Shown here: positions 1 to 38,139 of the stretch, piece by piece | Layout: each line of letters begins with the position of its first letter | How positions within the stretch are numbered: the stretch's first letter is position 1 | Source of the DNA: Alphaproteobacteria bacterium | GTDB taxonomy: Bacteria > Pseudomonadota > Alphaproteobacteria > Micavibrionales > Micavibrionaceae | Direction of reading: 5' to 3' | Length of the DNA stretch: 38,139 nt | NCBI GenBank assembly: GCA_009929775.1 | Contig: RZZS01000020.1 | Span: 1-38,139, forward strand | Program-made: the position numbers and the translations under genes | Notes under the pieces: model-generated | The model's database searches: none | Seen by the model: only the letters and a program-made list of their open reading frames with translations | What the model was told of the DNA's origin: nothing

Positions 1-90
1 TTTTGAATGCTACGGATCAATAAGTTGCAGTTTACACCATGCAAAACGCCATCGGAATCATTCACATGCAAGGCTTTAATCACTTTTTTG

Positions 91-117
91 CGGCTGACTC
101 GCTACGCTCGCAATGAC
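91..117. repeat. Possible dispersed palindromic repeat fragment
   Basis: A short GC-rich stretch in the otherwise AT-leaning 172 bases before the first gene reads GCTACGCTCGCAATGACG at its right end (about 101-117). From memory this resembles a non-coding repeat unit scattered in many copies through some alphaproteobacterial and other genomes. Only one copy was noticed here, so the call rests on recognition alone. Nothing else definable was seen in bases 1-172. Confidence 0.3.
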
Positions 118-172
118 GAAACTCGAGGGCGAACAAGACACTGTAAATCTTGTATTGTTTGTTGTACCAACC

Positions 173-694
173 TCAATCCGGCGTGATTTTAAGCCGGAGA
201 CCGGCCGAAAAAATGACCCGCCAGGCCTCCAGCTTCTCCTCGAACCGCATGGCGGCGTGCGCGGGGCTTGTGGAGGGCAGGCGGGTGAGGGTCAGGTCGT
301 GTTCGCCGCACGTTGAAAGCACGAACGTCCGAAAAGCCTGCTCCGCCTTGCCGCCGTTGAAAAAGATATGGCGGATGCGCGGGTTTTCCCGGAACAGCGT
401 CTCGAAGTCGTTGGCGTTTTCCTCGCGGATGGACGAGTCGAGGCTTCCGGTCCGCACGCAACTGTGCAGCACGTCCCAGAGCGAAATCCCGGCGGCGTTC
501 AGGCGGGCAAGACGCTCCTCATACGAAACCTCGCGCCCCGCGCCGATGAGTGCGCCCATGATCGGCCAGAACTGGTTTCTCGGGTGCGCGTAGTATTCGT
601 TCGCAGTGAGCGAAGCCTCGCCCGGAATGCTTCCCAGAACGAGCACGGAGCCGTCCCGTGAAAGGGCGGGAGGAAAACTGAAGACGCGGGTCAT
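173..694 (-). CDS. DNA-deoxyinosine (hypoxanthine/uracil) glycosylase, UDG superfamily
   Basis: This 173-residue protein is a family-6-type uracil-DNA-glycosylase superfamily member, expected to remove hypoxanthine (deaminated adenine) from DNA and so start base excision repair in the cytoplasm. The first active-site loop is GSIPGEAS (residues 21-28), followed by YYAHPRNQFW (34-43), whose Asn-40 is in the expected catalytic neighbourhood. The second loop is LPSTSPAHA (139-147). The reading frame stays open upstream to 865, but that part overlaps the divergent gene at 807 and does not resemble the family. The ATG at 692-694 gives the usual family N-terminus (MTRVFSFPPAL) and length. It is divergently arranged with the epimerase/VKOR gene, about 110 bases away. 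Confidence 0.87.
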   Translation of the reverse strand: MTRVFSFPPALSRDGSVLVLGSIPGEASLTANEYYAHPRNQFWPIMGALIGAGREVSYEERLARLNAAGISLWDVLHSCVRTGSLDSSIREENANDFETLFRENPRIRHIFFNGGKAEQAFRTFVLSTCGEHDLTLTRLPSTSPAHAAMRFEEKLEAWRVIFSAGLRLKITPD

Positions 695-743
695 GGGCGA
701 ACTGTACCAGCCGCGCGCGCGGGGATCGACCGAAATAACGACG

Positions 744-769
744 GGAACCCTACGGAGTCCCGCCTCGTT
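744..769 (+). promoter_or_regulatory. Consensus EcfG (general stress sigma factor) promoter
   Basis: GGAAC (744-748) and CGTT (766-769) are separated by exactly 17 bases. This matches the published alphaproteobacterial EcfG/SigT promoter pattern GGAAC-N16/17-CGTT. A transcript would begin near 776, about 30 bases before the ATG at 807. This places the epimerase/VKOR gene, and probably the overlapping antiporter, under general stress control. The call comes from pattern and position only. Confidence 0.6.
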
Positions 770-806
770 GACCAGACTCGATTGCGGAATAACAAAGACA
801 CGCGAT

Positions 807-3290
807 ATGACCGAGACTGAAAAACCGCTCGTCATCGTGACGGGCGCATCCGGCAACATCGGCAAGGCGCTGTGCCGCTCGCTGGAAGGCGACTACCTCG
901 TAGTCGGCATGGATATCCGGCAGGTCGAGGGTGTCGACGCAAGCATCGAATGCGATCTGACGTGGGAGGAGTCCGTCCGGAACGCCTTTGCGCAGGTGCG
1001 GTCGCATTTTGGCGGGACCGTCGCCGCCGTCGTCCATCTGGCGGCGTATTTCGATTTCACCGGCGAAGAGCATCCGCTTTACGAAACGGTCAATGTCGAG
1101 GGAACGCGCCGTTTGCTGAAAGCGTTGCAGGATTTCACGGTCGAGCGGTTCGTCTATTCGAGCACCATGCTCGTCCACGAACCGGCGGCTCCGGGCGAGG
1201 TGATTACAGAGGACTCGCCCGTCAAACCCGGCTGGGCCTATCCGCGCTCGAAAGCGCGGGCGGAAGACGTCGTCCGCAATGAACACGGGGTCATTTCCTA
1301 TACGATCCTGCGGCTTGCCGGGCTGTATGACGACGAAACGGCCGTGCCGACGCTCTCGCAGCAGATTGCGCGGATCTACGAGCGGGATTTTAAAAGCCTC
1401 CTCTACGCGGGCGACCTTGAGGCCGGGCAGGCTTTCATCCATCAGGACGACATGATCGGGCTTTTCCGGTGCGTCGTCGAGCGGCGGGGCGACCTTCCAC
1501 CGAACGATATCATGCTCGCGGGCGGCGGCGAGGTCATGGGATATCAGGCGATGCAGGACCGGATCGGTGGCCTGATTTTCGGCGAGGAATGGGGTACGAT
1601 CAATCTTCCCAGGCCTGTCGCCAAAGCAGGCGCGTGGGCCGAGGACCGCGGCGAGCCGGTCATACCCGATGCAATCGACAAGGGCGAGCGGCCATTTATC
1701 AAGCCGTTCATGATCGACCTCGCCTCCGACCACTACGCGCTTGACATCAGCAGGGCGAAGACGCAGCTGGGCTGGATGCCCCGGCACCGGATTGCCGACG
1801 ATCTCGCTGTTCTGATCGCCAATCTCAAAAAAGACCCGGCTGCGTGGTACGCAAAGAACAAAATCACGCCGCCTGACTGGGTCGCGGGCGCGGCGGAGAA
1901 AGACGCCCGTCCGGACGAAATGCGCACGCATTTCGAGCGCGAATACCGCCGCCGTCACCAGCAGTTTCTCTGGGCGCACTTTCTCAATATGGGCATGGGG
2001 CTCTGGTTGCTGGTCGCCCCGGCTACCCTGAGCTACGAATCGCCTTTCATGGTCTGGAGCGATATTGCCGCGGGCGTGTTGCTGTTGATCTTCTCGGCCC
2101 TGAGCCTTTCGTGGCGGCTTTCGCTCGCGCGCTGGGCGGCGGGGGCGGTGGGGCTCTGGCTGCTCTCCGCGCCGCTGGTCTTCTGGGCGCCGACGGCGGA
2201 GGCCTATCTGAACGGCACGCTGGTCGGCATGATCGTCATGGGCCTTGCGATTATGACGCGTCCGACGCCCGGCGTCTCGCCGCTTGCGGCCGAAACCGGG
2301 CCGACCGTCCCGCCGGGCTGGAGCTTTTCGCCTTCGGGCTGGTTCCAGCGCGCCCCGATCATCATGCTGGCTTTCCTCGGCTTTTTCATTTCCCGCTATA
2401 TGTGCGCCTACCAGCTCGGCCACATCGACGCAGTATGGGAGCCGTTCTTCGCGGGCGCGAAGGACGATCCGCAAAACGGCACGGAAGAAATCATCACCTC
2501 GAGCGTCTCGGAGGCATGGCCGGTGCCCGACGCAGGCCTCGGCGCGATGACCTACGCGCTCGAGATCCTGACCGGTTTCATCGGCGGCACGGCCCGCTGG
2601 CGGACCATCCCGTGGCTGGTCATGCTGTTCGGGGTCATGATCGTGCCGCTTGGCGTCGTGTCGATCTTCTTTATCATCATCCAGCCGATCATGCTCGGTA
2701 CGTGGTGCTCGCTGTGCCTGATCGCGGCCGCCGCGATGCTGATCCAGATTCCGTATTCGGTCGACGAACTGGTGGCCACGAGCGAATTTCTCTATCGTCG
2801 CAAGAAGAAAGGCCGCTCCGTCCTGCGCACGTTCTTTCTCGGCGATACGGACGACGACAATCCAGAGCAGGACCGCAAGGAAAAGGAAAAAGAGGACAAT
2901 TTCGAGCAGTCGCCGCTCGCGATTGTTAAAAATATGTGGAGCGGCGGGGTAACGGTTCCGTGGAACCTGATGCTGTGCGTTCCGATCGGCGTCTGGCTGA
3001 TGTTCACGCGCCTGACGATCGGGGCGGAAGGGCTGATGGCCGATACCGACCATCTGATCGGCTCGCTCGTCCTGACCGTCGTGGTGACCGCGACGGCGGA
3101 ATCGGTGCGGGCGGTTCGCTTCCTGCTCGTTCCGCTCGGGGCGGCGTTGATGGTCGTGCCGTTCACCACTGAAGTGACGGCAGAATCGATGGCCTCGAGC
3201 CTGATCTGCGGCGCGCTGCTGATCGCCCTGAGTTTCCGGAAAGGGAAAATCGGCAATTCCTACGGCGTCTGGGAGCGGTTCATTGTTTGA
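807..3290 (+). CDS. Fusion of NAD-dependent epimerase, SPW-repeat membrane domain and VKOR-type disulfide domain
   Basis: This 827-residue protein has three recognisable parts. Residues 1 to about 330 form an extended-SDR/epimerase domain with the Rossmann motif GASGNIG near residue 13. About 385-490 is a membrane segment of SPW-repeat type. About 505-660 is a vitamin-K-epoxide-reductase-like domain with SRYMCAYQLGHID and a CSLC redox pair (Cys-634 and Cys-637). A charged cytoplasmic-looking linker and further membrane helices follow to the end. VKOR domains reoxidise thiol-disulfide partners, so a role in quinone-linked disulfide chemistry is likely. What the epimerase acts on is unknown. 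ATG 807 was chosen because family similarity begins there (MTETEKPLVIVTGASG), although the frame is open from 606. The stop overlaps the next gene by 8 bases, so the pair is probably translationally coupled. Confidence 0.85.
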   Translation: MTETEKPLVIVTGASGNIGKALCRSLEGDYLVVGMDIRQVEGVDASIECDLTWEESVRNAFAQVRSHFGGTVAAVVHLAAYFDFTGEEHPLYETVNVEGTRRLLKALQDFTVERFVYSSTMLVHEPAAPGEVITEDSPVKPGWAYPRSKARAEDVVRNEHGVISYTILRLAGLYDDETAVPTLSQQIARIYERDFKSLLYAGDLEAGQAFIHQDDMIGLFRCVVERRGDLPPNDIMLAGGGEVMGYQAMQDRIGGLIFGEEWGTINLPRPVAKAGAWAEDRGEPVIPDAIDKGERPFIKPFMIDLASDHYALDISRAKTQLGWMPRHRIADDLAVLIANLKKDPAAWYAKNKITPPDWVAGAAEKDARPDEMRTHFEREYRRRHQQFLWAHFLNMGMGLWLLVAPATLSYESPFMVWSDIAAGVLLLIFSALSLSWRLSLARWAAGAVGLWLLSAPLVFWAPTAEAYLNGTLVGMIVMGLAIMTRPTPGVSPLAAETGPTVPPGWSFSPSGWFQRAPIIMLAFLGFFISRYMCAYQLGHIDAVWEPFFAGAKDDPQNGTEEIITSSVSEAWPVPDAGLGAMTYALEILTGFIGGTARWRTIPWLVMLFGVMIVPLGVVSIFFIIIQPIMLGTWCSLCLIAAAAMLIQIPYSVDELVATSEFLYRRKKKGRSVLRTFFLGDTDDDNPEQDRKEKEKEDNFEQSPLAIVKNMWSGGVTVPWNLMLCVPIGVWLMFTRLTIGAEGLMADTDHLIGSLVLTVVVTATAESVRAVRFLLVPLGAALMVVPFTTEVTAESMASSLICGALLIALSFRKGKIGNSYGVWERFIV

Positions 3291-4317
3291 CGACTTCCCG
3301 CTCGCGGTCAATCTCGCGATTTTTGCCGTTCTGGCCGGAACGGTCTGGCTGTCCGGCACGCACCTGTCCTATTTCATCGACGCGATTGCCGAGCGGACCC
3401 GGCTTGCCCGGGCGTTCCTCGGGATCGTCCTGCTGGCGACGGCGACCGAATTGCCGGAAATGGTGACGACCCTCACGGCAGCGGCGCACGGCGAGCCGTC
3501 TCTTGCGCTGAACAATATGTTCGGCGGAATGATGCTCCAGCTTGCCGTGCTCGGCATTGCCGACTTCTTCGTCCGGCAGGGCAGTCTGACCTCTTGGCCC
3601 GCGACAACCCATCCGGCGGTAGCCGCGCTGATGTCCGTAATTTCTCTTTCGGTGCTGTTGATCTTTTACATGCTCGGCGATTTTGCGCTGGTCGCACATC
3701 TGGGGGCCGGGAGCGCGCTTGCGGGAACATTTTACGTTGTTGCGATGTACATGCTCCACCGACTTGAAGCCAGGAAAAGCTGGTCGCCGGTGGACGAACC
3801 GGACCAGAGATCCTCTGGAGACCGGGGCAACCGGTTCGATCTCTGGTCTTTGAAGAGTTTGGTAACGGGAACGGTGGCCGCCGCGGCGACGATTTTCGTC
3901 AGCGGCGTTCTTCTCGTGCGTCTTGCCGAGACGCTGGCCGATCAGACCGGGCTCGGAACGAGCTTTGTCGGCGTTTCTTTTCTCTCGCTTACAACCTCCA
4001 TGCCCGAACTCAGCACGGCCATCGCCGCTGTCAGGGTGCGCGCATACACGATGGCGATTACAAACATTCTTGGAAGCAACCTGATCATGACGTTCCTTGT
4101 TCTACCGGTTGATCTCGTCTACGCAGAAGGGCCTGTCATCGGGCAGATCGACGAGTCGGCCTCGTTTGCGCTCGCGGCGGGGATTGGTCTGACCTCGGTT
4201 TATTGCGCCGGACTTCTCATGCGCCCGAAACTCCGGATTGCGGGCGCGGGCATTATCTCATGGCTGGTTATGACAGGCTATCTGGCGAGCCTGTTTGCTT
4301 TCTATATGTTGCGCTAA
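3283..4317 (+). CDS. Sodium/calcium-exchanger-family cation antiporter
   Basis: This is a 344-residue inner-membrane protein of the CaCA (NCX) superfamily, which exchanges Ca2+ or another cation for Na+ or H+. The two internal alpha repeats carry the ion-binding acidic motifs: TATELPEMVTTLTAAAHG followed by NNMFGG near residues 50-80, and TTSMPELSTAI followed by NILGSN near residues 235-265. About ten hydrophobic segments are visible. The apparent start is TTG, embedded in the last codons of the upstream fusion gene (8-base overlap) and preceded by GGGAGCGG, which suggests coupled translation. Ion specificity cannot be read from the sequence. Confidence 0.85.
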   Translation: MFDDFPLAVNLAIFAVLAGTVWLSGTHLSYFIDAIAERTRLARAFLGIVLLATATELPEMVTTLTAAAHGEPSLALNNMFGGMMLQLAVLGIADFFVRQGSLTSWPATTHPAVAALMSVISLSVLLIFYMLGDFALVAHLGAGSALAGTFYVVAMYMLHRLEARKSWSPVDEPDQRSSGDRGNRFDLWSLKSLVTGTVAAAATIFVSGVLLVRLAETLADQTGLGTSFVGVSFLSLTTSMPELSTAIAAVRVRAYTMAITNILGSNLIMTFLVLPVDLVYAEGPVIGQIDESASFALAAGIGLTSVYCAGLLMRPKLRIAGAGIISWLVMTGYLASLFAFYMLR

Positions 4318-4329
4318 GGCCTGGATCGA

Positions 4330-4387
4330 CAACACGAGGGGAACGCAAAACGCTAAGCGTCGTTTGTCTCCGTGTTGCCACGTTTTT
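4330..4387 (+). terminator. Possible hairpin terminator after the antiporter gene
   Basis: An outer stem CAACACG (4330-4336) pairs with CGTGTTG (4371-4377). It encloses a small inner dyad, ACGCT/AGCGT, at 4350-4360. A T-run lies at 4383-4387, a few bases after the stem. The T-run is not directly adjacent, so termination may be inefficient or the structure may have another role. It would separate the stress-type transcript upstream from the amyloid operon. Confidence 0.45.
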
Positions 4388-4545
4388 GCCAGTAATCGCA
4401 ATTTTCGGTCAAATTTTTTTTCCGGACAGCGGAACCACTGAGCGGCGATAGCGGTAAGCGAGGCAGAGTGACCCTTGTTCGAAAGGGGCGGATCCGGGAA
4501 TGGACAGGTTTGTCTCTTGCATCGGCCATGCCGCTACCGCGCGGG

Positions 4546-4571
4546 GGAACAGTCGAAAACTTTGAAACGTG
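4546..4571 (+). promoter_or_regulatory. Near-consensus EcfG promoter for the amyloid-like operon
   Basis: GGAAC (4546-4550) is followed after 17 bases by CGTG (4568-4571), one base from the EcfG pattern CGTT. Transcription would begin near 4578, giving a leader of only about 18 bases that contains the ribosome binding site ATAGGAG (4581-4587). The rest of 4388-4545 showed no clear element. Confidence 0.5.
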
Positions 4572-4595
4572 AATCTTGAGATAGGAGTCTCCATT

Positions 4596-6203
4596 ATGCT
4601 CAAAACATTAAAATCAACCCTGCTGCTGGGCGCGTCGGTTGCCGCGGTGTCAATGGCTTTGCCGTCGGCGGCTGCGATTGCTGCGGATACGGACGTAGAC
4701 AACGCGTCCGTAACGCGTTCGCTCAATGGTAATTCGGAAGTGACGCGCGATTCCGACAACGACGATGTCGATATCGCCTCGAACAACACCCTCAACGCCA
4801 GCGACGACGACACGACCACGACCAACAACAGCGATGATGACGATGTCGATATCGCGTCCAACAACGACTTCACTGATAACAGCGAAGACAATGACGACGT
4901 CGATGTTGCGTCGAACAACACGCTGAACAACAGCGATGACGACACCACCACGACCAACAACAGTGACGATGACGATGTCGACATTGCGTCCAACAACACG
5001 TTGACGGACAACAGCGAGGACAACGACACGGCAACGTTCAACGCCAGCGACGACGATGTCAATCAGGACAACGACGATGTTGACATTGCGTCCAACAACA
5101 CGACGAACACCACAGCGAATGCCAGTGATGACGATGACGTTGACATTGCGTCGAACAACACGTTGACGGACAACAGCGAGGACAACGACACGGCGACCTT
5201 CAGCGCCAGTGACGACGACGATGTTGATATCGCCTCGAACAACACCGCCAACGCGAGTGACGACGATACGACAACGACGACGACCACCACCACGGCAAAC
5301 GCCAGTGATGACGACGACGTTGATATCGCGTCGAACAACACGTTGACGGACAACAGTCAGGACAACGACACGGCGACCTTCAATGCCAGTGACGACGACG
5401 ACCTCGACATTGCGTCCAACAACACCAACACGGCCACTGACAACAGTCAGGACAATGACGATGTTGATGTTGCCTCGAACAATACGTTGAGCAACAGCGA
5501 CGACGATGATGTCGATATCGCGTCCAACAACACGGCGAACGCCAGCGATGACGACACGACCACTACTACCACTACTACCACTACGACGGCGAATGCCAGT
5601 GACGATGACGATGTCGACATCGCGTCCAACAACACGCTGACGGACAACAGCCAGGACAACGATGTTGCTCAGGACAACGACACGACGACAGCGGCGTCCT
5701 ACAATACCGATAACCGTCAGGACAACGACGTTGCCCAGGACAATGATGACGTTGACATCGCGTCCAACAACACGTTGACGGATAACAGCGAGGACAACGA
5801 CGTGGCGCAAGATAACGACACGACCGGGTCCTACAATACCGACAACAGCGAGGATAACGACGATGTCGATATTGCCTCCAACAACACGACTGATGTCGAC
5901 AACTCCAATCAGGGAAACGACAACCGGAGCTACGAGGTCGAAGTCAATCTTTCTGAGGACGAAAACTTCGCGACTGCGTCGTTCGGCGATAGCGAACTGG
6001 TGACGTCGTCCATCCTTGGCGCTACCGTTGCAAACGCGACCGTCAACTTCGGTGCCGGTCGGAACAACATCGGCGGCAATGTGGTTCAGGACAACGCCTT
6101 CCGCGGAGCCACAGGCATCAATGCTGTAAACCAGAACTCGGGTATCAACTCGAATACCCAGCAGGCGATTACAGTTAACGCCAACATTGGCGATATGCCC
6201 TAA
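4596..6203 (+). CDS. Exported Asp/Asn-rich repeat protein, candidate major subunit of a Fap-like amyloid
   Basis: This is a 535-residue, extremely acidic, low-complexity exported protein. Residues 1 to about 33 form a Sec signal peptide ending in an AAAIAAD-type site. From about residue 55 to 425 there are 14 imperfect copies of a unit centred on D-[VL]-D-[IV]-A-S-N-N, joined by Asn/Ser/Thr/Asp linkers that include threonine runs of 9 and 11. The repeat part has almost no aromatic residues and no Cys. The last 90 residues are different: a mixed-composition segment with AFRGAT (501-506) and a terminal motif Q-N-S-G-x-N-x3-Q (from 513) ending VNANI. That motif recurs in the next small protein and, more loosely, in the 173-residue protein. 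Together with the neighbouring C39 protease and FapF-like porin, this suggests an amyloid subunit exported to the cell surface, though no sequence match to known FapC could be tested. ATG 4596 follows ATAGGAG; the open frame begins 27 bases earlier without such a site. Confidence 0.72.
   Translation: MLKTLKSTLLLGASVAAVSMALPSAAAIAADTDVDNASVTRSLNGNSEVTRDSDNDDVDIASNNTLNASDDDTTTTNNSDDDDVDIASNNDFTDNSEDNDDVDVASNNTLNNSDDDTTTTNNSDDDDVDIASNNTLTDNSEDNDTATFNASDDDVNQDNDDVDIASNNTTNTTANASDDDDVDIASNNTLTDNSEDNDTATFSASDDDDVDIASNNTANASDDDTTTTTTTTTANASDDDDVDIASNNTLTDNSQDNDTATFNASDDDDLDIASNNTNTATDNSQDNDDVDVASNNTLSNSDDDDVDIASNNTANASDDDTTTTTTTTTTTANASDDDDVDIASNNTLTDNSQDNDVAQDNDTTTAASYNTDNRQDNDVAQDNDDVDIASNNTLTDNSEDNDVAQDNDTTGSYNTDNSEDNDDVDIASNNTTDVDNSNQGNDNRSYEVEVNLSEDENFATASFGDSELVTSSILGATVANATVNFGAGRNNIGGNVVQDNAFRGATGINAVNQNSGINSNTQQAITVNANIGDMP
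4755..5895 (+). repeat. Degenerate in-frame coding repeats (14 copies)
   Basis: The DNA encodes the DVDIASNN units at irregular spacing, with synonymous differences between copies such as gatgtcgatatcgc and gatgttgacattgc. Two ACN runs at about 5264-5290 and 5560-5592 encode threonine tracts. The synonymous drift implies selection on the peptide rather than recent duplication alone. The near-identical tracts could still allow copy-number change. Confidence 0.85.
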
Positions 6204-6218
6204 CCGTATGACGCACGT

Positions 6219-6251
6219 GGGAGGAGGATTTTCCGAAAAGGTCCTCCTCCC
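6219..6251 (+). promoter_or_regulatory. Perfect 10-bp intercistronic stem-loop after the major subunit gene
   Basis: GGGAGGAGGA (6219-6228) is the exact reverse complement of TCCTCCTCCC (6242-6251). The loop itself can pair TTTTC with GAAAA. No T-run follows, so it is not a classical terminator. It lies 16 bases after the stop of the repeat-protein gene and 52 bases before the next start. It could protect the 3' end of a processed subunit transcript or lower expression of the downstream genes. Confidence 0.7.
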
Positions 6252-6302
6252 GGTGCGATGCTCACGGATACATGAAAACAGTGCAATTTGACGGGTGCGA
6301 CG

Positions 6303-6659
6303 ATGTTACGGAACATTTTTTTCAGTCTTTCGATTGCGACATTCGCTTTTTCAGTTGCGGTGCTTCCGGTCGAGGCTTTGGCAGAAGAGTCTGATGGCTT
6401 TTCTTTCGACGAGAGACTGGTCGTAGATAGCGAGAGCCTTGGCGAGATGCGCGGCACAGCGCTGAGCCCGGAGGTTCTGGGCATTGTGGTATTCGACGCT
6501 ATCTCGGCGAACAATACCAGCAACGGAACAGTCTCCGGCGGCAATGTTATCGACGCAGGCGCCTTTTCGCATTCGTCCGGTCTGTCGACGATCATCCAGA
6601 ACAGCGGGAACAACGTCCTGATCCAGTCGGCAACGATTGTGAACCTGAATATAGACTAG
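6303..6659 (+). CDS. Small exported Fap-like protein (candidate minor subunit or nucleator)
   Basis: This 118-residue protein has a signal peptide (1 to about 27, ending VEALA). It then carries ESLGEMRG (44-51), which resembles a double-glycine leader motif, and a C-terminal half rich in Asn, Ser, Gly and Ile. Its last 20 residues align without gaps to the end of the large repeat protein: Q-N-S-G-x-N-x3-Q (99-108) ending V-N-L-N-I. By analogy with FapB or CsgB it could nucleate or cap the fibre, which is inference. The ATG at 6303 lacks a strong ribosome binding site, and the frame also has a TTG at 6288. It sits directly after the stem-loop and before the C39 protease, in the same operon. 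Confidence 0.7.
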   Translation: MLRNIFFSLSIATFAFSVAVLPVEALAEESDGFSFDERLVVDSESLGEMRGTALSPEVLGIVVFDAISANNTSNGTVSGGNVIDAGAFSHSSGLSTIIQNSGNNVLIQSATIVNLNID

Positions 6660-6714
6660 GCGGACGTATCCGCCGACGGAAGCTCGTTTATTCTGATTGG
6701 CAAAGGCATTGTTC

Positions 6715-7410
6715 ATGAAGACGTTAATTTGCAGTTTCGTTGTGTTGACCGGCCTGATGCTTTGCGGTCTGGCGCAGGCCAACGATTTTGGGCTCGTGGG
6801 CGGAAACCGTGCCTTCTCGCTGCAGGTCACGAGCTTCAGGGCGCAGCGTTTCGAATCTGTCATACCCCAGCACTACGACTACAGCTGCGGTTCGGCGGCG
6901 CTGGCGACGCTTTTGAAATACCACTACGACATCCCGGTGACCGAGCAGGAAGTTCTCGACGCGATGTATCAGGCCGGCGATCAGGAAAAAATCAGGACGC
7001 AGGGATTTTCCCTTCTGGACATGCGGCGGTATCTCGAAACGATGGAATTGAGGGCGGACGGATTTCAGGTCGACCTCGACAAGGTGAAAGCGGCGGGAAT
7101 TCCCGGAATTGTTCTGATAAACACCAATGGTTACATGCATTTCGTCGTGCTGAAAGGCATCAGCCTGACTCACGTTCTTCTGGGCGATCCGGCGCTCGGC
7201 ACGCGCAAGCTTGCGCACGGGGACTTTCAGAAAATGTGGAACGGAATCTTTTTCGTCATCCGAAACCAGACGGACCTCTCGCGCATGAGCTTCGATTACG
7301 AGGATGGGTGGGACGGGCGGCGCGCCGCCTTGTTCAGGACGGCGTTGACGAGTCAGACGCTGTCTTCGATCGGCCTCCACAGTGCGATGGCTCCGGGCAT
7401 TCATTATTGA
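6715..7410 (+). CDS. Periplasmic C39-family cysteine protease, FapD-like
   Basis: This is a 231-residue exported peptidase. A signal peptide (1 to about 22, ending LAQA) precedes a C39 domain. The expected catalytic set is present: oxyanion Gln-52 and nucleophile Cys-58 within QHYDYSCGSAALATLL, His-142 in GYMHFVVLKG, and Asp-158 in GDPALG. Stand-alone exported C39 proteases of this kind are the FapD component of Fap amyloid operons. The C39 family in general cuts after double-glycine leaders, and both neighbouring small proteins carry such a motif. ATG 6715 is preceded by AAAGG, while an in-frame TTG at 6697 is less likely. The next gene starts 8 bases after its stop, so the two are co-transcribed. 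Confidence 0.85.
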   Translation: MKTLICSFVVLTGLMLCGLAQANDFGLVGGNRAFSLQVTSFRAQRFESVIPQHYDYSCGSAALATLLKYHYDIPVTEQEVLDAMYQAGDQEKIRTQGFSLLDMRRYLETMELRADGFQVDLDKVKAAGIPGIVLINTNGYMHFVVLKGISLTHVLLGDPALGTRKLAHGDFQKMWNGIFFVIRNQTDLSRMSFDYEDGWDGRRAALFRTALTSQTLSSIGLHSAMAPGIHY

Positions 7411-7417
7411 GGGTTTA

Positions 7418-7939
7418 ATGAAGAATCGTCCTCTCAAACCTTTTCTGCTCGGCCTGCTCGCCGTCTTTGTTATGGACGCGCGCACGCAGGCTTGCGCTTT
7501 CCATGAGCCGGTGGCCTTCAAGACGACGAGCGCCGCGTTTCCCGCGAGCGGATTGCCCATCGGGACAGAAGAGCTCGATAGCATGCGCGGAGGGTTCGTC
7601 ACCAGCAACGGCATGGTCATCGACTTCGCCTTCTCGGCCAACACGCTGGTCGACGGCGAACTCATCAATCAAGTCTTTCTCGACAGCGCCGCGCTCGGCG
7701 CGGACGCGGGCGCGCTCCGGAGCATCATCCAGCTCGGCGAGGGAAATGCGGCGTTCCGTGGCGCGACTGACATGAGCATACTTCCGAGCGTTCTCTCGGT
7801 CGTGCAGAACAATCTCAACGACCTGACGATCCAGCAGCTCAACGTTCTGGACCTCTCGGTTCAGAACATGGGCAATTTTACGCGACGTTCGATTGTTCCC
7901 GAAATGGCGTTCCAGAGCACGATGGGACTGGCGCCGTAA
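7418..7939 (+). CDS. Exported Fap-like accessory protein with a double-glycine-type motif
   Basis: This 173-residue exported protein has an N-terminal hydrophobic segment (about 6-19), then EELDSMRGG (51-59). That fits the double-glycine leader pattern E-L-x-x-[IM]-x-G-G. It continues with a Gly/Ala/Asn/Gln-rich region containing AFRGAT (112-117), which is also found at residues 501-506 of the large repeat protein, and a looser copy of the shared motif (Q130 to Q139). These links tie it to the same assembly system. By operon position next to the C39 protease it could correspond to FapE or a second subunit, but no one-to-one match can be claimed. ATG 7418 follows GAGGG. A CAF motif near the predicted cleavage site (residues 26-28) leaves lipoprotein status open. 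Confidence 0.68.
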   Translation: MKNRPLKPFLLGLLAVFVMDARTQACAFHEPVAFKTTSAAFPASGLPIGTEELDSMRGGFVTSNGMVIDFAFSANTLVDGELINQVFLDSAALGADAGALRSIIQLGEGNAAFRGATDMSILPSVLSVVQNNLNDLTIQQLNVLDLSVQNMGNFTRRSIVPEMAFQSTMGLAP

Positions 7940-8039
7940 AGCCATACAGCATTCTTGCCTTCAGGTTGCCGGTGTCCCCCGACCACGTCTCGTTGCGGCG
8001 AAGGCTGGATGATGTACGAGGCGTGTTTCCGGCAGCCCG

Positions 8040-9269
8040 CTAAAACAAGTCAAACTTCACCGGGACTCGCAGGGTGACTTGCATGTCCGGGGCGTCGTCC
8101 GTGACGCCGGCGGCGACGTTGAAGTTCAGGCCCACCCGCTCATTGATCTGATAGGAATAACCGAAGCTCGTCGAGCCTACCTGTAGCACGTCGGAGTTCG
8201 GGAGCGTCACGCCGTTCTGCTCGGTTTCGAGCACAACGCTGTGGCTGTATCCAAGGCTGAACGACGTTTTGTCATTGATGGAAAAGCCCATGCCGAGCCC
8301 GAAATTGATGCTGTCGCCGGGATCGATGTCCCCATTGCCGCCGCCGACATCGTCCTCGATGTTCCAGGTGTAGCCGACATTAGTGAAAAACACCGCCGGG
8401 TCGCTCGGGTAGAGCATCGTAAGGCTTGGTTGGAGGGCGTGAAAACCTGAACCGGTTGGAGTTTCAGCCTGTAGGCCGGTTGCCGGATCGATCGGCACGT
8501 CGAACGGTCCTTCGCCGGTGGTGCTCTTGTAGCGCAGATTGCCGATGAAGAACGGCCAGCCGCCGGCTCCGTTGTTGATCTGGTAATGGGCGGCCATCTC
8601 GATATCGCCGAGGCCGTTGCCGTCGACATTGCTGATGACGTCCGTGGTGGCTCCGACTCCGATCGGGCGCGAAACGGAAGAATCATCGCGCCAGAGGTAA
8701 GGGACCGAGAATTCGACCTCGAGCCGGTTCGTCAGACCGGCACGCGCCGTCAGGGAAGCGGTCACGATATCCCGGTCGATGTCGGAAATGTTGAACAGGC
8801 CCACATTGATCGCCGGGATGAGGGTATACCCCTCGATAGCAACCCGCAGAGCGGACGAACGGCTGTATTGCAGTGACGGCTCAAGCACAATGCGCCCTTT
8901 CGGTAGCAAAACGCCGCCGCTGCTGACGGCGACGGCGGGAACTTCGGGCTTTTGCTGGCGCTTGCTCTTGCGGTCGGTGCCAACTTCCTGCGGTCCGCGC
9001 CCGCTCATCATCGCGAGGTGTTTCGGTTCCTGCTCCTGCCCCATTTCCTCATCAAGCAGAGCCTCGGCGCGCAGAAGCGCCTCGTCGAGTTCCCGTTCTT
9101 TCTTCGTGAGGGATTCCTTTTGCGCGCGGAGTTCCTCGACAAGTCTCTCAACGTCCGCGGTCGGTGAGGATGCGCTCTCGCGGGCGTACGAGAATCCCGG
9201 AGAAAACGCCAGGATCGAAAAAGCGCTGGCGGCAAGGGAATAGAGCCACAAGGATCGTTTGCTGTTCAT
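8040..9269 (-). CDS. FapF-like outer-membrane secretion channel with N-terminal coiled coil
   Basis: This is a 409-residue outer-membrane protein. It has a signal peptide (1 to about 29), a Glu/Leu/Lys heptad-like coiled coil at about 37-78, a Lys/Pro-rich linker, and from about 118 a beta-barrel opened by GVLLPKGRIVLEPSLQYS with alternating amphipathic strands to a C-terminal Phe (VKFDLF). This order (coiled-coil trimerisation segment, linker, roughly 12-strand barrel) is that of FapF, the trimeric pore that exports Fap amyloid subunits. It converges on the subunit/protease genes, with a 100-base gap that holds no obvious terminator, so it is transcribed separately. A sigma70-like promoter lies upstream at 9307-9334. 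Confidence 0.78.
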   Translation of the reverse strand: MNSKRSLWLYSLAASAFSILAFSPGFSYARESASSPTADVERLVEELRAQKESLTKKERELDEALLRAEALLDEEMGQEQEPKHLAMMSGRGPQEVGTDRKSKRQQKPEVPAVAVSSGGVLLPKGRIVLEPSLQYSRSSALRVAIEGYTLIPAINVGLFNISDIDRDIVTASLTARAGLTNRLEVEFSVPYLWRDDSSVSRPIGVGATTDVISNVDGNGLGDIEMAAHYQINNGAGGWPFFIGNLRYKSTTGEGPFDVPIDPATGLQAETPTGSGFHALQPSLTMLYPSDPAVFFTNVGYTWNIEDDVGGGNGDIDPGDSINFGLGMGFSINDKTSFSLGYSHSVVLETEQNGVTLPNSDVLQVGSTSFGYSYQINERVGLNFNVAAGVTDDAPDMQVTLRVPVKFDLF

Positions 9270-9306
9270 TTTTCAAGCACAATTGTTGGTGATGGGTGCA
9301 AACCTG

Positions 9307-9334
9307 ATACTACGTCCGGTATCGCATAGGTCAA
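9307..9334 (-). promoter_or_regulatory. Sigma70-like promoter of the FapF-like gene
   Basis: Read on the minus strand, TTGACC (9334-9329) and TAGTAT (9312-9307) are separated by 16 bases. They match TTGACA and TATAAT at 5 and 4 of 6 positions. The start codon at 9269 lies about 38 bases beyond the -10 box. The porin may therefore be under housekeeping control while the subunits are under stress control. Confidence 0.5.
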
Positions 9335-9357
9335 TCCGTTATCGCGGTTTCAGGCGA

Positions 9358-11985
9358 TTAATGCCAACGCTTCTGTTGCATTCCGGTTCCCGCTTTGCGT
9401 TCCCCCAACCGGATGGCGGCGTAACTGCCGAGCGCAACGGCGAGTTCAAGAGCGCAGAAAAGCCCGAGCCACAAGGCGGTTCCTGCCATGAACCCGTAGG
9501 AGTGAAGCCCCACATTTAACAGATTGACCCCGAACCATGCGAGTGCGACGACTACATTGGTCAGCGCCATGCCCGCATTGTATCCGGCTTCGCCCATCCG
9601 TCCCGACAGGCGGCCATGCATCAGGAACAGAAGCCACAGGCAAATCAGCAACGCGCCGTTTTCCTTCGGGTCCCAGCCCCAGAATCGGCCCCACGACTGA
9701 TCCGCCCAGAAGCCGCCCAGCATCGTGCCAAGCGCCGTGAGGAACAGCGCGACATATGACAGGCCCCGGACGTGTTTTGACAATGTCAAGGCCCGTTCCC
9801 GATCATCCGGGAGGGCGATGCGTACAAACAGGTAACCGTGCGCCAGAAGCCCGGTGGCAAGGCAGGCCCCGTAGCCGGTCGTGATGGTTACGACATGGGC
9901 CGCGAGCCAGAAATTCGAATCGAGCACCGCGGTCAGCATTCCCATCGTGTCGCCGTTTGGTGCGAGGCGCAGGGCTGCAAGCTGAAGCGAGGAACCTGCA
10001 AGGGCGGCGAGCAAAAGACCAAAGCGGCTTCGCGTGCGCGCTTCGTAGATCAGTCCGGTCAGGACGACGATCGCCCCGACGAACAGGACGGACTCGAAGA
10101 GGTCGGTGACGGGTGGGCGGCTCATGATGAACATGCGCATGCCAATGCCGGTTCCATGAACAGAAAATCCGGCGAGTACGAGAGCGAACGCCATCCGGGC
10201 GAGCGCTTTCCGCCGGATCGCAGCGGAAAGGAGAAGTACGGCAAGTCCCGCGGCATAAAGACCGGGAGCGACCCGGAACGGTTGGATTTCGTTGTAGCGC
10301 TGCTCGACGCGAAGACGTGGGGCAAGCGTGGCGTCTTTGCCCATATCGAGCGATTTTGCATGAATGGCGCTCATCACCCGGTCCCAGAGAGCCGGGTCGC
10401 CCTGCCTCCATGCCCCCGCCGCGTCCGTCCAGAGACGCAGAAATACGGCGTCCTCCTGCGGGAAAGCGGGCGCGGAGCGCATGAGATCCCAAGGAGATTG
10501 CCAGACACCGCTCTTTTCCTGCGCCGGGATGATTGCCAAAGTTCCGTCGCTGTTCTCCCTGCTCATAGCGTCCGCCCGGTGAAACAGCGCAAGCAGGTGG
10601 ACGCTCTCGTCCGGAAAATTTTCCAGCGAGCCGTGGGCCAGGATTTCGTCAAGCAGTTTTGCCCGTTTCTTCAAGACATCCCGCCGGCTGTGTAGATCGA
10701 CGAAACTGAAAACCGTTTCCTGAGGCACGACGAAATCTCGGGCCAGAGCGCTGTCACGAATCTCGACAACTGGAAACACCGGTACGAGCGAGCGGGACAG
10801 ATCGCGGAACATGCGGGCTTTGCGGCCAAGGGCAACAAGCTCCCTTTGCTGGCGCGTCAGTTCCTCTGGCGACCGTGCCGACAGGTTTCGCCACGCTTCC
10901 GGATGGCGGGACATCGCCCCGGCGATTTCTCGCCAGGACCAGACGTTCCGTTCTCCCCGGTCAAGGCCGATGGCGTCCGCCACGCGAGGGTCTGCCACCT
11001 TGAATATCGGGCGCTCGCTGGCGAGCGCGGGGTCGAACAGTGTTTCTGCAAGCCACTCGGTCGCGCTTAAATTTTCCAGATGGTCCTTTCCAGAGAAAAG
11101 GGTCAGATATGCGCGCGCGAGCGTGTCAACGGGTTTGACGCGCCCCTGATCGAGAACCGGAATACGCCCGAAGGCGTCGAAGTCGAATTCCGGCGGCGAC
11201 GCGTGGGCCGGTCCCGGCACGGAGAGCGACAGCACCAGAACCAGGGTTGCGGTCAATAGCGGGGGCAATCGCAAGGCCATGTGAAGAAGCAGTCCGAAAA
11301 CGATGAAGGCGCTCGAAATATAGGGAAAGATTTTCCCCGTATTGCGCACGACCGCGAGAATGGTCCCTTCCGCATCGCCTTCGTCGATGAAGGACGACTG
11401 ATAGAAGGTGTAGCCCTTATGGCGCAGGGGCTCGTTCATCCGGATTACGGCGCGCCATTCCGTCTGGCCGTCCTTTAAGAGAACGGTCGACTGAAAGTGG
11501 CTTGGGATATCCGTGCCTGGGTGGACGTCCCTGTCAAAGTCGACCAGATGAAGCGAGAAGGGAAGCTCTTCGACGAAGACCGGTTCCTCTGCGCTGAACA
11601 CGACGTTGCCGGTCTCGCCCTCGTAGAGCATCATCGTGCGCTCCGTCGCGTGAAGGGCCGTGACAAGACCGCCTGCCAGCAGAAGGAGACCCCCGAGATG
11701 GATCAGAAGAATGCCGGAATTCCGGAGAGACCAGCGGCTTGCGAAGACCAGCTTTGCGGAGAGGCTTGTGAAAATCACGCCGAGCGTGGTCGCGCCGCCC
11801 GGGAGCGGAACCGGTCCTGCCCACAGGACTGGCGCGGAAAAGAACATTTCCCTTGCCTCGTGGACGCCGACATATTTCTGCGCGATCGTCCCCGCCACCA
11901 GTATGACCATCAGCCATGCCAGAGCAAAAAACATAATGTCGGGTTTCGCCAGAAAACGGCCTGCTTTCCCGGCCTTGTCGATCAT
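9358..11985 (-). CDS. ccsBA: Fused ResB/CcsA cytochrome c synthase (System II, CcsBA)
   Basis: This 875-residue polytopic membrane protein attaches haem to apocytochromes c on the periplasmic side. The N-terminal third is ResB/CcsB-like, with early membrane helices, LLIHLGGLLLLAGG near 95-108, and a periplasmic domain with RHKGYTFYQSSF. A central periplasmic segment follows (GRIPVLDQGRVKPVDTLARA). The C-terminal CcsA part holds the tryptophan-rich haem-handling motif WGRFWGWD (765-772) and a conserved His in GLHSYGF (His-828). An alphaproteobacterium would normally use System I (CcmA-I), so a System II fusion is unusual; no partner thioredoxin is adjacent. The ATG at 11985 has almost no spacing from its AGG, so the true start could be the ATG 17 codons downstream. 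Confidence 0.85.
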   Translation of the reverse strand: MIDKAGKAGRFLAKPDIMFFALAWLMVILVAGTIAQKYVGVHEAREMFFSAPVLWAGPVPLPGGATTLGVIFTSLSAKLVFASRWSLRNSGILLIHLGGLLLLAGGLVTALHATERTMMLYEGETGNVVFSAEEPVFVEELPFSLHLVDFDRDVHPGTDIPSHFQSTVLLKDGQTEWRAVIRMNEPLRHKGYTFYQSSFIDEGDAEGTILAVVRNTGKIFPYISSAFIVFGLLLHMALRLPPLLTATLVLVLSLSVPGPAHASPPEFDFDAFGRIPVLDQGRVKPVDTLARAYLTLFSGKDHLENLSATEWLAETLFDPALASERPIFKVADPRVADAIGLDRGERNVWSWREIAGAMSRHPEAWRNLSARSPEELTRQQRELVALGRKARMFRDLSRSLVPVFPVVEIRDSALARDFVVPQETVFSFVDLHSRRDVLKKRAKLLDEILAHGSLENFPDESVHLLALFHRADAMSRENSDGTLAIIPAQEKSGVWQSPWDLMRSAPAFPQEDAVFLRLWTDAAGAWRQGDPALWDRVMSAIHAKSLDMGKDATLAPRLRVEQRYNEIQPFRVAPGLYAAGLAVLLLSAAIRRKALARMAFALVLAGFSVHGTGIGMRMFIMSRPPVTDLFESVLFVGAIVVLTGLIYEARTRSRFGLLLAALAGSSLQLAALRLAPNGDTMGMLTAVLDSNFWLAAHVVTITTGYGACLATGLLAHGYLFVRIALPDDRERALTLSKHVRGLSYVALFLTALGTMLGGFWADQSWGRFWGWDPKENGALLICLWLLFLMHGRLSGRMGEAGYNAGMALTNVVVALAWFGVNLLNVGLHSYGFMAGTALWLGLFCALELAVALGSYAAIRLGERKAGTGMQQKRWH

Positions 11986-12071
11986 CCTGAAAACAGGTTT
12001 CCCCTTTGCCTTGAGAACTCCCGGGGAGTGTACACGAAAATGCCTGCATGCGAAGCGGGAAAGGAGGCGGG

Positions 12072-12830
12072 CTACGGGGCCAGTCTCCGGACGATCCGGA
12101 AGAAAAGCGCATGGGGCAGGAGGCGGAGCAGTTTCATCAGGATAGTGAACCGCTTCGGGAAATGAATCTCGAAATTCCGGGAGAGAAGTCCATCCGCTAT
12201 GGCACGGGCCGCTTCTCCGGGTTCGACGATCATGGGCATGTTGAAGTCGTTTTTATCGGTCAGAGGGGTTCTGACAAAGCCAGGGCAGATCAGTCTCACG
12301 TCGACGTTGGCTGACTCAAGTTCGACTTTCAAACTCTCGGCGAGATTGATAAGAGCCGCTTTCGTTGCGCAGTAGGGCTGGCCCTTAGGCAGGCCCCGGT
12401 ATCCGGCGACCGAGGCACAGAGAGCAAGCTGTCCGCCGCCCTGTCTATCGAATTCGGGAAGGATCGCTTCAAGCAGAACGAACGCGCCTGTCAGGTTGAT
12501 CCGGAGGGCTTGTTCGATCTCCGGAAGGCGGGTCGTCCGGATGTCTCCCGGGGAATAGACAGCCGCCATAAACATCACGCTGTCCACCCGGGGGAAGTTC
12601 CGGAGAACTTCCTTGAGAGCCATCCGGACGCTTTCTCTGTCCGCGACGTTCATCGGCGCGGCCAAATGGCCTCCGCCAGGCAGGGTCGCGGCGATTTCTC
12701 GGAGCGTTTCCGCTCGCCGTGCCGAAAGAGCAACGTGCGCGCCCCGGCCCGCCAGTTCCTTCGCGAGCGCTGCTCCTATACCGCTGCTCGCCCCGACGAT
12801 CCACACATGTTTTCCTTCAAAGGAGTTCAT
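12072..12830 (-). CDS. Short-chain dehydrogenase/reductase (SDR)
   Basis: This is a 252-residue classical SDR. The NAD(P)-binding motif GASSGIG is at 13-19, a Ser of the active site lies in LALCASVAGY, and the catalytic YxxxK is YCATK. The C-terminus is hydrophobic (RLLPHALFFRIVRRL), which could anchor it to the membrane. It is the last gene of the lipid-modification operon, and its start abuts the DUF3833 stop codon. SDRs in equivalent clusters are presumed to act on modified fatty-acyl chains. The substrate is unknown. Confidence 0.85.
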   Translation of the reverse strand: MNSFEGKHVWIVGASSGIGAALAKELAGRGAHVALSARRAETLREIAATLPGGGHLAAPMNVADRESVRMALKEVLRNFPRVDSVMFMAAVYSPGDIRTTRLPEIEQALRINLTGAFVLLEAILPEFDRQGGGQLALCASVAGYRGLPKGQPYCATKAALINLAESLKVELESANVDVRLICPGFVRTPLTDKNDFNMPMIVEPGEAARAIADGLLSRNFEIHFPKRFTILMKLLRLLPHALFFRIVRRLAP

Positions 12831-13364
12831 TTAATCCTGCTTCTGCATGAACAGGGTCAATTCTGCGACCGTAACACCGAATTTCTTCAGGTAGGAGCGG
12901 TTTATCAGGACCCCGTCATTCATAAGGAACATCCAGTCATCGAACGTAATCCGGTAGGTGCTGTCGCCGACATCGAGATCCATCCGGTACGCCCAGCGCA
13001 TGGCGTTGCCGTTTACCTCGCCGGTCGCCGTCCCGGAAATATCGGCGGCGGATCCTTCGTACCGCCGGTCGGCGATTTTGCGTATGGTCCAGACGCGTTT
13101 TTGCCGTTCGCCGTCATAATAGGCGAACTCTTCCTCGAGCGTTCCGACATCGCCGTCCCACGACCCGACCATCTCGACGTCAAAGCGTCTTGTGACCTTG
13201 CCCTGGTAATCCTGAACAAGGCCCCACGCCTTGATAGGCCCGTCGAAATAGTCTTCCGGAATGAAGGCGGGCGAGGCGTCGGCGTATTGCGAGACAGGAG
13301 GCTTCGCGCAGCCGCTAAGGAAGGTCAGCAGTCCCATGAAGAGTACTCCTTTCAACAGTTTCAT
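12831..13364 (-). CDS. DUF3833-family lipoprotein
   Basis: This is a 177-residue lipoprotein with a signal sequence ending in the lipobox LSGC (Cys-19). The mature part resembles DUF3833, a beta-rich, lipocalin-like family (about 40-175) with WGLVQDYQGKVTRRF and the late segment SYLKKFGVTVAELTLF. The family has no defined biochemical role but is repeatedly found with CFA-type methyltransferases and chalcone-isomerase-like proteins, as here. It may bind or shuttle a modified lipid across the periplasm. Its start overlaps the end of the MFS gene by 50 bases. Confidence 0.8.
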   Translation of the reverse strand: MKLLKGVLFMGLLTFLSGCAKPPVSQYADASPAFIPEDYFDGPIKAWGLVQDYQGKVTRRFDVEMVGSWDGDVGTLEEEFAYYDGERQKRVWTIRKIADRRYEGSAADISGTATGEVNGNAMRWAYRMDLDVGDSTYRITFDDWMFLMNDGVLINRSYLKKFGVTVAELTLFMQKQD

Positions 13365-14640
13365 AGTTAGTCCTTTCGCTGAGAATGAGGCGCCGGAGAA
13401 GGGCGGCGGTAACGAGCTTGATCAGGCAGGGAACCAGCGCATAAAGAAGCGGCAGGCTGTTCGCGGCACCGGCAGAGCTGGTTGCGCCTGTCTCGAACCC
13501 GGTTGCCTCCAGCACAAGAAAGGCCGAACCGGCCGCAATGGCCAGTGCGACTTTGGGAATAAAGGTCAGGACGGCAAAATACTGCGTTGCCATGCTTTCG
13601 GTCCGTTGACGGGAGACACGATCGGCCATGATCGAGGGCGGAAGGGCGAGATCGGCTCCGAGAGCGACTCCCGACAGGAAGCAGACAAGGCCATAGGCAA
13701 CTACGTCGCCTTGCTGAAGCGTGAATGCCCATACGAAGGTGGCACAGGCCAGAACCATCGACACGAACCACGCTTTCTCCTTCCCGTGCCGACGGGCGAG
13801 CATCGTCCATGTCGGCATGAAGAGCGCACCGGAAACGAAATAAATGACCAGAAAAAGTCCCGACAGTTCCGGTGCGCCCAGATAATCCTTAATAAAAAAA
13901 AGAACGAGCGCCGCCGGTAACGCTGCCGCAAGGTGCGAGAGAAAGCAGATAACAAAAAAACCTCTGTCCGGTCCCGACAGGATGTGCAGGAATCTGAACC
14001 CTTCCGGCTTGCGCGTTCGAAACAGAGGGCGGTCGCGGGGCAGAGAGCGGGAAAAGGAAAAAAAGAGAACGACAGAAATTGCCATAAGGCCGGCGAAGAC
14101 ACAGAACATCAAAACGAAGGCGGTTTGTGGCTCAAAGTGAGTCTGCAGTGCAGCCGGAAGCACAGCCGCTGCCAGCAATCCGGCGAGCCCCAGCCCCTCG
14201 CGCCACGCGGCAATCCGGGTGCGTTCTTCGGGGTGATCGCTCCAGAACCCGCCAATCGTGTTCAGATTTATGGCGGAGATGCTGAGCCCTGTTGTGGCAA
14301 GGATCATCGTTGCGGCAAGCCAGGGCGCAACCGGAAACCTCTCCGGCGGTCCGAGAAAAAGCCCTGCCATACCCAGGGTCAGAAACGCGATGCCCGCGAG
14401 AATGACGGGAACGCGACGTTTCGCGTGAACATCGCTGAAATAGCCGATTAATGGATCCTGCACCGCGTCCACAAGCCGGACGAAAATGAGAATCGCACCG
14501 AGAACGCCAAGATTTAATCCGATCTCGCGGGCATAGAAATCCGGCGTGTGGATATAGAGTGGCAATCCCGCAAATGCAAGCGGCAGAGCGATAACGCTGT
14601 ACTGAATTATCTCAGGTGTGTTCGGGCTCTCACCGCGCAT
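13315..14640 (-). CDS. MFS permease of the glycoside-pentoside-hexuronide (MFS_2) type
   Basis: This is a 441-residue inner-membrane transporter with about 12 hydrophobic helices. Between helices 2 and 3 it has DAVQDPLIGYFSDVHAKRR, the hallmark D-P-x-x-G-x-x-S-D of the GPH/MFS_2 group. Related permeases occur in the same CFA/DUF1365/DUF3833 gene clusters, so despite the sugar-transporter label a lipid-related substrate is plausible. Its ATG overlaps the stop of the chalcone-isomerase-like gene by one base (TAATG), which indicates coupled translation. Confidence 0.83.
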   Translation of the reverse strand: MRGESPNTPEIIQYSVIALPLAFAGLPLYIHTPDFYAREIGLNLGVLGAILIFVRLVDAVQDPLIGYFSDVHAKRRVPVILAGIAFLTLGMAGLFLGPPERFPVAPWLAATMILATTGLSISAINLNTIGGFWSDHPEERTRIAAWREGLGLAGLLAAAVLPAALQTHFEPQTAFVLMFCVFAGLMAISVVLFFSFSRSLPRDRPLFRTRKPEGFRFLHILSGPDRGFFVICFLSHLAAALPAALVLFFIKDYLGAPELSGLFLVIYFVSGALFMPTWTMLARRHGKEKAWFVSMVLACATFVWAFTLQQGDVVAYGLVCFLSGVALGADLALPPSIMADRVSRQRTESMATQYFAVLTFIPKVALAIAAGSAFLVLEATGFETGATSSAGAANSLPLLYALVPCLIKLVTAALLRRLILSERTNYETVERSTLHGTADLP

Positions 14641-15155
14641 TACATCCCCAGCAGCTTTCGCCTAAGGTCAGGGGCACTGGTTTTTTCGCCGAGCCAGATA
14701 TCGAAGAAGGATCGCCCGAATTCGGGATCTCGGATGCGACCGATTTCACGTTCACCTTCAAAGAACACGGTTTCCCCGCCGGGGGTGAACAGGCCTGTAA
14801 GAACCGTTCCTTCGTAAACATCTGGAAATATGGCGCTCATTTGCGTGTGCCAGTCCGCAAGGCGGACTTCGTCACGAAAGCCCTGCTTCCGCATTTCCTG
14901 CACTGAGCGGTCGGCGATCTTTTGTCCGGCGAGGTCTTGCAGATAAAGGAGCTGCAGGGCAAACGGGCTGTCTTCATTCCATTGGCCATGCGGCGCATAG
15001 AGTTTGGCGGAATAAACTTCCCAGACCATGACGCTGAGCACGCCTTGCCCGACGATCTGTGCGTTGGGAACGGCAGTGCGAATGGGATCCATCGCCTGCG
15101 CCGGCGTAATGCCAAGAAGGGCAAGCGCGCAGACGGTGCGGACGACGCTACGCAT
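14640..15155 (-). CDS. Chalcone-isomerase-like exported protein
   Basis: This 171-residue protein has a signal peptide (MRSVVRTVCALALLGITPAQA) and a chalcone-isomerase-like fold region, including VWEVYSAKLYAP and a terminal YEGTVLTGLFTPGGETVFF to FFDIWLG segment. Bacterial members of this fold generally lack flavonoid activity and are thought to bind fatty acids. The open frame begins at 15254, but the signal peptide defines ATG 15155. This overlaps the stop of the methyltransferase gene (15148-15150), consistent with operon coupling. Confidence 0.8.
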   Translation of the reverse strand: MRSVVRTVCALALLGITPAQAMDPIRTAVPNAQIVGQGVLSVMVWEVYSAKLYAPHGQWNEDSPFALQLLYLQDLAGQKIADRSVQEMRKQGFRDEVRLADWHTQMSAIFPDVYEGTVLTGLFTPGGETVFFEGEREIGRIRDPEFGRSFFDIWLGEKTSAPDLRRKLLGM

Positions 15156-16311
15156 GGGCAAGCTCCACTTGCATGACGCCGATGTGCCCGGTCCGGAAAG
15201 AGGCAGCGCAGGCGGCGAGATAGAAACGCCACAACCGGATAAAGCCGTCATCATAGCCCAGTCCTTTCACCTGCCCGGTGCGTCGGTCGAAATTGTCCAG
15301 CCACAGTTCCAGCGTCCTGCCGTAATGCGGACCGAAATCGAACCGGTCGCGTGGTGCCAGTCCGGCATTGCGCGCCGCGCGTTCAAAACCGGACGGGCTT
15401 GGCAGCATGCCGCCGGGAAAGATGTGGCTCCGGATAAAGTCGCTTCCCCGGCGGTAGCGCGGATAATCCCGCTCATTCATGGTGATCGTCTGGACAACGG
15501 CCCGCCCGTTTTTTGCGAGCATGTCCTTAAGGCGCGCGAAGTAGAGCGGCCAGTAGCGCTCGCCGACGGCTTCGAACATTTCGATCGAAACGATGTGGTC
15601 GTAGGTTCCGCGCTGATGACGATAGTCCTCGAGGCGAATATCGGCAGCCGGTCCGAGTCTGCTCGTTGCATACCCGAACTGCTCTTCCGACAGCGTGATG
15701 CCTTTAATTGCAAAATCACCTTTCGAGAGAGCGCGCTGCGCGAAGCCGCCCCAGCCGCAGCCGATCTCGATCAATCGGCCCGAGCTGCGGCCAAGACGAT
15801 CGATGATGCGGTCGTACTTGCGGTTTTGCGCCTCCTCAAGCGTATCTTTGTGCTCGAACAGGGCGGCGGAATACGTCATGGTCGGGTCGAGCCAGAGCTC
15901 ATAAAAGTCGTTACCGAGATCGTAATGGGCATGAATGTTCCTGCGACTGCCCTTTAGCGTATTGATCTTCATCAGGTAAGAAACGTTCGACAGCGTTCGG
16001 AACGCATTGTGCCCGGTTGTTATGCGGCCGAAAGCGTGCCGGTTCCGCAAGGCGAGACTCGTCAGCGCGATCAGGTCGCCGCTCTCCCACAGTCCGCTTC
16101 GATAATCGTCCGCGAGCGCAACGTCTCCCCTCTGGAGCATGTTCGGAAAGACGCGCCAGTCGCGCACATCGATCCGGGCGTGATCGCCATCACTCCGACC
16201 GCCGAAAACGCGGGTCTGCCCGTCAGGTGTTGTGACGGACAGCGTCCCGGATTCGATCCGTTCGAAATTCCTGAAACAGTAATCAGCTATTCTTTGCGTC
16301 AACATAACCAC
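15148..16311 (-). CDS. Cyclopropane-fatty-acyl-phospholipid synthase family methyltransferase
   Basis: This 387-residue SAM-dependent enzyme methylates or cyclopropanates double bonds of phospholipid acyl chains at the inner membrane. Family marks are HYDLGNDFYELWLDPTMTYS (about 129-148) and the SAM-binding loop IEIGCGWGGF (181-190). Later come IVSIEMFEAVGERYW and the C-terminal LGYDDGFIRLWRFYLAACAASF. In Rhodobacter sphaeroides a related methyltransferase with a partner oxidoreductase makes furan fatty acids in response to singlet oxygen. The presence here of a flavin oxidoreductase, DUF1365 and chalcone-isomerase-like partners favours such a modified-lipid pathway over plain cyclopropanation. 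Two start codons (residues 1 and 3) are possible. Confidence 0.87.
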   Translation of the reverse strand: MVMLTQRIADYCFRNFERIESGTLSVTTPDGQTRVFGGRSDGDHARIDVRDWRVFPNMLQRGDVALADDYRSGLWESGDLIALTSLALRNRHAFGRITTGHNAFRTLSNVSYLMKINTLKGSRRNIHAHYDLGNDFYELWLDPTMTYSAALFEHKDTLEEAQNRKYDRIIDRLGRSSGRLIEIGCGWGGFAQRALSKGDFAIKGITLSEEQFGYATSRLGPAADIRLEDYRHQRGTYDHIVSIEMFEAVGERYWPLYFARLKDMLAKNGRAVVQTITMNERDYPRYRRGSDFIRSHIFPGGMLPSPSGFERAARNAGLAPRDRFDFGPHYGRTLELWLDNFDRRTGQVKGLGYDDGFIRLWRFYLAACAASFRTGHIGVMQVELAHA

Positions 16312-16352
16312 AACCCTATCATGGCGTTTTTAAAGCGGGCGTTTCGCCGGGA

Positions 16353-17135
16353 TTAAACTTTTGTAAGGTTCCGCGTTGTGCTGAGTTTGCTCTCTAACTG
16401 TGCCGGCTTGCGGATGAGCGCAACGCGTTTGCTCACGAGTTTTAACGCCTGCCAGTGGATAAGAACGATGGCCTTCAGCGTCACGAGCGGGTACCGAAAG
16501 AACGCCTGCCGTAGAGTATTTTTGTCCATGGTCCTGACATCCCCTGTGAGAGCGGTCGAGAGCTGTTTGCGGCCCTCCCGGTCGAAATAATCGATCCACG
16601 CACCGAACCGGTCGCCTTCAACGTCAAACCGGAAGGTGTAATGTCCCTCTCGCGGCAGGAAAGGCGAGACGTGAAAAACTTTTTCTGCTTCGAGAGTATC
16701 GCCGGGCGTGATCGGTTGCCGGTCGGAGCGGGCGCAGAGATAACAGTGCCGCTCGCCGAATGTGTTGTGAACTTCGCAGATCACCGCCCGGAGTTTCCCC
16801 TCACGGTCACGGCACAGCCAGAAACTGACCGGATTGAACACGTAACCGAGTACGCGGGGCATGCAGACGAGTTCAATCCTGTACCCGGCAGCGGAGAGGC
16901 CATGGGCGGCAAGAACGTTGCCTGCCCAGTCCGCAAGGCTGGAGCCATCGCACGCACCGTGGTCTATGTCATAAAAGCTCAGCAAGCCGAATCGGTTGCG
17001 GGCGATGGGAAGACGGCTGAGCTCCCCGAGCGGCAGGCGCAAATAGTAAATTCCATACGAAAAAGCGTTTCGCTTCGGAAAAAGCCTCGCGTGCATGACT
17101 TTTCCAAAAAGAATAGCCGGGCCGCCTATTGCCAT
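16353..17135 (-). CDS. DUF1365-family protein
   Basis: This is a 260-residue protein of the DUF1365 family, almost always encoded between a flavin-dependent oxidoreductase and a CFA-type methyltransferase, as here. Family features are HARLFPKRNAFSYGIYYLRL near the start, RVLGYVFNPVSFWLCRDREG in the middle (about 112-131), and EVHNTFGERHCYL. The biochemical function is undefined; a part in fatty-acyl modification is inferred from context. It overlaps the flavin enzyme gene by 10 bases. A 41-base gap separates it from the methyltransferase. Confidence 0.85.
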   Translation of the reverse strand: MAIGGPAILFGKVMHARLFPKRNAFSYGIYYLRLPLGELSRLPIARNRFGLLSFYDIDHGACDGSSLADWAGNVLAAHGLSAAGYRIELVCMPRVLGYVFNPVSFWLCRDREGKLRAVICEVHNTFGERHCYLCARSDRQPITPGDTLEAEKVFHVSPFLPREGHYTFRFDVEGDRFGAWIDYFDREGRKQLSTALTGDVRTMDKNTLRQAFFRYPLVTLKAIVLIHWQALKLVSKRVALIRKPAQLESKLSTTRNLTKV

Positions 17136-18376
17136 GGCGCCTGAATCCCCATGGCAGCGGCAACATTGACCGCGCTTAACAGACCGTCCTCATGAAAGCC
17201 GTATCGCTGGTAGGCGCCGCAGAACCAAAGGCCTTTCCTGCCCTGTATTTCCACGATGCGGGATTGCGCGTCAATGGCGCTTCGGTCGAAGACGGGGTGG
17301 GAGAACACATGTTCGTCCACGATCCTGCGTTCGTCCGGTCGTCGGCCGGGGTTAAGCGTCACGAACACTGGCTCCGGGGTGCGGGCGTTGCGCAGATTAT
17401 TCATCCAGTAGGTCAATGAAACGGCAGGTGCTGAATCCTTTTTTTCTTCGGAAAGATAGACCCAGCTTGCCCAGCATTTCCTGCGTTCCGGCATGAAAGT
17501 CCCGTCGCTGTGCACGACGATCCGGTTTTCCTGATAGCGGAAAGACCCGAGAATATTACGCTCGTTCTCATCCGCGTCTGCAATCATCGCAAGTGCCTCA
17601 TCCGCATGGCAGGCGAGGACGACCTGATCGAATGCCTCTTCTTCCAGGCCTGTCGCGCGGATCGTCACCGTGCCGTCAGCGTTGCGTTTGACGCTAGTTA
17701 CCGGGGCGTTCGAGTGTACGGTCATGTTTGTCGCGGCGACGATTCGGGCGACATATTCCCGGCTTCCGCCCGTAACCGTAAACCACTGCGGCCGGTTCAC
17801 AAGATTTAGAAGTCCGTGATTTTTGAAGAAACGCACGAAGGTTTTCGCAGGGAAGTTGAGCATGCCGTCGACTGGTGAGCTCCATATGGCGGCTCCCATT
17901 GCAAGAATATAATAGCGGCGGAACCATTCGCCCATGTTCAGTTCGTCAAGGCACTGCCCCAGAGTCACGCTGCTGTCTCTCTCGAGATAGGCCAGCGCCT
18001 GCTTGTTGAAGCGCACGATGTCGGCGAGCATCGCCCAGTAAGCGGGTCGGACGACGTTACGTGTTTGGGCGAACAATCCGCCGGACGCGTATTCCAGCCA
18101 TCCGCTCCCGACACTGACGCCGAACGACATGCGGCTCTTGTGATACGGAACGTCGAGTGCCTGAAACAGTCCGGAAAGATTCGGATAGTTCCTGTCATTG
18201 AACACGATAAAGCCCGTATCAACGGGAACTTCCCCGGCCTGAGAAGAAAACTTTATGGTTCGGCTGTGGCCGCCGATATAGCCGTTCTTCTCAAACAGCG
18301 TGACGTGATGGTGGGGGGCCAGCAGATAAGCCGCGCCCAGTCCCGATATGCCCGCTCCGACAATGCCGATTTTCAT
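17126..18376 (-). CDS. FAD-dependent oxidoreductase (amine-oxidase fold)
   Basis: This is a 416-residue flavoprotein. The N-terminal dinucleotide-binding motif GAGISGLGAAYLL (7-19) leads to a Glu-bearing strand (FEKNGYIGGHSRTI). The C-terminal FAD motif is GLWFCGAYQRYGFHEDGLLSA (about 385-405). Proteins of this type head CFA/DUF1365 operons and are thought to oxidise or desaturate methylated fatty-acyl chains, as proposed for furan fatty-acid synthesis. It is the first gene of the operon, 46 bases after the histidine kinase stop, so it may be read from the upstream two-component transcript or from a promoter inside that gap. Confidence 0.86.
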   Translation of the reverse strand: MKIGIVGAGISGLGAAYLLAPHHHVTLFEKNGYIGGHSRTIKFSSQAGEVPVDTGFIVFNDRNYPNLSGLFQALDVPYHKSRMSFGVSVGSGWLEYASGGLFAQTRNVVRPAYWAMLADIVRFNKQALAYLERDSSVTLGQCLDELNMGEWFRRYYILAMGAAIWSSPVDGMLNFPAKTFVRFFKNHGLLNLVNRPQWFTVTGGSREYVARIVAATNMTVHSNAPVTSVKRNADGTVTIRATGLEEEAFDQVVLACHADEALAMIADADENERNILGSFRYQENRIVVHSDGTFMPERRKCWASWVYLSEEKKDSAPAVSLTYWMNNLRNARTPEPVFVTLNPGRRPDERRIVDEHVFSHPVFDRSAIDAQSRIVEIQGRKGLWFCGAYQRYGFHEDGLLSAVNVAAAMGIQAPWQ

Positions 18377-18389
18377 AGGGTTATTATGC

Positions 18390-18410
18390 GGCGGTTCGTT
18401 TTAAGCCGCC
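18390..18410 (-). other. Weak dyad between kinase and lipid-operon genes
   Basis: GGCGG (18390-18394) and CCGCC (18406-18410) can form a 5-bp stem in the 46-base gap. There is no T-run on the minus-strand side. It may be a weak attenuator or an operator; the evidence is slight. Confidence 0.25.
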
Positions 18411-18422
18411 ATGAATGTTTCA

Positions 18423-19706
18423 TTAAATATCCGTAATGATTCGCAAGCCCCGTTTCGTGTTTTCTGCCCGCACGGTTCCGCCGTGAAGTTCGATTACGGC
18501 TTTGACGAGACTGAGCCCCAGTCCCGTTCCAGCGGTTGTGCGACTTTTTTCCGCGCGGTAAAAGCGGTCGAAAATTTTTTCAGTCTCCGCCTCGTCCACG
18601 CCGGGCCCGCTGTCTTCGATGATCACGCGCGATTCTTGTTCCATGGAAACCGTTACCGTGCCGCCGTACGGCGTGAATTTGATGGCATTATCGAGAATAT
18701 TGGCAAAGGCCTGAAACAAAAGATCTTTGTCACCATGAATATCGGCTGGCCTCAGGTTCTTTATCAGAGAAAGCTTCTTGTCTTCGGCAAGCGGCTCATA
18801 AAAGGCGCAGGCATCGTCAACAATCCGGTCAAGGCGAACAGACATGAAGTGGCTTCGCCGCTTTTCCGTCTCGATTCTTGCGATGCGCAAAAGTGCCGTG
18901 AAGGTCGACAGGAGGTGGTCAGCGTCCCGAAGCAAGGCGCTATGATCTGCATCTCCGTGTTTGTCGTTGAGAGTTTCGATGCGGTTGCGCATGCGGGTCA
19001 GCGGCGTGCGCAAATCGTGGGCGATGTTGTCCGAAACCCGCCGGATCCCGACGAGCAAGTCCTCGATCCGGGCGAGGAGGGCGTTGAGCGTTGCCGCCAT
19101 GTTGCTGAGATCGTCCCAGCGCGACCGTATTTCGATACGCCGCGACAGATCGCCGGTTTGCATGATCTCGTGCGCGGTTTCAGCAATCCGGTTTGTGCCC
19201 CGCACGACGAAAATGCTGATGAGAAAGCTGACAAACACGACAAGCATCACGAACAGGATACTGCAGATTCCCATAAGCTGCATGAGCCGGAAATCCCTTG
19301 CCATTCCTGTGATGTTAAATCCGATGAGCGCTTTTGCACCGGCGCCAAGCGTGTAGATCTTCGCAGCGTAGAGCCTGCCGTTCGGCGGATACGTAAACAC
19401 GACGATTCCTTCCGCAAAGCGCTCCACGTCCGCGGAGGAAACACCCGGGATGGTGCTGTGCTCGGTAAGACGCAGATGCAGGTATTCTCCGGATGCGCCG
19501 TCCTCCGGCAGTCCGTTCGCTTCGACGAGTTCTCGCTGGCTGTCCAGGATGGCGTCCGTGCTGTGGACGAAATGGCCCCGCGCGAAGAAATTGATGTAGT
19601 AGCCAAGGCACAGGGCCGCTGCTCCGCACAAGACGGTGAAAAGGACGGCCATGACGAAGCTTGAGCTTCGGATGTAACGTCGCCGGATGGGCTGGGAATC
19701 AGCCAT
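18423..19706 (-). CDS. Membrane sensor histidine kinase
   Basis: This is a 427-residue two-component sensor. Transmembrane helix 1 is at about 17-38, a periplasmic sensory region at about 40-142, and helix 2 at about 143-168. A HAMP linker follows (about 169-222), then HisKA with the phospho-acceptor in DNIAHDLRTPL (His-230). The ATPase domain carries the N box FANILDNAIKF and G boxes EDSGPGVD and GTGLGLSLV. The signal is unknown. It overlaps its response regulator gene by 8 bases. Position directly upstream of the lipid-modification operon on the same strand suggests control of that operon. Confidence 0.9.
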   Translation of the reverse strand: MADSQPIRRRYIRSSSFVMAVLFTVLCGAAALCLGYYINFFARGHFVHSTDAILDSQRELVEANGLPEDGASGEYLHLRLTEHSTIPGVSSADVERFAEGIVVFTYPPNGRLYAAKIYTLGAGAKALIGFNITGMARDFRLMQLMGICSILFVMLVVFVSFLISIFVVRGTNRIAETAHEIMQTGDLSRRIEIRSRWDDLSNMAATLNALLARIEDLLVGIRRVSDNIAHDLRTPLTRMRNRIETLNDKHGDADHSALLRDADHLLSTFTALLRIARIETEKRRSHFMSVRLDRIVDDACAFYEPLAEDKKLSLIKNLRPADIHGDKDLLFQAFANILDNAIKFTPYGGTVTVSMEQESRVIIEDSGPGVDEAETEKIFDRFYRAEKSRTTAGTGLGLSLVKAVIELHGGTVRAENTKRGLRIITDI

Positions 19707-20379
19707 CGACGATATACCCCGAGCCGCGGACGGTCCTGATGAGGGGTCGGTCGCGATCCTTGTCGATTTTTGAACGAAGGCGGCTGATGTGTACGTCGAT
19801 CACGTTGGTCTGAGGGTCAAAGTGGTAATCCCAGACGTGTTCCAGCAGCATCGTGCGGGTGACAACCTTCCCCTTGTTTTCGAGAAGGTAGCGCAGCAGG
19901 CGGAATTCGGTCGCCTGCAAGTCGATGGTTTTGCCGCCGCGGCTGGCGGTACGCGCCAGCAGGTCGAGTTTGAGGTCTGCGGCTTCGAGGAACTGTTCCA
20001 CGCCGGGCTTTCCGGTTCCGCTCGTGCGGCGCCCGAGGACTTCGACCCGGGCCAGCAGTTCGGAAAAGGCGAACGGCTTGACGAGGTAGTCGTCTCCGCC
20101 GGAGCGCAGCCCTGTCACGCGATCGTCAATATCGCCGAGCGCTGAGAGGATCAGCGCGGGCGTATCCGCTCCAGCGCCCCGGAGCGTCCTTATGATCGTG
20201 AGTCCATCCAGCGCTGGCAGCATCCGGTCGACGATCAGCACGTCGTAATTCTCGGTCGTTGCGCGAAACAGACCCTCTCTTCCATCGTCAGCAATATCCG
20301 CCGTATGGCCGGCTTCCTTTATGCCCTTGGCGATGAAGGCGCTGACGTCCTCGTCGTCTTCGATAATCAGAACACGCAT
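19699..20379 (-). CDS. OmpR/PhoB-family response regulator
   Basis: This is a 226-residue regulator. The receiver domain (1 to about 118) has the acidic pair E7-D8-D9, phospho-acceptor Asp-51 in VLIVDRMLPALDG, Ser-79 and Lys-101 (YLVKPF). The C-terminal winged helix (about 128-224) ends in the typical recognition segment NVIDVHISRLRSKIDKD followed by RTVRGSGYIVDG. It is the partner of the kinase downstream. The gene starts directly at the stop of the SLC13 permease gene, so the three are probably one transcript. Confidence 0.92.
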   Translation of the reverse strand: MRVLIIEDDEDVSAFIAKGIKEAGHTADIADDGREGLFRATTENYDVLIVDRMLPALDGLTIIRTLRGAGADTPALILSALGDIDDRVTGLRSGGDDYLVKPFAFSELLARVEVLGRRTSGTGKPGVEQFLEAADLKLDLLARTASRGGKTIDLQATEFRLLRYLLENKGKVVTRTMLLEHVWDYHFDPQTNVIDVHISRLRSKIDKDRDRPLIRTVRGSGYIVDG

Positions 20380-22248
20380 CTAAAAGCTCCAGAACAGGGG
20401 GATGACGATGATGGCCACCAGCCACATAATCAGATTCATCGGGATGCCGATTATCAGGAAATCCCGGAACTTGTAGCCACCTGCGGCATAAACAAAAGTA
20501 TTTGTCTGGTAGCCGATTGGCGTTGCAAAGCTTGCTGATGCGGCGAACATGACGGCAACGATGAAGGGGCGCGGGTCCATGCCGAGCGACGTCGCAAGGC
20601 CGATTACAACAGGAGTCATGACGATGGCCACCGCGTTGTTCGTCACAATTTCCGTCAGGACAGAGGTGAGCAAATACACAATCGCCAGAATGACGAACGG
20701 GCCGAGCGGCTCCACAAAGGCGACCGTGTGCCTGACCAGCCATTCCATTGCCCCGGTATTCTCCATTGCAGCGCCGATACCCAGCATCCCGAAGATCAGA
20801 AGCAGGATTCGCCAGTCGATCGTCCGGTAGGCGCGCTCAAGCGTCACGCAGCCGGTCATGATTACGGCAAGCGCCCCTAGAAAGGCGAGGCCTGCAATGG
20901 GCATGAGACCGAACGCACTTAACGTCACGACGGCCAGTATTGCAGCGATGGCAACGGGCGCGCGTCTTGTGTCGAGGTCGCGCTGGCGCATCTGGGATGC
21001 ACTCAAAATTTGTTCATTTTCGAACAGCCTGGCAAGTTCCTCCTCGGGCCCCTCAAGGATCAGTGCATCGTTCTCCTGCAACACCGTATTGCCGATATCG
21101 CCTGTAAGGTTCCTGTCCATGCGGTGCAGACCCATCACGAAACAGCTGTAGCGGCGGCGGAGCCGCAGATCCTTGATCCGTTTCCGTACCATGTTCGATC
21201 CTGGCGCAAGGACGCCTTCGACCAGAATTACCGGGCGGGAGGGAAGGGGCTCCGAGAAACGTGCGCGTTCCGCATCGAATTCGATGCCGATGTGTCCGGC
21301 GAGTTCGATCAGCTCTTCCTTTTCGGCCTTGAAAACGAGACGGTCTCCGGCCTCAAGAGGGATGTCGCGCAAGGGTGAAACGCTCCGTTCCCCGTTCGCC
21401 GGATTCGATGCGTCGCGCCATGGTGCGACGATGGATGAGCGACTGCCGCTCCTCCCGAGGCGGTTCCCCTCGTCCCTGCGGACGAGATCGATAATTTCGT
21501 AACCTTCCCGGTCGGTGAACTTCACTTCGTTAAGTGTCTTGCCAATCAGCGGCGATGTGCCGGTGATAATGGCCTCCGCCACGAACCGCTTTCGCAGTCC
21601 CGGTTCGTCTATCTCGTCACGCGGGGGCATCCGTTCAGGCAGCAGAAACCTTCCCGCAATCCCGAGATAGATCATGCCTGCAGCCGCCATGATTAATCCC
21701 GGCAGTGTAATCTCGAACATCGTAAAGGCGGGCTGACCGTACTTCTGCGCGACGCCGTCGACGAGGATGTTGGTCGAGGTGCCTATGAGTGTGCAGGTGC
21801 CGCCAAGGATCGCCGCGTACGACAACGGGATAAGATATTTGGACGGGTAATGTTTGAGTTTATGTGCAAGTGTGATGACCACGGGCGTCAGGACGATCAC
21901 CACGGGCGTATTGTTCATGAAGGCGGATACAATAACGACAATCGCGATAAGCGCTGCTACGCCCTGAATGTCACTTTTGCCTGAAACGCGAAGCAAAAAA
22001 CGGCCCATGGCGTCGATGACGCCGGTGCGGTCGAGCGCGGCGCTTATTACGAACATGCAGGCGATGGTAATCGGAGCGCTGTTGGAGAAAACGCCGAGCA
22101 TGTCGTCTGTGCTGATAGCCCCGGCGACGAGCAATACGCCCATCCCGGTGAGCGCCACGAGGTGCGGCGCGATTCGTTCCCGGACGAAGGCGGCGAAAAC
22201 GACCGCCAGCACGACGAACGTGAACAGGATATTGAAATTTTCGAGCAT
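20380..22248 (-). CDS. SLC13-family permease with two TrkA-C (RCK_C) domains
   Basis: This is a 622-residue inner-membrane transporter of the DASS/SLC13 group, which moves dicarboxylates, sulfate or other anions with Na+ or H+. The N-terminal membrane half includes SAFMNNTPVVIVLTPVV near 110 and CTLIGTSTNILVDG near 155. Two cytoplasmic TrkA-C-like domains (about 210-300 and 320-410) follow. The second membrane half has EIVTNNAVAIVMTPVVIG and FATPIGYQTNTFVY, the paired substrate and sodium motifs. Co-transcription with the two-component system suggests the pump or its ligand is linked to the signal sensed. The substrate cannot be inferred further. Confidence 0.85.
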   Translation of the reverse strand: MLENFNILFTFVVLAVVFAAFVRERIAPHLVALTGMGVLLVAGAISTDDMLGVFSNSAPITIACMFVISAALDRTGVIDAMGRFLLRVSGKSDIQGVAALIAIVVIVSAFMNNTPVVIVLTPVVITLAHKLKHYPSKYLIPLSYAAILGGTCTLIGTSTNILVDGVAQKYGQPAFTMFEITLPGLIMAAAGMIYLGIAGRFLLPERMPPRDEIDEPGLRKRFVAEAIITGTSPLIGKTLNEVKFTDREGYEIIDLVRRDEGNRLGRSGSRSSIVAPWRDASNPANGERSVSPLRDIPLEAGDRLVFKAEKEELIELAGHIGIEFDAERARFSEPLPSRPVILVEGVLAPGSNMVRKRIKDLRLRRRYSCFVMGLHRMDRNLTGDIGNTVLQENDALILEGPEEELARLFENEQILSASQMRQRDLDTRRAPVAIAAILAVVTLSAFGLMPIAGLAFLGALAVIMTGCVTLERAYRTIDWRILLLIFGMLGIGAAMENTGAMEWLVRHTVAFVEPLGPFVILAIVYLLTSVLTEIVTNNAVAIVMTPVVIGLATSLGMDPRPFIVAVMFAASASFATPIGYQTNTFVYAAGGYKFRDFLIIGIPMNLIMWLVAIIVIPLFWSF

Positions 22249-22333
22249 GCCGGTCGGCCGCCACCGCTAATGTCAAAGAAAGAGCATAGTTTGGAATGCG
22301 GGACTTTTCCACAAGTAAGCATTATCGGTGCGT

Positions 22334-25300
22334 TCAGGGAGGGGCGGAGAGCGTTCGTTTGCCCAGCCGTTTGGCATCTTCGATCACCATGTAAAGCGCC
22401 GGAACGAGGATCAGCGTGACGAAGATCGCGAACAGGATGCCGTAGCCGAGAGAAATGGCCATCGGAATAAGGAACTTTGCCTGCCGCGACGTCTCGAAGA
22501 TCATGGGCGCCAGACCCACGAACGTGGTGAGGGTGGTCAGCAGGATTGGACGGAAGCGCTGGCTCGAGGCTTCGATCAGGGCTTCGACCATTTCCATGCC
22601 GCGCTCCCGCTTCCGGTTGGCGAAGTCGATGAGGACGAGGGATCCGTTTACCACGACGCCCGCGAGCGCCATCATGCCGAACAGGCTCATGACGCTCAGG
22701 GAATAGCCCATGGCGAAGTGCCCGAGCACCGCGCCGACGGCGCTGAACGGAATGGCGATCAGCACCATGAACGGCTGCACGTAGCTGCTGAAGAGGATGG
22801 CCAGAAGCGCGTACATTACAAACAGGACGGCGAGCAGTCCCCAGAACAGGCTCGTCAGGCTGTCGCGTACCTCCGCCTGCCGCCCTTCAAAGGAGACGCC
22901 GAGTCCGGGGTATTTCTGTTGCAGCAGGGGGAGTGTTTCGGCTTTAAGCGCGGCGATGACCCGGTTGCTCTGCTCGGGCGGCTCGACGTCGGCGCGGACC
23001 TGGACGTTGCGCCGGCCGTCGCGGCGGTTGATGGTCGTGTAGGCCCGGCCTTCCGTCATGGTCACGACGTCCCGCAACAGGACGTCCGAACCGCCTGGCG
23101 CTTGCAGGACGAGGTTGTGCAGATAATATTCAGACGAACGCTGATCCTCGGGCAGGCGCACGAGCACCCGGACCTCGTCGCGGCCGCGCTGCTGTTTGAA
23201 GGCTTCGGCGCCGTAAAAGGCCGCGCGAACCTGCCGCGCCACGTCCTGGGTGGTCATGCCGAGCGTGTAGCCAAGCTCGGTCATCGTAAACTCGTACTGG
23301 TGCTTGCCTTGCGCGGAGCCGTCATCGATATCCTTCGTGACGGGAAATTCGGCCAGTTCCGCGGCGAGGTCGGCCGCCGCGCGGTCGAGCACGTCGGTGC
23401 TGCGGTGGGACAACTCGATGGTCAGGGCCGCGCCGGAGCCGGGGCCTCCCCGGTTGGACTGGAAGGCGAGCGTATCGACGCCCGCCAGCTCGCCGACCTT
23501 GTCGCGCCAGAGGTCGGTGAAGGCGGACGTGGTGATCGGACGTCTTTCGGGGGGCGTAAGAAACACCCGCACTTCGGTGTTTGCCCCGTCGATGGTGGCG
23601 TAGATGCCCGTCGAGAGCGTTTCGCCCCCGTGTTCGGCGACGATTTCTTCGGCGGCGGCCAGGAGCGTTTGCGAGACGGCTTCGATTTTTTCTTCGGGCG
23701 CGCCGACCTGCAGCGTCGCCGAAGCGAAGGCGTAGTCGCTCTCGACCCGGGGGAAAAGTTGCATGCCAAGCCGCCCGCTCGCCACGTACCCGCCAATGAC
23801 GACGAGCACCGCCACAAACAGCGCCACCGTGAGATAGCGGTACGCGATCACGCGATGCATGAACGGGCTGTAATGGCCCTGCACGAAGGACTCGAAATGC
23901 TCGTTGAAACCTTTCTGCGCGGTGATGAGCCTCGTCAGGCGCCCTTTAGGCCGTTCGCTTGCCTTGCGGAACGTGAGGTGCGCCGGAAGGATGAACAGGC
24001 ACTCGATCAGCGAAAGCAGGAAGACCGCGCACACGACGAGCGGAATTTCGCCGAACACCTTGCCCATCATGCCGGGAATGAAGAGCAAAGGCAGGAAGGC
24101 GATCATGTTTGTGACAACCGAAACGACGATTGGAACGGCGATCTCCCGCGCGCCGGTGACAGCGGCTTTCAGCGGTCCGTAGCCTCTCTGGCGGTAATGG
24201 TAGATATTTTCGCCCGAGACGATGGCGTCGTCCACGACGATGCCGAGTGCGATGATGAAGGCGAACATCGTAACGACGTTGATCGTGAAATCCGTCATCG
24301 GAAAGATAAGGAAAGCGCCCATAAAAGAAATCGGAATGCCCATCGCCACCCAGAAGGCAAGTCGAATATCCAGAAAGACCGCCAAAAAAATCAAAACGAG
24401 CACAAGTCCGAGGGCACCGTTCTTGAGCATGAGCTCGGCGCGCTGTTTGAACAATTCGGAATCGTCGTCGGCTATGCCGATGCCGACTCCTTCGGGAAGG
24501 CTTGCCTTCAGGTCTTCAAGCTCGGCATAGACGGCGCTTGCAACGCCTGTCGGCGTCTGGTCGCCTATACGATAGACATCCATCAGGATTGCCGGTTTGC
24601 CGTTGAACGTCGCGCTTTCGTTTGTGTCCTCGAAGCCCTCCTGAATGGTCGCTATGTCGCCGAGCGTCACCCGGCTGCCGTTCGGGAGGGTGACAACCGG
24701 AATGTCCGCGAACTCGCGGGCGTAATCGCGGCGCTCGGACATGCGCACGAGAATTTCGCCGCGATCCGTCTTGAGACTGCCGCCTCCGAGCTCGAGGGCG
24801 ATGGAGCGAATGCGGGCGGCGATTTCGGGGAGAGTCAGGCCATAGCGGCGGAGATTTTCCTGCGAGATCTCGATATGGATCTCCACGCCCCGCGCGCCGG
24901 TCAGCTCGACGGGGCCGATATCCGGGTGGCTTTGCAGACGCTCGCGCAATTGCTCGGCGGCTTCCCGCAAAGTATGGTCGTCGAGGTCGCCATAGATCGC
25001 AAGTTCCATCACATCCCGGCGGCGGCTGTTAATACTGACCGTCAGGTCTTCGGCTTCCTCCGGGAAGGTGGATATCCGGTCGACGGCGGTCTGGATGTCC
25101 TGCTGGATGCGTATGACGTCGTCCGGATCCAGAACCTCCGCCGTCAGGCGGGCCGACCCTTCTCCGGCCGAAGCGGTGATCTCGCCGATCCCTTCGACGT
25201 CGCGCACGGCTTCCTCGAGGGCGAGAACGATCGCCTGCTCGACTTCCTCGGGGCTTGCGCCGGGATAGCGCATGCCGATGGAAATCGTATCGAGCGTGAA

Positions 25301-25456
25301 GGTCGGAAAGACCTCTTTCGTCGTCTGCGTGAGAAGAAAGAAACCGCCCAGCAGGAAGACCAGCATCAACAGGTTCGCGGCCACCGGATGGCTTGCCATC
25401 CATGCAATCGGTCCGCCACCTGCCTCCTCGATTTCTTCCCGGGTGAATTTTCCCAT
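22334..25456 (-). CDS. RND-family efflux pump, inner-membrane permease
   Basis: This is a 1040-residue AcrB-class proton-driven pump. There is one N-terminal helix (about 24-43), a long periplasmic porter region (about 45-335), helices 2-6 with the proton-relay acidic pair in ALGIVVDDAIVSGEN (about 405), a second periplasmic region (about 560-860), and terminal helices with MALAGVVVNGSLVLIDFANR. The length is normal for the family. It is the third gene of a tripartite operon and follows its adaptor by 9 bases. The substrate class (drugs, solvents, lipids) cannot be fixed. Confidence 0.93.
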   Translation of the reverse strand: MGKFTREEIEEAGGGPIAWMASHPVAANLLMLVFLLGGFFLLTQTTKEVFPTFTLDTISIGMRYPGASPEEVEQAIVLALEEAVRDVEGIGEITASAGEGSARLTAEVLDPDDVIRIQQDIQTAVDRISTFPEEAEDLTVSINSRRRDVMELAIYGDLDDHTLREAAEQLRERLQSHPDIGPVELTGARGVEIHIEISQENLRRYGLTLPEIAARIRSIALELGGGSLKTDRGEILVRMSERRDYAREFADIPVVTLPNGSRVTLGDIATIQEGFEDTNESATFNGKPAILMDVYRIGDQTPTGVASAVYAELEDLKASLPEGVGIGIADDDSELFKQRAELMLKNGALGLVLVLIFLAVFLDIRLAFWVAMGIPISFMGAFLIFPMTDFTINVVTMFAFIIALGIVVDDAIVSGENIYHYRQRGYGPLKAAVTGAREIAVPIVVSVVTNMIAFLPLLFIPGMMGKVFGEIPLVVCAVFLLSLIECLFILPAHLTFRKASERPKGRLTRLITAQKGFNEHFESFVQGHYSPFMHRVIAYRYLTVALFVAVLVVIGGYVASGRLGMQLFPRVESDYAFASATLQVGAPEEKIEAVSQTLLAAAEEIVAEHGGETLSTGIYATIDGANTEVRVFLTPPERRPITTSAFTDLWRDKVGELAGVDTLAFQSNRGGPGSGAALTIELSHRSTDVLDRAAADLAAELAEFPVTKDIDDGSAQGKHQYEFTMTELGYTLGMTTQDVARQVRAAFYGAEAFKQQRGRDEVRVLVRLPEDQRSSEYYLHNLVLQAPGGSDVLLRDVVTMTEGRAYTTINRRDGRRNVQVRADVEPPEQSNRVIAALKAETLPLLQQKYPGLGVSFEGRQAEVRDSLTSLFWGLLAVLFVMYALLAILFSSYVQPFMVLIAIPFSAVGAVLGHFAMGYSLSVMSLFGMMALAGVVVNGSLVLIDFANRKRERGMEMVEALIEASSQRFRPILLTTLTTFVGLAPMIFETSRQAKFLIPMAISLGYGILFAIFVTLILVPALYMVIEDAKRLGKRTLSAPP

Positions 25457-25465
25457 TCCGGCTTC

Positions 25466-26638
25466 CTAACGCGTTGTCTCCGTCTCGTCCGTCCTGATCC
25501 TCATCCCTTCCACGGGCACGGAGATATCGGACGTAACAATATTGTCGTCCGGCGAAAGGCCGTCCGTCACGTAAGCGTGATCCCGGTCGCGGTAAACCAC
25601 CTCGATTCTGCGAAAGGCGAGCCGCCCGGCCTCGTTCAGCCAGATTGTATCACCGTCGCGCACCCAGAGGAGAGGAAGACGCAACGCGCCTTCGAGCTTT
25701 CGTCCCTCAAGGACGACTTTCACGTAGTCGCCAAGGATCAGGCGGGGGTCGCGGGCCGCGGATTCGCCGCGCAACAGGGGGTCGGGAACGCTGACCAGCA
25801 GCGTGGCCATCCGCGATCCCTCGTCGAGCGAGCCGGTCAGGCGGAACAGGTGTCCCCGCCGCTCGCCGCGCCCGCCGTCAAGGATTACGGTCGCCGGACT
25901 GCCGGCGTCAGGGGCCTGCAGCGGTATGTCGAGCCATCGGAGATCGTGAACGGGCACCGATATTTCCACCCAGTATTCGTCTGTACGGGCGAGCGTGGCG
26001 ACGCTCTGTCCGGCGCTCACCCGGTCGCCGAGCGTCGCCGCACGGGACGTGACGAGCGCGTTGAAAGGGGCCGTTACGCGCGCCCGTTCGAGATCGAGCC
26101 TTGCTCTCTCGAGATCGGCCTGCGCCTTGTCCAGTTCGGCCTGTGCCTGGGCGAGCTGGGGACCTCGCAGGGCCAGCGCGGTATTCTCCGGTTTCCGGCC
26201 CGTCGAGCGTTCGAGAATGCCCAGCTCCTCCTGCGCGACCGACTGGCGGCCCATTTCGAGGTCCAGGTCCGCTTTTGCCTGCCGGAGGATCGCCTCCTGT
26301 CTTTTCACCGCGAGTTCGTAATCAGCCGGGTCGATGCGCAGGATCGTCTCGCCTGTTTGGAAGAACCCGCCCGGAAGGAACTCCGGCGCGGCCTCGACGA
26401 TTTCGCCGGACACTTGCGGTTTGAGCGTCGCGGACAGGGAAGGAATCACCTGTCCCATCGCTTCGACCTTTGCCGAAAACGCGCCGGTCGTCGCCCTTCC
26501 CGTTTCAACGAGAAGGGCGCGTGCTTCGGGGCGCGGGCGTTTTTGGGCTTCTTCCGGGTTCGAGAAGAACCACAACCCGGCGCCAATCCCGGTGGCCAGA
26601 ACGAGAATCGGAAGAAGTCCCTTTACCAGCAATTTCAT
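25466..26638 (-). CDS. RND efflux periplasmic adaptor (membrane fusion protein)
   Basis: This is a 390-residue HlyD/AcrA-type adaptor. An N-terminal membrane anchor or signal (about 9-27) is followed by a split lipoyl domain (VEAMGQVIPSLSATLKPQVSGEIVE) and a helical hairpin with coiled-coil sequence (about 115-195, ILRQAKADLDLEMGRQSVAQEE onward, including QAQAELDKAQADLERARLDL). Beta-barrel and membrane-proximal domains come after it. It bridges the inner-membrane pump and the outer-membrane channel. Its start overlaps the stop of the channel gene by four bases (ATGA). Confidence 0.92.
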   Translation of the reverse strand: MKLLVKGLLPILVLATGIGAGLWFFSNPEEAQKRPRPEARALLVETGRATTGAFSAKVEAMGQVIPSLSATLKPQVSGEIVEAAPEFLPGGFFQTGETILRIDPADYELAVKRQEAILRQAKADLDLEMGRQSVAQEELGILERSTGRKPENTALALRGPQLAQAQAELDKAQADLERARLDLERARVTAPFNALVTSRAATLGDRVSAGQSVATLARTDEYWVEISVPVHDLRWLDIPLQAPDAGSPATVILDGGRGERRGHLFRLTGSLDEGSRMATLLVSVPDPLLRGESAARDPRLILGDYVKVVLEGRKLEGALRLPLLWVRDGDTIWLNEAGRLAFRRIEVVYRDRDHAYVTDGLSPDDNIVTSDISVPVEGMRIRTDETETTR

Positions 26639-28047
26639 TCGAGGTTCCTGTCGTTTGTTTCGGCGCGGGTCGTCGGTGCCAGCGTCCGGTATAGCTCCAC
26701 CCGTTCAAGCGCCAGTTCCAGACGTTCGTTCAGCAATTGTTGCTCCAGCGACTGGACGTTCGTAAGGCCGTTCAGAACCGAAATGTACCCGGTCGTTCCG
26801 CCGGAATAGGCAATCTGTGCCTGTTCGAGCGCGTTGCGGGAAGTCGCGAGCTGGTGTTCCACGGCTTCGATGCGATCGATCTGAAAACGATTGCGGACCA
26901 GCGTGTTTTCAACTTCGCCGATCGCCTGAAGCACGGCTTCGCGGTAGGCATGAAAACGCTCGTCGGCGAGCGCTTCGGCCTGATCCTGCCGCGCCGCGAG
27001 TTCCCCGCCCGCGAAGACCGGCGCCGTGAGGCCGAGCGCGAGATCGAGCAGCCACGTCTCGAACAGGTTCGCAAATTTCGTGCTTCCTGTCGAATAGGCG
27101 GCGGAAATGTCGAAAACCGGCAGGCGGTTCACCCGCGCGGCCTCGCTTGTCCAGTCGGCCGAGAGCAGCCTCAGCCATGCGGCCTGAATGTCAGGCCGCG
27201 CCGCGAGCAGTTCCGCCGGAATCCCGGTCTCCGGTACAGGCAGTGGTTCCGGCAGACCATTTCCGGTCAGTTCGAGGGGCAGGGACGGGTTGCGGCCCGC
27301 GAGGACGGAAAGCTGGTTCAGAACGACTTCTTTCCGCGCGAGCACATCGGGAAGCTGCGCTTTCGTGCGGGCCAGAACTTCGCGCTGCTGCAGAACGTCA
27401 AGGGCCTGCGCTACGCCGCCTTCGTAGCGCTGTTGCTGGAGATCGAGAATGGTTTGGTTGGTCTCGACCTGACGGCGCAAGAGCGCTTCCTCTTCGCGCA
27501 GCGCCATGAGCGTCAGCCAGTTTTCGACGATGGAGGCGGTCAGGGTAATTGCCGCCGTGCGCAGATCTTCCGCCGCGGCCCGGGCCTGCAGCTTTCCGGC
27601 CTGCCATGTCGCCCGGTTTCCGCCCCAGAGGTCGAGTTCGTAGGACGCCGCGCCTCGCAGGGAAAAAGACGAGGGCCGCTTGTTGTCGCCGTTGGAGGTT
27701 GTGCGCTCGCCGCTTATGGCGGCATCGGGCAGGAGATCGGCGAAGTCCTGCCGCCCCGCCGCCGCAGCCTGCTCGAGACGGGCGCGCATCCGGGCCAGCG
27801 TCGGGCTGTCCGCAAGCGCCGTCCCGATCAGCGCGTCCAGTTCCGGACGGTCGTAATATTCCCACCATGGGCGGGCGCGCCAGTCGACGAGCCCGGCCGG
27901 AAATTCGATGTCGCCTGCCGCATACGCCCCTGTCAATAAAACGGCGTCGTCCGGCCTCCGGTCCGGTGCCGAAACGCATCCCCCAGCGGGCAGGACGGCC
28001 AGAATCGCCGCTGCGGCCATTATTATCTGCAACCCCGTTTTCTTCAT
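26635..28047 (-). CDS. RND efflux outer-membrane lipoprotein (TolC/NodT family)
   Basis: This is a 470-residue outer-membrane efflux channel. The signal peptide ends in the lipobox PAGGC (Cys-24). Two outer-membrane-efflux repeats follow (about 70-255 and 265-450), with RPWWEYYDRPELDALI and LARMRARLEQAAAAGRQDFADLLP in the first and RPDIQAAWLRL in the second. It is the first gene of the operon and the only one with upstream space. It is divergent from pstS across 225 bases. Confidence 0.92.
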   Translation of the reverse strand: MKKTGLQIIMAAAAILAVLPAGGCVSAPDRRPDDAVLLTGAYAAGDIEFPAGLVDWRARPWWEYYDRPELDALIGTALADSPTLARMRARLEQAAAAGRQDFADLLPDAAISGERTTSNGDNKRPSSFSLRGAASYELDLWGGNRATWQAGKLQARAAAEDLRTAAITLTASIVENWLTLMALREEEALLRRQVETNQTILDLQQQRYEGGVAQALDVLQQREVLARTKAQLPDVLARKEVVLNQLSVLAGRNPSLPLELTGNGLPEPLPVPETGIPAELLAARPDIQAAWLRLLSADWTSEAARVNRLPVFDISAAYSTGSTKFANLFETWLLDLALGLTAPVFAGGELAARQDQAEALADERFHAYREAVLQAIGEVENTLVRNRFQIDRIEAVEHQLATSRNALEQAQIAYSGGTTGYISVLNGLTNVQSLEQQLLNERLELALERVELYRTLAPTTRAETNDRNLE

Positions 28048-28272
28048 TTCAGCCGTTACAAGCTTTCCCGATTCGTTCCTGAAGGGAGAATATTGCGCCG
28101 GAATGGCACCGAAAGTCGATATAGGATTCTGCAGGCATCGTGCCAGAGGTCCCGTCGTTCGGGCGCTGGCGGGAATTGGCCGTGTAATGCTTGTATTCGC
28201 TTCCGTTAGCGGTTAAAGACCAATCCGAGAGCAACATCTTAGCGCGGACGTGCGTTCGCAAAGGGGGAAACC
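28048..28272. other. Divergent intergenic region between RND and pst operons
   Basis: These 225 bases must hold both promoters. The pstS ribosome binding site AAAGGGGGAAA is clear just before 28273. No convincing Pho box, EcfG element or strong sigma70 pair was found by eye, and no small gene was seen. Confidence 0.6.
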
Positions 28273-29295
28273 ATGAAAAGTGTTTACTGTGCTCTGGCAG
28301 CGATTGCTGCAATGTCGCTTCCGGGTGTGGCGGAAGCGCGCGACCAGATCTTCATTGTCGGCTCGTCCACCGTGTATCCTTTCGTGACGGTTGTCGCCGA
28401 GGAGTTTGGCAACAAAACGGATTTCGCTACGCCGATTGTCGAGACCAACGGCACGGGCGGCGGGTTCAAGCAGTTCTGCGAAGGTGTCGGGGAAAAGTAT
28501 CCCGACTTTTCGAATGCCTCGCGTCCGATCAAGGACAGCGAGCGCGAGCTCTGCGCCAAAAACGGCGTGACGGACATAACCGAAATCAGGATCGGCTTCG
28601 ACGGCATCGTTCTGGCGAATTCGCAGGAAGCAGAGCGATACAGGCTGTCGAAGGAGCAGATTTTCCTCGCACTGGCCGAAAAGGTGCCGTCCGGTGGAAA
28701 GCTCGTCGATAATCCGTACACGAAGTGGAGCGAGATCGACCCGGCGCTGCCCAACGAGAAAATCGAGGTTTACGGCCCGCCGACGACCTCGGGAACCCGC
28801 GATGCCTTCGTCGAACTCGTGATGGAACCGGCCTGTGTTGATTTGCCGGAATTCGTGTCGGCCTTTCCGGATGGGAAGGTGCGCGCCAAATCGTGCCATC
28901 TGATTCGCCGGGACGGCGCCTACATCGATTCGGGCGAGGACGACAACGTCATTATCTCCAAGCTGAAAAACAACCCCAAAGCCCTTGGCGTCTTCGGATT
29001 CAGCTTTCTCGACCAGAACCGCAACGTCATTCAGGGCAGCATCGTTGACGGCGCTGAGCCGACATTTGAGAACATTGCCGACGGAACTTACGGCGTTTCC
29101 CGATCGCTGTACGTTTATGCGAAGGACGCGCATCTCGATGTCATTCCCGGTTCGAAGGCATTCGTCGAGGAACTGGTAAGCACCGGGGCGCTCGGCGAAT
29201 ACGGTTACCTTTCGGAGAAGGGATTGATTCCGCTTCCCGAAGACGCGCTTGCCAGCGTTCAGGAAAAGGTACAGGCTGCGATCGGGCAGCAATAA
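28273..29295 (+). CDS. pstS: Phosphate ABC transporter substrate-binding protein
   Basis: This is a 340-residue periplasmic binding protein with a signal peptide (1 to about 22, ending GVAEA). Phosphate-binding motifs are GSSTVYPF (about 31-38) and the Asn/Thr/Gly-rich ETNGTGGGFKQFC. It also has SRPIKDSE and the later loop TTSGTRDAFVELV. It captures inorganic phosphate for the PstCAB permease. The N-terminus is supported by a strong Shine-Dalgarno sequence. It is the first gene of pstSCAB, 27 bases before pstC. Confidence 0.92.
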   Translation: MKSVYCALAAIAAMSLPGVAEARDQIFIVGSSTVYPFVTVVAEEFGNKTDFATPIVETNGTGGGFKQFCEGVGEKYPDFSNASRPIKDSERELCAKNGVTDITEIRIGFDGIVLANSQEAERYRLSKEQIFLALAEKVPSGGKLVDNPYTKWSEIDPALPNEKIEVYGPPTTSGTRDAFVELVMEPACVDLPEFVSAFPDGKVRAKSCHLIRRDGAYIDSGEDDNVIISKLKNNPKALGVFGFSFLDQNRNVIQGSIVDGAEPTFENIADGTYGVSRSLYVYAKDAHLDVIPGSKAFVEELVSTGALGEYGYLSEKGLIPLPEDALASVQEKVQAAIGQQ

Positions 29296-29322
29296 TCTGC
29301 AACGGGGCAGAGGACCGAAGAC

Positions 29323-30312
29323 ATGGACGCAACGAAAGTCCCGATGTCGCCGCAGGGAATGTTGCCCCCGGGTGGGATGCGGCGGTCGAACCGGCTATCC
29401 ATGGCCCGGTTCGACCGCTGGATAACCCGTCTTCTTCTGATAAGCACCAGCCTGTCCATTCTGGTCACGGCGCTGATCGTTTTGTCGGTTCTGTCGGAAT
29501 CGATCCGGTTTTTTAGTGAAGTTTCACCGCTCGAGTTCTTCTTCGGAACGGACTGGGCCCCGCACACGGCCATTCGTGCAGGACAGGCGGGCGGGCCCGG
29601 ATCGTTCGGGGCTGTACCGGTTTTTGTCGGTACCGTTCTCATAACTTTCATTGCCATGGCCGTGGCGACGCCGCTCGGGCTTTACTCGGCGATATACCTG
29701 TCCGTTTACGCGACGCCTCGTTTCCGCCGTGCCGCGAAGCCGGTACTGGAAATTCTGGCCGGGGTTCCGACCGTGGTTTACGGGTATTTCGCGATTCTGA
29801 CCGTCGCGCCGCTGCTGAGGGCGACCGGCGATGTCTTCGGCCTTTCCATTGCCTCGGAGAGCGCCTTGACGGCGGGACTTGTGATGGGAATCATGATAAC
29901 GCCCTTCATCATGTCCCTTTCCGAAGACGTAATGAGCGCCGTGCCGAAGTCTCTTGTCTTCGGCTCCCTTGCCATGGGCGCGACCCAGTCGGAAACCGTC
30001 CGCCTTGTCGTCATACCGGCGGCTCTGCCCGGGATCATCAGCGCCGTGCTGCTCGGGATTTCACGAGGCATCGGCGAGACGATGATTGTCGTCATGGCGG
30101 CAGGGCTCGCCGCGAACCTGACGGCCAATCCGCTTGAGGCCGTGACGACGGCGACCGTCCAGATCGTCACGCTTCTGGTCGGCGACCACGAATTCGCGAG
30201 CGCGACGACCATGTCCGCCTTTGCGCTCGGCTTTGCGCTGGTTATCATGACGCTAATGCTCAATGTTGTCGCACTGGTTATCGTCAAGAGATACAGGGAG
30301 CGCTATGTTTAG
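29323..30312 (+). CDS. pstC: Phosphate ABC transporter permease PstC
   Basis: This is a 329-residue inner-membrane permease. A helix at about 43-63 precedes a periplasmic loop (FFFGTDWAPH), and five further helices follow. The binding-protein-dependent transport motif for contact with the ATPase is SLAMGATQSETVRLVVIPAALPGIISA (EAA loop, about 216-240). It forms the phosphate channel with PstA. Its stop overlaps the pstA start by 8 bases. Confidence 0.93.
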   Translation: MDATKVPMSPQGMLPPGGMRRSNRLSMARFDRWITRLLLISTSLSILVTALIVLSVLSESIRFFSEVSPLEFFFGTDWAPHTAIRAGQAGGPGSFGAVPVFVGTVLITFIAMAVATPLGLYSAIYLSVYATPRFRRAAKPVLEILAGVPTVVYGYFAILTVAPLLRATGDVFGLSIASESALTAGLVMGIMITPFIMSLSEDVMSAVPKSLVFGSLAMGATQSETVRLVVIPAALPGIISAVLLGISRGIGETMIVVMAAGLAANLTANPLEAVTTATVQIVTLLVGDHEFASATTMSAFALGFALVIMTLMLNVVALVIVKRYRERYV

Positions 30313-31651
30313 GCTTGGAAGACAGGCGCGGGTCGCCGCGAAGCGGGTCTATCGCAAAAAGAGTCCGTTCGTCTATAAATCCTACAGCAAGAAAGCCAAA
30401 CACCGCTGGGTCGCCCGGCGACGCAGGCGGGAGAAACACTTTCGCCTGCGCGGTTTAATCGCCGTTCTGATTTCCGCGTTCTTCCTCGCGGGACTTTTCT
30501 GGAGCATCGTCTCCAAAGGCTATACGGCTTTCGTCAAAACCCAGATACTTTTGCCGGTGGAATTCGCTGCAGATATTCTCGACCCGCAAGGAATCGCGGA
30601 GGCTGCGCTGCTGGCGAAGGGCGATTATGCCAGAATTCTTCGGGACTCTTTACAGGAGGTTTTTCCCGAAGTGACATCGCGCGGCCAGATGCGCGAACTT
30701 CAGGCGCTGGTAAGCCGGGAAGCACCGCACAAGCTCCGAAACCGCGTGCTTGAGGATCCGTCGATTATCGGCACGGCGCAAGACATCTGGCTGCCGGTGT
30801 CGAGCGACGTTGACATCGTCTTCAAGAGCCGTCTTTATCAGCTTCCCGAGAAGCGGGGACGGATTTCCGAGGAGCAGGCGGCCTGGATCACCGAACTGGC
30901 GGCGCAGGGTCGCCTTCGGCTCATCTTCAATACGACCTTTTTCAAGAGCGGCGATTCGAGAGAGCCTGAACAGGCAGGGGTTTCCGGCGCGATCGTCGGT
31001 TCGTTTTTCACGATCCTCGTATGCATCGCGCTGGCTTTTCCTCTTGGCGTGGCGACGGCCATGTATCTTGAGGAATTTGCACCTCAGAACTGGTTTACGG
31101 ACCTGATCGAGATCAACATCAACAACCTTGCCGCCGTGCCCTCGATCATCTTCGGTCTGCTCGGCCTGTCGGTGTATCTGAATTTTTTCGATTTGCCGCG
31201 CTCTTCCTCGCTCGTCGGCGGGTTGGTGCTCGCGCTTCTTGTGTTGCCGGTCATTGTGATCGCGACTCGCAACGCGATCCGTGCCGTGCCGAAATCCATC
31301 CGCTTCGCGGCGGCGGCGCTGGGCGCCACGCCCACGCAGGTGGCCTTCCATCATACCTTTATCTATGCCCTGCCGGGGATCATGACAGGCGTCATTCTGA
31401 GTATCGCGCGGGCGCTCGGCGAAACGGCGCCGTTGCTCATGATCGGTATGGTGGCCTTCGTCGCCGACATACCGGGTAGCCTGACCGATCCGGCGACGAC
31501 CCTGCCGGTCCAGGTGTTTTTGTGGGCAAATAGTCCGGAGACCGGATTTGTCGAGAAGACAGCGGCGGCGATCATGGTGCTACTGGCGTTTCTGGTTCTT
31601 GTCAACGCGCTGGCGATTTACGTCCGCCGCCGCTTCGAAATCCAATGGTGA
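30305..31651 (+). CDS. pstA: Phosphate ABC transporter permease PstA with DUF3333-type extension
   Basis: This 448-residue protein is longer than the roughly 290 residues of E. coli PstA. The extra N-terminal part is a very basic cytoplasmic tail (about 1-47), a helix (about 50-72) and a periplasmic DUF3333-like domain to about 225, as in many alphaproteobacteria. The permease core follows, with the EAA loop [25 protein letters not shown]. The frame is open from 30263, but ATG 30305 with AGGGAG upstream and an 8-base overlap with pstC is the better start. Confidence 0.92.
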
Positions 31652-32463
31652 GCTTTATGACTTCTCAGGCCGACATAAAAAACGAAAATATGGAAGACAC
31701 CGACCGTGAAATTCGCATGAAGGCAAGGAACCTCAGCGTTTTCTACGGCGAAAAGCAGGCGCTTTTCGACATCAACCTCGATATCCAGACGAATAAGGTC
31801 ACGGCCCTGATCGGACCTTCCGGGTGCGGCAAGTCGACGTTCATCCGCTGTCTGAACCGCATGAACGACTATGTCGAAGGGTGCCGCGTTGCCGGGAAGA
31901 TCGAACTTGACGGTTACGATATTTACGAAAAGAACGTCGATACCATTCTGTTGCGCCAGAAGGTCGGTATGGTGTTCCAGAAGCCGAATCCTTTTCCGAA
32001 ATCGATATACGAGAACGTTGCCTACGGCCCGAAAATTCACCATCTGGTGTCCGGAAAGGCCGAACTTGACCAACTGGTCGAGCAGACGCTTAGACGGGTC
32101 GGTTTGTGGGAGGAGGTTTTCGACCGCCTGGATGCGCCCGGCACGTCGCTCTCCGGAGGGCAACAGCAGCGCCTGTGCATTGCCCGCGCCATCGCCACCG
32201 AACCGGAAGTCATCCTTATGGACGAGCCGTGCTCGGCCCTCGATCCGATTGCAACGAAGATTGTCGAGGACCTGATCCACGAACTCGCGCAACGTTTCAC
32301 GATCGTGATCATTACCCACTCAATGCAACAGGCAGAGCGGGTATCCGACTACACAGCTTTCTTCCACCTCGGAAAGATCGTGGAATCCGGTAGAACCGAC
32401 CAGATTTTCCACGATCCGGGTAACCAGCAGACGAAAGACTATATTGGCGGGAAGTTCGGTTAA
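31645..32463 (+). CDS. pstB: Phosphate ABC transporter ATP-binding protein
   Basis: This 272-residue ATPase powers PstCA. It carries Walker [10 protein letters not shown], the Q-loop region [22 protein letters not shown] (typical of PstB), the signature [14 protein letters not shown], Walker B VILMDEP and the switch His in IITHSMQQ. The start is either ATG 31645, overlapping the pstA stop, or ATG 31657. No phoU follows: the next gene is on the opposite strand and overlaps the last four bases. Confidence 0.94.
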
Positions 32464-32849
32464 TCTTCAGGACCGGACTGCGACACCTCGCGCTCGCTGC
32501 GCTTCTCGATTTCCTCGATGTGCCTGCAAAGTTCGATGACGTTTTTGCGCAGGGCCGGGCTCTCGATCGCGTTGAACATGCGAAGCAGCCGCTGGGTGTC
32601 GTTGTTGGCCGGTCCGAAATCGTCCTTGGTTCCGAAAAAGTCCGTAATGGGCATTTTCAGAAATTTTGCGATGAGAAAAAGCTTTCCGGCGCTGATTCTG
32701 TTGGCGCCGGTCTCGTATTTCTGGATCTGCTGGAAGGTTACGCCGAGGACTTTGGCGACCTCCTGTTGCGATCTCCCTCTGGAGAGGCGGGCGCTGCGCA
32801 AGCGCTTGCATACCGTTTTCTCAATTTCCTTTAGCGGCATCTGGTTCAT
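32460..32849 (-). CDS. XRE-family helix-turn-helix regulator
   Basis: This is a 129-residue DNA-binding protein. A Cro/C1-type helix-turn-helix occupies about 14-70 ([33 protein letters not shown]). The C-terminal part is helical ([21 protein letters not shown]) and probably dimerises. Similar small regulators are common in alphaproteobacteria and often control surface or stress traits. It is divergent from luxR across 72 bases and could regulate it. A TTGAC-N4-GTCAA dyad just upstream of its start may be its own operator. Confidence 0.85.
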
Positions 32850-32851
32850 GG

Positions 32852-32865
32852 TTGACTCCGGTCAA
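32852..32865. promoter_or_regulatory. Dyad next to the XRE gene start (candidate operator)
   Basis: TTGAC (32852-32856) and GTCAA (32861-32865) form a perfect inverted repeat with a 4-base spacer, 2 bases upstream of the XRE start codon. Its position fits an autoregulatory operator. No binding data can be inferred. Confidence 0.35.
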
Positions 32866-32896
32866 ATGTGCGAACATTACAGCATTAGTATTGATT

Positions 32897-32916
32897 TAAG
32901 GCAAGATCAAGCCTTA
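32897..32916. promoter_or_regulatory. 20-bp dyad upstream of luxR (lux-box-like)
   Basis: TAAGGC (32897-32902) and GCCTTA (32911-32916) are perfect inverted arms around 8 bases, 20 bases in total. This is the size and symmetry of LuxR-type operators, although the arm sequence differs from the Vibrio consensus. It lies immediately before luxR, so it could mediate autoregulation. XRE binding is an alternative. Confidence 0.45.
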
Positions 32917-32921
32917 TAGTT

Positions 32922-33683
32922 GTGGCCATAATCCACATGGCAAAGTTGCAGACGATGGATCTTGTCGAGTTCATCCACGCCTCACACGATTGCTGCAGTT
33001 CCCAGGAGCTGACAGACAAGTTCCTTGCCTATCTCTCCCGTTACGGGCTGGACCGGTTTGTCATGAGCGATATGGCTCACGATTCAACGGTTCAGAAGGA
33101 GAACCACCATGGCCTGCTTGTCAATTATCCGGACGAGTGGATGAAATACTATGTGGAGAATCATTACATCGACCACGATCCCGTCTATCAGACGGCGCTC
33201 CGATCCCTGCGACCGTTTACGTGGGAGGAAGTCCAGAATCGCCAGAACGTGACACGCACCGGCATGCGGGTGATGCGCGAAGCCCGCGAGTGCAGGCTCT
33301 ATGACGGCATCGGCCTGTCGATTCATCTGCCTCTTGGACAGGTCATCGGCATGGGATTTGCCGCTTCTGAAAGGGGGGTTTCGCTGGACAGGCGTACGCT
33401 GAGTGAAATATATGCGGCGGCGCACCAGTTCTTCGTCGCTTTTCAGGATATTTCGGGGATCAATTCTCTCGATGGTCAAAAGCACGAGCTGACCAAGCGG
33501 GAGCGCGAGGTTCTCCTTTGGCTCTCCCGCGGAAAGACGAAAGGCGACATCGCCGATATTTGTTGCATGAGTGAATCGGGCGTCAAACGGCACTGTGAGC
33601 GTATTTTTGCAAAGCTGAACGTGCTCAACACCGCTCAGGCCGTCGCCCAGGCACTTCGCATGGGCCTTATTAACCCTTTCTAA
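32922..33683 (+). CDS. LuxR-family acyl-homoserine-lactone-responsive regulator
   Basis: This is a 253-residue quorum-sensing regulator with an autoinducer-binding domain (about 15-175) and a LuxR-type HTH (about 188-250). With an offset of 16 from TraR, every invariant residue is present: Trp-73, Tyr-77, Asp-86, Pro-87, Trp-101 and Gly-129 in the ligand pocket, and Glu-194, Leu-198 and Gly-204 in the HTH. It should therefore bind an AHL-type signal normally. The start is uncertain: GTG 32922, ATG 32937 or ATG 32955, none with a good ribosome binding site; the residue numbers use 32922. It is followed by a hairpin and then the synthase gene. Confidence 0.92.
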   Translation: MAIIHMAKLQTMDLVEFIHASHDCCSSQELTDKFLAYLSRYGLDRFVMSDMAHDSTVQKENHHGLLVNYPDEWMKYYVENHYIDHDPVYQTALRSLRPFTWEEVQNRQNVTRTGMRVMREARECRLYDGIGLSIHLPLGQVIGMGFAASERGVSLDRRTLSEIYAAAHQFFVAFQDISGINSLDGQKHELTKREREVLLWLSRGKTKGDIADICCMSESGVKRHCERIFAKLNVLNTAQAVAQALRMGLINPF

Positions 33684-33700
33684 TCTAAAAAGAATTTAGA
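33684..33700. promoter_or_regulatory. Small dyad directly after luxR
   Basis: TCTAAA (33684-33689) and TTTAGA (33695-33700) are perfect inverted arms with a 5-base spacer, starting one base after the luxR stop. It could be part of the luxI control region or a weak structure at the luxR 3' end. Confidence 0.3.
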
Positions 33701-33704
33701 GAAC

Positions 33705-33725
33705 GTGGCCACCTGGCCACTTTTT
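33705..33725 (+). terminator. Rho-independent terminator of luxR, possibly also a luxI operator
   Basis: GTGGCC (33705-33710) and GGCCAC (33715-33720) form a 6-bp GC-rich stem with a 4-base loop, followed directly by TTTTT (33721-33725). This is a textbook intrinsic terminator. The same symmetry (16 bp if the loop edges are counted) lies 46 bases before the luxI start, so a regulator-binding role is also possible. Confidence 0.7.
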
Positions 33726-33771
33726 CTGTTGTTTCGGCCTGCCTATTCTCCTCGGAAGGGAGGGCAGCTTC

Positions 33772-34407
33772 ATGATTGTCGCCGTTTCGATCGAGAATGC
33801 GCATGTGTTCGGAGATATTCTTCCGTCAATTCTTCGTCTGAGGCATCAGGGCTTCAAGGAGCGCCAGAACTATGCCGTGCCCTCGTTCCACGGGATGGAG
33901 TACGATGCCTACGATACGCCCGCGACCACGTATCTTGCCTGGCGCGACAAAGACGGCTCTGTGCGGGGCTGTACACGCCTGTTCCCCACGACTCTTCCCT
34001 ACATGATCGAGGAAATCTGGCCCGGTCTGGTCACGCGCGAATCGCTTCCCAAAGCGCCGGACGTCTGGGAAGCCTCGCGATTCGTGATCGACCGGACGCT
34101 TCCGGTCGAGGAGCGGCGGCGCGTTCATGGCGAACTGCTGTGCTCGTTTCAGGAATTCGGGCTGTCATGCGGCATTCGCTGGATGATCGGAGTTATGACG
34201 CCGCCCATCTGGCGCGCGGTCTTCGTTAACGCAGGGTGGCCCATCGAGTTCCTCGGCAACACGCAGGAACTTGCGCCGCGAGAGCGGGTTTCCGCTGGTC
34301 GCATGGTCATTTCCGACCGGATCCTCGCGGGCCTGAGAAAAACGTTTTCAATTCGCGGAGCAGTGCTCGACGCCTCCGCCTACCAATCGGACCGGATGTA
34401 CGCGTAA
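33772..34407 (+). CDS. Acyl-homoserine-lactone synthase (LuxI family)
   Basis: This 211-residue enzyme makes the quorum-sensing signal from S-adenosylmethionine and an acyl donor. Conserved positions match LuxI/EsaI numbering: Arg-24, Phe-28, Asp-45, Asp-48, Arg-69, Glu-100 and Arg-103. The usually invariant Trp-34 is Tyr here. The stretch YDTPATTYL, then TRLFPTTLPYMIEEIWPGL and VWEASRFVID, resembles the RpaI/BjaI/BraI subgroup, which takes acyl-CoA rather than acyl-ACP. A strong ribosome binding site (GGGAGG) precedes the ATG. The downstream 2-oxoacid dehydrogenase genes could supply that acyl-CoA. Confidence 0.88.
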   Translation: MIVAVSIENAHVFGDILPSILRLRHQGFKERQNYAVPSFHGMEYDAYDTPATTYLAWRDKDGSVRGCTRLFPTTLPYMIEEIWPGLVTRESLPKAPDVWEASRFVIDRTLPVEERRRVHGELLCSFQEFGLSCGIRWMIGVMTPPIWRAVFVNAGWPIEFLGNTQELAPRERVSAGRMVISDRILAGLRKTFSIRGAVLDASAYQSDRMYA

Positions 34408-34423
34408 CGGAAAAGGAGACCAG

Positions 34424-34747
34424 ATGCAGGTTCAGACGAAAGAGATGCACGCCGAGGAACTGGAGAACATCATGCTGTGCGCGCGATGGCTTGTGCATCA
34501 GTTCGAGAACATAAATTGTCACAGTCTCGCCGTGATCTTCCAGAAAGCGATTAACGACGCGGAAGCCTGGATACAGACGATGGTGCGTCACGGAACCATC
34601 CCGCCCGAATTTTCAGAACCGATCAAGGCCCGGGAAGCCGAGCTTATTCACGGCATTCTCGTGAAGTACGCCTCGATTGACGATCCTGAAATGCGCCGGG
34701 AAGCGCTCGACAAAATGCTCGAAGCGACCCGGCGGAAGATCAATTGA
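34424..34747 (+). CDS. Conserved-context small protein of unknown function
   Basis: This is a 107-residue soluble, largely helical protein with no signal peptide and no motif I recognise. It has a central Trp/His-containing stretch (CARWLVHQFENINCHSLAVIFQ is split by two Cys) and a charged C-terminus (EALDKMLEATRRKIN). A strong AAGGAG lies before the ATG. It sits 16 bases after luxI and 7 bases before the E1 gene, so it belongs to the same transcript and may act with the synthase or the dehydrogenase. Confidence 0.75.
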   Translation: MQVQTKEMHAEELENIMLCARWLVHQFENINCHSLAVIFQKAINDAEAWIQTMVRHGTIPPEFSEPIKAREAELIHGILVKYASIDDPEMRREALDKMLEATRRKIN

Positions 34748-34754
34748 GGCCGGA

Positions 34755-36779
34755 ATGAACAGGATCGCTAAAGGATCGCCCGCCGCTTTTGATGCCACGG
34801 AAGTCTTTCCTTGCCCGGATCCGGTCTCGATTTTCCGTGTCATGGCCGTATCGCGCGAGGCGGAGACAAGGGAGAGCATTCTCTTTCGGCAGGGGCGCGG
34901 GCAATTCCATCTTCCGAGCGCCGGGCATGAGGCACTCGCGGGTCTTTCTTCGCTGATCGGGCCGCGTGATTATACCTACTGCTATTATCGCGACCGGGCT
35001 TTGCTGCTTGGGATGGGTGTGCCCCTCTATGACATTGCGCTCGGGTATTTTGCCAAGGCGGAGTCCAGTTCGGGCGGGCGCCAGATGGCCAGCCATTTCA
35101 GCTTTCCGGAAAAGCGGATCATGTCCTGCGCGACGCCGACCGGGCTGCAATGTCTCCCCGCCGCCGGAACGGCTGCAGCGCTGAAGCGCGATGGAAAGGG
35201 AGGAATCGCTCTTTGCTGCATTGGCGACGCTGCCGCCCGGCAGGGGGAGTTTTTCGAAGCGGTCGCCATGGCGTTGCAGGACCGCCTGCCCGTCGTCTTT
35301 CTTATCGAGGACAACGGCTTCGGGGTCAGCACGCGTACCGACCATATGAACCCGGTCAGTCTCGGATTCTTCAATCCGGAGATTGTGCGTGACTTCGATG
35401 GGCGCGATCCACTCGCTCTGCGGAACGACATGCGTCCGGTCCTCGGTGCGATCCGGGCTGGGGAAGGGCCAGCGGTCGTTCGTATCCGTTTCGACCGGCT
35501 CATGTCCCATACTTCGTCCGACGATCACACGCGCTACCGGAGTGCCGGGGAAATCCGGGAAATGGAACGGCGCGATCCGCTTGTGACCTATGGGCGGCAC
35601 CTCGTTGAAAGCGATTTGATCGATGCCCGGGAAGAAGCCGCCATTCGCGAAGCCGCGCAGCACTTCGTGAGGGAAACCTACAGGCGTGCCGAGGCCGCCC
35701 CCGCGCCTGATCCGCAAGGCGCCATGACCAACATTTTCGCCCGGCAGGAAAAACGCCCCGGCGCTCCCGTCCCGCCAGCGCCGGAAGGAACGGAAGAATG
35801 GACGATGGGCCGGGCGTTCAATACGGCTCTTGGTACGATTCTCGAATCGAACCCGAGCGCGCTCGTGTTCGGCGAAGATGTCGAGGACCCGAAAGGGGGC
35901 GTGTTCGGTCTGACGAAAGGATTGTCGACCCGTTACTCCGGTCGCGTAACCAATTCGCCTCTTGCCGAGGCAACGATTGCGGGCATGGCGTCGGGGTATG
36001 GAGTCGCGGGCTGTCTTCCAATTTTCGAGTTGCAATTCATTGATTTTATAGGCCCGGCCTTTAACCAGATCGTGAACCAGATTGCGACGCTGCGCTGGCG
36101 GACGGCGGGCCGCTCGGCCTGTCCGCTTGTAATCTACGCGCCGTGCGGGTCGTTCATATCCGGCGGCGGGCCGTGGCACAGCCAGACCAACGAAAGCTGG
36201 TTGGCCCATTCGCCGGGGCTCAAGGTTTACATGCCCTCGACGGCGGACGATGCGGCCTCGATGCTCCTGCATGCGGCGGCGGGGGCCGATCCGGTCATGC
36301 TTCTGCTTCCAAAAAACCTGCTTCAGAAGAGCATGCCGCGCGAGCCTGCGGCTAGTCTCCATCCGGAGCGGGCGAGGGTCCGCGTTTCCGGCGGCCATGT
36401 CACGATCGCTGCGTGGGGAAACTGCGTCTCGCTTGCGCTCAGGGCGGCGGGGTCCCTTGCGGAGGCGGGCGTGGAGGCGGAGGTGATCGATCTTCCCTCG
36501 ATCGTTCCCTGCGACTGGCAGACCCTGCGGGCTTCCGTCCGCAAGACGGGCAGGCTCGTCGTTGTCCAGGAGGACAACCGCACCTGCAGCTTCGGGCAGG
36601 CAATCATCAGCGAACTTACCGGCGACCCAAAAACATGGGAAAGCCTGTATGCCGCACCGCAACTCGTAACGCGGGAAGACGTCCATGTCGGCTTCAGCGC
36701 CGTCCTTGAGACCGCGGTGCTCCCAAACCACGAAAAAATCATCAGGGCCGTTGAGCAAACTCTGGGAGAAAAACTATGA
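34755..36779 (+). CDS. Fused E1 alpha-beta subunit of a branched-chain-type 2-oxoacid dehydrogenase
   Basis: This 674-residue thiamine-diphosphate enzyme joins E1 alpha (about 1-330) and E1 beta (about 345-674) in one chain. The alpha part has the TPP-binding segment IGDAAARQGEFFEA to EDNGFGVST (GDA in place of the usual GDG). It also has the loop MSHTSSDDHTRYR, whose S-D-D pattern is typical of branched-chain oxoacid rather than pyruvate dehydrogenases. The beta part has FGEDVEDPKGGVFGLTKGL, PLAEATIAGMASGYG and FELQFIDFIGPAFNQIVNQ. It would decarboxylate a 2-oxoacid and pass the acyl group to the lipoyl E2 encoded next. The frame is open from 34677, but ATG 34755 gives a clean start after the preceding gene. 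The stop overlaps the E2 start (ATGA). Confidence 0.87.
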   Translation: MNRIAKGSPAAFDATEVFPCPDPVSIFRVMAVSREAETRESILFRQGRGQFHLPSAGHEALAGLSSLIGPRDYTYCYYRDRALLLGMGVPLYDIALGYFAKAESSSGGRQMASHFSFPEKRIMSCATPTGLQCLPAAGTAAALKRDGKGGIALCCIGDAAARQGEFFEAVAMALQDRLPVVFLIEDNGFGVSTRTDHMNPVSLGFFNPEIVRDFDGRDPLALRNDMRPVLGAIRAGEGPAVVRIRFDRLMSHTSSDDHTRYRSAGEIREMERRDPLVTYGRHLVESDLIDAREEAAIREAAQHFVRETYRRAEAAPAPDPQGAMTNIFARQEKRPGAPVPPAPEGTEEWTMGRAFNTALGTILESNPSALVFGEDVEDPKGGVFGLTKGLSTRYSGRVTNSPLAEATIAGMASGYGVAGCLPIFELQFIDFIGPAFNQIVNQIATLRWRTAGRSACPLVIYAPCGSFISGGGPWHSQTNESWLAHSPGLKVYMPSTADDAASMLLHAAAGADPVMLLLPKNLLQKSMPREPAASLHPERARVRVSGGHVTIAAWGNCVSLALRAAGSLAEAGVEAEVIDLPSIVPCDWQTLRASVRKTGRLVVVQEDNRTCSFGQAIISELTGDPKTWESLYAAPQLVTREDVHVGFSAVLETAVLPNHEKIIRAVEQTLGEKL

Positions 36780-37825
36780 ATGAAGATCACAAGGTTACCG
36801 TCCCCCGCGTCGGCGAGGGCGTCCATCAGGTGAGGATCGTCCGTATCCTCAGGGATACCGGCGACTGGGTCGACGAGGACACCGATCTTCTCGAAATCGA
36901 GACGGACAAGGCGATCCTCGAAGTCCCTTCGCCGGTGTCGGGCGTAATCCGCTCTATATTGTGCGAGGAGGGAGAGCACAAATCCGTGGGCGACGTGCTC
37001 ATGGAAATTGGCGCGCGCGAAGCGGCAGCGAGAGGCGCGCAGCCTCGCACGTTCAACCAGACGCGTCGGCGCGACCGACCGGCAACGGCGGAAGAGAAGG
37101 CCGATGAGCAAGCCGGATCCCTGCCTGCCGAGCAACGCGCGTTGATCGCCCACCTGCAGGACAGCGCCGAGATCGTTATTCCGGCGACTTTGGAGCGTGC
37201 GGTCGACTGGGAGCCGATTTCAAAGGCACGGGTCGCCTGGCGCCGATCGGGCGAGTGTTCGGCGGTGCCATCATCGCTGGAAATCGTTACGTGTGCGGTT
37301 TCACAGGCCATGTTCACGTTCGAAAAATTCCGGGCGAGACTTTCGGATCTCAACGAATTCAGCGTGTCTCCGCAGGCTCTGATCGGTATCGCGAAGGCCG
37401 AAAAAGGCGACGTTCTCGTCACGCCTGCGGTCTCGATCAACGAAGGGGCGGATCTGGAAAGCGTCCGGGACCGCGTGCGGCCTGTCATCCGGAAGATCAG
37501 GCCCCAGGGCGGCTACCATAGTCTTGCGATCAGTGATATGTCGGCGTTCGAGGTTGTGCGCGCCGCACCGGTCGTCGTCTATCCGGCGGTGGCCACGCTT
37601 TTTATCGGGACCCCGCACTGGGCGCTCGATGCGAAGCGCCGCACCATATTCGCGAGCAATTTCGTCCTGACGTTCGATCACCGGATTATGAACGGCGCTT
37701 ACGCGGCTGCTTTCCTGCGAGAAGTCGAGAGAAATATTCGTCGCATCGGTCGCGAGGTCGAACGCAGGTGTGAACAGTCGGTGTGCGGTGCCTCTTCGAC
37801 GGAGGTCCTCAATGTCGGATCGTAA
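36776..37825 (+). CDS. Reduced E2 acyltransferase of the 2-oxoacid dehydrogenase
   Basis: This is a 349-residue E2-like protein. An N-terminal lipoyl domain (about 5-80) has the lipoylation site IETDKAI (Lys-45). An Arg/Glu-rich linker (about 85-125) follows without a clear E1/E3-binding domain, then a short acyltransferase domain (about 140-335). The active-site motif reads DHRIMNG (His-302, Asn-306) where E2 enzymes have DHRxxDG, so the catalytic-site Asp is replaced by Asn. The length is well below the usual 400 or more. It may pass the acyl group to CoA in an altered way or to a different acceptor. It is translationally coupled to the E1 gene and to the next gene, whose start lies inside its 3' end. 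Confidence 0.82.
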   Translation: MNEDHKVTVPRVGEGVHQVRIVRILRDTGDWVDEDTDLLEIETDKAILEVPSPVSGVIRSILCEEGEHKSVGDVLMEIGAREAAARGAQPRTFNQTRRRDRPATAEEKADEQAGSLPAEQRALIAHLQDSAEIVIPATLERAVDWEPISKARVAWRRSGECSAVPSSLEIVTCAVSQAMFTFEKFRARLSDLNEFSVSPQALIGIAKAEKGDVLVTPAVSINEGADLESVRDRVRPVIRKIRPQGGYHSLAISDMSAFEVVRAAPVVVYPAVATLFIGTPHWALDAKRRTIFASNFVLTFDHRIMNGAYAAAFLREVERNIRRIGREVERRCEQSVCGASSTEVLNVGS

Positions 37826-38139
37826 ATCCGACCTTGCCGAGTTGCGGAGTTGCGCGGCTGTGATCGAAGGGATTTTCTTTGCGGCCAACGAACCCGGCAC
37901 GCTCGATCACGAGCGGTTGAACGTTCAACTCGACAGCTACGATCACGAGTACGACCGGATGGTTCGTCGCCGTGAGTTCAATCTTGTCTATCTGATGCAC
38001 GAACTGCTCATCGCGGTGGACGAGGATCCGGGGGATCTCCTGGCAAGCCTCAGCGATCTTGAGGCGGCCTGTCTTTCCTCCTCCATCTACCGCGATCTCA
38101 TCTTCGGTCGTTCCGTTGCGTCGGTGCGGGAAAAAATCG
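37812..38139 (+). CDS. Unknown protein, cut by the right edge of the window
   Basis: An open frame from ATG 37812 runs to the end of the window (109 residues without a stop). It is preceded by a perfect GGAGG (37801-37805) and overlaps the E2 stop by 14 bases, so it is the next gene of the quorum-linked operon. The visible part is acidic and helical (SCAAVIEGIFFAANEPGTL, then YLMHELLIAVDEDPGDLLASLSDLEAACLSS). I do not recognise a family. Confidence 0.7.
   Translation, partial: MSDRKSDLAELRSCAAVIEGIFFAANEPGTLDHERLNVQLDSYDHEYDRMVRRREFNLVYLMHELLIAVDEDPGDLLASLSDLEAACLSSSIYRDLIFGRSVASVREKI

Follow-up and report, generated by a model that had tools for sequence, protein, structure and literature searches.

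Closest described systems

Secretion by the Pseudomonas Fap system (fapABCDEF) depends on the protease activity of FapD; what FapD cuts, and which sequence it recognizes, are given as open questions (PMC6173800, PMC5557850). The active-site cysteine of FapD is needed for export of FapC, ~70 N-terminal residues of FapE are absent from cell lysates, and the Fap proteins are, according to Rouse et al., without canonical C39 sequences (PMC5557850); a December 2025 review states only that FapD “is thought to” process FapE and FapF (PMC12822426). The locus described here lies within a window of 38,139 nucleotides (the whole stretch of DNA that was analyzed) and consists of five adjoining genes at positions 4596-9269, encoding a repeat protein (REP), a small exported protein (SM1), a C39 protease, a second small exported protein (SM2), and a FapF-type porin (Table 1).

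The locus is like Fap in several respects: an exported C39 protease homologous to FapD, an outer-membrane barrel with a predicted N-terminal helix (as in FapF), a probable counterpart of FapE whose leader ends in RG at the matching place, and a FapB-type repeat within the exported subunits. With the Fil system of NCBIfam (“putative pilus”, FilA-FilC) it has in common an exported C39 protease (FilB in that system) encoded next to a FapF-like porin (FilC), and FilA relatives start with a similar leader, MDDSSLSSVTGQAG. However, the Fil substrates differ and there are extra partner genes. C39 peptidase-containing ABC transporters, which act on double-glycine leader peptides, provide a third comparison, being alike in the C39 fold, catalytic residues, and leader consensus, whereas the protease of the window is separate, Sec-exported, and without an ABC transporter, and a Sec signal peptide precedes the leader.

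Table 1. Features of the locus, with positions counted from the first nucleotide of the window
Feature	Positions	Strand	Remarks
REP, acidic repeat protein of 535 aa, exported, in the major-subunit (FapC) position	4596..6203	+	First gene of the conserved order
Low-complexity acidic region containing 14 D[VL]D[VI]ASNN units; probable hypervariable spacer or display region	4764..5885	+	
C-terminal module of REP, single FapB-type imperfect repeat, GINAVNQNSGINSNTQQ	6042..6191	+	Profile search
SM1, small exported protein, 118 aa; leader motif and C-terminal module as in REP	6303..6659	+	
Double-glycine-type leader motif of SM1, VDSESLGEMRGT, second G replaced by T	6423..6458	+	
Sec-exported C39 cysteine protease, FapD homologue	6715..7410	+	Q52, C58, H142, D158
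SM2, probable FapE counterpart with double-glycine leader, 173 aa, exported	7418..7939	+	
Double-glycine leader motif of SM2, IGTEELDSMRGG, then F; predicted cleavage after G59	7559..7594	+	
Outer-membrane porin of FapF type, 409 aa, convergent to the operon	8040..9269	-	
Porin residues 36-76, predicted to form a periplasmic coiled-coil helix	9042..9164	-	pLDDT ~87-91 over residues 41-70

Gene order and distribution

The gene set of the window recurs in ~95 other loci, which excludes chance as its explanation. Across the 96 loci surveyed for the clade, REP-SM1-C39-SM2 is the usual order, with SM1 placed before the protease in 92 loci and SM2 after it in 95; the protease is kept and the porin is nearly always found nearby (86/96). 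As another departure from Fap, the porin gene may lie on either strand. Since a flanking gene of the contig is 68% identical to that of same-family genomes, the contig belongs to the genome and contamination of the bin was rejected for it. Of 57 further genomes from this family or order, none carries the C39 protease. A scan for promoters and terminators yielded no signal above that of shuffled sequences. No candidate for the chaperone FapA, which the earlier note had also failed to find, is present among the window ORFs around the locus; a minority of true Fap operons are likewise without it.

The window locus is a member of a widespread, apparently undescribed sister group of Pseudomonas Fap export, and searches of open-access papers yielded no description of either the window clade or a leader motif in FapE. 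In a sample of Pseudomonadota genomes, the frequency of this second lineage is about that of Fap. Whereas Fap has been viewed as fixed in evolution, the major subunit of this lineage changes freely. The lineage also provides acidic and glycine-rich polymers that are exported.

Protease and porin

The earlier note had proposed that the protease and porin are relatives of FapD and FapF, and profile searches agree with this assignment. The protease matches the Pfam Peptidase_C39 family (E 1.6e-22), a solved C39 structure (6mpz, E 1.3e-8), and the FapD model NF058616 (E 6.8e-49; 166 bits, below the equivalog cut-off of 330), and its catalytic set, complete as previously noted, is invariant across 15 homologues. 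The porin matches NCBIfam FapF (E 1.2e-41; score 143, equivalog cut-off 700) and, over residues 122-405, the solved FapF barrel 5o65 (E 7.8e-29), rather than an unrelated transporter. Scores against Fil are far lower than those against Fap (FilB, 112.6 bits with a cut-off of 475; FilC, 40.4 bits with a cut-off of 630), and proteins P0001, P0002, and P0004 of the window match none of the Fil models in NCBIfam. In the C39 tree, the protease of the window falls outside the canonical FapD proteins, in a clade of 48 rows (support 98/96) that lies next to canonical Fap and Fil, each on a separate branch. Because the protease belongs to a separate clade, and because at least two genomes contain both Fap and the window-type system, the locus is not simply a divergent Fap operon.

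As for the coiled-coil porin of the previous description, the barrel homology and a predicted helix in the window protein are in keeping with it; about half of the porins of this clade (clade 2) are without a clear coiled coil by a crude test. The single-sequence model of the porin was confident in the N-terminal helix only and was thus left out of fold searching. GG in the porin linker was noted by Rouse (2017), and the window porin has SSGG before the barrel; as a candidate cleavage site this was rejected, as the homologous porins inspected do not conserve SSGG.

Double-glycine leaders and the probable FapE counterpart

Gene position and an hhalign comparison of the N-terminal part (Prob 94.1, E 1.2e-7) make SM2 the probable counterpart of FapE, with its RGGF aligned to the RG[RK] of FapE. 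The FapE model itself gives weak matches in only 2 of 64 SM2 proteins, and a fold search of the SM2 model against the PDB returned no significant match. Among these 64 proteins, which are 15-25% identical to that of the window, the arginine of RGGF (R57) is the sole invariant column, and L53, G58, and G59 of LxxxRGG are at least 90% conserved. The pattern [LM]xxxRGG occurs in 94% of 95 SM2 proteins versus 3.3% of other ORFs and 1.2% of shuffled sequences. The leader fits the known C39 consensus LSxxELxxIxGG (hydrophobic at -12, -7, and -4; GG at -2/-1), and a predicted helix (AF2, residues 50-56) ends directly before the leader motif. In canonical FapE (11 proteins), R38 and G39 are invariant within the motif ELxDxELxxxRG[RK][YF], placing an invariant RG[RK] at the position that matches RGG of SM2. 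The double-glycine leaders, the most informative feature of the locus, are absent from the earlier note.

The leader of SM1 is looser than that of SM2. Within the SM1 family, L at -7 (together with M/F) is present in ~98% and G at -2 in 87%, whereas -1 is G in 47% or R in 33%, and SM1 of the window (RGT) fits the C39 consensus in part only. As a loose six-position leader score separated SM1 poorly from background, the comparison relied on fixed patterns and an EM-built profile instead. The second glycine is therefore not universal, being replaced in SM1 of the window and in the RG[RK] of canonical FapE; compared with Fap, the window locus is distinguished by a true GG in the SM2 leader and by the leader on SM1. 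These double-glycine tags on SM1 and SM2, of the kind that the neighboring protease would cut, suggest an answer to the question of the FapD substrate. The sister clade offers the missing comparison, in which the residues surviving in FapE counterparts down to 15% identity are C39 leader residues, and it predicts the exact cut site of FapE, after RG or RG[RK].

The fit of the motif to bacteriocin-type leaders, the usual substrates of C39 proteases, would also be expected if SM1 and SM2 were cut into bioactive, bacteriocin- or signal-like peptides that leave through the porin. This is hardly credible given that no ABC exporter is adjacent, that the leaders are preceded by Sec signals, that the mature parts are long (~60-115 aa) and of FapB/FapE-type sequence, and that these genes nearly always have a large repeat protein linked to them.

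The repeat protein

As the earlier note had described, REP combines a signal peptide with 14 D[VL]D[VI]ASNN units, and the count is exact. The units are irregularly spaced (16-46 residues), which fits a regular cross-beta repeat poorly. Aspartate makes up 21% of REP, and the acidic region (net charge ~-22 per 100 aa) is the most acidic among 85 REP homologues. N-terminal to the C-terminal module, sequences are hypervariable across loci, being polar or Gly-rich, and in 39 of the 85 loci Gly-rich sequence takes the place of the acidic part with the C-terminal module retained. Because this region is hypervariable, the acidic repeats are probably a charged, disordered spacer or display region and not the fiber core.

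A profile of the REP C-terminus built without the window recognizes the window REP (29.9 bits), and within canonical Fap loci it matches FapB genes best (top E 2.6e-7). The C-termini of REP and SM1 are homologous (Prob 94.7), and in one relative (L072) the module occurs in several tandem copies. Repeats of FapC only compare weakly with the REP C-terminus (Prob 2.3), the link having come through FapB repeats. The NCBIfam FapB and FapC models have no match in the window locus. REP and SM1 contain one remote FapB-type repeat each, whereas FapB and FapC almost always contain three, and in the window-type subunit hypervariable acidic or Gly-rich sequence predominates.

These features bear on two other readings. 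The adjoining FapD, FapF, and FapE homologues and the abundance of aspartate would suit an ordinary divergent Fap operon in which acidic repeats took over the amyloid-core role of FapC and need divalent cations, as the earlier note had supposed. Considering the position of the clade in the C39 tree, the replacement of the acidic repeats by Gly-rich sequence, and their irregular spacing, this is very unlikely: the acidic repeats are not a substitute for those of FapC, as a FapB-type repeat is kept at the REP C-terminus, and the proposed cation requirement is unsupported, with no RTX-type calcium repeats in REP. Alternatively, a FapF-class system may export a non-amyloid matrix or adhesin, with REP as a disordered charged or Gly-rich surface polymer and SM1 and SM2 as export pilots, without a cross-beta fiber. 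Hypervariable sequence and composition, irregular spacing, strong negative charge, and a single remote module favor this reading, which is nevertheless unlikely in view of the homology of the module common to REP and SM1 with FapB repeats and of its tandem copies in L072, as expected of a self-assembling unit.

Proposed mechanism

We lean towards reading the locus as a Fap-like outer-membrane secretion and fiber-assembly system of a sister clade (“Fap-II”). REP, SM1, SM2, and the protease, in all of which signal sequences are seen, would cross the inner membrane by Sec. In SM2 and SM1, the periplasmic protease would recognize a short, amphipathic leader (L/V/I at -12, L at -7, R at -3, G at -2, and G or a variant at -1) and, as motif and neighborhood suggest, cut after it. 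Mature SM2 may then start export by way of the FapF-type porin, a role that has also been proposed for FapE; REP and SM1 would exit via the same porin and may assemble by their common FapB-type repeat, whose homology is established. More tentatively, it is possible that all FapF-class systems (Fap, the window clade, and Fil) rely on an exported C39 protease to take off the double-glycine-type leader behind the Sec signal of pilot proteins (FapE/SM2, SM1, and FilA), a cut that would license export, and that FapA is an uncut pseudo-substrate occupying the protease. FapA carries the sequence LSDxDFxxVxSG.

Genes of the Locus and Their Relation to Fap

The earlier note's observation of a repeat protein, two small proteins, a C39 protease and a porin was confirmed, with five genes found at 4596-9269. 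The repeat protein (REP) contains exactly 14 D[VL]D[VI]ASNN units at irregular spacings of 16-46 residues, and the protease carries Q52, C58, H142 and D158, each invariant across 15 homologues. Neither REP nor the small proteins SM1 and SM2 matched a curated family in NCBIfam and Pfam-type searches.

Genes of the window locus
Gene	Product	Position	Strand	Remark
REP	exported repeat protein, 535 aa	4596-6203	+	
SM1	exported protein, 118 aa	6303-6659	+	
C39	protease, exported	6715-7410	+	
SM2	exported protein, 173 aa	7418-7939	+	
Porin	409 aa	8040-9269	-	convergent with the plus-strand genes

Against the NCBIfam models of the Pseudomonas amyloid system fapABCDEF (Fap), the protease matched FapD (E 6.8e-49; 166 bits, cut-off of 330 not reached) and the porin FapF (E 1.2e-41; 143 bits, cut-off of 700 not reached), and models of the putative pilus system Fil (FilA-FilC) gave lower scores for the window proteins. 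The barrel of the porin (residues 122-405) matches the solved FapF structure 5o65 (E 7.8e-29), and the only confident part of its single-sequence model is a helix at 36-76, the place of the FapF coiled coil. These matches show, at the level of sequence, that protease and porin are homologous to their Fap counterparts. Elsewhere in the window, reading of the ORFs indicated a LuxR-type regulator gene followed by a LuxI-type autoinducer synthase gene (32922-34407), and a single long ORF (606-3290) that seems to encode an NAD-dependent epimerase fused with a membrane portion similar to vitamin K epoxide reductase.

A Sister Clade of Fap

When the FapD model was run against 399 Pseudomonadota genomes and the neighbourhoods of the matches were read, C39-plus-porin loci fell into three kinds: canonical Fap, Fil and a third kind, including the window, with REP, SM1, C39, SM2 and a FapF-type porin. 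By our own count, this sample holds canonical Fap in 20 genomes (counted by score, with neighbourhoods read for 13 of the 20), the third kind in 15 and both in 2. A scan of named genomes found C39 relatives, whatever their kind, encoded in at least 589 places; the best 80 of these, from Alpha-, Beta- and Gammaproteobacteria and Geobacterales, have loci of third-kind layout. C39 proteins of the third kind, that of the window included, group together (support 98/96) in a tree of 67 sequences, and canonical Fap and Fil lie outside this group. By the tests made, the window locus is best classed from its sequence as a variant of the Fap kind outside Fap proper.

The clade loci show a conserved gene set, with SM1 upstream of C39 in 92/96, SM2 downstream in 95/96 and, in 86/96, a porin inside the stretch of DNA retrieved, on either strand in half of the cases. 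The system occurs in one of 58 genomes of the window's own family and order, that of the window itself; since a gene flanking the locus is 68% identical to same-family genomes, the contig is native to its genome. One compared locus (L046:5988-11370) has a tandem duplication of the REP-SM1-C39-SM2 unit with one porin at its end. Of the clade loci, 39/96 (e.g., L045:9795-11120, L047:3846-5222, L056:3216-4622) have a sigma-54-type activator (GExGxGKE motif) nearby, which adjoins the porin in several; none lies beside the porin in the window.

The C-Terminal Module and the Acidic Repeats

The C-terminal 62 residues of REP proteins were made into a profile with the window left out; it hits window REP at 29.9 bits (residues 492-541 of the long frame, or 483-532 in the numbering of the 535-aa protein). 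Where a FapB gene was identified in a canonical Fap locus, the best match of the profile there falls in it (top E 2.6e-7), and FapB repeats score about 24.5 against the module, whereas column-shuffled controls reach at most 14. These sequence scores show homology of the module to FapB repeats. The SM1 C-terminus is the same module (Prob 94.7), and the REP gene upstream of 5558 in L072, a Rhodospirillales bacterium, has several tandem NQNN(I)xSGINSAQQ copies, a multi-copy form of it.

The region ahead of the module varies freely, being polar and D/N/S/T-rich in 42/85 REP proteins and Gly-rich in 39/85; window REP is the most acidic of the 85 (net -22 per 100 aa). Because this region is hypervariable while the FapB-type module is kept, a spacer or display role suits the acidic repeats better than the one proposed in the earlier note, that of a substitute for the FapC-type amyloid repeats. 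The note's suggestion of a divalent-cation requirement found no support in anything tested, and window REP has no RTX-type calcium motif. REP may alternatively be a surface polymer of non-amyloid nature.

Leader Motif and the Putative Substrate of FapD

Clade proteins show a leader motif, LxxxRGGF in SM2 (positions relative to the predicted C39 cut, -1 preceding it). Over 95 loci, -7 is L (91%) or M (7%), -3 R (95%), -2 G (97%), -1 G (93%) and +1 F (83%); [LM]xxxRGG occurs in 94% of SM2 proteins, and its background rates are 3.3% for other ORFs and 1.2% for shuffled sequences. Among 64 aligned SM2 proteins, each only 15-25% identical to that of the window, only the R57 column never varies; conservation is 90% or higher at L53, G58, G59, G65 and N131. 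The textbook C39 leader consensus is LSxxELxxIxGG; the window SM2 motif, IGTEELDSMRGG, agrees with it except at -11, the differences at -12 and -4 being conservative. An AF2 model of SM2 (mean pLDDT 72) places a short helix (50-56) immediately ahead of the motif. The SM1 leader (VDSESLGEMRGT in the window) is looser (-7 L 83%, M/F 15%; -2 G 87%; -1 G or R 80%). A median of 31-34 residues separates the hydrophobic signal core from the motif downstream of it, so Sec export comes first and the C39 cut would be periplasmic.

Canonical FapE, encoded between fapD and fapF, carries ELxDxELxxxRG[RK][YF], with R38 and G39 invariant among 11 diverse proteins. Alignment of the SM2 and FapE profiles with hhalign (Prob 94.1, E 1.2e-7) places RGGF on RGRY, showing the FapE-like leader of SM2, as far as sequence goes, to be homology. 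FapC export needs the active-site Cys of FapD, and FapE peptides from the first ~70 residues were not seen (Rouse et al. 2017, PMC5557850); the same authors found canonical C39 sequences absent from Fap proteins and called the FapD target unclear, and a 2018 review likewise left the substrate undetermined (PMC6173800). FapE processing by FapD was already suspected, as a December 2025 review names FapE and FapF as presumed targets of FapD processing (PMC12822426). The present comparison adds to that suspicion a conserved putative recognition sequence together with a predicted cut site. The C39 protease would cleave leader-bearing proteins, the cut would license export through the FapF-type porin, and fibres would form. 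The main value of the within-clade comparison is that it makes the question of the FapD substrate directly testable.

FapA genes at three compared loci (L032:8062-8499, L033:7300-7755, L034:8340-8792) carry ELSDxD[FI]xx[VI]xSG, which is a double-glycine leader in degenerate form and is harder to make out in more remote FapA genes; FapA is possibly a pseudo-substrate of FapD. FilA-type proteins (L061:6197-6637, L063:7195-7632, L064:7360-8250) begin with a leader-like [ML]xDxxLxx[VA]TGQAG, in the same register as C39 leaders.

Follow-up and report, generated by a model that had tools for sequence, protein, structure and literature searches.

Do the similar C-termini of three exported proteins, encoded next to a C39 protease and a porin, form a shared module, and would such a module serve as an amyloid repeat or as an export signal? 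The question is raised by five genes in the window, the whole 38,139-nucleotide stretch of DNA from a member of the Micavibrionaceae (Alphaproteobacteria) that was analysed here. The original prediction proposed a common amyloid core or export tag placed on otherwise unrelated proteins.

Genes of a Fap-related operon

The first gene (4596–6203, plus strand; assigned by translation and inspection) encodes P0001, a large exported protein of 535 amino acids that resembles a major subunit. Inspection indicates a Sec-type signal. The protein has acidic repeats rich in Asp, Asn and Thr and a single C-terminal module; a C39 leader motif is absent. The acidic repeats (DDDDVDIASNNT...) lie at window positions 4755–5803, with DNA periods of 66–180 bp. 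Three genes follow on the same strand, encoding P0002 (6303–6659), a minor-subunit-like protein of 118 amino acids with a signal, an LxxMRG leader and a C-terminal module; P0003 (6715–7410), a FapD-like periplasmic C39 cysteine peptidase with an intact catalytic C58/H142/D158; and P0004 (7418–7939), a FapE-like protein of 173 amino acids. P0005 (8040–9269, minus strand) is a FapF-like outer-membrane porin with an N-terminal coiled-coil-like region (by inspection).

P0003 matches PF03412 (E = 1.6e-22) and the NCBIfam FapD model (E = 6.8e-49), the latter with 166 bits against a curated cut-off of 330, and its catalytic triad is invariant across 15 relatives. As far as its sequence tells, it has the features of FapD (a C39 peptidase, catalytic Cys/His/Asp, an export signal) but is no equivalog. 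P0005 matches NCBIfam FapF (E = 1.2e-41) and the FapF structure (PDB 5o65, E = 7.8e-29); at 143 bits against a curated cut-off of 700, it is therefore a homologue of FapF and not an equivalog. The P0004 family is homologous to classical FapE in its N-terminal part (hhalign E = 2.1e-8, score 57.6 vs a shuffle maximum of 13.3), which would place it with FapE; the curated FapE model matches 3 of 30 P0004-type proteins, P0004 itself not among them. Neither small protein of the window, P0002 or P0004, matches a curated family. The strict published Fap repeat, G-x4-N-x3-G-x6-N, is absent from P0001, P0002 and P0004. Judged by canonical repeats, none of them would be classed as FapB or FapC, and their diverged repeat appears recognisable by profile only. 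No FapA-like gene was seen within the operon; known Fap systems lack FapA more often than any other component (PMC6173800).

By sequence, the locus is a relative of Fap, that is, a Fap-like amyloid secretion operon and no textbook Fap operon, because its FapD and FapF scores fall below the cut-offs, its P0004 family is FapE-related, the strict repeat is absent and a FapA-like gene was not seen in the operon. It shares with Pseudomonas FapA-F the C39 protease (FapD), the porin (FapF), a FapE with an ELxxLRG[RK]Y motif and an Asn/Gln/Gly repeat in the register AF-x-G-x2-GV-x3-NQ-x2-G. It differs in having no FapC with three canonical repeats; it encodes a further small subunit, of P0002 type and with a leader of its own, and its large subunit is made of low-complexity sequence plus one C-terminal repeat. 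The putative pilus system Fil (NCBIfam) is also similar in its FilB C39 protein (E = 2.2e-32) and FilC outer-membrane partner (E = 2.3e-10), but over these two components the match is weaker than that to Fap.

The C-terminal module and its linkage to the C39 protease

The predicted gapless pattern, identical at 11 of 19 positions between the ends of P0001 (...QNSGINSNTQQAITVNANIGDMP) and the 118-residue protein P0002 (...QNSGNNVLIQSATIVNLNID), proved exact. None of 2000 composition-preserving shuffles reached it (maximum 10 identities), and the best ungapped BLOSUM score over the last 45 residues was 85, whereas the highest of the 2000 shuffles scored 55. With the C-terminal 100 residues of P0001 as query, phmmer recovered P0002 from 3,939 ORFs at E = 2.2e-5. 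The common unit spans about 45 amino acids and so exceeds the 19 residues first noted. As delimited by phmmer, shuffles and profile on the plus strand, this module occupies 6057–6191 in P0001, with the 19-mer QNSGINSNTQQAITVNANI at 6132–6188, and 6519–6656 in P0002, with the 19-mer at 6597–6653; position 6144, where the pattern had been predicted to start, falls within the P0001 19-mer.

A looser pattern had been described in the 173-residue P0004, and it is best regarded as a weaker, family-conserved variant of the module. This QN motif (VVQNNLNDLTIQQLNVLDLSV, plus strand, about 7796–7867; shuffles and family alignment) matches P0002 moderately (shuffle p = 0.001) and P0001 weakly (p = 0.017 to 0.12). 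At the family level, the C-termini of P0004-type and P0002-type proteins align with E = 1.3e-7 (hhalign score 31.1 vs a shuffle maximum of 13.1); the direct alignment of the P0004 C-terminus with the large-subunit module was not significant (score 10.9). The hexapeptide AFRGAT is indeed present in both P0001 and P0004, but its distance to the QN motif differs. We rejected it as a shared motif because the P0004 family does not conserve it, and its sharing is probably a coincidence.

When a collection holding a single genome for each species was searched with a protease profile, at least 591 stretches matched, of which we read the best 80 loci. Operons of this type are thus common, yet P0002 and P0004 lie outside curated families. 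Among these best 80 of at least 591, carriers were Alpha-, Beta- and Gammaproteobacteria as well as Geomesophilobacter/Geotalea, and a P0002-type protein with the C-terminal module adjoins the protease in 69 loci, while the large upstream protein carries the module in 42. The recurring order is a low-complexity major subunit with module, a P0002-type protein with module, the C39 protease, a FapE-type protein and FapF. In the large proteins, the module usually ends 0–12 residues short of the C-terminus and is the constant part; the remainder is of low complexity, either Gly-rich (20–38%) or N/D/S/T-rich, with 0.3–6% Lys+Arg. Two loci have variant arrangements. In one (L084:6657-12039), the cassette of large subunit, P0002-type protein, C39 protease and P0004-type protein is tandemly duplicated ahead of one porin gene; in the other (L076:4807-12266), there are two C39 genes, each preceded by FapB/FapC-type repeat proteins of its own, and a single FapF-type porin was detected. 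Of 57 genomes from the family and order to which the window belongs, none has the protease, which suggests horizontal gain or repeated loss. Viral contigs contained only distant C39 relatives (25–27% identity).

The module is tied to the protease. Using profiles derived from proteins beside C39 genes, we found module matches below 1e-9 in 14 of 398 genomes of the phylum, and all 14 belong to the 39 in which a FapD-like C39 was matched. A second set, largely independent of the first, comprised 200 genomes from a single order; 16 of them had such matches, all within 30 C39-positive genomes, only two of these 16 module-positive genomes having contributed to the profiles. The best match lies a few hundred bases from the protease wherever the contig permits. 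The prediction of a common module linked to the C39/porin pair would have been contradicted by a motif frequent in genomes that lack the pair. At E ≤ 1e-3, matches were found in 0 of 359 phylum genomes and 0 of 170 genomes of the order set that lack a FapD-like C39, with two near E = 0.006 in the former and two near 0.005 in the latter; the module is conserved and, over the 598 genomes together, never occurs at this threshold without a C39 gene. The four marginal matches (E about 0.005–0.007; G105:C5:4119-4181, G263:C69:7259-7321, G832:C57:35378-35434 and G876:C4:33005-33067) are either chance or distant relatives. The converse fails: many C39-positive genomes, including classical Fap carriers, have no module match. 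The module therefore marks one branch of C39/porin systems.

Amyloid repeat or export signal

Between the two functions proposed for the module, amyloid core and export tag, sequence comparison favours the first. The module aligns without gaps and in register with 82 FapB/FapC repeats of classical fap loci (P = 8e-5, score 21.2), and a rebuilt module profile scored 19.3 against these repeats, compared with a column-shuffle maximum of 10.8. In two loci, the large subunit carries internal arrays of the module: in L052 there are about 34 copies, recurring roughly every 73 amino acids and nearly all with QQNNG, and in L053 about 10. The L052 protein (L052:9140-16423, minus strand) is at least 2427 amino acids long, almost lysine-free and encoded next to a C39/porin cassette. 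The modules of P0002-type proteins and large subunits also co-diverge beyond the divergence of the C39 protease (partial r = 0.38, 0 of 2000 permutations). In the FapC fibre core solved by cryo-EM, conserved Asn/Gln residues hold the Greek-key cross-beta layers that the repeats form (PMC12392863). Since the module is in register with FapB/FapC repeats and forms internal arrays in L052, we favour reading it as one Fap-type amyloid repeat through which the subunits would co-assemble. AlphaFold2 gave no usable module fold, either for P0002 with 48 relatives (pLDDT 64.5, pTM 0.25) or for three L052 repeats (pLDDT 38.4), and no credible match came up when PDB sequences were searched with this profile of the module (best E = 0.63).

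Alternatively, the module could be a C-terminal signal for export or sorting that the FapF-like porin or some periplasmic partner recognises, with the low-complexity part as cargo; it then need not belong to the fibre core. The position of the module at the extreme C-terminus, usually as a single copy, the complete difference between Gly-rich and N/D/S/T-rich passengers and the strict linkage to the C39/porin cassette would all fit a signal. However, the internal copies in L052 and L053 would be superfluous for one, and the repeat that the module matches in register builds the FapC fibre core. These points, together with the co-divergence of the modules, led us to prefer co-assembly over a pure export tag, the chief rival reading, which we consider unlikely. 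Signal-like position and linkage combined with a repeat-like sequence might also mean that the module is recognised for export and later used in assembly, but recognition of the module is putative and this dual role seems improbable. Finally, mere likeness of Asn/Gln-rich tails, conceivable in that the proteins are all rich in N, Q, S and T, is refuted by the shuffles, by conservation of the module profile across dozens of genera and by its lack of matches at E ≤ 1e-3 in C39-negative genomes.

A leader motif and a proposed mechanism

P0002 and P0004 share a second motif that the original prediction missed, a double-glycine-type leader, VxxxELxxMRGG, behind the Sec signal. The consensus of C39 double-glycine leaders is LSxxELxxIxGG. 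The candidate site in P0004 (LPIGTEELDSMRGG, with F after the putative cut) covers residues 46–60 (7553–7597, plus strand). Its counterpart in P0002, the DSESLGEMRGT region identified by family alignment (residues 41–52; 6423–6458, plus strand), reads RGT, not RGG, and a helix is predicted at residues 43–49 in a low-confidence model. The leader regions of the two families align with E = 2e-9. Among 75 P0004-type leaders, selected for R at -3, G at -2 and a hydrophobic residue at -7 with no part played by -12, position -12 is hydrophobic in all 75, -7 is L or M in 74 and GG occupies -2/-1 in 73. A stringent form of the leader was present in 61 of the 75 proteins and in 11 of 8582 other ORFs; LxxxRG occurred in none of 42 large subunits. 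With GG at -2/-1 and hydrophobic residues at -12 and -7, P0004 matches the double-glycine consensus, while P0002 has RGT. The idea that the three proteins are otherwise unrelated thus does not hold, because P0002 and P0004 share this motif and their layout, and P0004 is FapE-like. Leaders of C39-ABC bacteriocin exporters are alike in their hydrophobic residues at -12, -7 and -4, their GG at -2/-1 and their C39 peptidase, but here a Sec signal precedes the leader, and the protease is periplasmic, outside any ABC transporter.

The peptidase activity of FapD is essential for FapC secretion, and its target is not known (PMC5557850, PMC6173800). In the Pseudomonas system, Rouse et al. recovered by mass spectrometry no FapE peptides from the N-terminal ~70 residues (PMC5557850, PMC6173800) and pointed out GG/GA motifs in this protein (PMC5557850); according to a 2025 review, the FapE N-terminus is thought to be processed by FapD (PMC12822426). 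The LxxMRG(G) leader is a candidate for the FapD target and would make this idea precise. Pseudomonas FapE has the same site, ending RGR or RGK, and in relatives of P0004 the site is a canonical RGG. With LxxMRG[G/R/K] conserved among FapE-type proteins, a question that has been open since 2017 becomes directly testable.

Taken as a whole, the locus is probably a Fap-like functional-amyloid secretion operon, in which modules would stack, P0003 would trim leaders and P0005 would export the subunits; fibre formation, cleavage and the individual subunit roles are what we infer from sequence. P0001, P0002 and P0004 would cross the inner membrane via Sec. In the periplasm, the FapD-like P0003 would remove the N-terminal leader from P0002 and P0004 at LxxMRG(G), licensing export or assembly, and the subunits would leave through the FapF-like porin. 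The module would act as one Fap-type amyloid repeat, with turn-forming G, N and Q between alternating hydrophobic residues, through which the small subunit and the large one of low complexity may stack on each other. The small subunit probably nucleates or caps the fibre, and P0004, which corresponds to FapE and has a diverged module, is probably its anchor or starting point. Counting against the Fap reading, P0001 has a single module and is for the most part unlike FapC. Curli (CsgA/CsgB) works in a similar way, with major and minor subunits that share amyloid repeats and a dedicated outer-membrane pore. Curli is not known to have a C39 protease, and its pore is unrelated. Fap and curli have been described as evolutionarily unrelated (PMC6173800).

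We tentatively extend this to a widespread modular fibre system, in which a constant Fap-type C-terminal repeat might dock almost any low-complexity passenger, Gly-rich or Asp/Asn-rich, onto a fibre and C39-cut double-glycine leaders of two Sec-exported minor subunits might switch the system on. If this were true, the cutting target of FapD would be settled, and a docking repeat would offer a natural modular route to chosen polymers on a bacterial fibre.

Between the P0001 and P0002 genes lies a strong RNA hairpin (6212–6257, plus strand; z = -3.3) with a 15-bp stem core at 6218–6252 and no T-run. In 40 relatives, the 80 nt 3' of the large-subunit gene had z < -2 in 80% of cases, compared with 4% of random stretches, and the T-run is mostly missing there too. 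In the simplest reading, the hairpin would act through attenuation or mRNA stability, so that the large subunit stays in excess.

Follow-up and report, generated by a model that had tools for sequence, protein, structure and literature searches.

Among the acyl-homoserine lactone (AHL) synthases of the LuxI family, BjaI of Bradyrhizobium uses isovaleryl-CoA, and absence of the positive charge at position 9 of the ACP loop (LasI R154) is diagnostic of the acyl-CoA-using clade to which BjaI belongs (PMC4234381). A small ORF stands directly behind luxI in the CinR-CinI-CinS system of Rhizobium and in the MmaI-MmaP system of Methylobacterium, both of which operate with the XRE-type regulator PraR. 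In the classical PDH, OGDH and BCKDH complexes, a TPP-dependent E1 is combined with an E2 of lipoyl/acyltransferase architecture, and a related arrangement serves starter loading in streptogramin A assembly (virginiamycin M/pristinamycin II type), where E2, carrier protein and KS form one fusion. The bkdAB genes of S. virginiae, named in a reference title in PMC9636800, are reportedly part of this context. An excerpt of PMC6963833 gives isobutyryl as the starter unit of pristinamycin II, a streptogramin-type compound. As for Micavibrio, the paper on the ARL-13 genome described a LuxI of unclear role, and an excerpt of PMC3189940 describes LuxI as unexpressed in RNA-Seq of ARL-13. Here, we compare these systems with a luxI locus lying in a window of 38,139 nucleotides (the whole stretch of DNA analysed) from a member of the Micavibrionaceae.

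Results

Gene calls and Pfam searches confirmed that luxI, a small gene, a fused E1 and an E2 are tightly packed in the window, as the original prediction had it. The luxI gene (33772–34407, plus strand; PF00765 Autoind_synth 86.3 bits, cut-off 24) is followed after 16 nt by a small ORF for a helical protein (34424–34747, plus strand) without match in Pfam or NCBIfam and, 7 nt further on, by a gene for a fused E1alpha-beta 2-oxo acid dehydrogenase (34755–36779, plus strand; E1_dh 160, Transket_pyr 104 and Transketolase_C 93 bits). The latter overlaps in an ATGA (36776–36779) with the gene of an E2-like protein comprising one lipoyl and one acyltransferase domain (36776–37825, plus strand; Biotin_lipoyl 63 and 2-oxoacid_dh 56.5 bits). 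Good ribosome binding sites had been claimed for these genes; luxI, the small gene and E2 do have purine-rich sites in front, but that of E1 is weaker. Two regulatory genes had been absent from the earlier description: a LuxR-type regulator upstream of luxI (32922–33683, plus strand; Autoind_bind 86 and GerE 53 bits) and, divergent and adjoining the luxR side of the operon, an XRE/HTH_3 regulator resembling the PraR/HipB type (32460–32849, minus strand; HTH_3 53.8 bits, cut-off 23). Also absent from it was a further ORF (37812–38139, plus strand) without Pfam match, which overlaps the end of E2 and runs off the contig, the window being the entire contig; a relative stands behind E2 in the ARL-13 locus (30% over 57 aa, E 5e-7).

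A candidate lux box, TGGCCACCTGGCCA (33706–33719, plus strand), lies 5′ of luxI. Its pattern, TGGCC-N4-RGCCA, was derived post hoc; 4 of 4 operons with linked E1/E2 have it before luxI, and 0 of 26 other LuxI loci do. We rejected the palindrome as a regulon marker, as in three of the four genomes its genome-wide counts were not above those of a reversed pattern used as control, and in ARL-13 they were only modestly so.

The order luxI-small gene-E1-E2 is identical in three further loci (L036, L037 and L038, the last from ARL-13), which belong to two complete genomes of the genus Micavibrio and one MAG from another family. Identities to the window reach 60–65% for LuxI, 52–59% for E1 and 37–44% for E2. 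Across the order (142 genomes), LuxIs with 60% identity or more are confined to these four, and the gene order is kept in 4 of 4 such loci; no E1/E2 match was present within about 1.5 kb of luxI at the 26 more distant LuxI loci examined. In the tree, the LuxIs linked to E1/E2 form a single clade (95/91). LuxR relatives adjoin luxI in L036 and L038, with none found beside the luxI of L037, and by tblastn an XRE relative stands beside luxI in L038 and in 9 of the 26 unlinked loci. Searches of viral contigs with LuxI and E1 were unproductive. Because L036, L037 and L038 all repeat this arrangement of the four genes, their linkage is not due to chance: the joining of luxI to a dedicated E1/E2 in one operon, as first proposed for the window, is real and conserved in four genomes. 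With just four loci from three genera, it could represent co-inheritance of linked genes without a common product.

The synthase belongs to PF00765 by profile score and by its conserved catalytic residues; D45, D48, R69, E100 and R103 are invariant in all 36 alignment rows. One explanation of the locus is a BjaI-type LuxI that uses isovaleryl-CoA supplied by a classical branched-chain dehydrogenase complex. As a single sequence, the window LuxI has as its best PDB match 5w8a (E 2.8e-18), which we take to be BjaI, and it lacks the ACP-loop charge (N153), both of which would fit. With a four-row LuxI profile, however, LasI (83.1 bits) outscores 5w8a (80.4 bits), and the residue at ACP-loop position 9 is N in the window and EPB but R in G411 and ARL-13. 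Furthermore, 5w8a groups with 6wns and L080 in the tree (98/95), apart from the order's 30 LuxI rows, which lie on the far side of another branch (94/98), although the branches are long and the reference sequences few. The E2 is not classical either, its E3-binding domain missing in 4 of 4 operons. We therefore consider this explanation unlikely, and the assignment of the synthase to the acyl-CoA subgroup is not supported, since the tree sets the order's LuxIs apart from 5w8a and the ACP-loop charge is mixed (N, N, R, R). The locus resembles that of BjaI in the LuxI family itself and in a possible short branched donor from a branched 2-oxo acid; it differs in the LuxI clade, as placed by our tree, and in carrying E1/E2 inside the luxI operon.

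The small gene, noted earlier as unknown, is indeed present between luxI and E1, and it can now be given a probable identity. Small ORFs stand behind most other luxIs of the order, including luxIs without E1/E2, and because nearly every luxI there has such an ORF behind it, the gene is probably a CinS/MmaP-like regulator outside the acyl chemistry. The likeness rests on gene position and extends to the XRE-type regulator, here beside luxR; unlike the CinS and MmaP systems, the window adds E1/E2 behind the small gene. The predicted structure consists of four helices (mean pLDDT 77), and Foldseek gave no match to it at E ≤ 0.001. Searches of the class with the small gene returned itself (1/289) and, in a second search, itself plus one weak match (2/385). 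A role as ACP or other part of the acyl chemistry was rejected, given that there is no PP-binding match, no conserved Ser where expected, and similar ORFs behind luxIs without E1/E2.

By its domain, its TPP motif and its catalytic residues, the fused protein is a 2-oxo acid dehydrogenase E1; G157, D158, D186, N187, H252, E405 and H475, which we take to have TPP-motif or catalytic roles, do not vary among the four linked operons. Its closest relatives are E1s from streptogramin-type clusters (47–48% identity, compared with 31–36% for four other E1s), which are sister to the linked E1s in the tree (94/94, just under the starred level) and directly precede megasynthases that start lipoyl-E2-carrier-KS, a starter-loading arrangement. 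A profile search of the phylum with E1 gave matches in 4 of 378 genomes, among them a 1112-aa E1 fusion of 36% identity (G851) and an E1 of the ordinary two-subunit type (G713), besides a match in G821.

The E2-like protein likewise has the lipoyl domain with lysine and the acyltransferase domain with His that define an E2, and K45, S253, H302 and N306 are invariant in the four linked operons, the first three presumably being the lipoyl lysine and catalytic residues. The linked E2 catalytic domains are very divergent (50–95 bits, against about 290 for a housekeeping E2), and the E3-binding domain PF02817, present in 3 of 3 control E2s, is absent from 4 of 4 linked ones; for both reasons the turnover of E2 is uncertain. 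PP-binding matches were found neither in the window E2 nor in the other three linked E2s or the small gene. All four linked E2s and the three streptogramin E2 domains read have HxxxN in place of HxxxD. We rejected this D-to-N change as a sign of lost CoA transfer, because 1eaa, which we take to be the solved structure of A. vinelandii E2p, also reads DHRVING; HxxxN is thus not readable as an altered acceptor. Searches with E2 gave, in the phylum, 532 bits for itself and at most 82 bits for the other matches listed, which span the lipoyl end, and, in phage records, one lipoyl-length match. The predicted structure of E2 is of low confidence (mean pLDDT 61), and no result rests on it.

Compared with the classical complexes, the window thus shares the E1/E2 architecture but has a fused E1, a very divergent E2 core without E3-binding domain and no recognised E3 gene in the operon. 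To streptogramin A starter loading it is alike in the fused E1 directly before a lipoyl and E2 acyltransferase unit and in the common motif DHxxxNG. It is unlike it in that the window E2 stands alone with LuxI as partner, and in that the streptogramin E2 unit has a stretch resembling an E3-binding domain by eye, though without Pfam match. E1-type TPP enzymes can form acyloins, and the closest E1s serve antibiotic assembly, so that E1/E2 might yield a further signal or metabolite that is not an AHL, for instance an acyloin or a ketone, while LuxI makes an ordinary AHL. We regard this as improbable: an acyloin route has no need of a lipoyl-E2, whose lysine is invariant in all four operons, and no further biosynthetic enzyme was recognised in the operon.

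Apart from the operon, the E1_dh/E2 matches in three of the four genomes (G000, G333 and G334) are PDH-like, OGDH-like or weak TPP-enzyme matches, assignments based on score, gene length and pairing. As the other E1/E2 sets are only PDH-like and OGDH-like, no housekeeping branched-chain dehydrogenase was found in these three. The fourth genome, G411, has a further E1_dh match (C6, 98.6 bits) and may for this reason own a second branched-chain-type dehydrogenase. Ketol-acid reductoisomerase had no match in three of the four genomes with the operon, so there branched-chain amino acids or the acyl precursor would come from outside, possibly from prey; Aminotran_4 enzymes are present in all four.

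This metabolic background would also suit E1/E2 as quorum-controlled targets, acting, for example, on branched-chain amino acids from prey or in branched fatty acid formation, while fatty acid synthesis supplies LuxI with the acyl group of an ordinary acyl-HSL. Their location behind luxI in one operon with a candidate lux box, and in last place, is that expected of such targets, and two of the four LuxIs keep the ACP-associated positive charge. Against it, the ORFs beyond E2, read by eye, and the rest of the operon offered no recognised catabolic gene (E3, acyl-CoA dehydrogenase), the linkage is limited to one LuxI clade, and the nearest E1s are biosynthetic. On balance, we judge this reading rather unlikely. 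Rated slightly lower is the recruitment of an antibiotic-type starter-loading E1/E2 to quorum sensing, in which the acyl group would pass from the lipoyl-E2 to an ACP, or from lipoate directly to LuxI, with no acyl-CoA involved, giving a prey-derived signal in predators without valine/isoleucine synthesis.

Discussion

The explanation that we favour, as moderately probable on the sequence comparisons, is a LuxR/LuxI quorum unit that, in Micavibrio-type bacteria, brings along acyl-donor machinery of its own, probably for a branched acyl group. LuxR with its signal would activate the operon from the TGGCC-N4-RGCCA palindrome. E1 would decarboxylate a 2-oxo acid, most likely of the branched kind derived from valine or leucine, and acylate the lipoyl-lysine of the E2-like protein, whose E2 domain would then transfer the acyl moiety onto the phosphopantetheine thiol of either CoA or ACP. 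LuxI would join acyl group and SAM into a short, probably branched, acyl-homoserine lactone. Because the E3-binding domain is absent, the lipoyl group would be reoxidised by the general E3 of the cell, and the small gene may provide a separate, CinS-type regulatory output. In favour of this reading are the kept gene order, the single clade of linked LuxIs, the invariant catalytic residues, the common palindrome, the lack of another branched-chain dehydrogenase match in three genomes, and the kinship of E1 with streptogramin starter loading, isobutyryl being the starter of pristinamycin II. Against it stand the unexpressed LuxI in the ARL-13 RNA-Seq, the divergent E2 without E3-binding domain, the last place of E1/E2 in the operon, the small number of loci and the further E1_dh match of G411.

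In such a unit, an AHL synthase would share its operon with acyl-making enzymes of its own; a quorum synthase is tied here to an E1/E2 type otherwise seen in this analysis only in streptogramin assembly. If the recruitment of starter loading were true, a signal made from prey amino acids would report feeding as well as density. The operon offers a concrete, testable guess at the signal chemistry of a bacterial predator.

Gene layout and recurrence of the luxI-E1/E2 operon

The four genes of the original prediction were all present as described, namely luxI (33772-34407), a small gene encoding 107 aa (34424-34747), a fused E1alpha-beta gene (34755-36779) and an E2-like gene (36776-37825), the last two overlapping at ATGA. 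To these we added a luxR gene (32922-33683), a divergent XRE regulator (32460-32849) and an ORF starting at 37812 and cut by the end of the contig, whose entire 38,139 bases are spanned by the window. Upstream of the quorum-sensing genes, we read a phosphate-uptake-like set (28273-32463) comprising an ATPase that matches ABC_tran, two putative permeases and a putative substrate-binding protein.

Of the order's 142 genomes searched, 35 had matches to the window LuxI (37 places listed), and 30 of these places were turned into loci: the window's own, three linked ones and 26 others. The three linked LuxIs, from G333 (which we take to be strain EPB), G411 (a MAG of another family) and G334 (Micavibrio aeruginosavorus ARL-13), showed 60-65% identity, and each was followed by the small gene, E1 and E2. 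E1/E2 matches were found in none of the 26 other loci, whose flanks reached about 1.5 kb at most and in some cases stopped earlier with the contig. The luxI-E1/E2 linkage is real and conserved. LuxR matches adjoin the linked operon in EPB, where luxR is intact, and in ARL-13; none was found beside that of G411. The ARL-13 luxR (L038:12025-12757, minus strand) is split across two overlapping frames, which may reflect a frameshift or a sequencing error. The window's genome also carries a second, weak LuxI-family match of 38 bits (G000:C67:18019-18423), one of the seven places outside the 30 loci; the surrounding 18-kb stretch (L004) matched LuxI alone among the window proteins and held no LuxR match.

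The palindrome TGGCC-N4-RGCCA lies 5′ of luxI in all four linked operons and within 250 bp upstream of luxI in none of the 26 other loci; because the pattern was derived from these same four operons, it is only a candidate.

Relationships of the linked LuxIs

Five catalytic-type residues were invariant in all 36 rows of the LuxI alignment. In the corresponding tree, the linked LuxIs formed one group (support 95/91), and a 94/98 branch separated, with caution due because the tree has long branches, the order's 30 LuxIs from six references (LasI, 3p2f, Bradyrhizobium plasmid LuxI, 5w8a, 6wns and Aminobacter plasmid LuxI). At the position of LasI R154, conserved among ACP users according to an excerpt of PMC4234381, the window and EPB LuxIs carry N and those of G411 and ARL-13 carry R. 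The window LuxI had been likened to the acyl-CoA-using, BjaI-type synthases; this assignment, and with it the acyl-CoA frame for the linked LuxIs, is not supported at the sequence level, because the order's LuxIs stand apart from 5w8a (taken as BjaI) and the R154-equivalent residue is mixed.

A small ORF behind luxI

An ORF of 55-121 aa starts near the luxI end in all 26 other loci (L010-L035). The one in L034 looks like noise; most share, by eye, a helical pattern with 'xYLxxEA'. A small, fast-evolving helical ORF lies just 3′ of nearly every luxI of the order. At profile level, the 26 ORFs resemble the window's small protein only marginally (E 0.0017 for the best of them). CinS and MmaP are described, in excerpts of PMC4149787 and PMC10790750, as small PraR-binding proteins co-transcribed with an AHL synthase, and the window gene is likened to them by position. 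The small ORFs suggest that Micavibrio relatives generally have a CinS/MmaP-like partner.

E1, E2 and their closest relatives

The TPP motif and catalytic residues of E1 are kept in all four linked operons. In the linked E2s, K45 of the single lipoyl domain is invariant, as are S253, H302 and N306 of the acyltransferase domain; an E3-binding domain was detected in none of the four, in contrast to three of three control E2s. Beyond the operon's own E1/E2, the E1_dh and 2-oxoacid_dh hits in the four genomes belong to a PDH-like and an OGDH-like set, with one additional E1 hit in G411. In genome G851, a 1112-aa ORF (L085:2785-6123, minus strand) combines an E1, 36% identical to that of the window, with a C-terminal region that weakly matches a lipoyl-like domain.

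The five best E1 places in the plasmid collection were all from Streptomyces (46.5-48.3%; next about 34%), and these E1s were sister to the LuxI-linked ones (94/94). In the three read with annotation (NZ_CP109590.1, NZ_CP108424.1 and NZ_CP061282.1), E1 lies directly 5′ of a megasynthase. Ornithine cyclodeaminase and gamma-butyrolactone regulators are nearby in all three, and pabB, chorismate mutase and prephenate dehydrogenase in two; because of these neighbours, we assign the clusters to the streptogramin type, which they fit. The first 1200 residues of each megasynthase (L076, L077, L078) run lipoyl, 2-oxoacid_dh, PP-binding, KS, an order resembling starter loading onto a carrier protein. 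The pristinamycin II starter is isobutyryl (excerpt of PMC6963833), and this N-terminal order suggests that the starter is loaded directly from a 2-oxo acid through lipoate and does not come from free isobutyryl-CoA. The LuxI-linked E2s share the DHxxxNG motif with the streptogramin-type E2, but the motif is not diagnostic.

Proposed acyl supply in Micavibrio relatives

The ARL-13 genome paper (PMC3189940) reports one LuxI of unclear role, without expression by RNA-Seq, and missing valine and isoleucine pathways; the word 'dehydrogenase' does not occur in its text. Among the papers listed on quorum sensing or LuxI in Micavibrio, and on LuxI in connection with its gene neighbourhood or a ketoacid dehydrogenase, no title or abstract opening describes the operon. 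Ketol-acid reductoisomerase had a match in the window's genome and none in G333, G334 or G411, and Aminotran_4 enzymes were found in all four. Judged from sequence, a dedicated acyl supply would be the likeliest reason for the luxI-E1/E2 linkage, and in hosts without a reductoisomerase match a branched acyl group would derive from external amino acids, for example those of prey.
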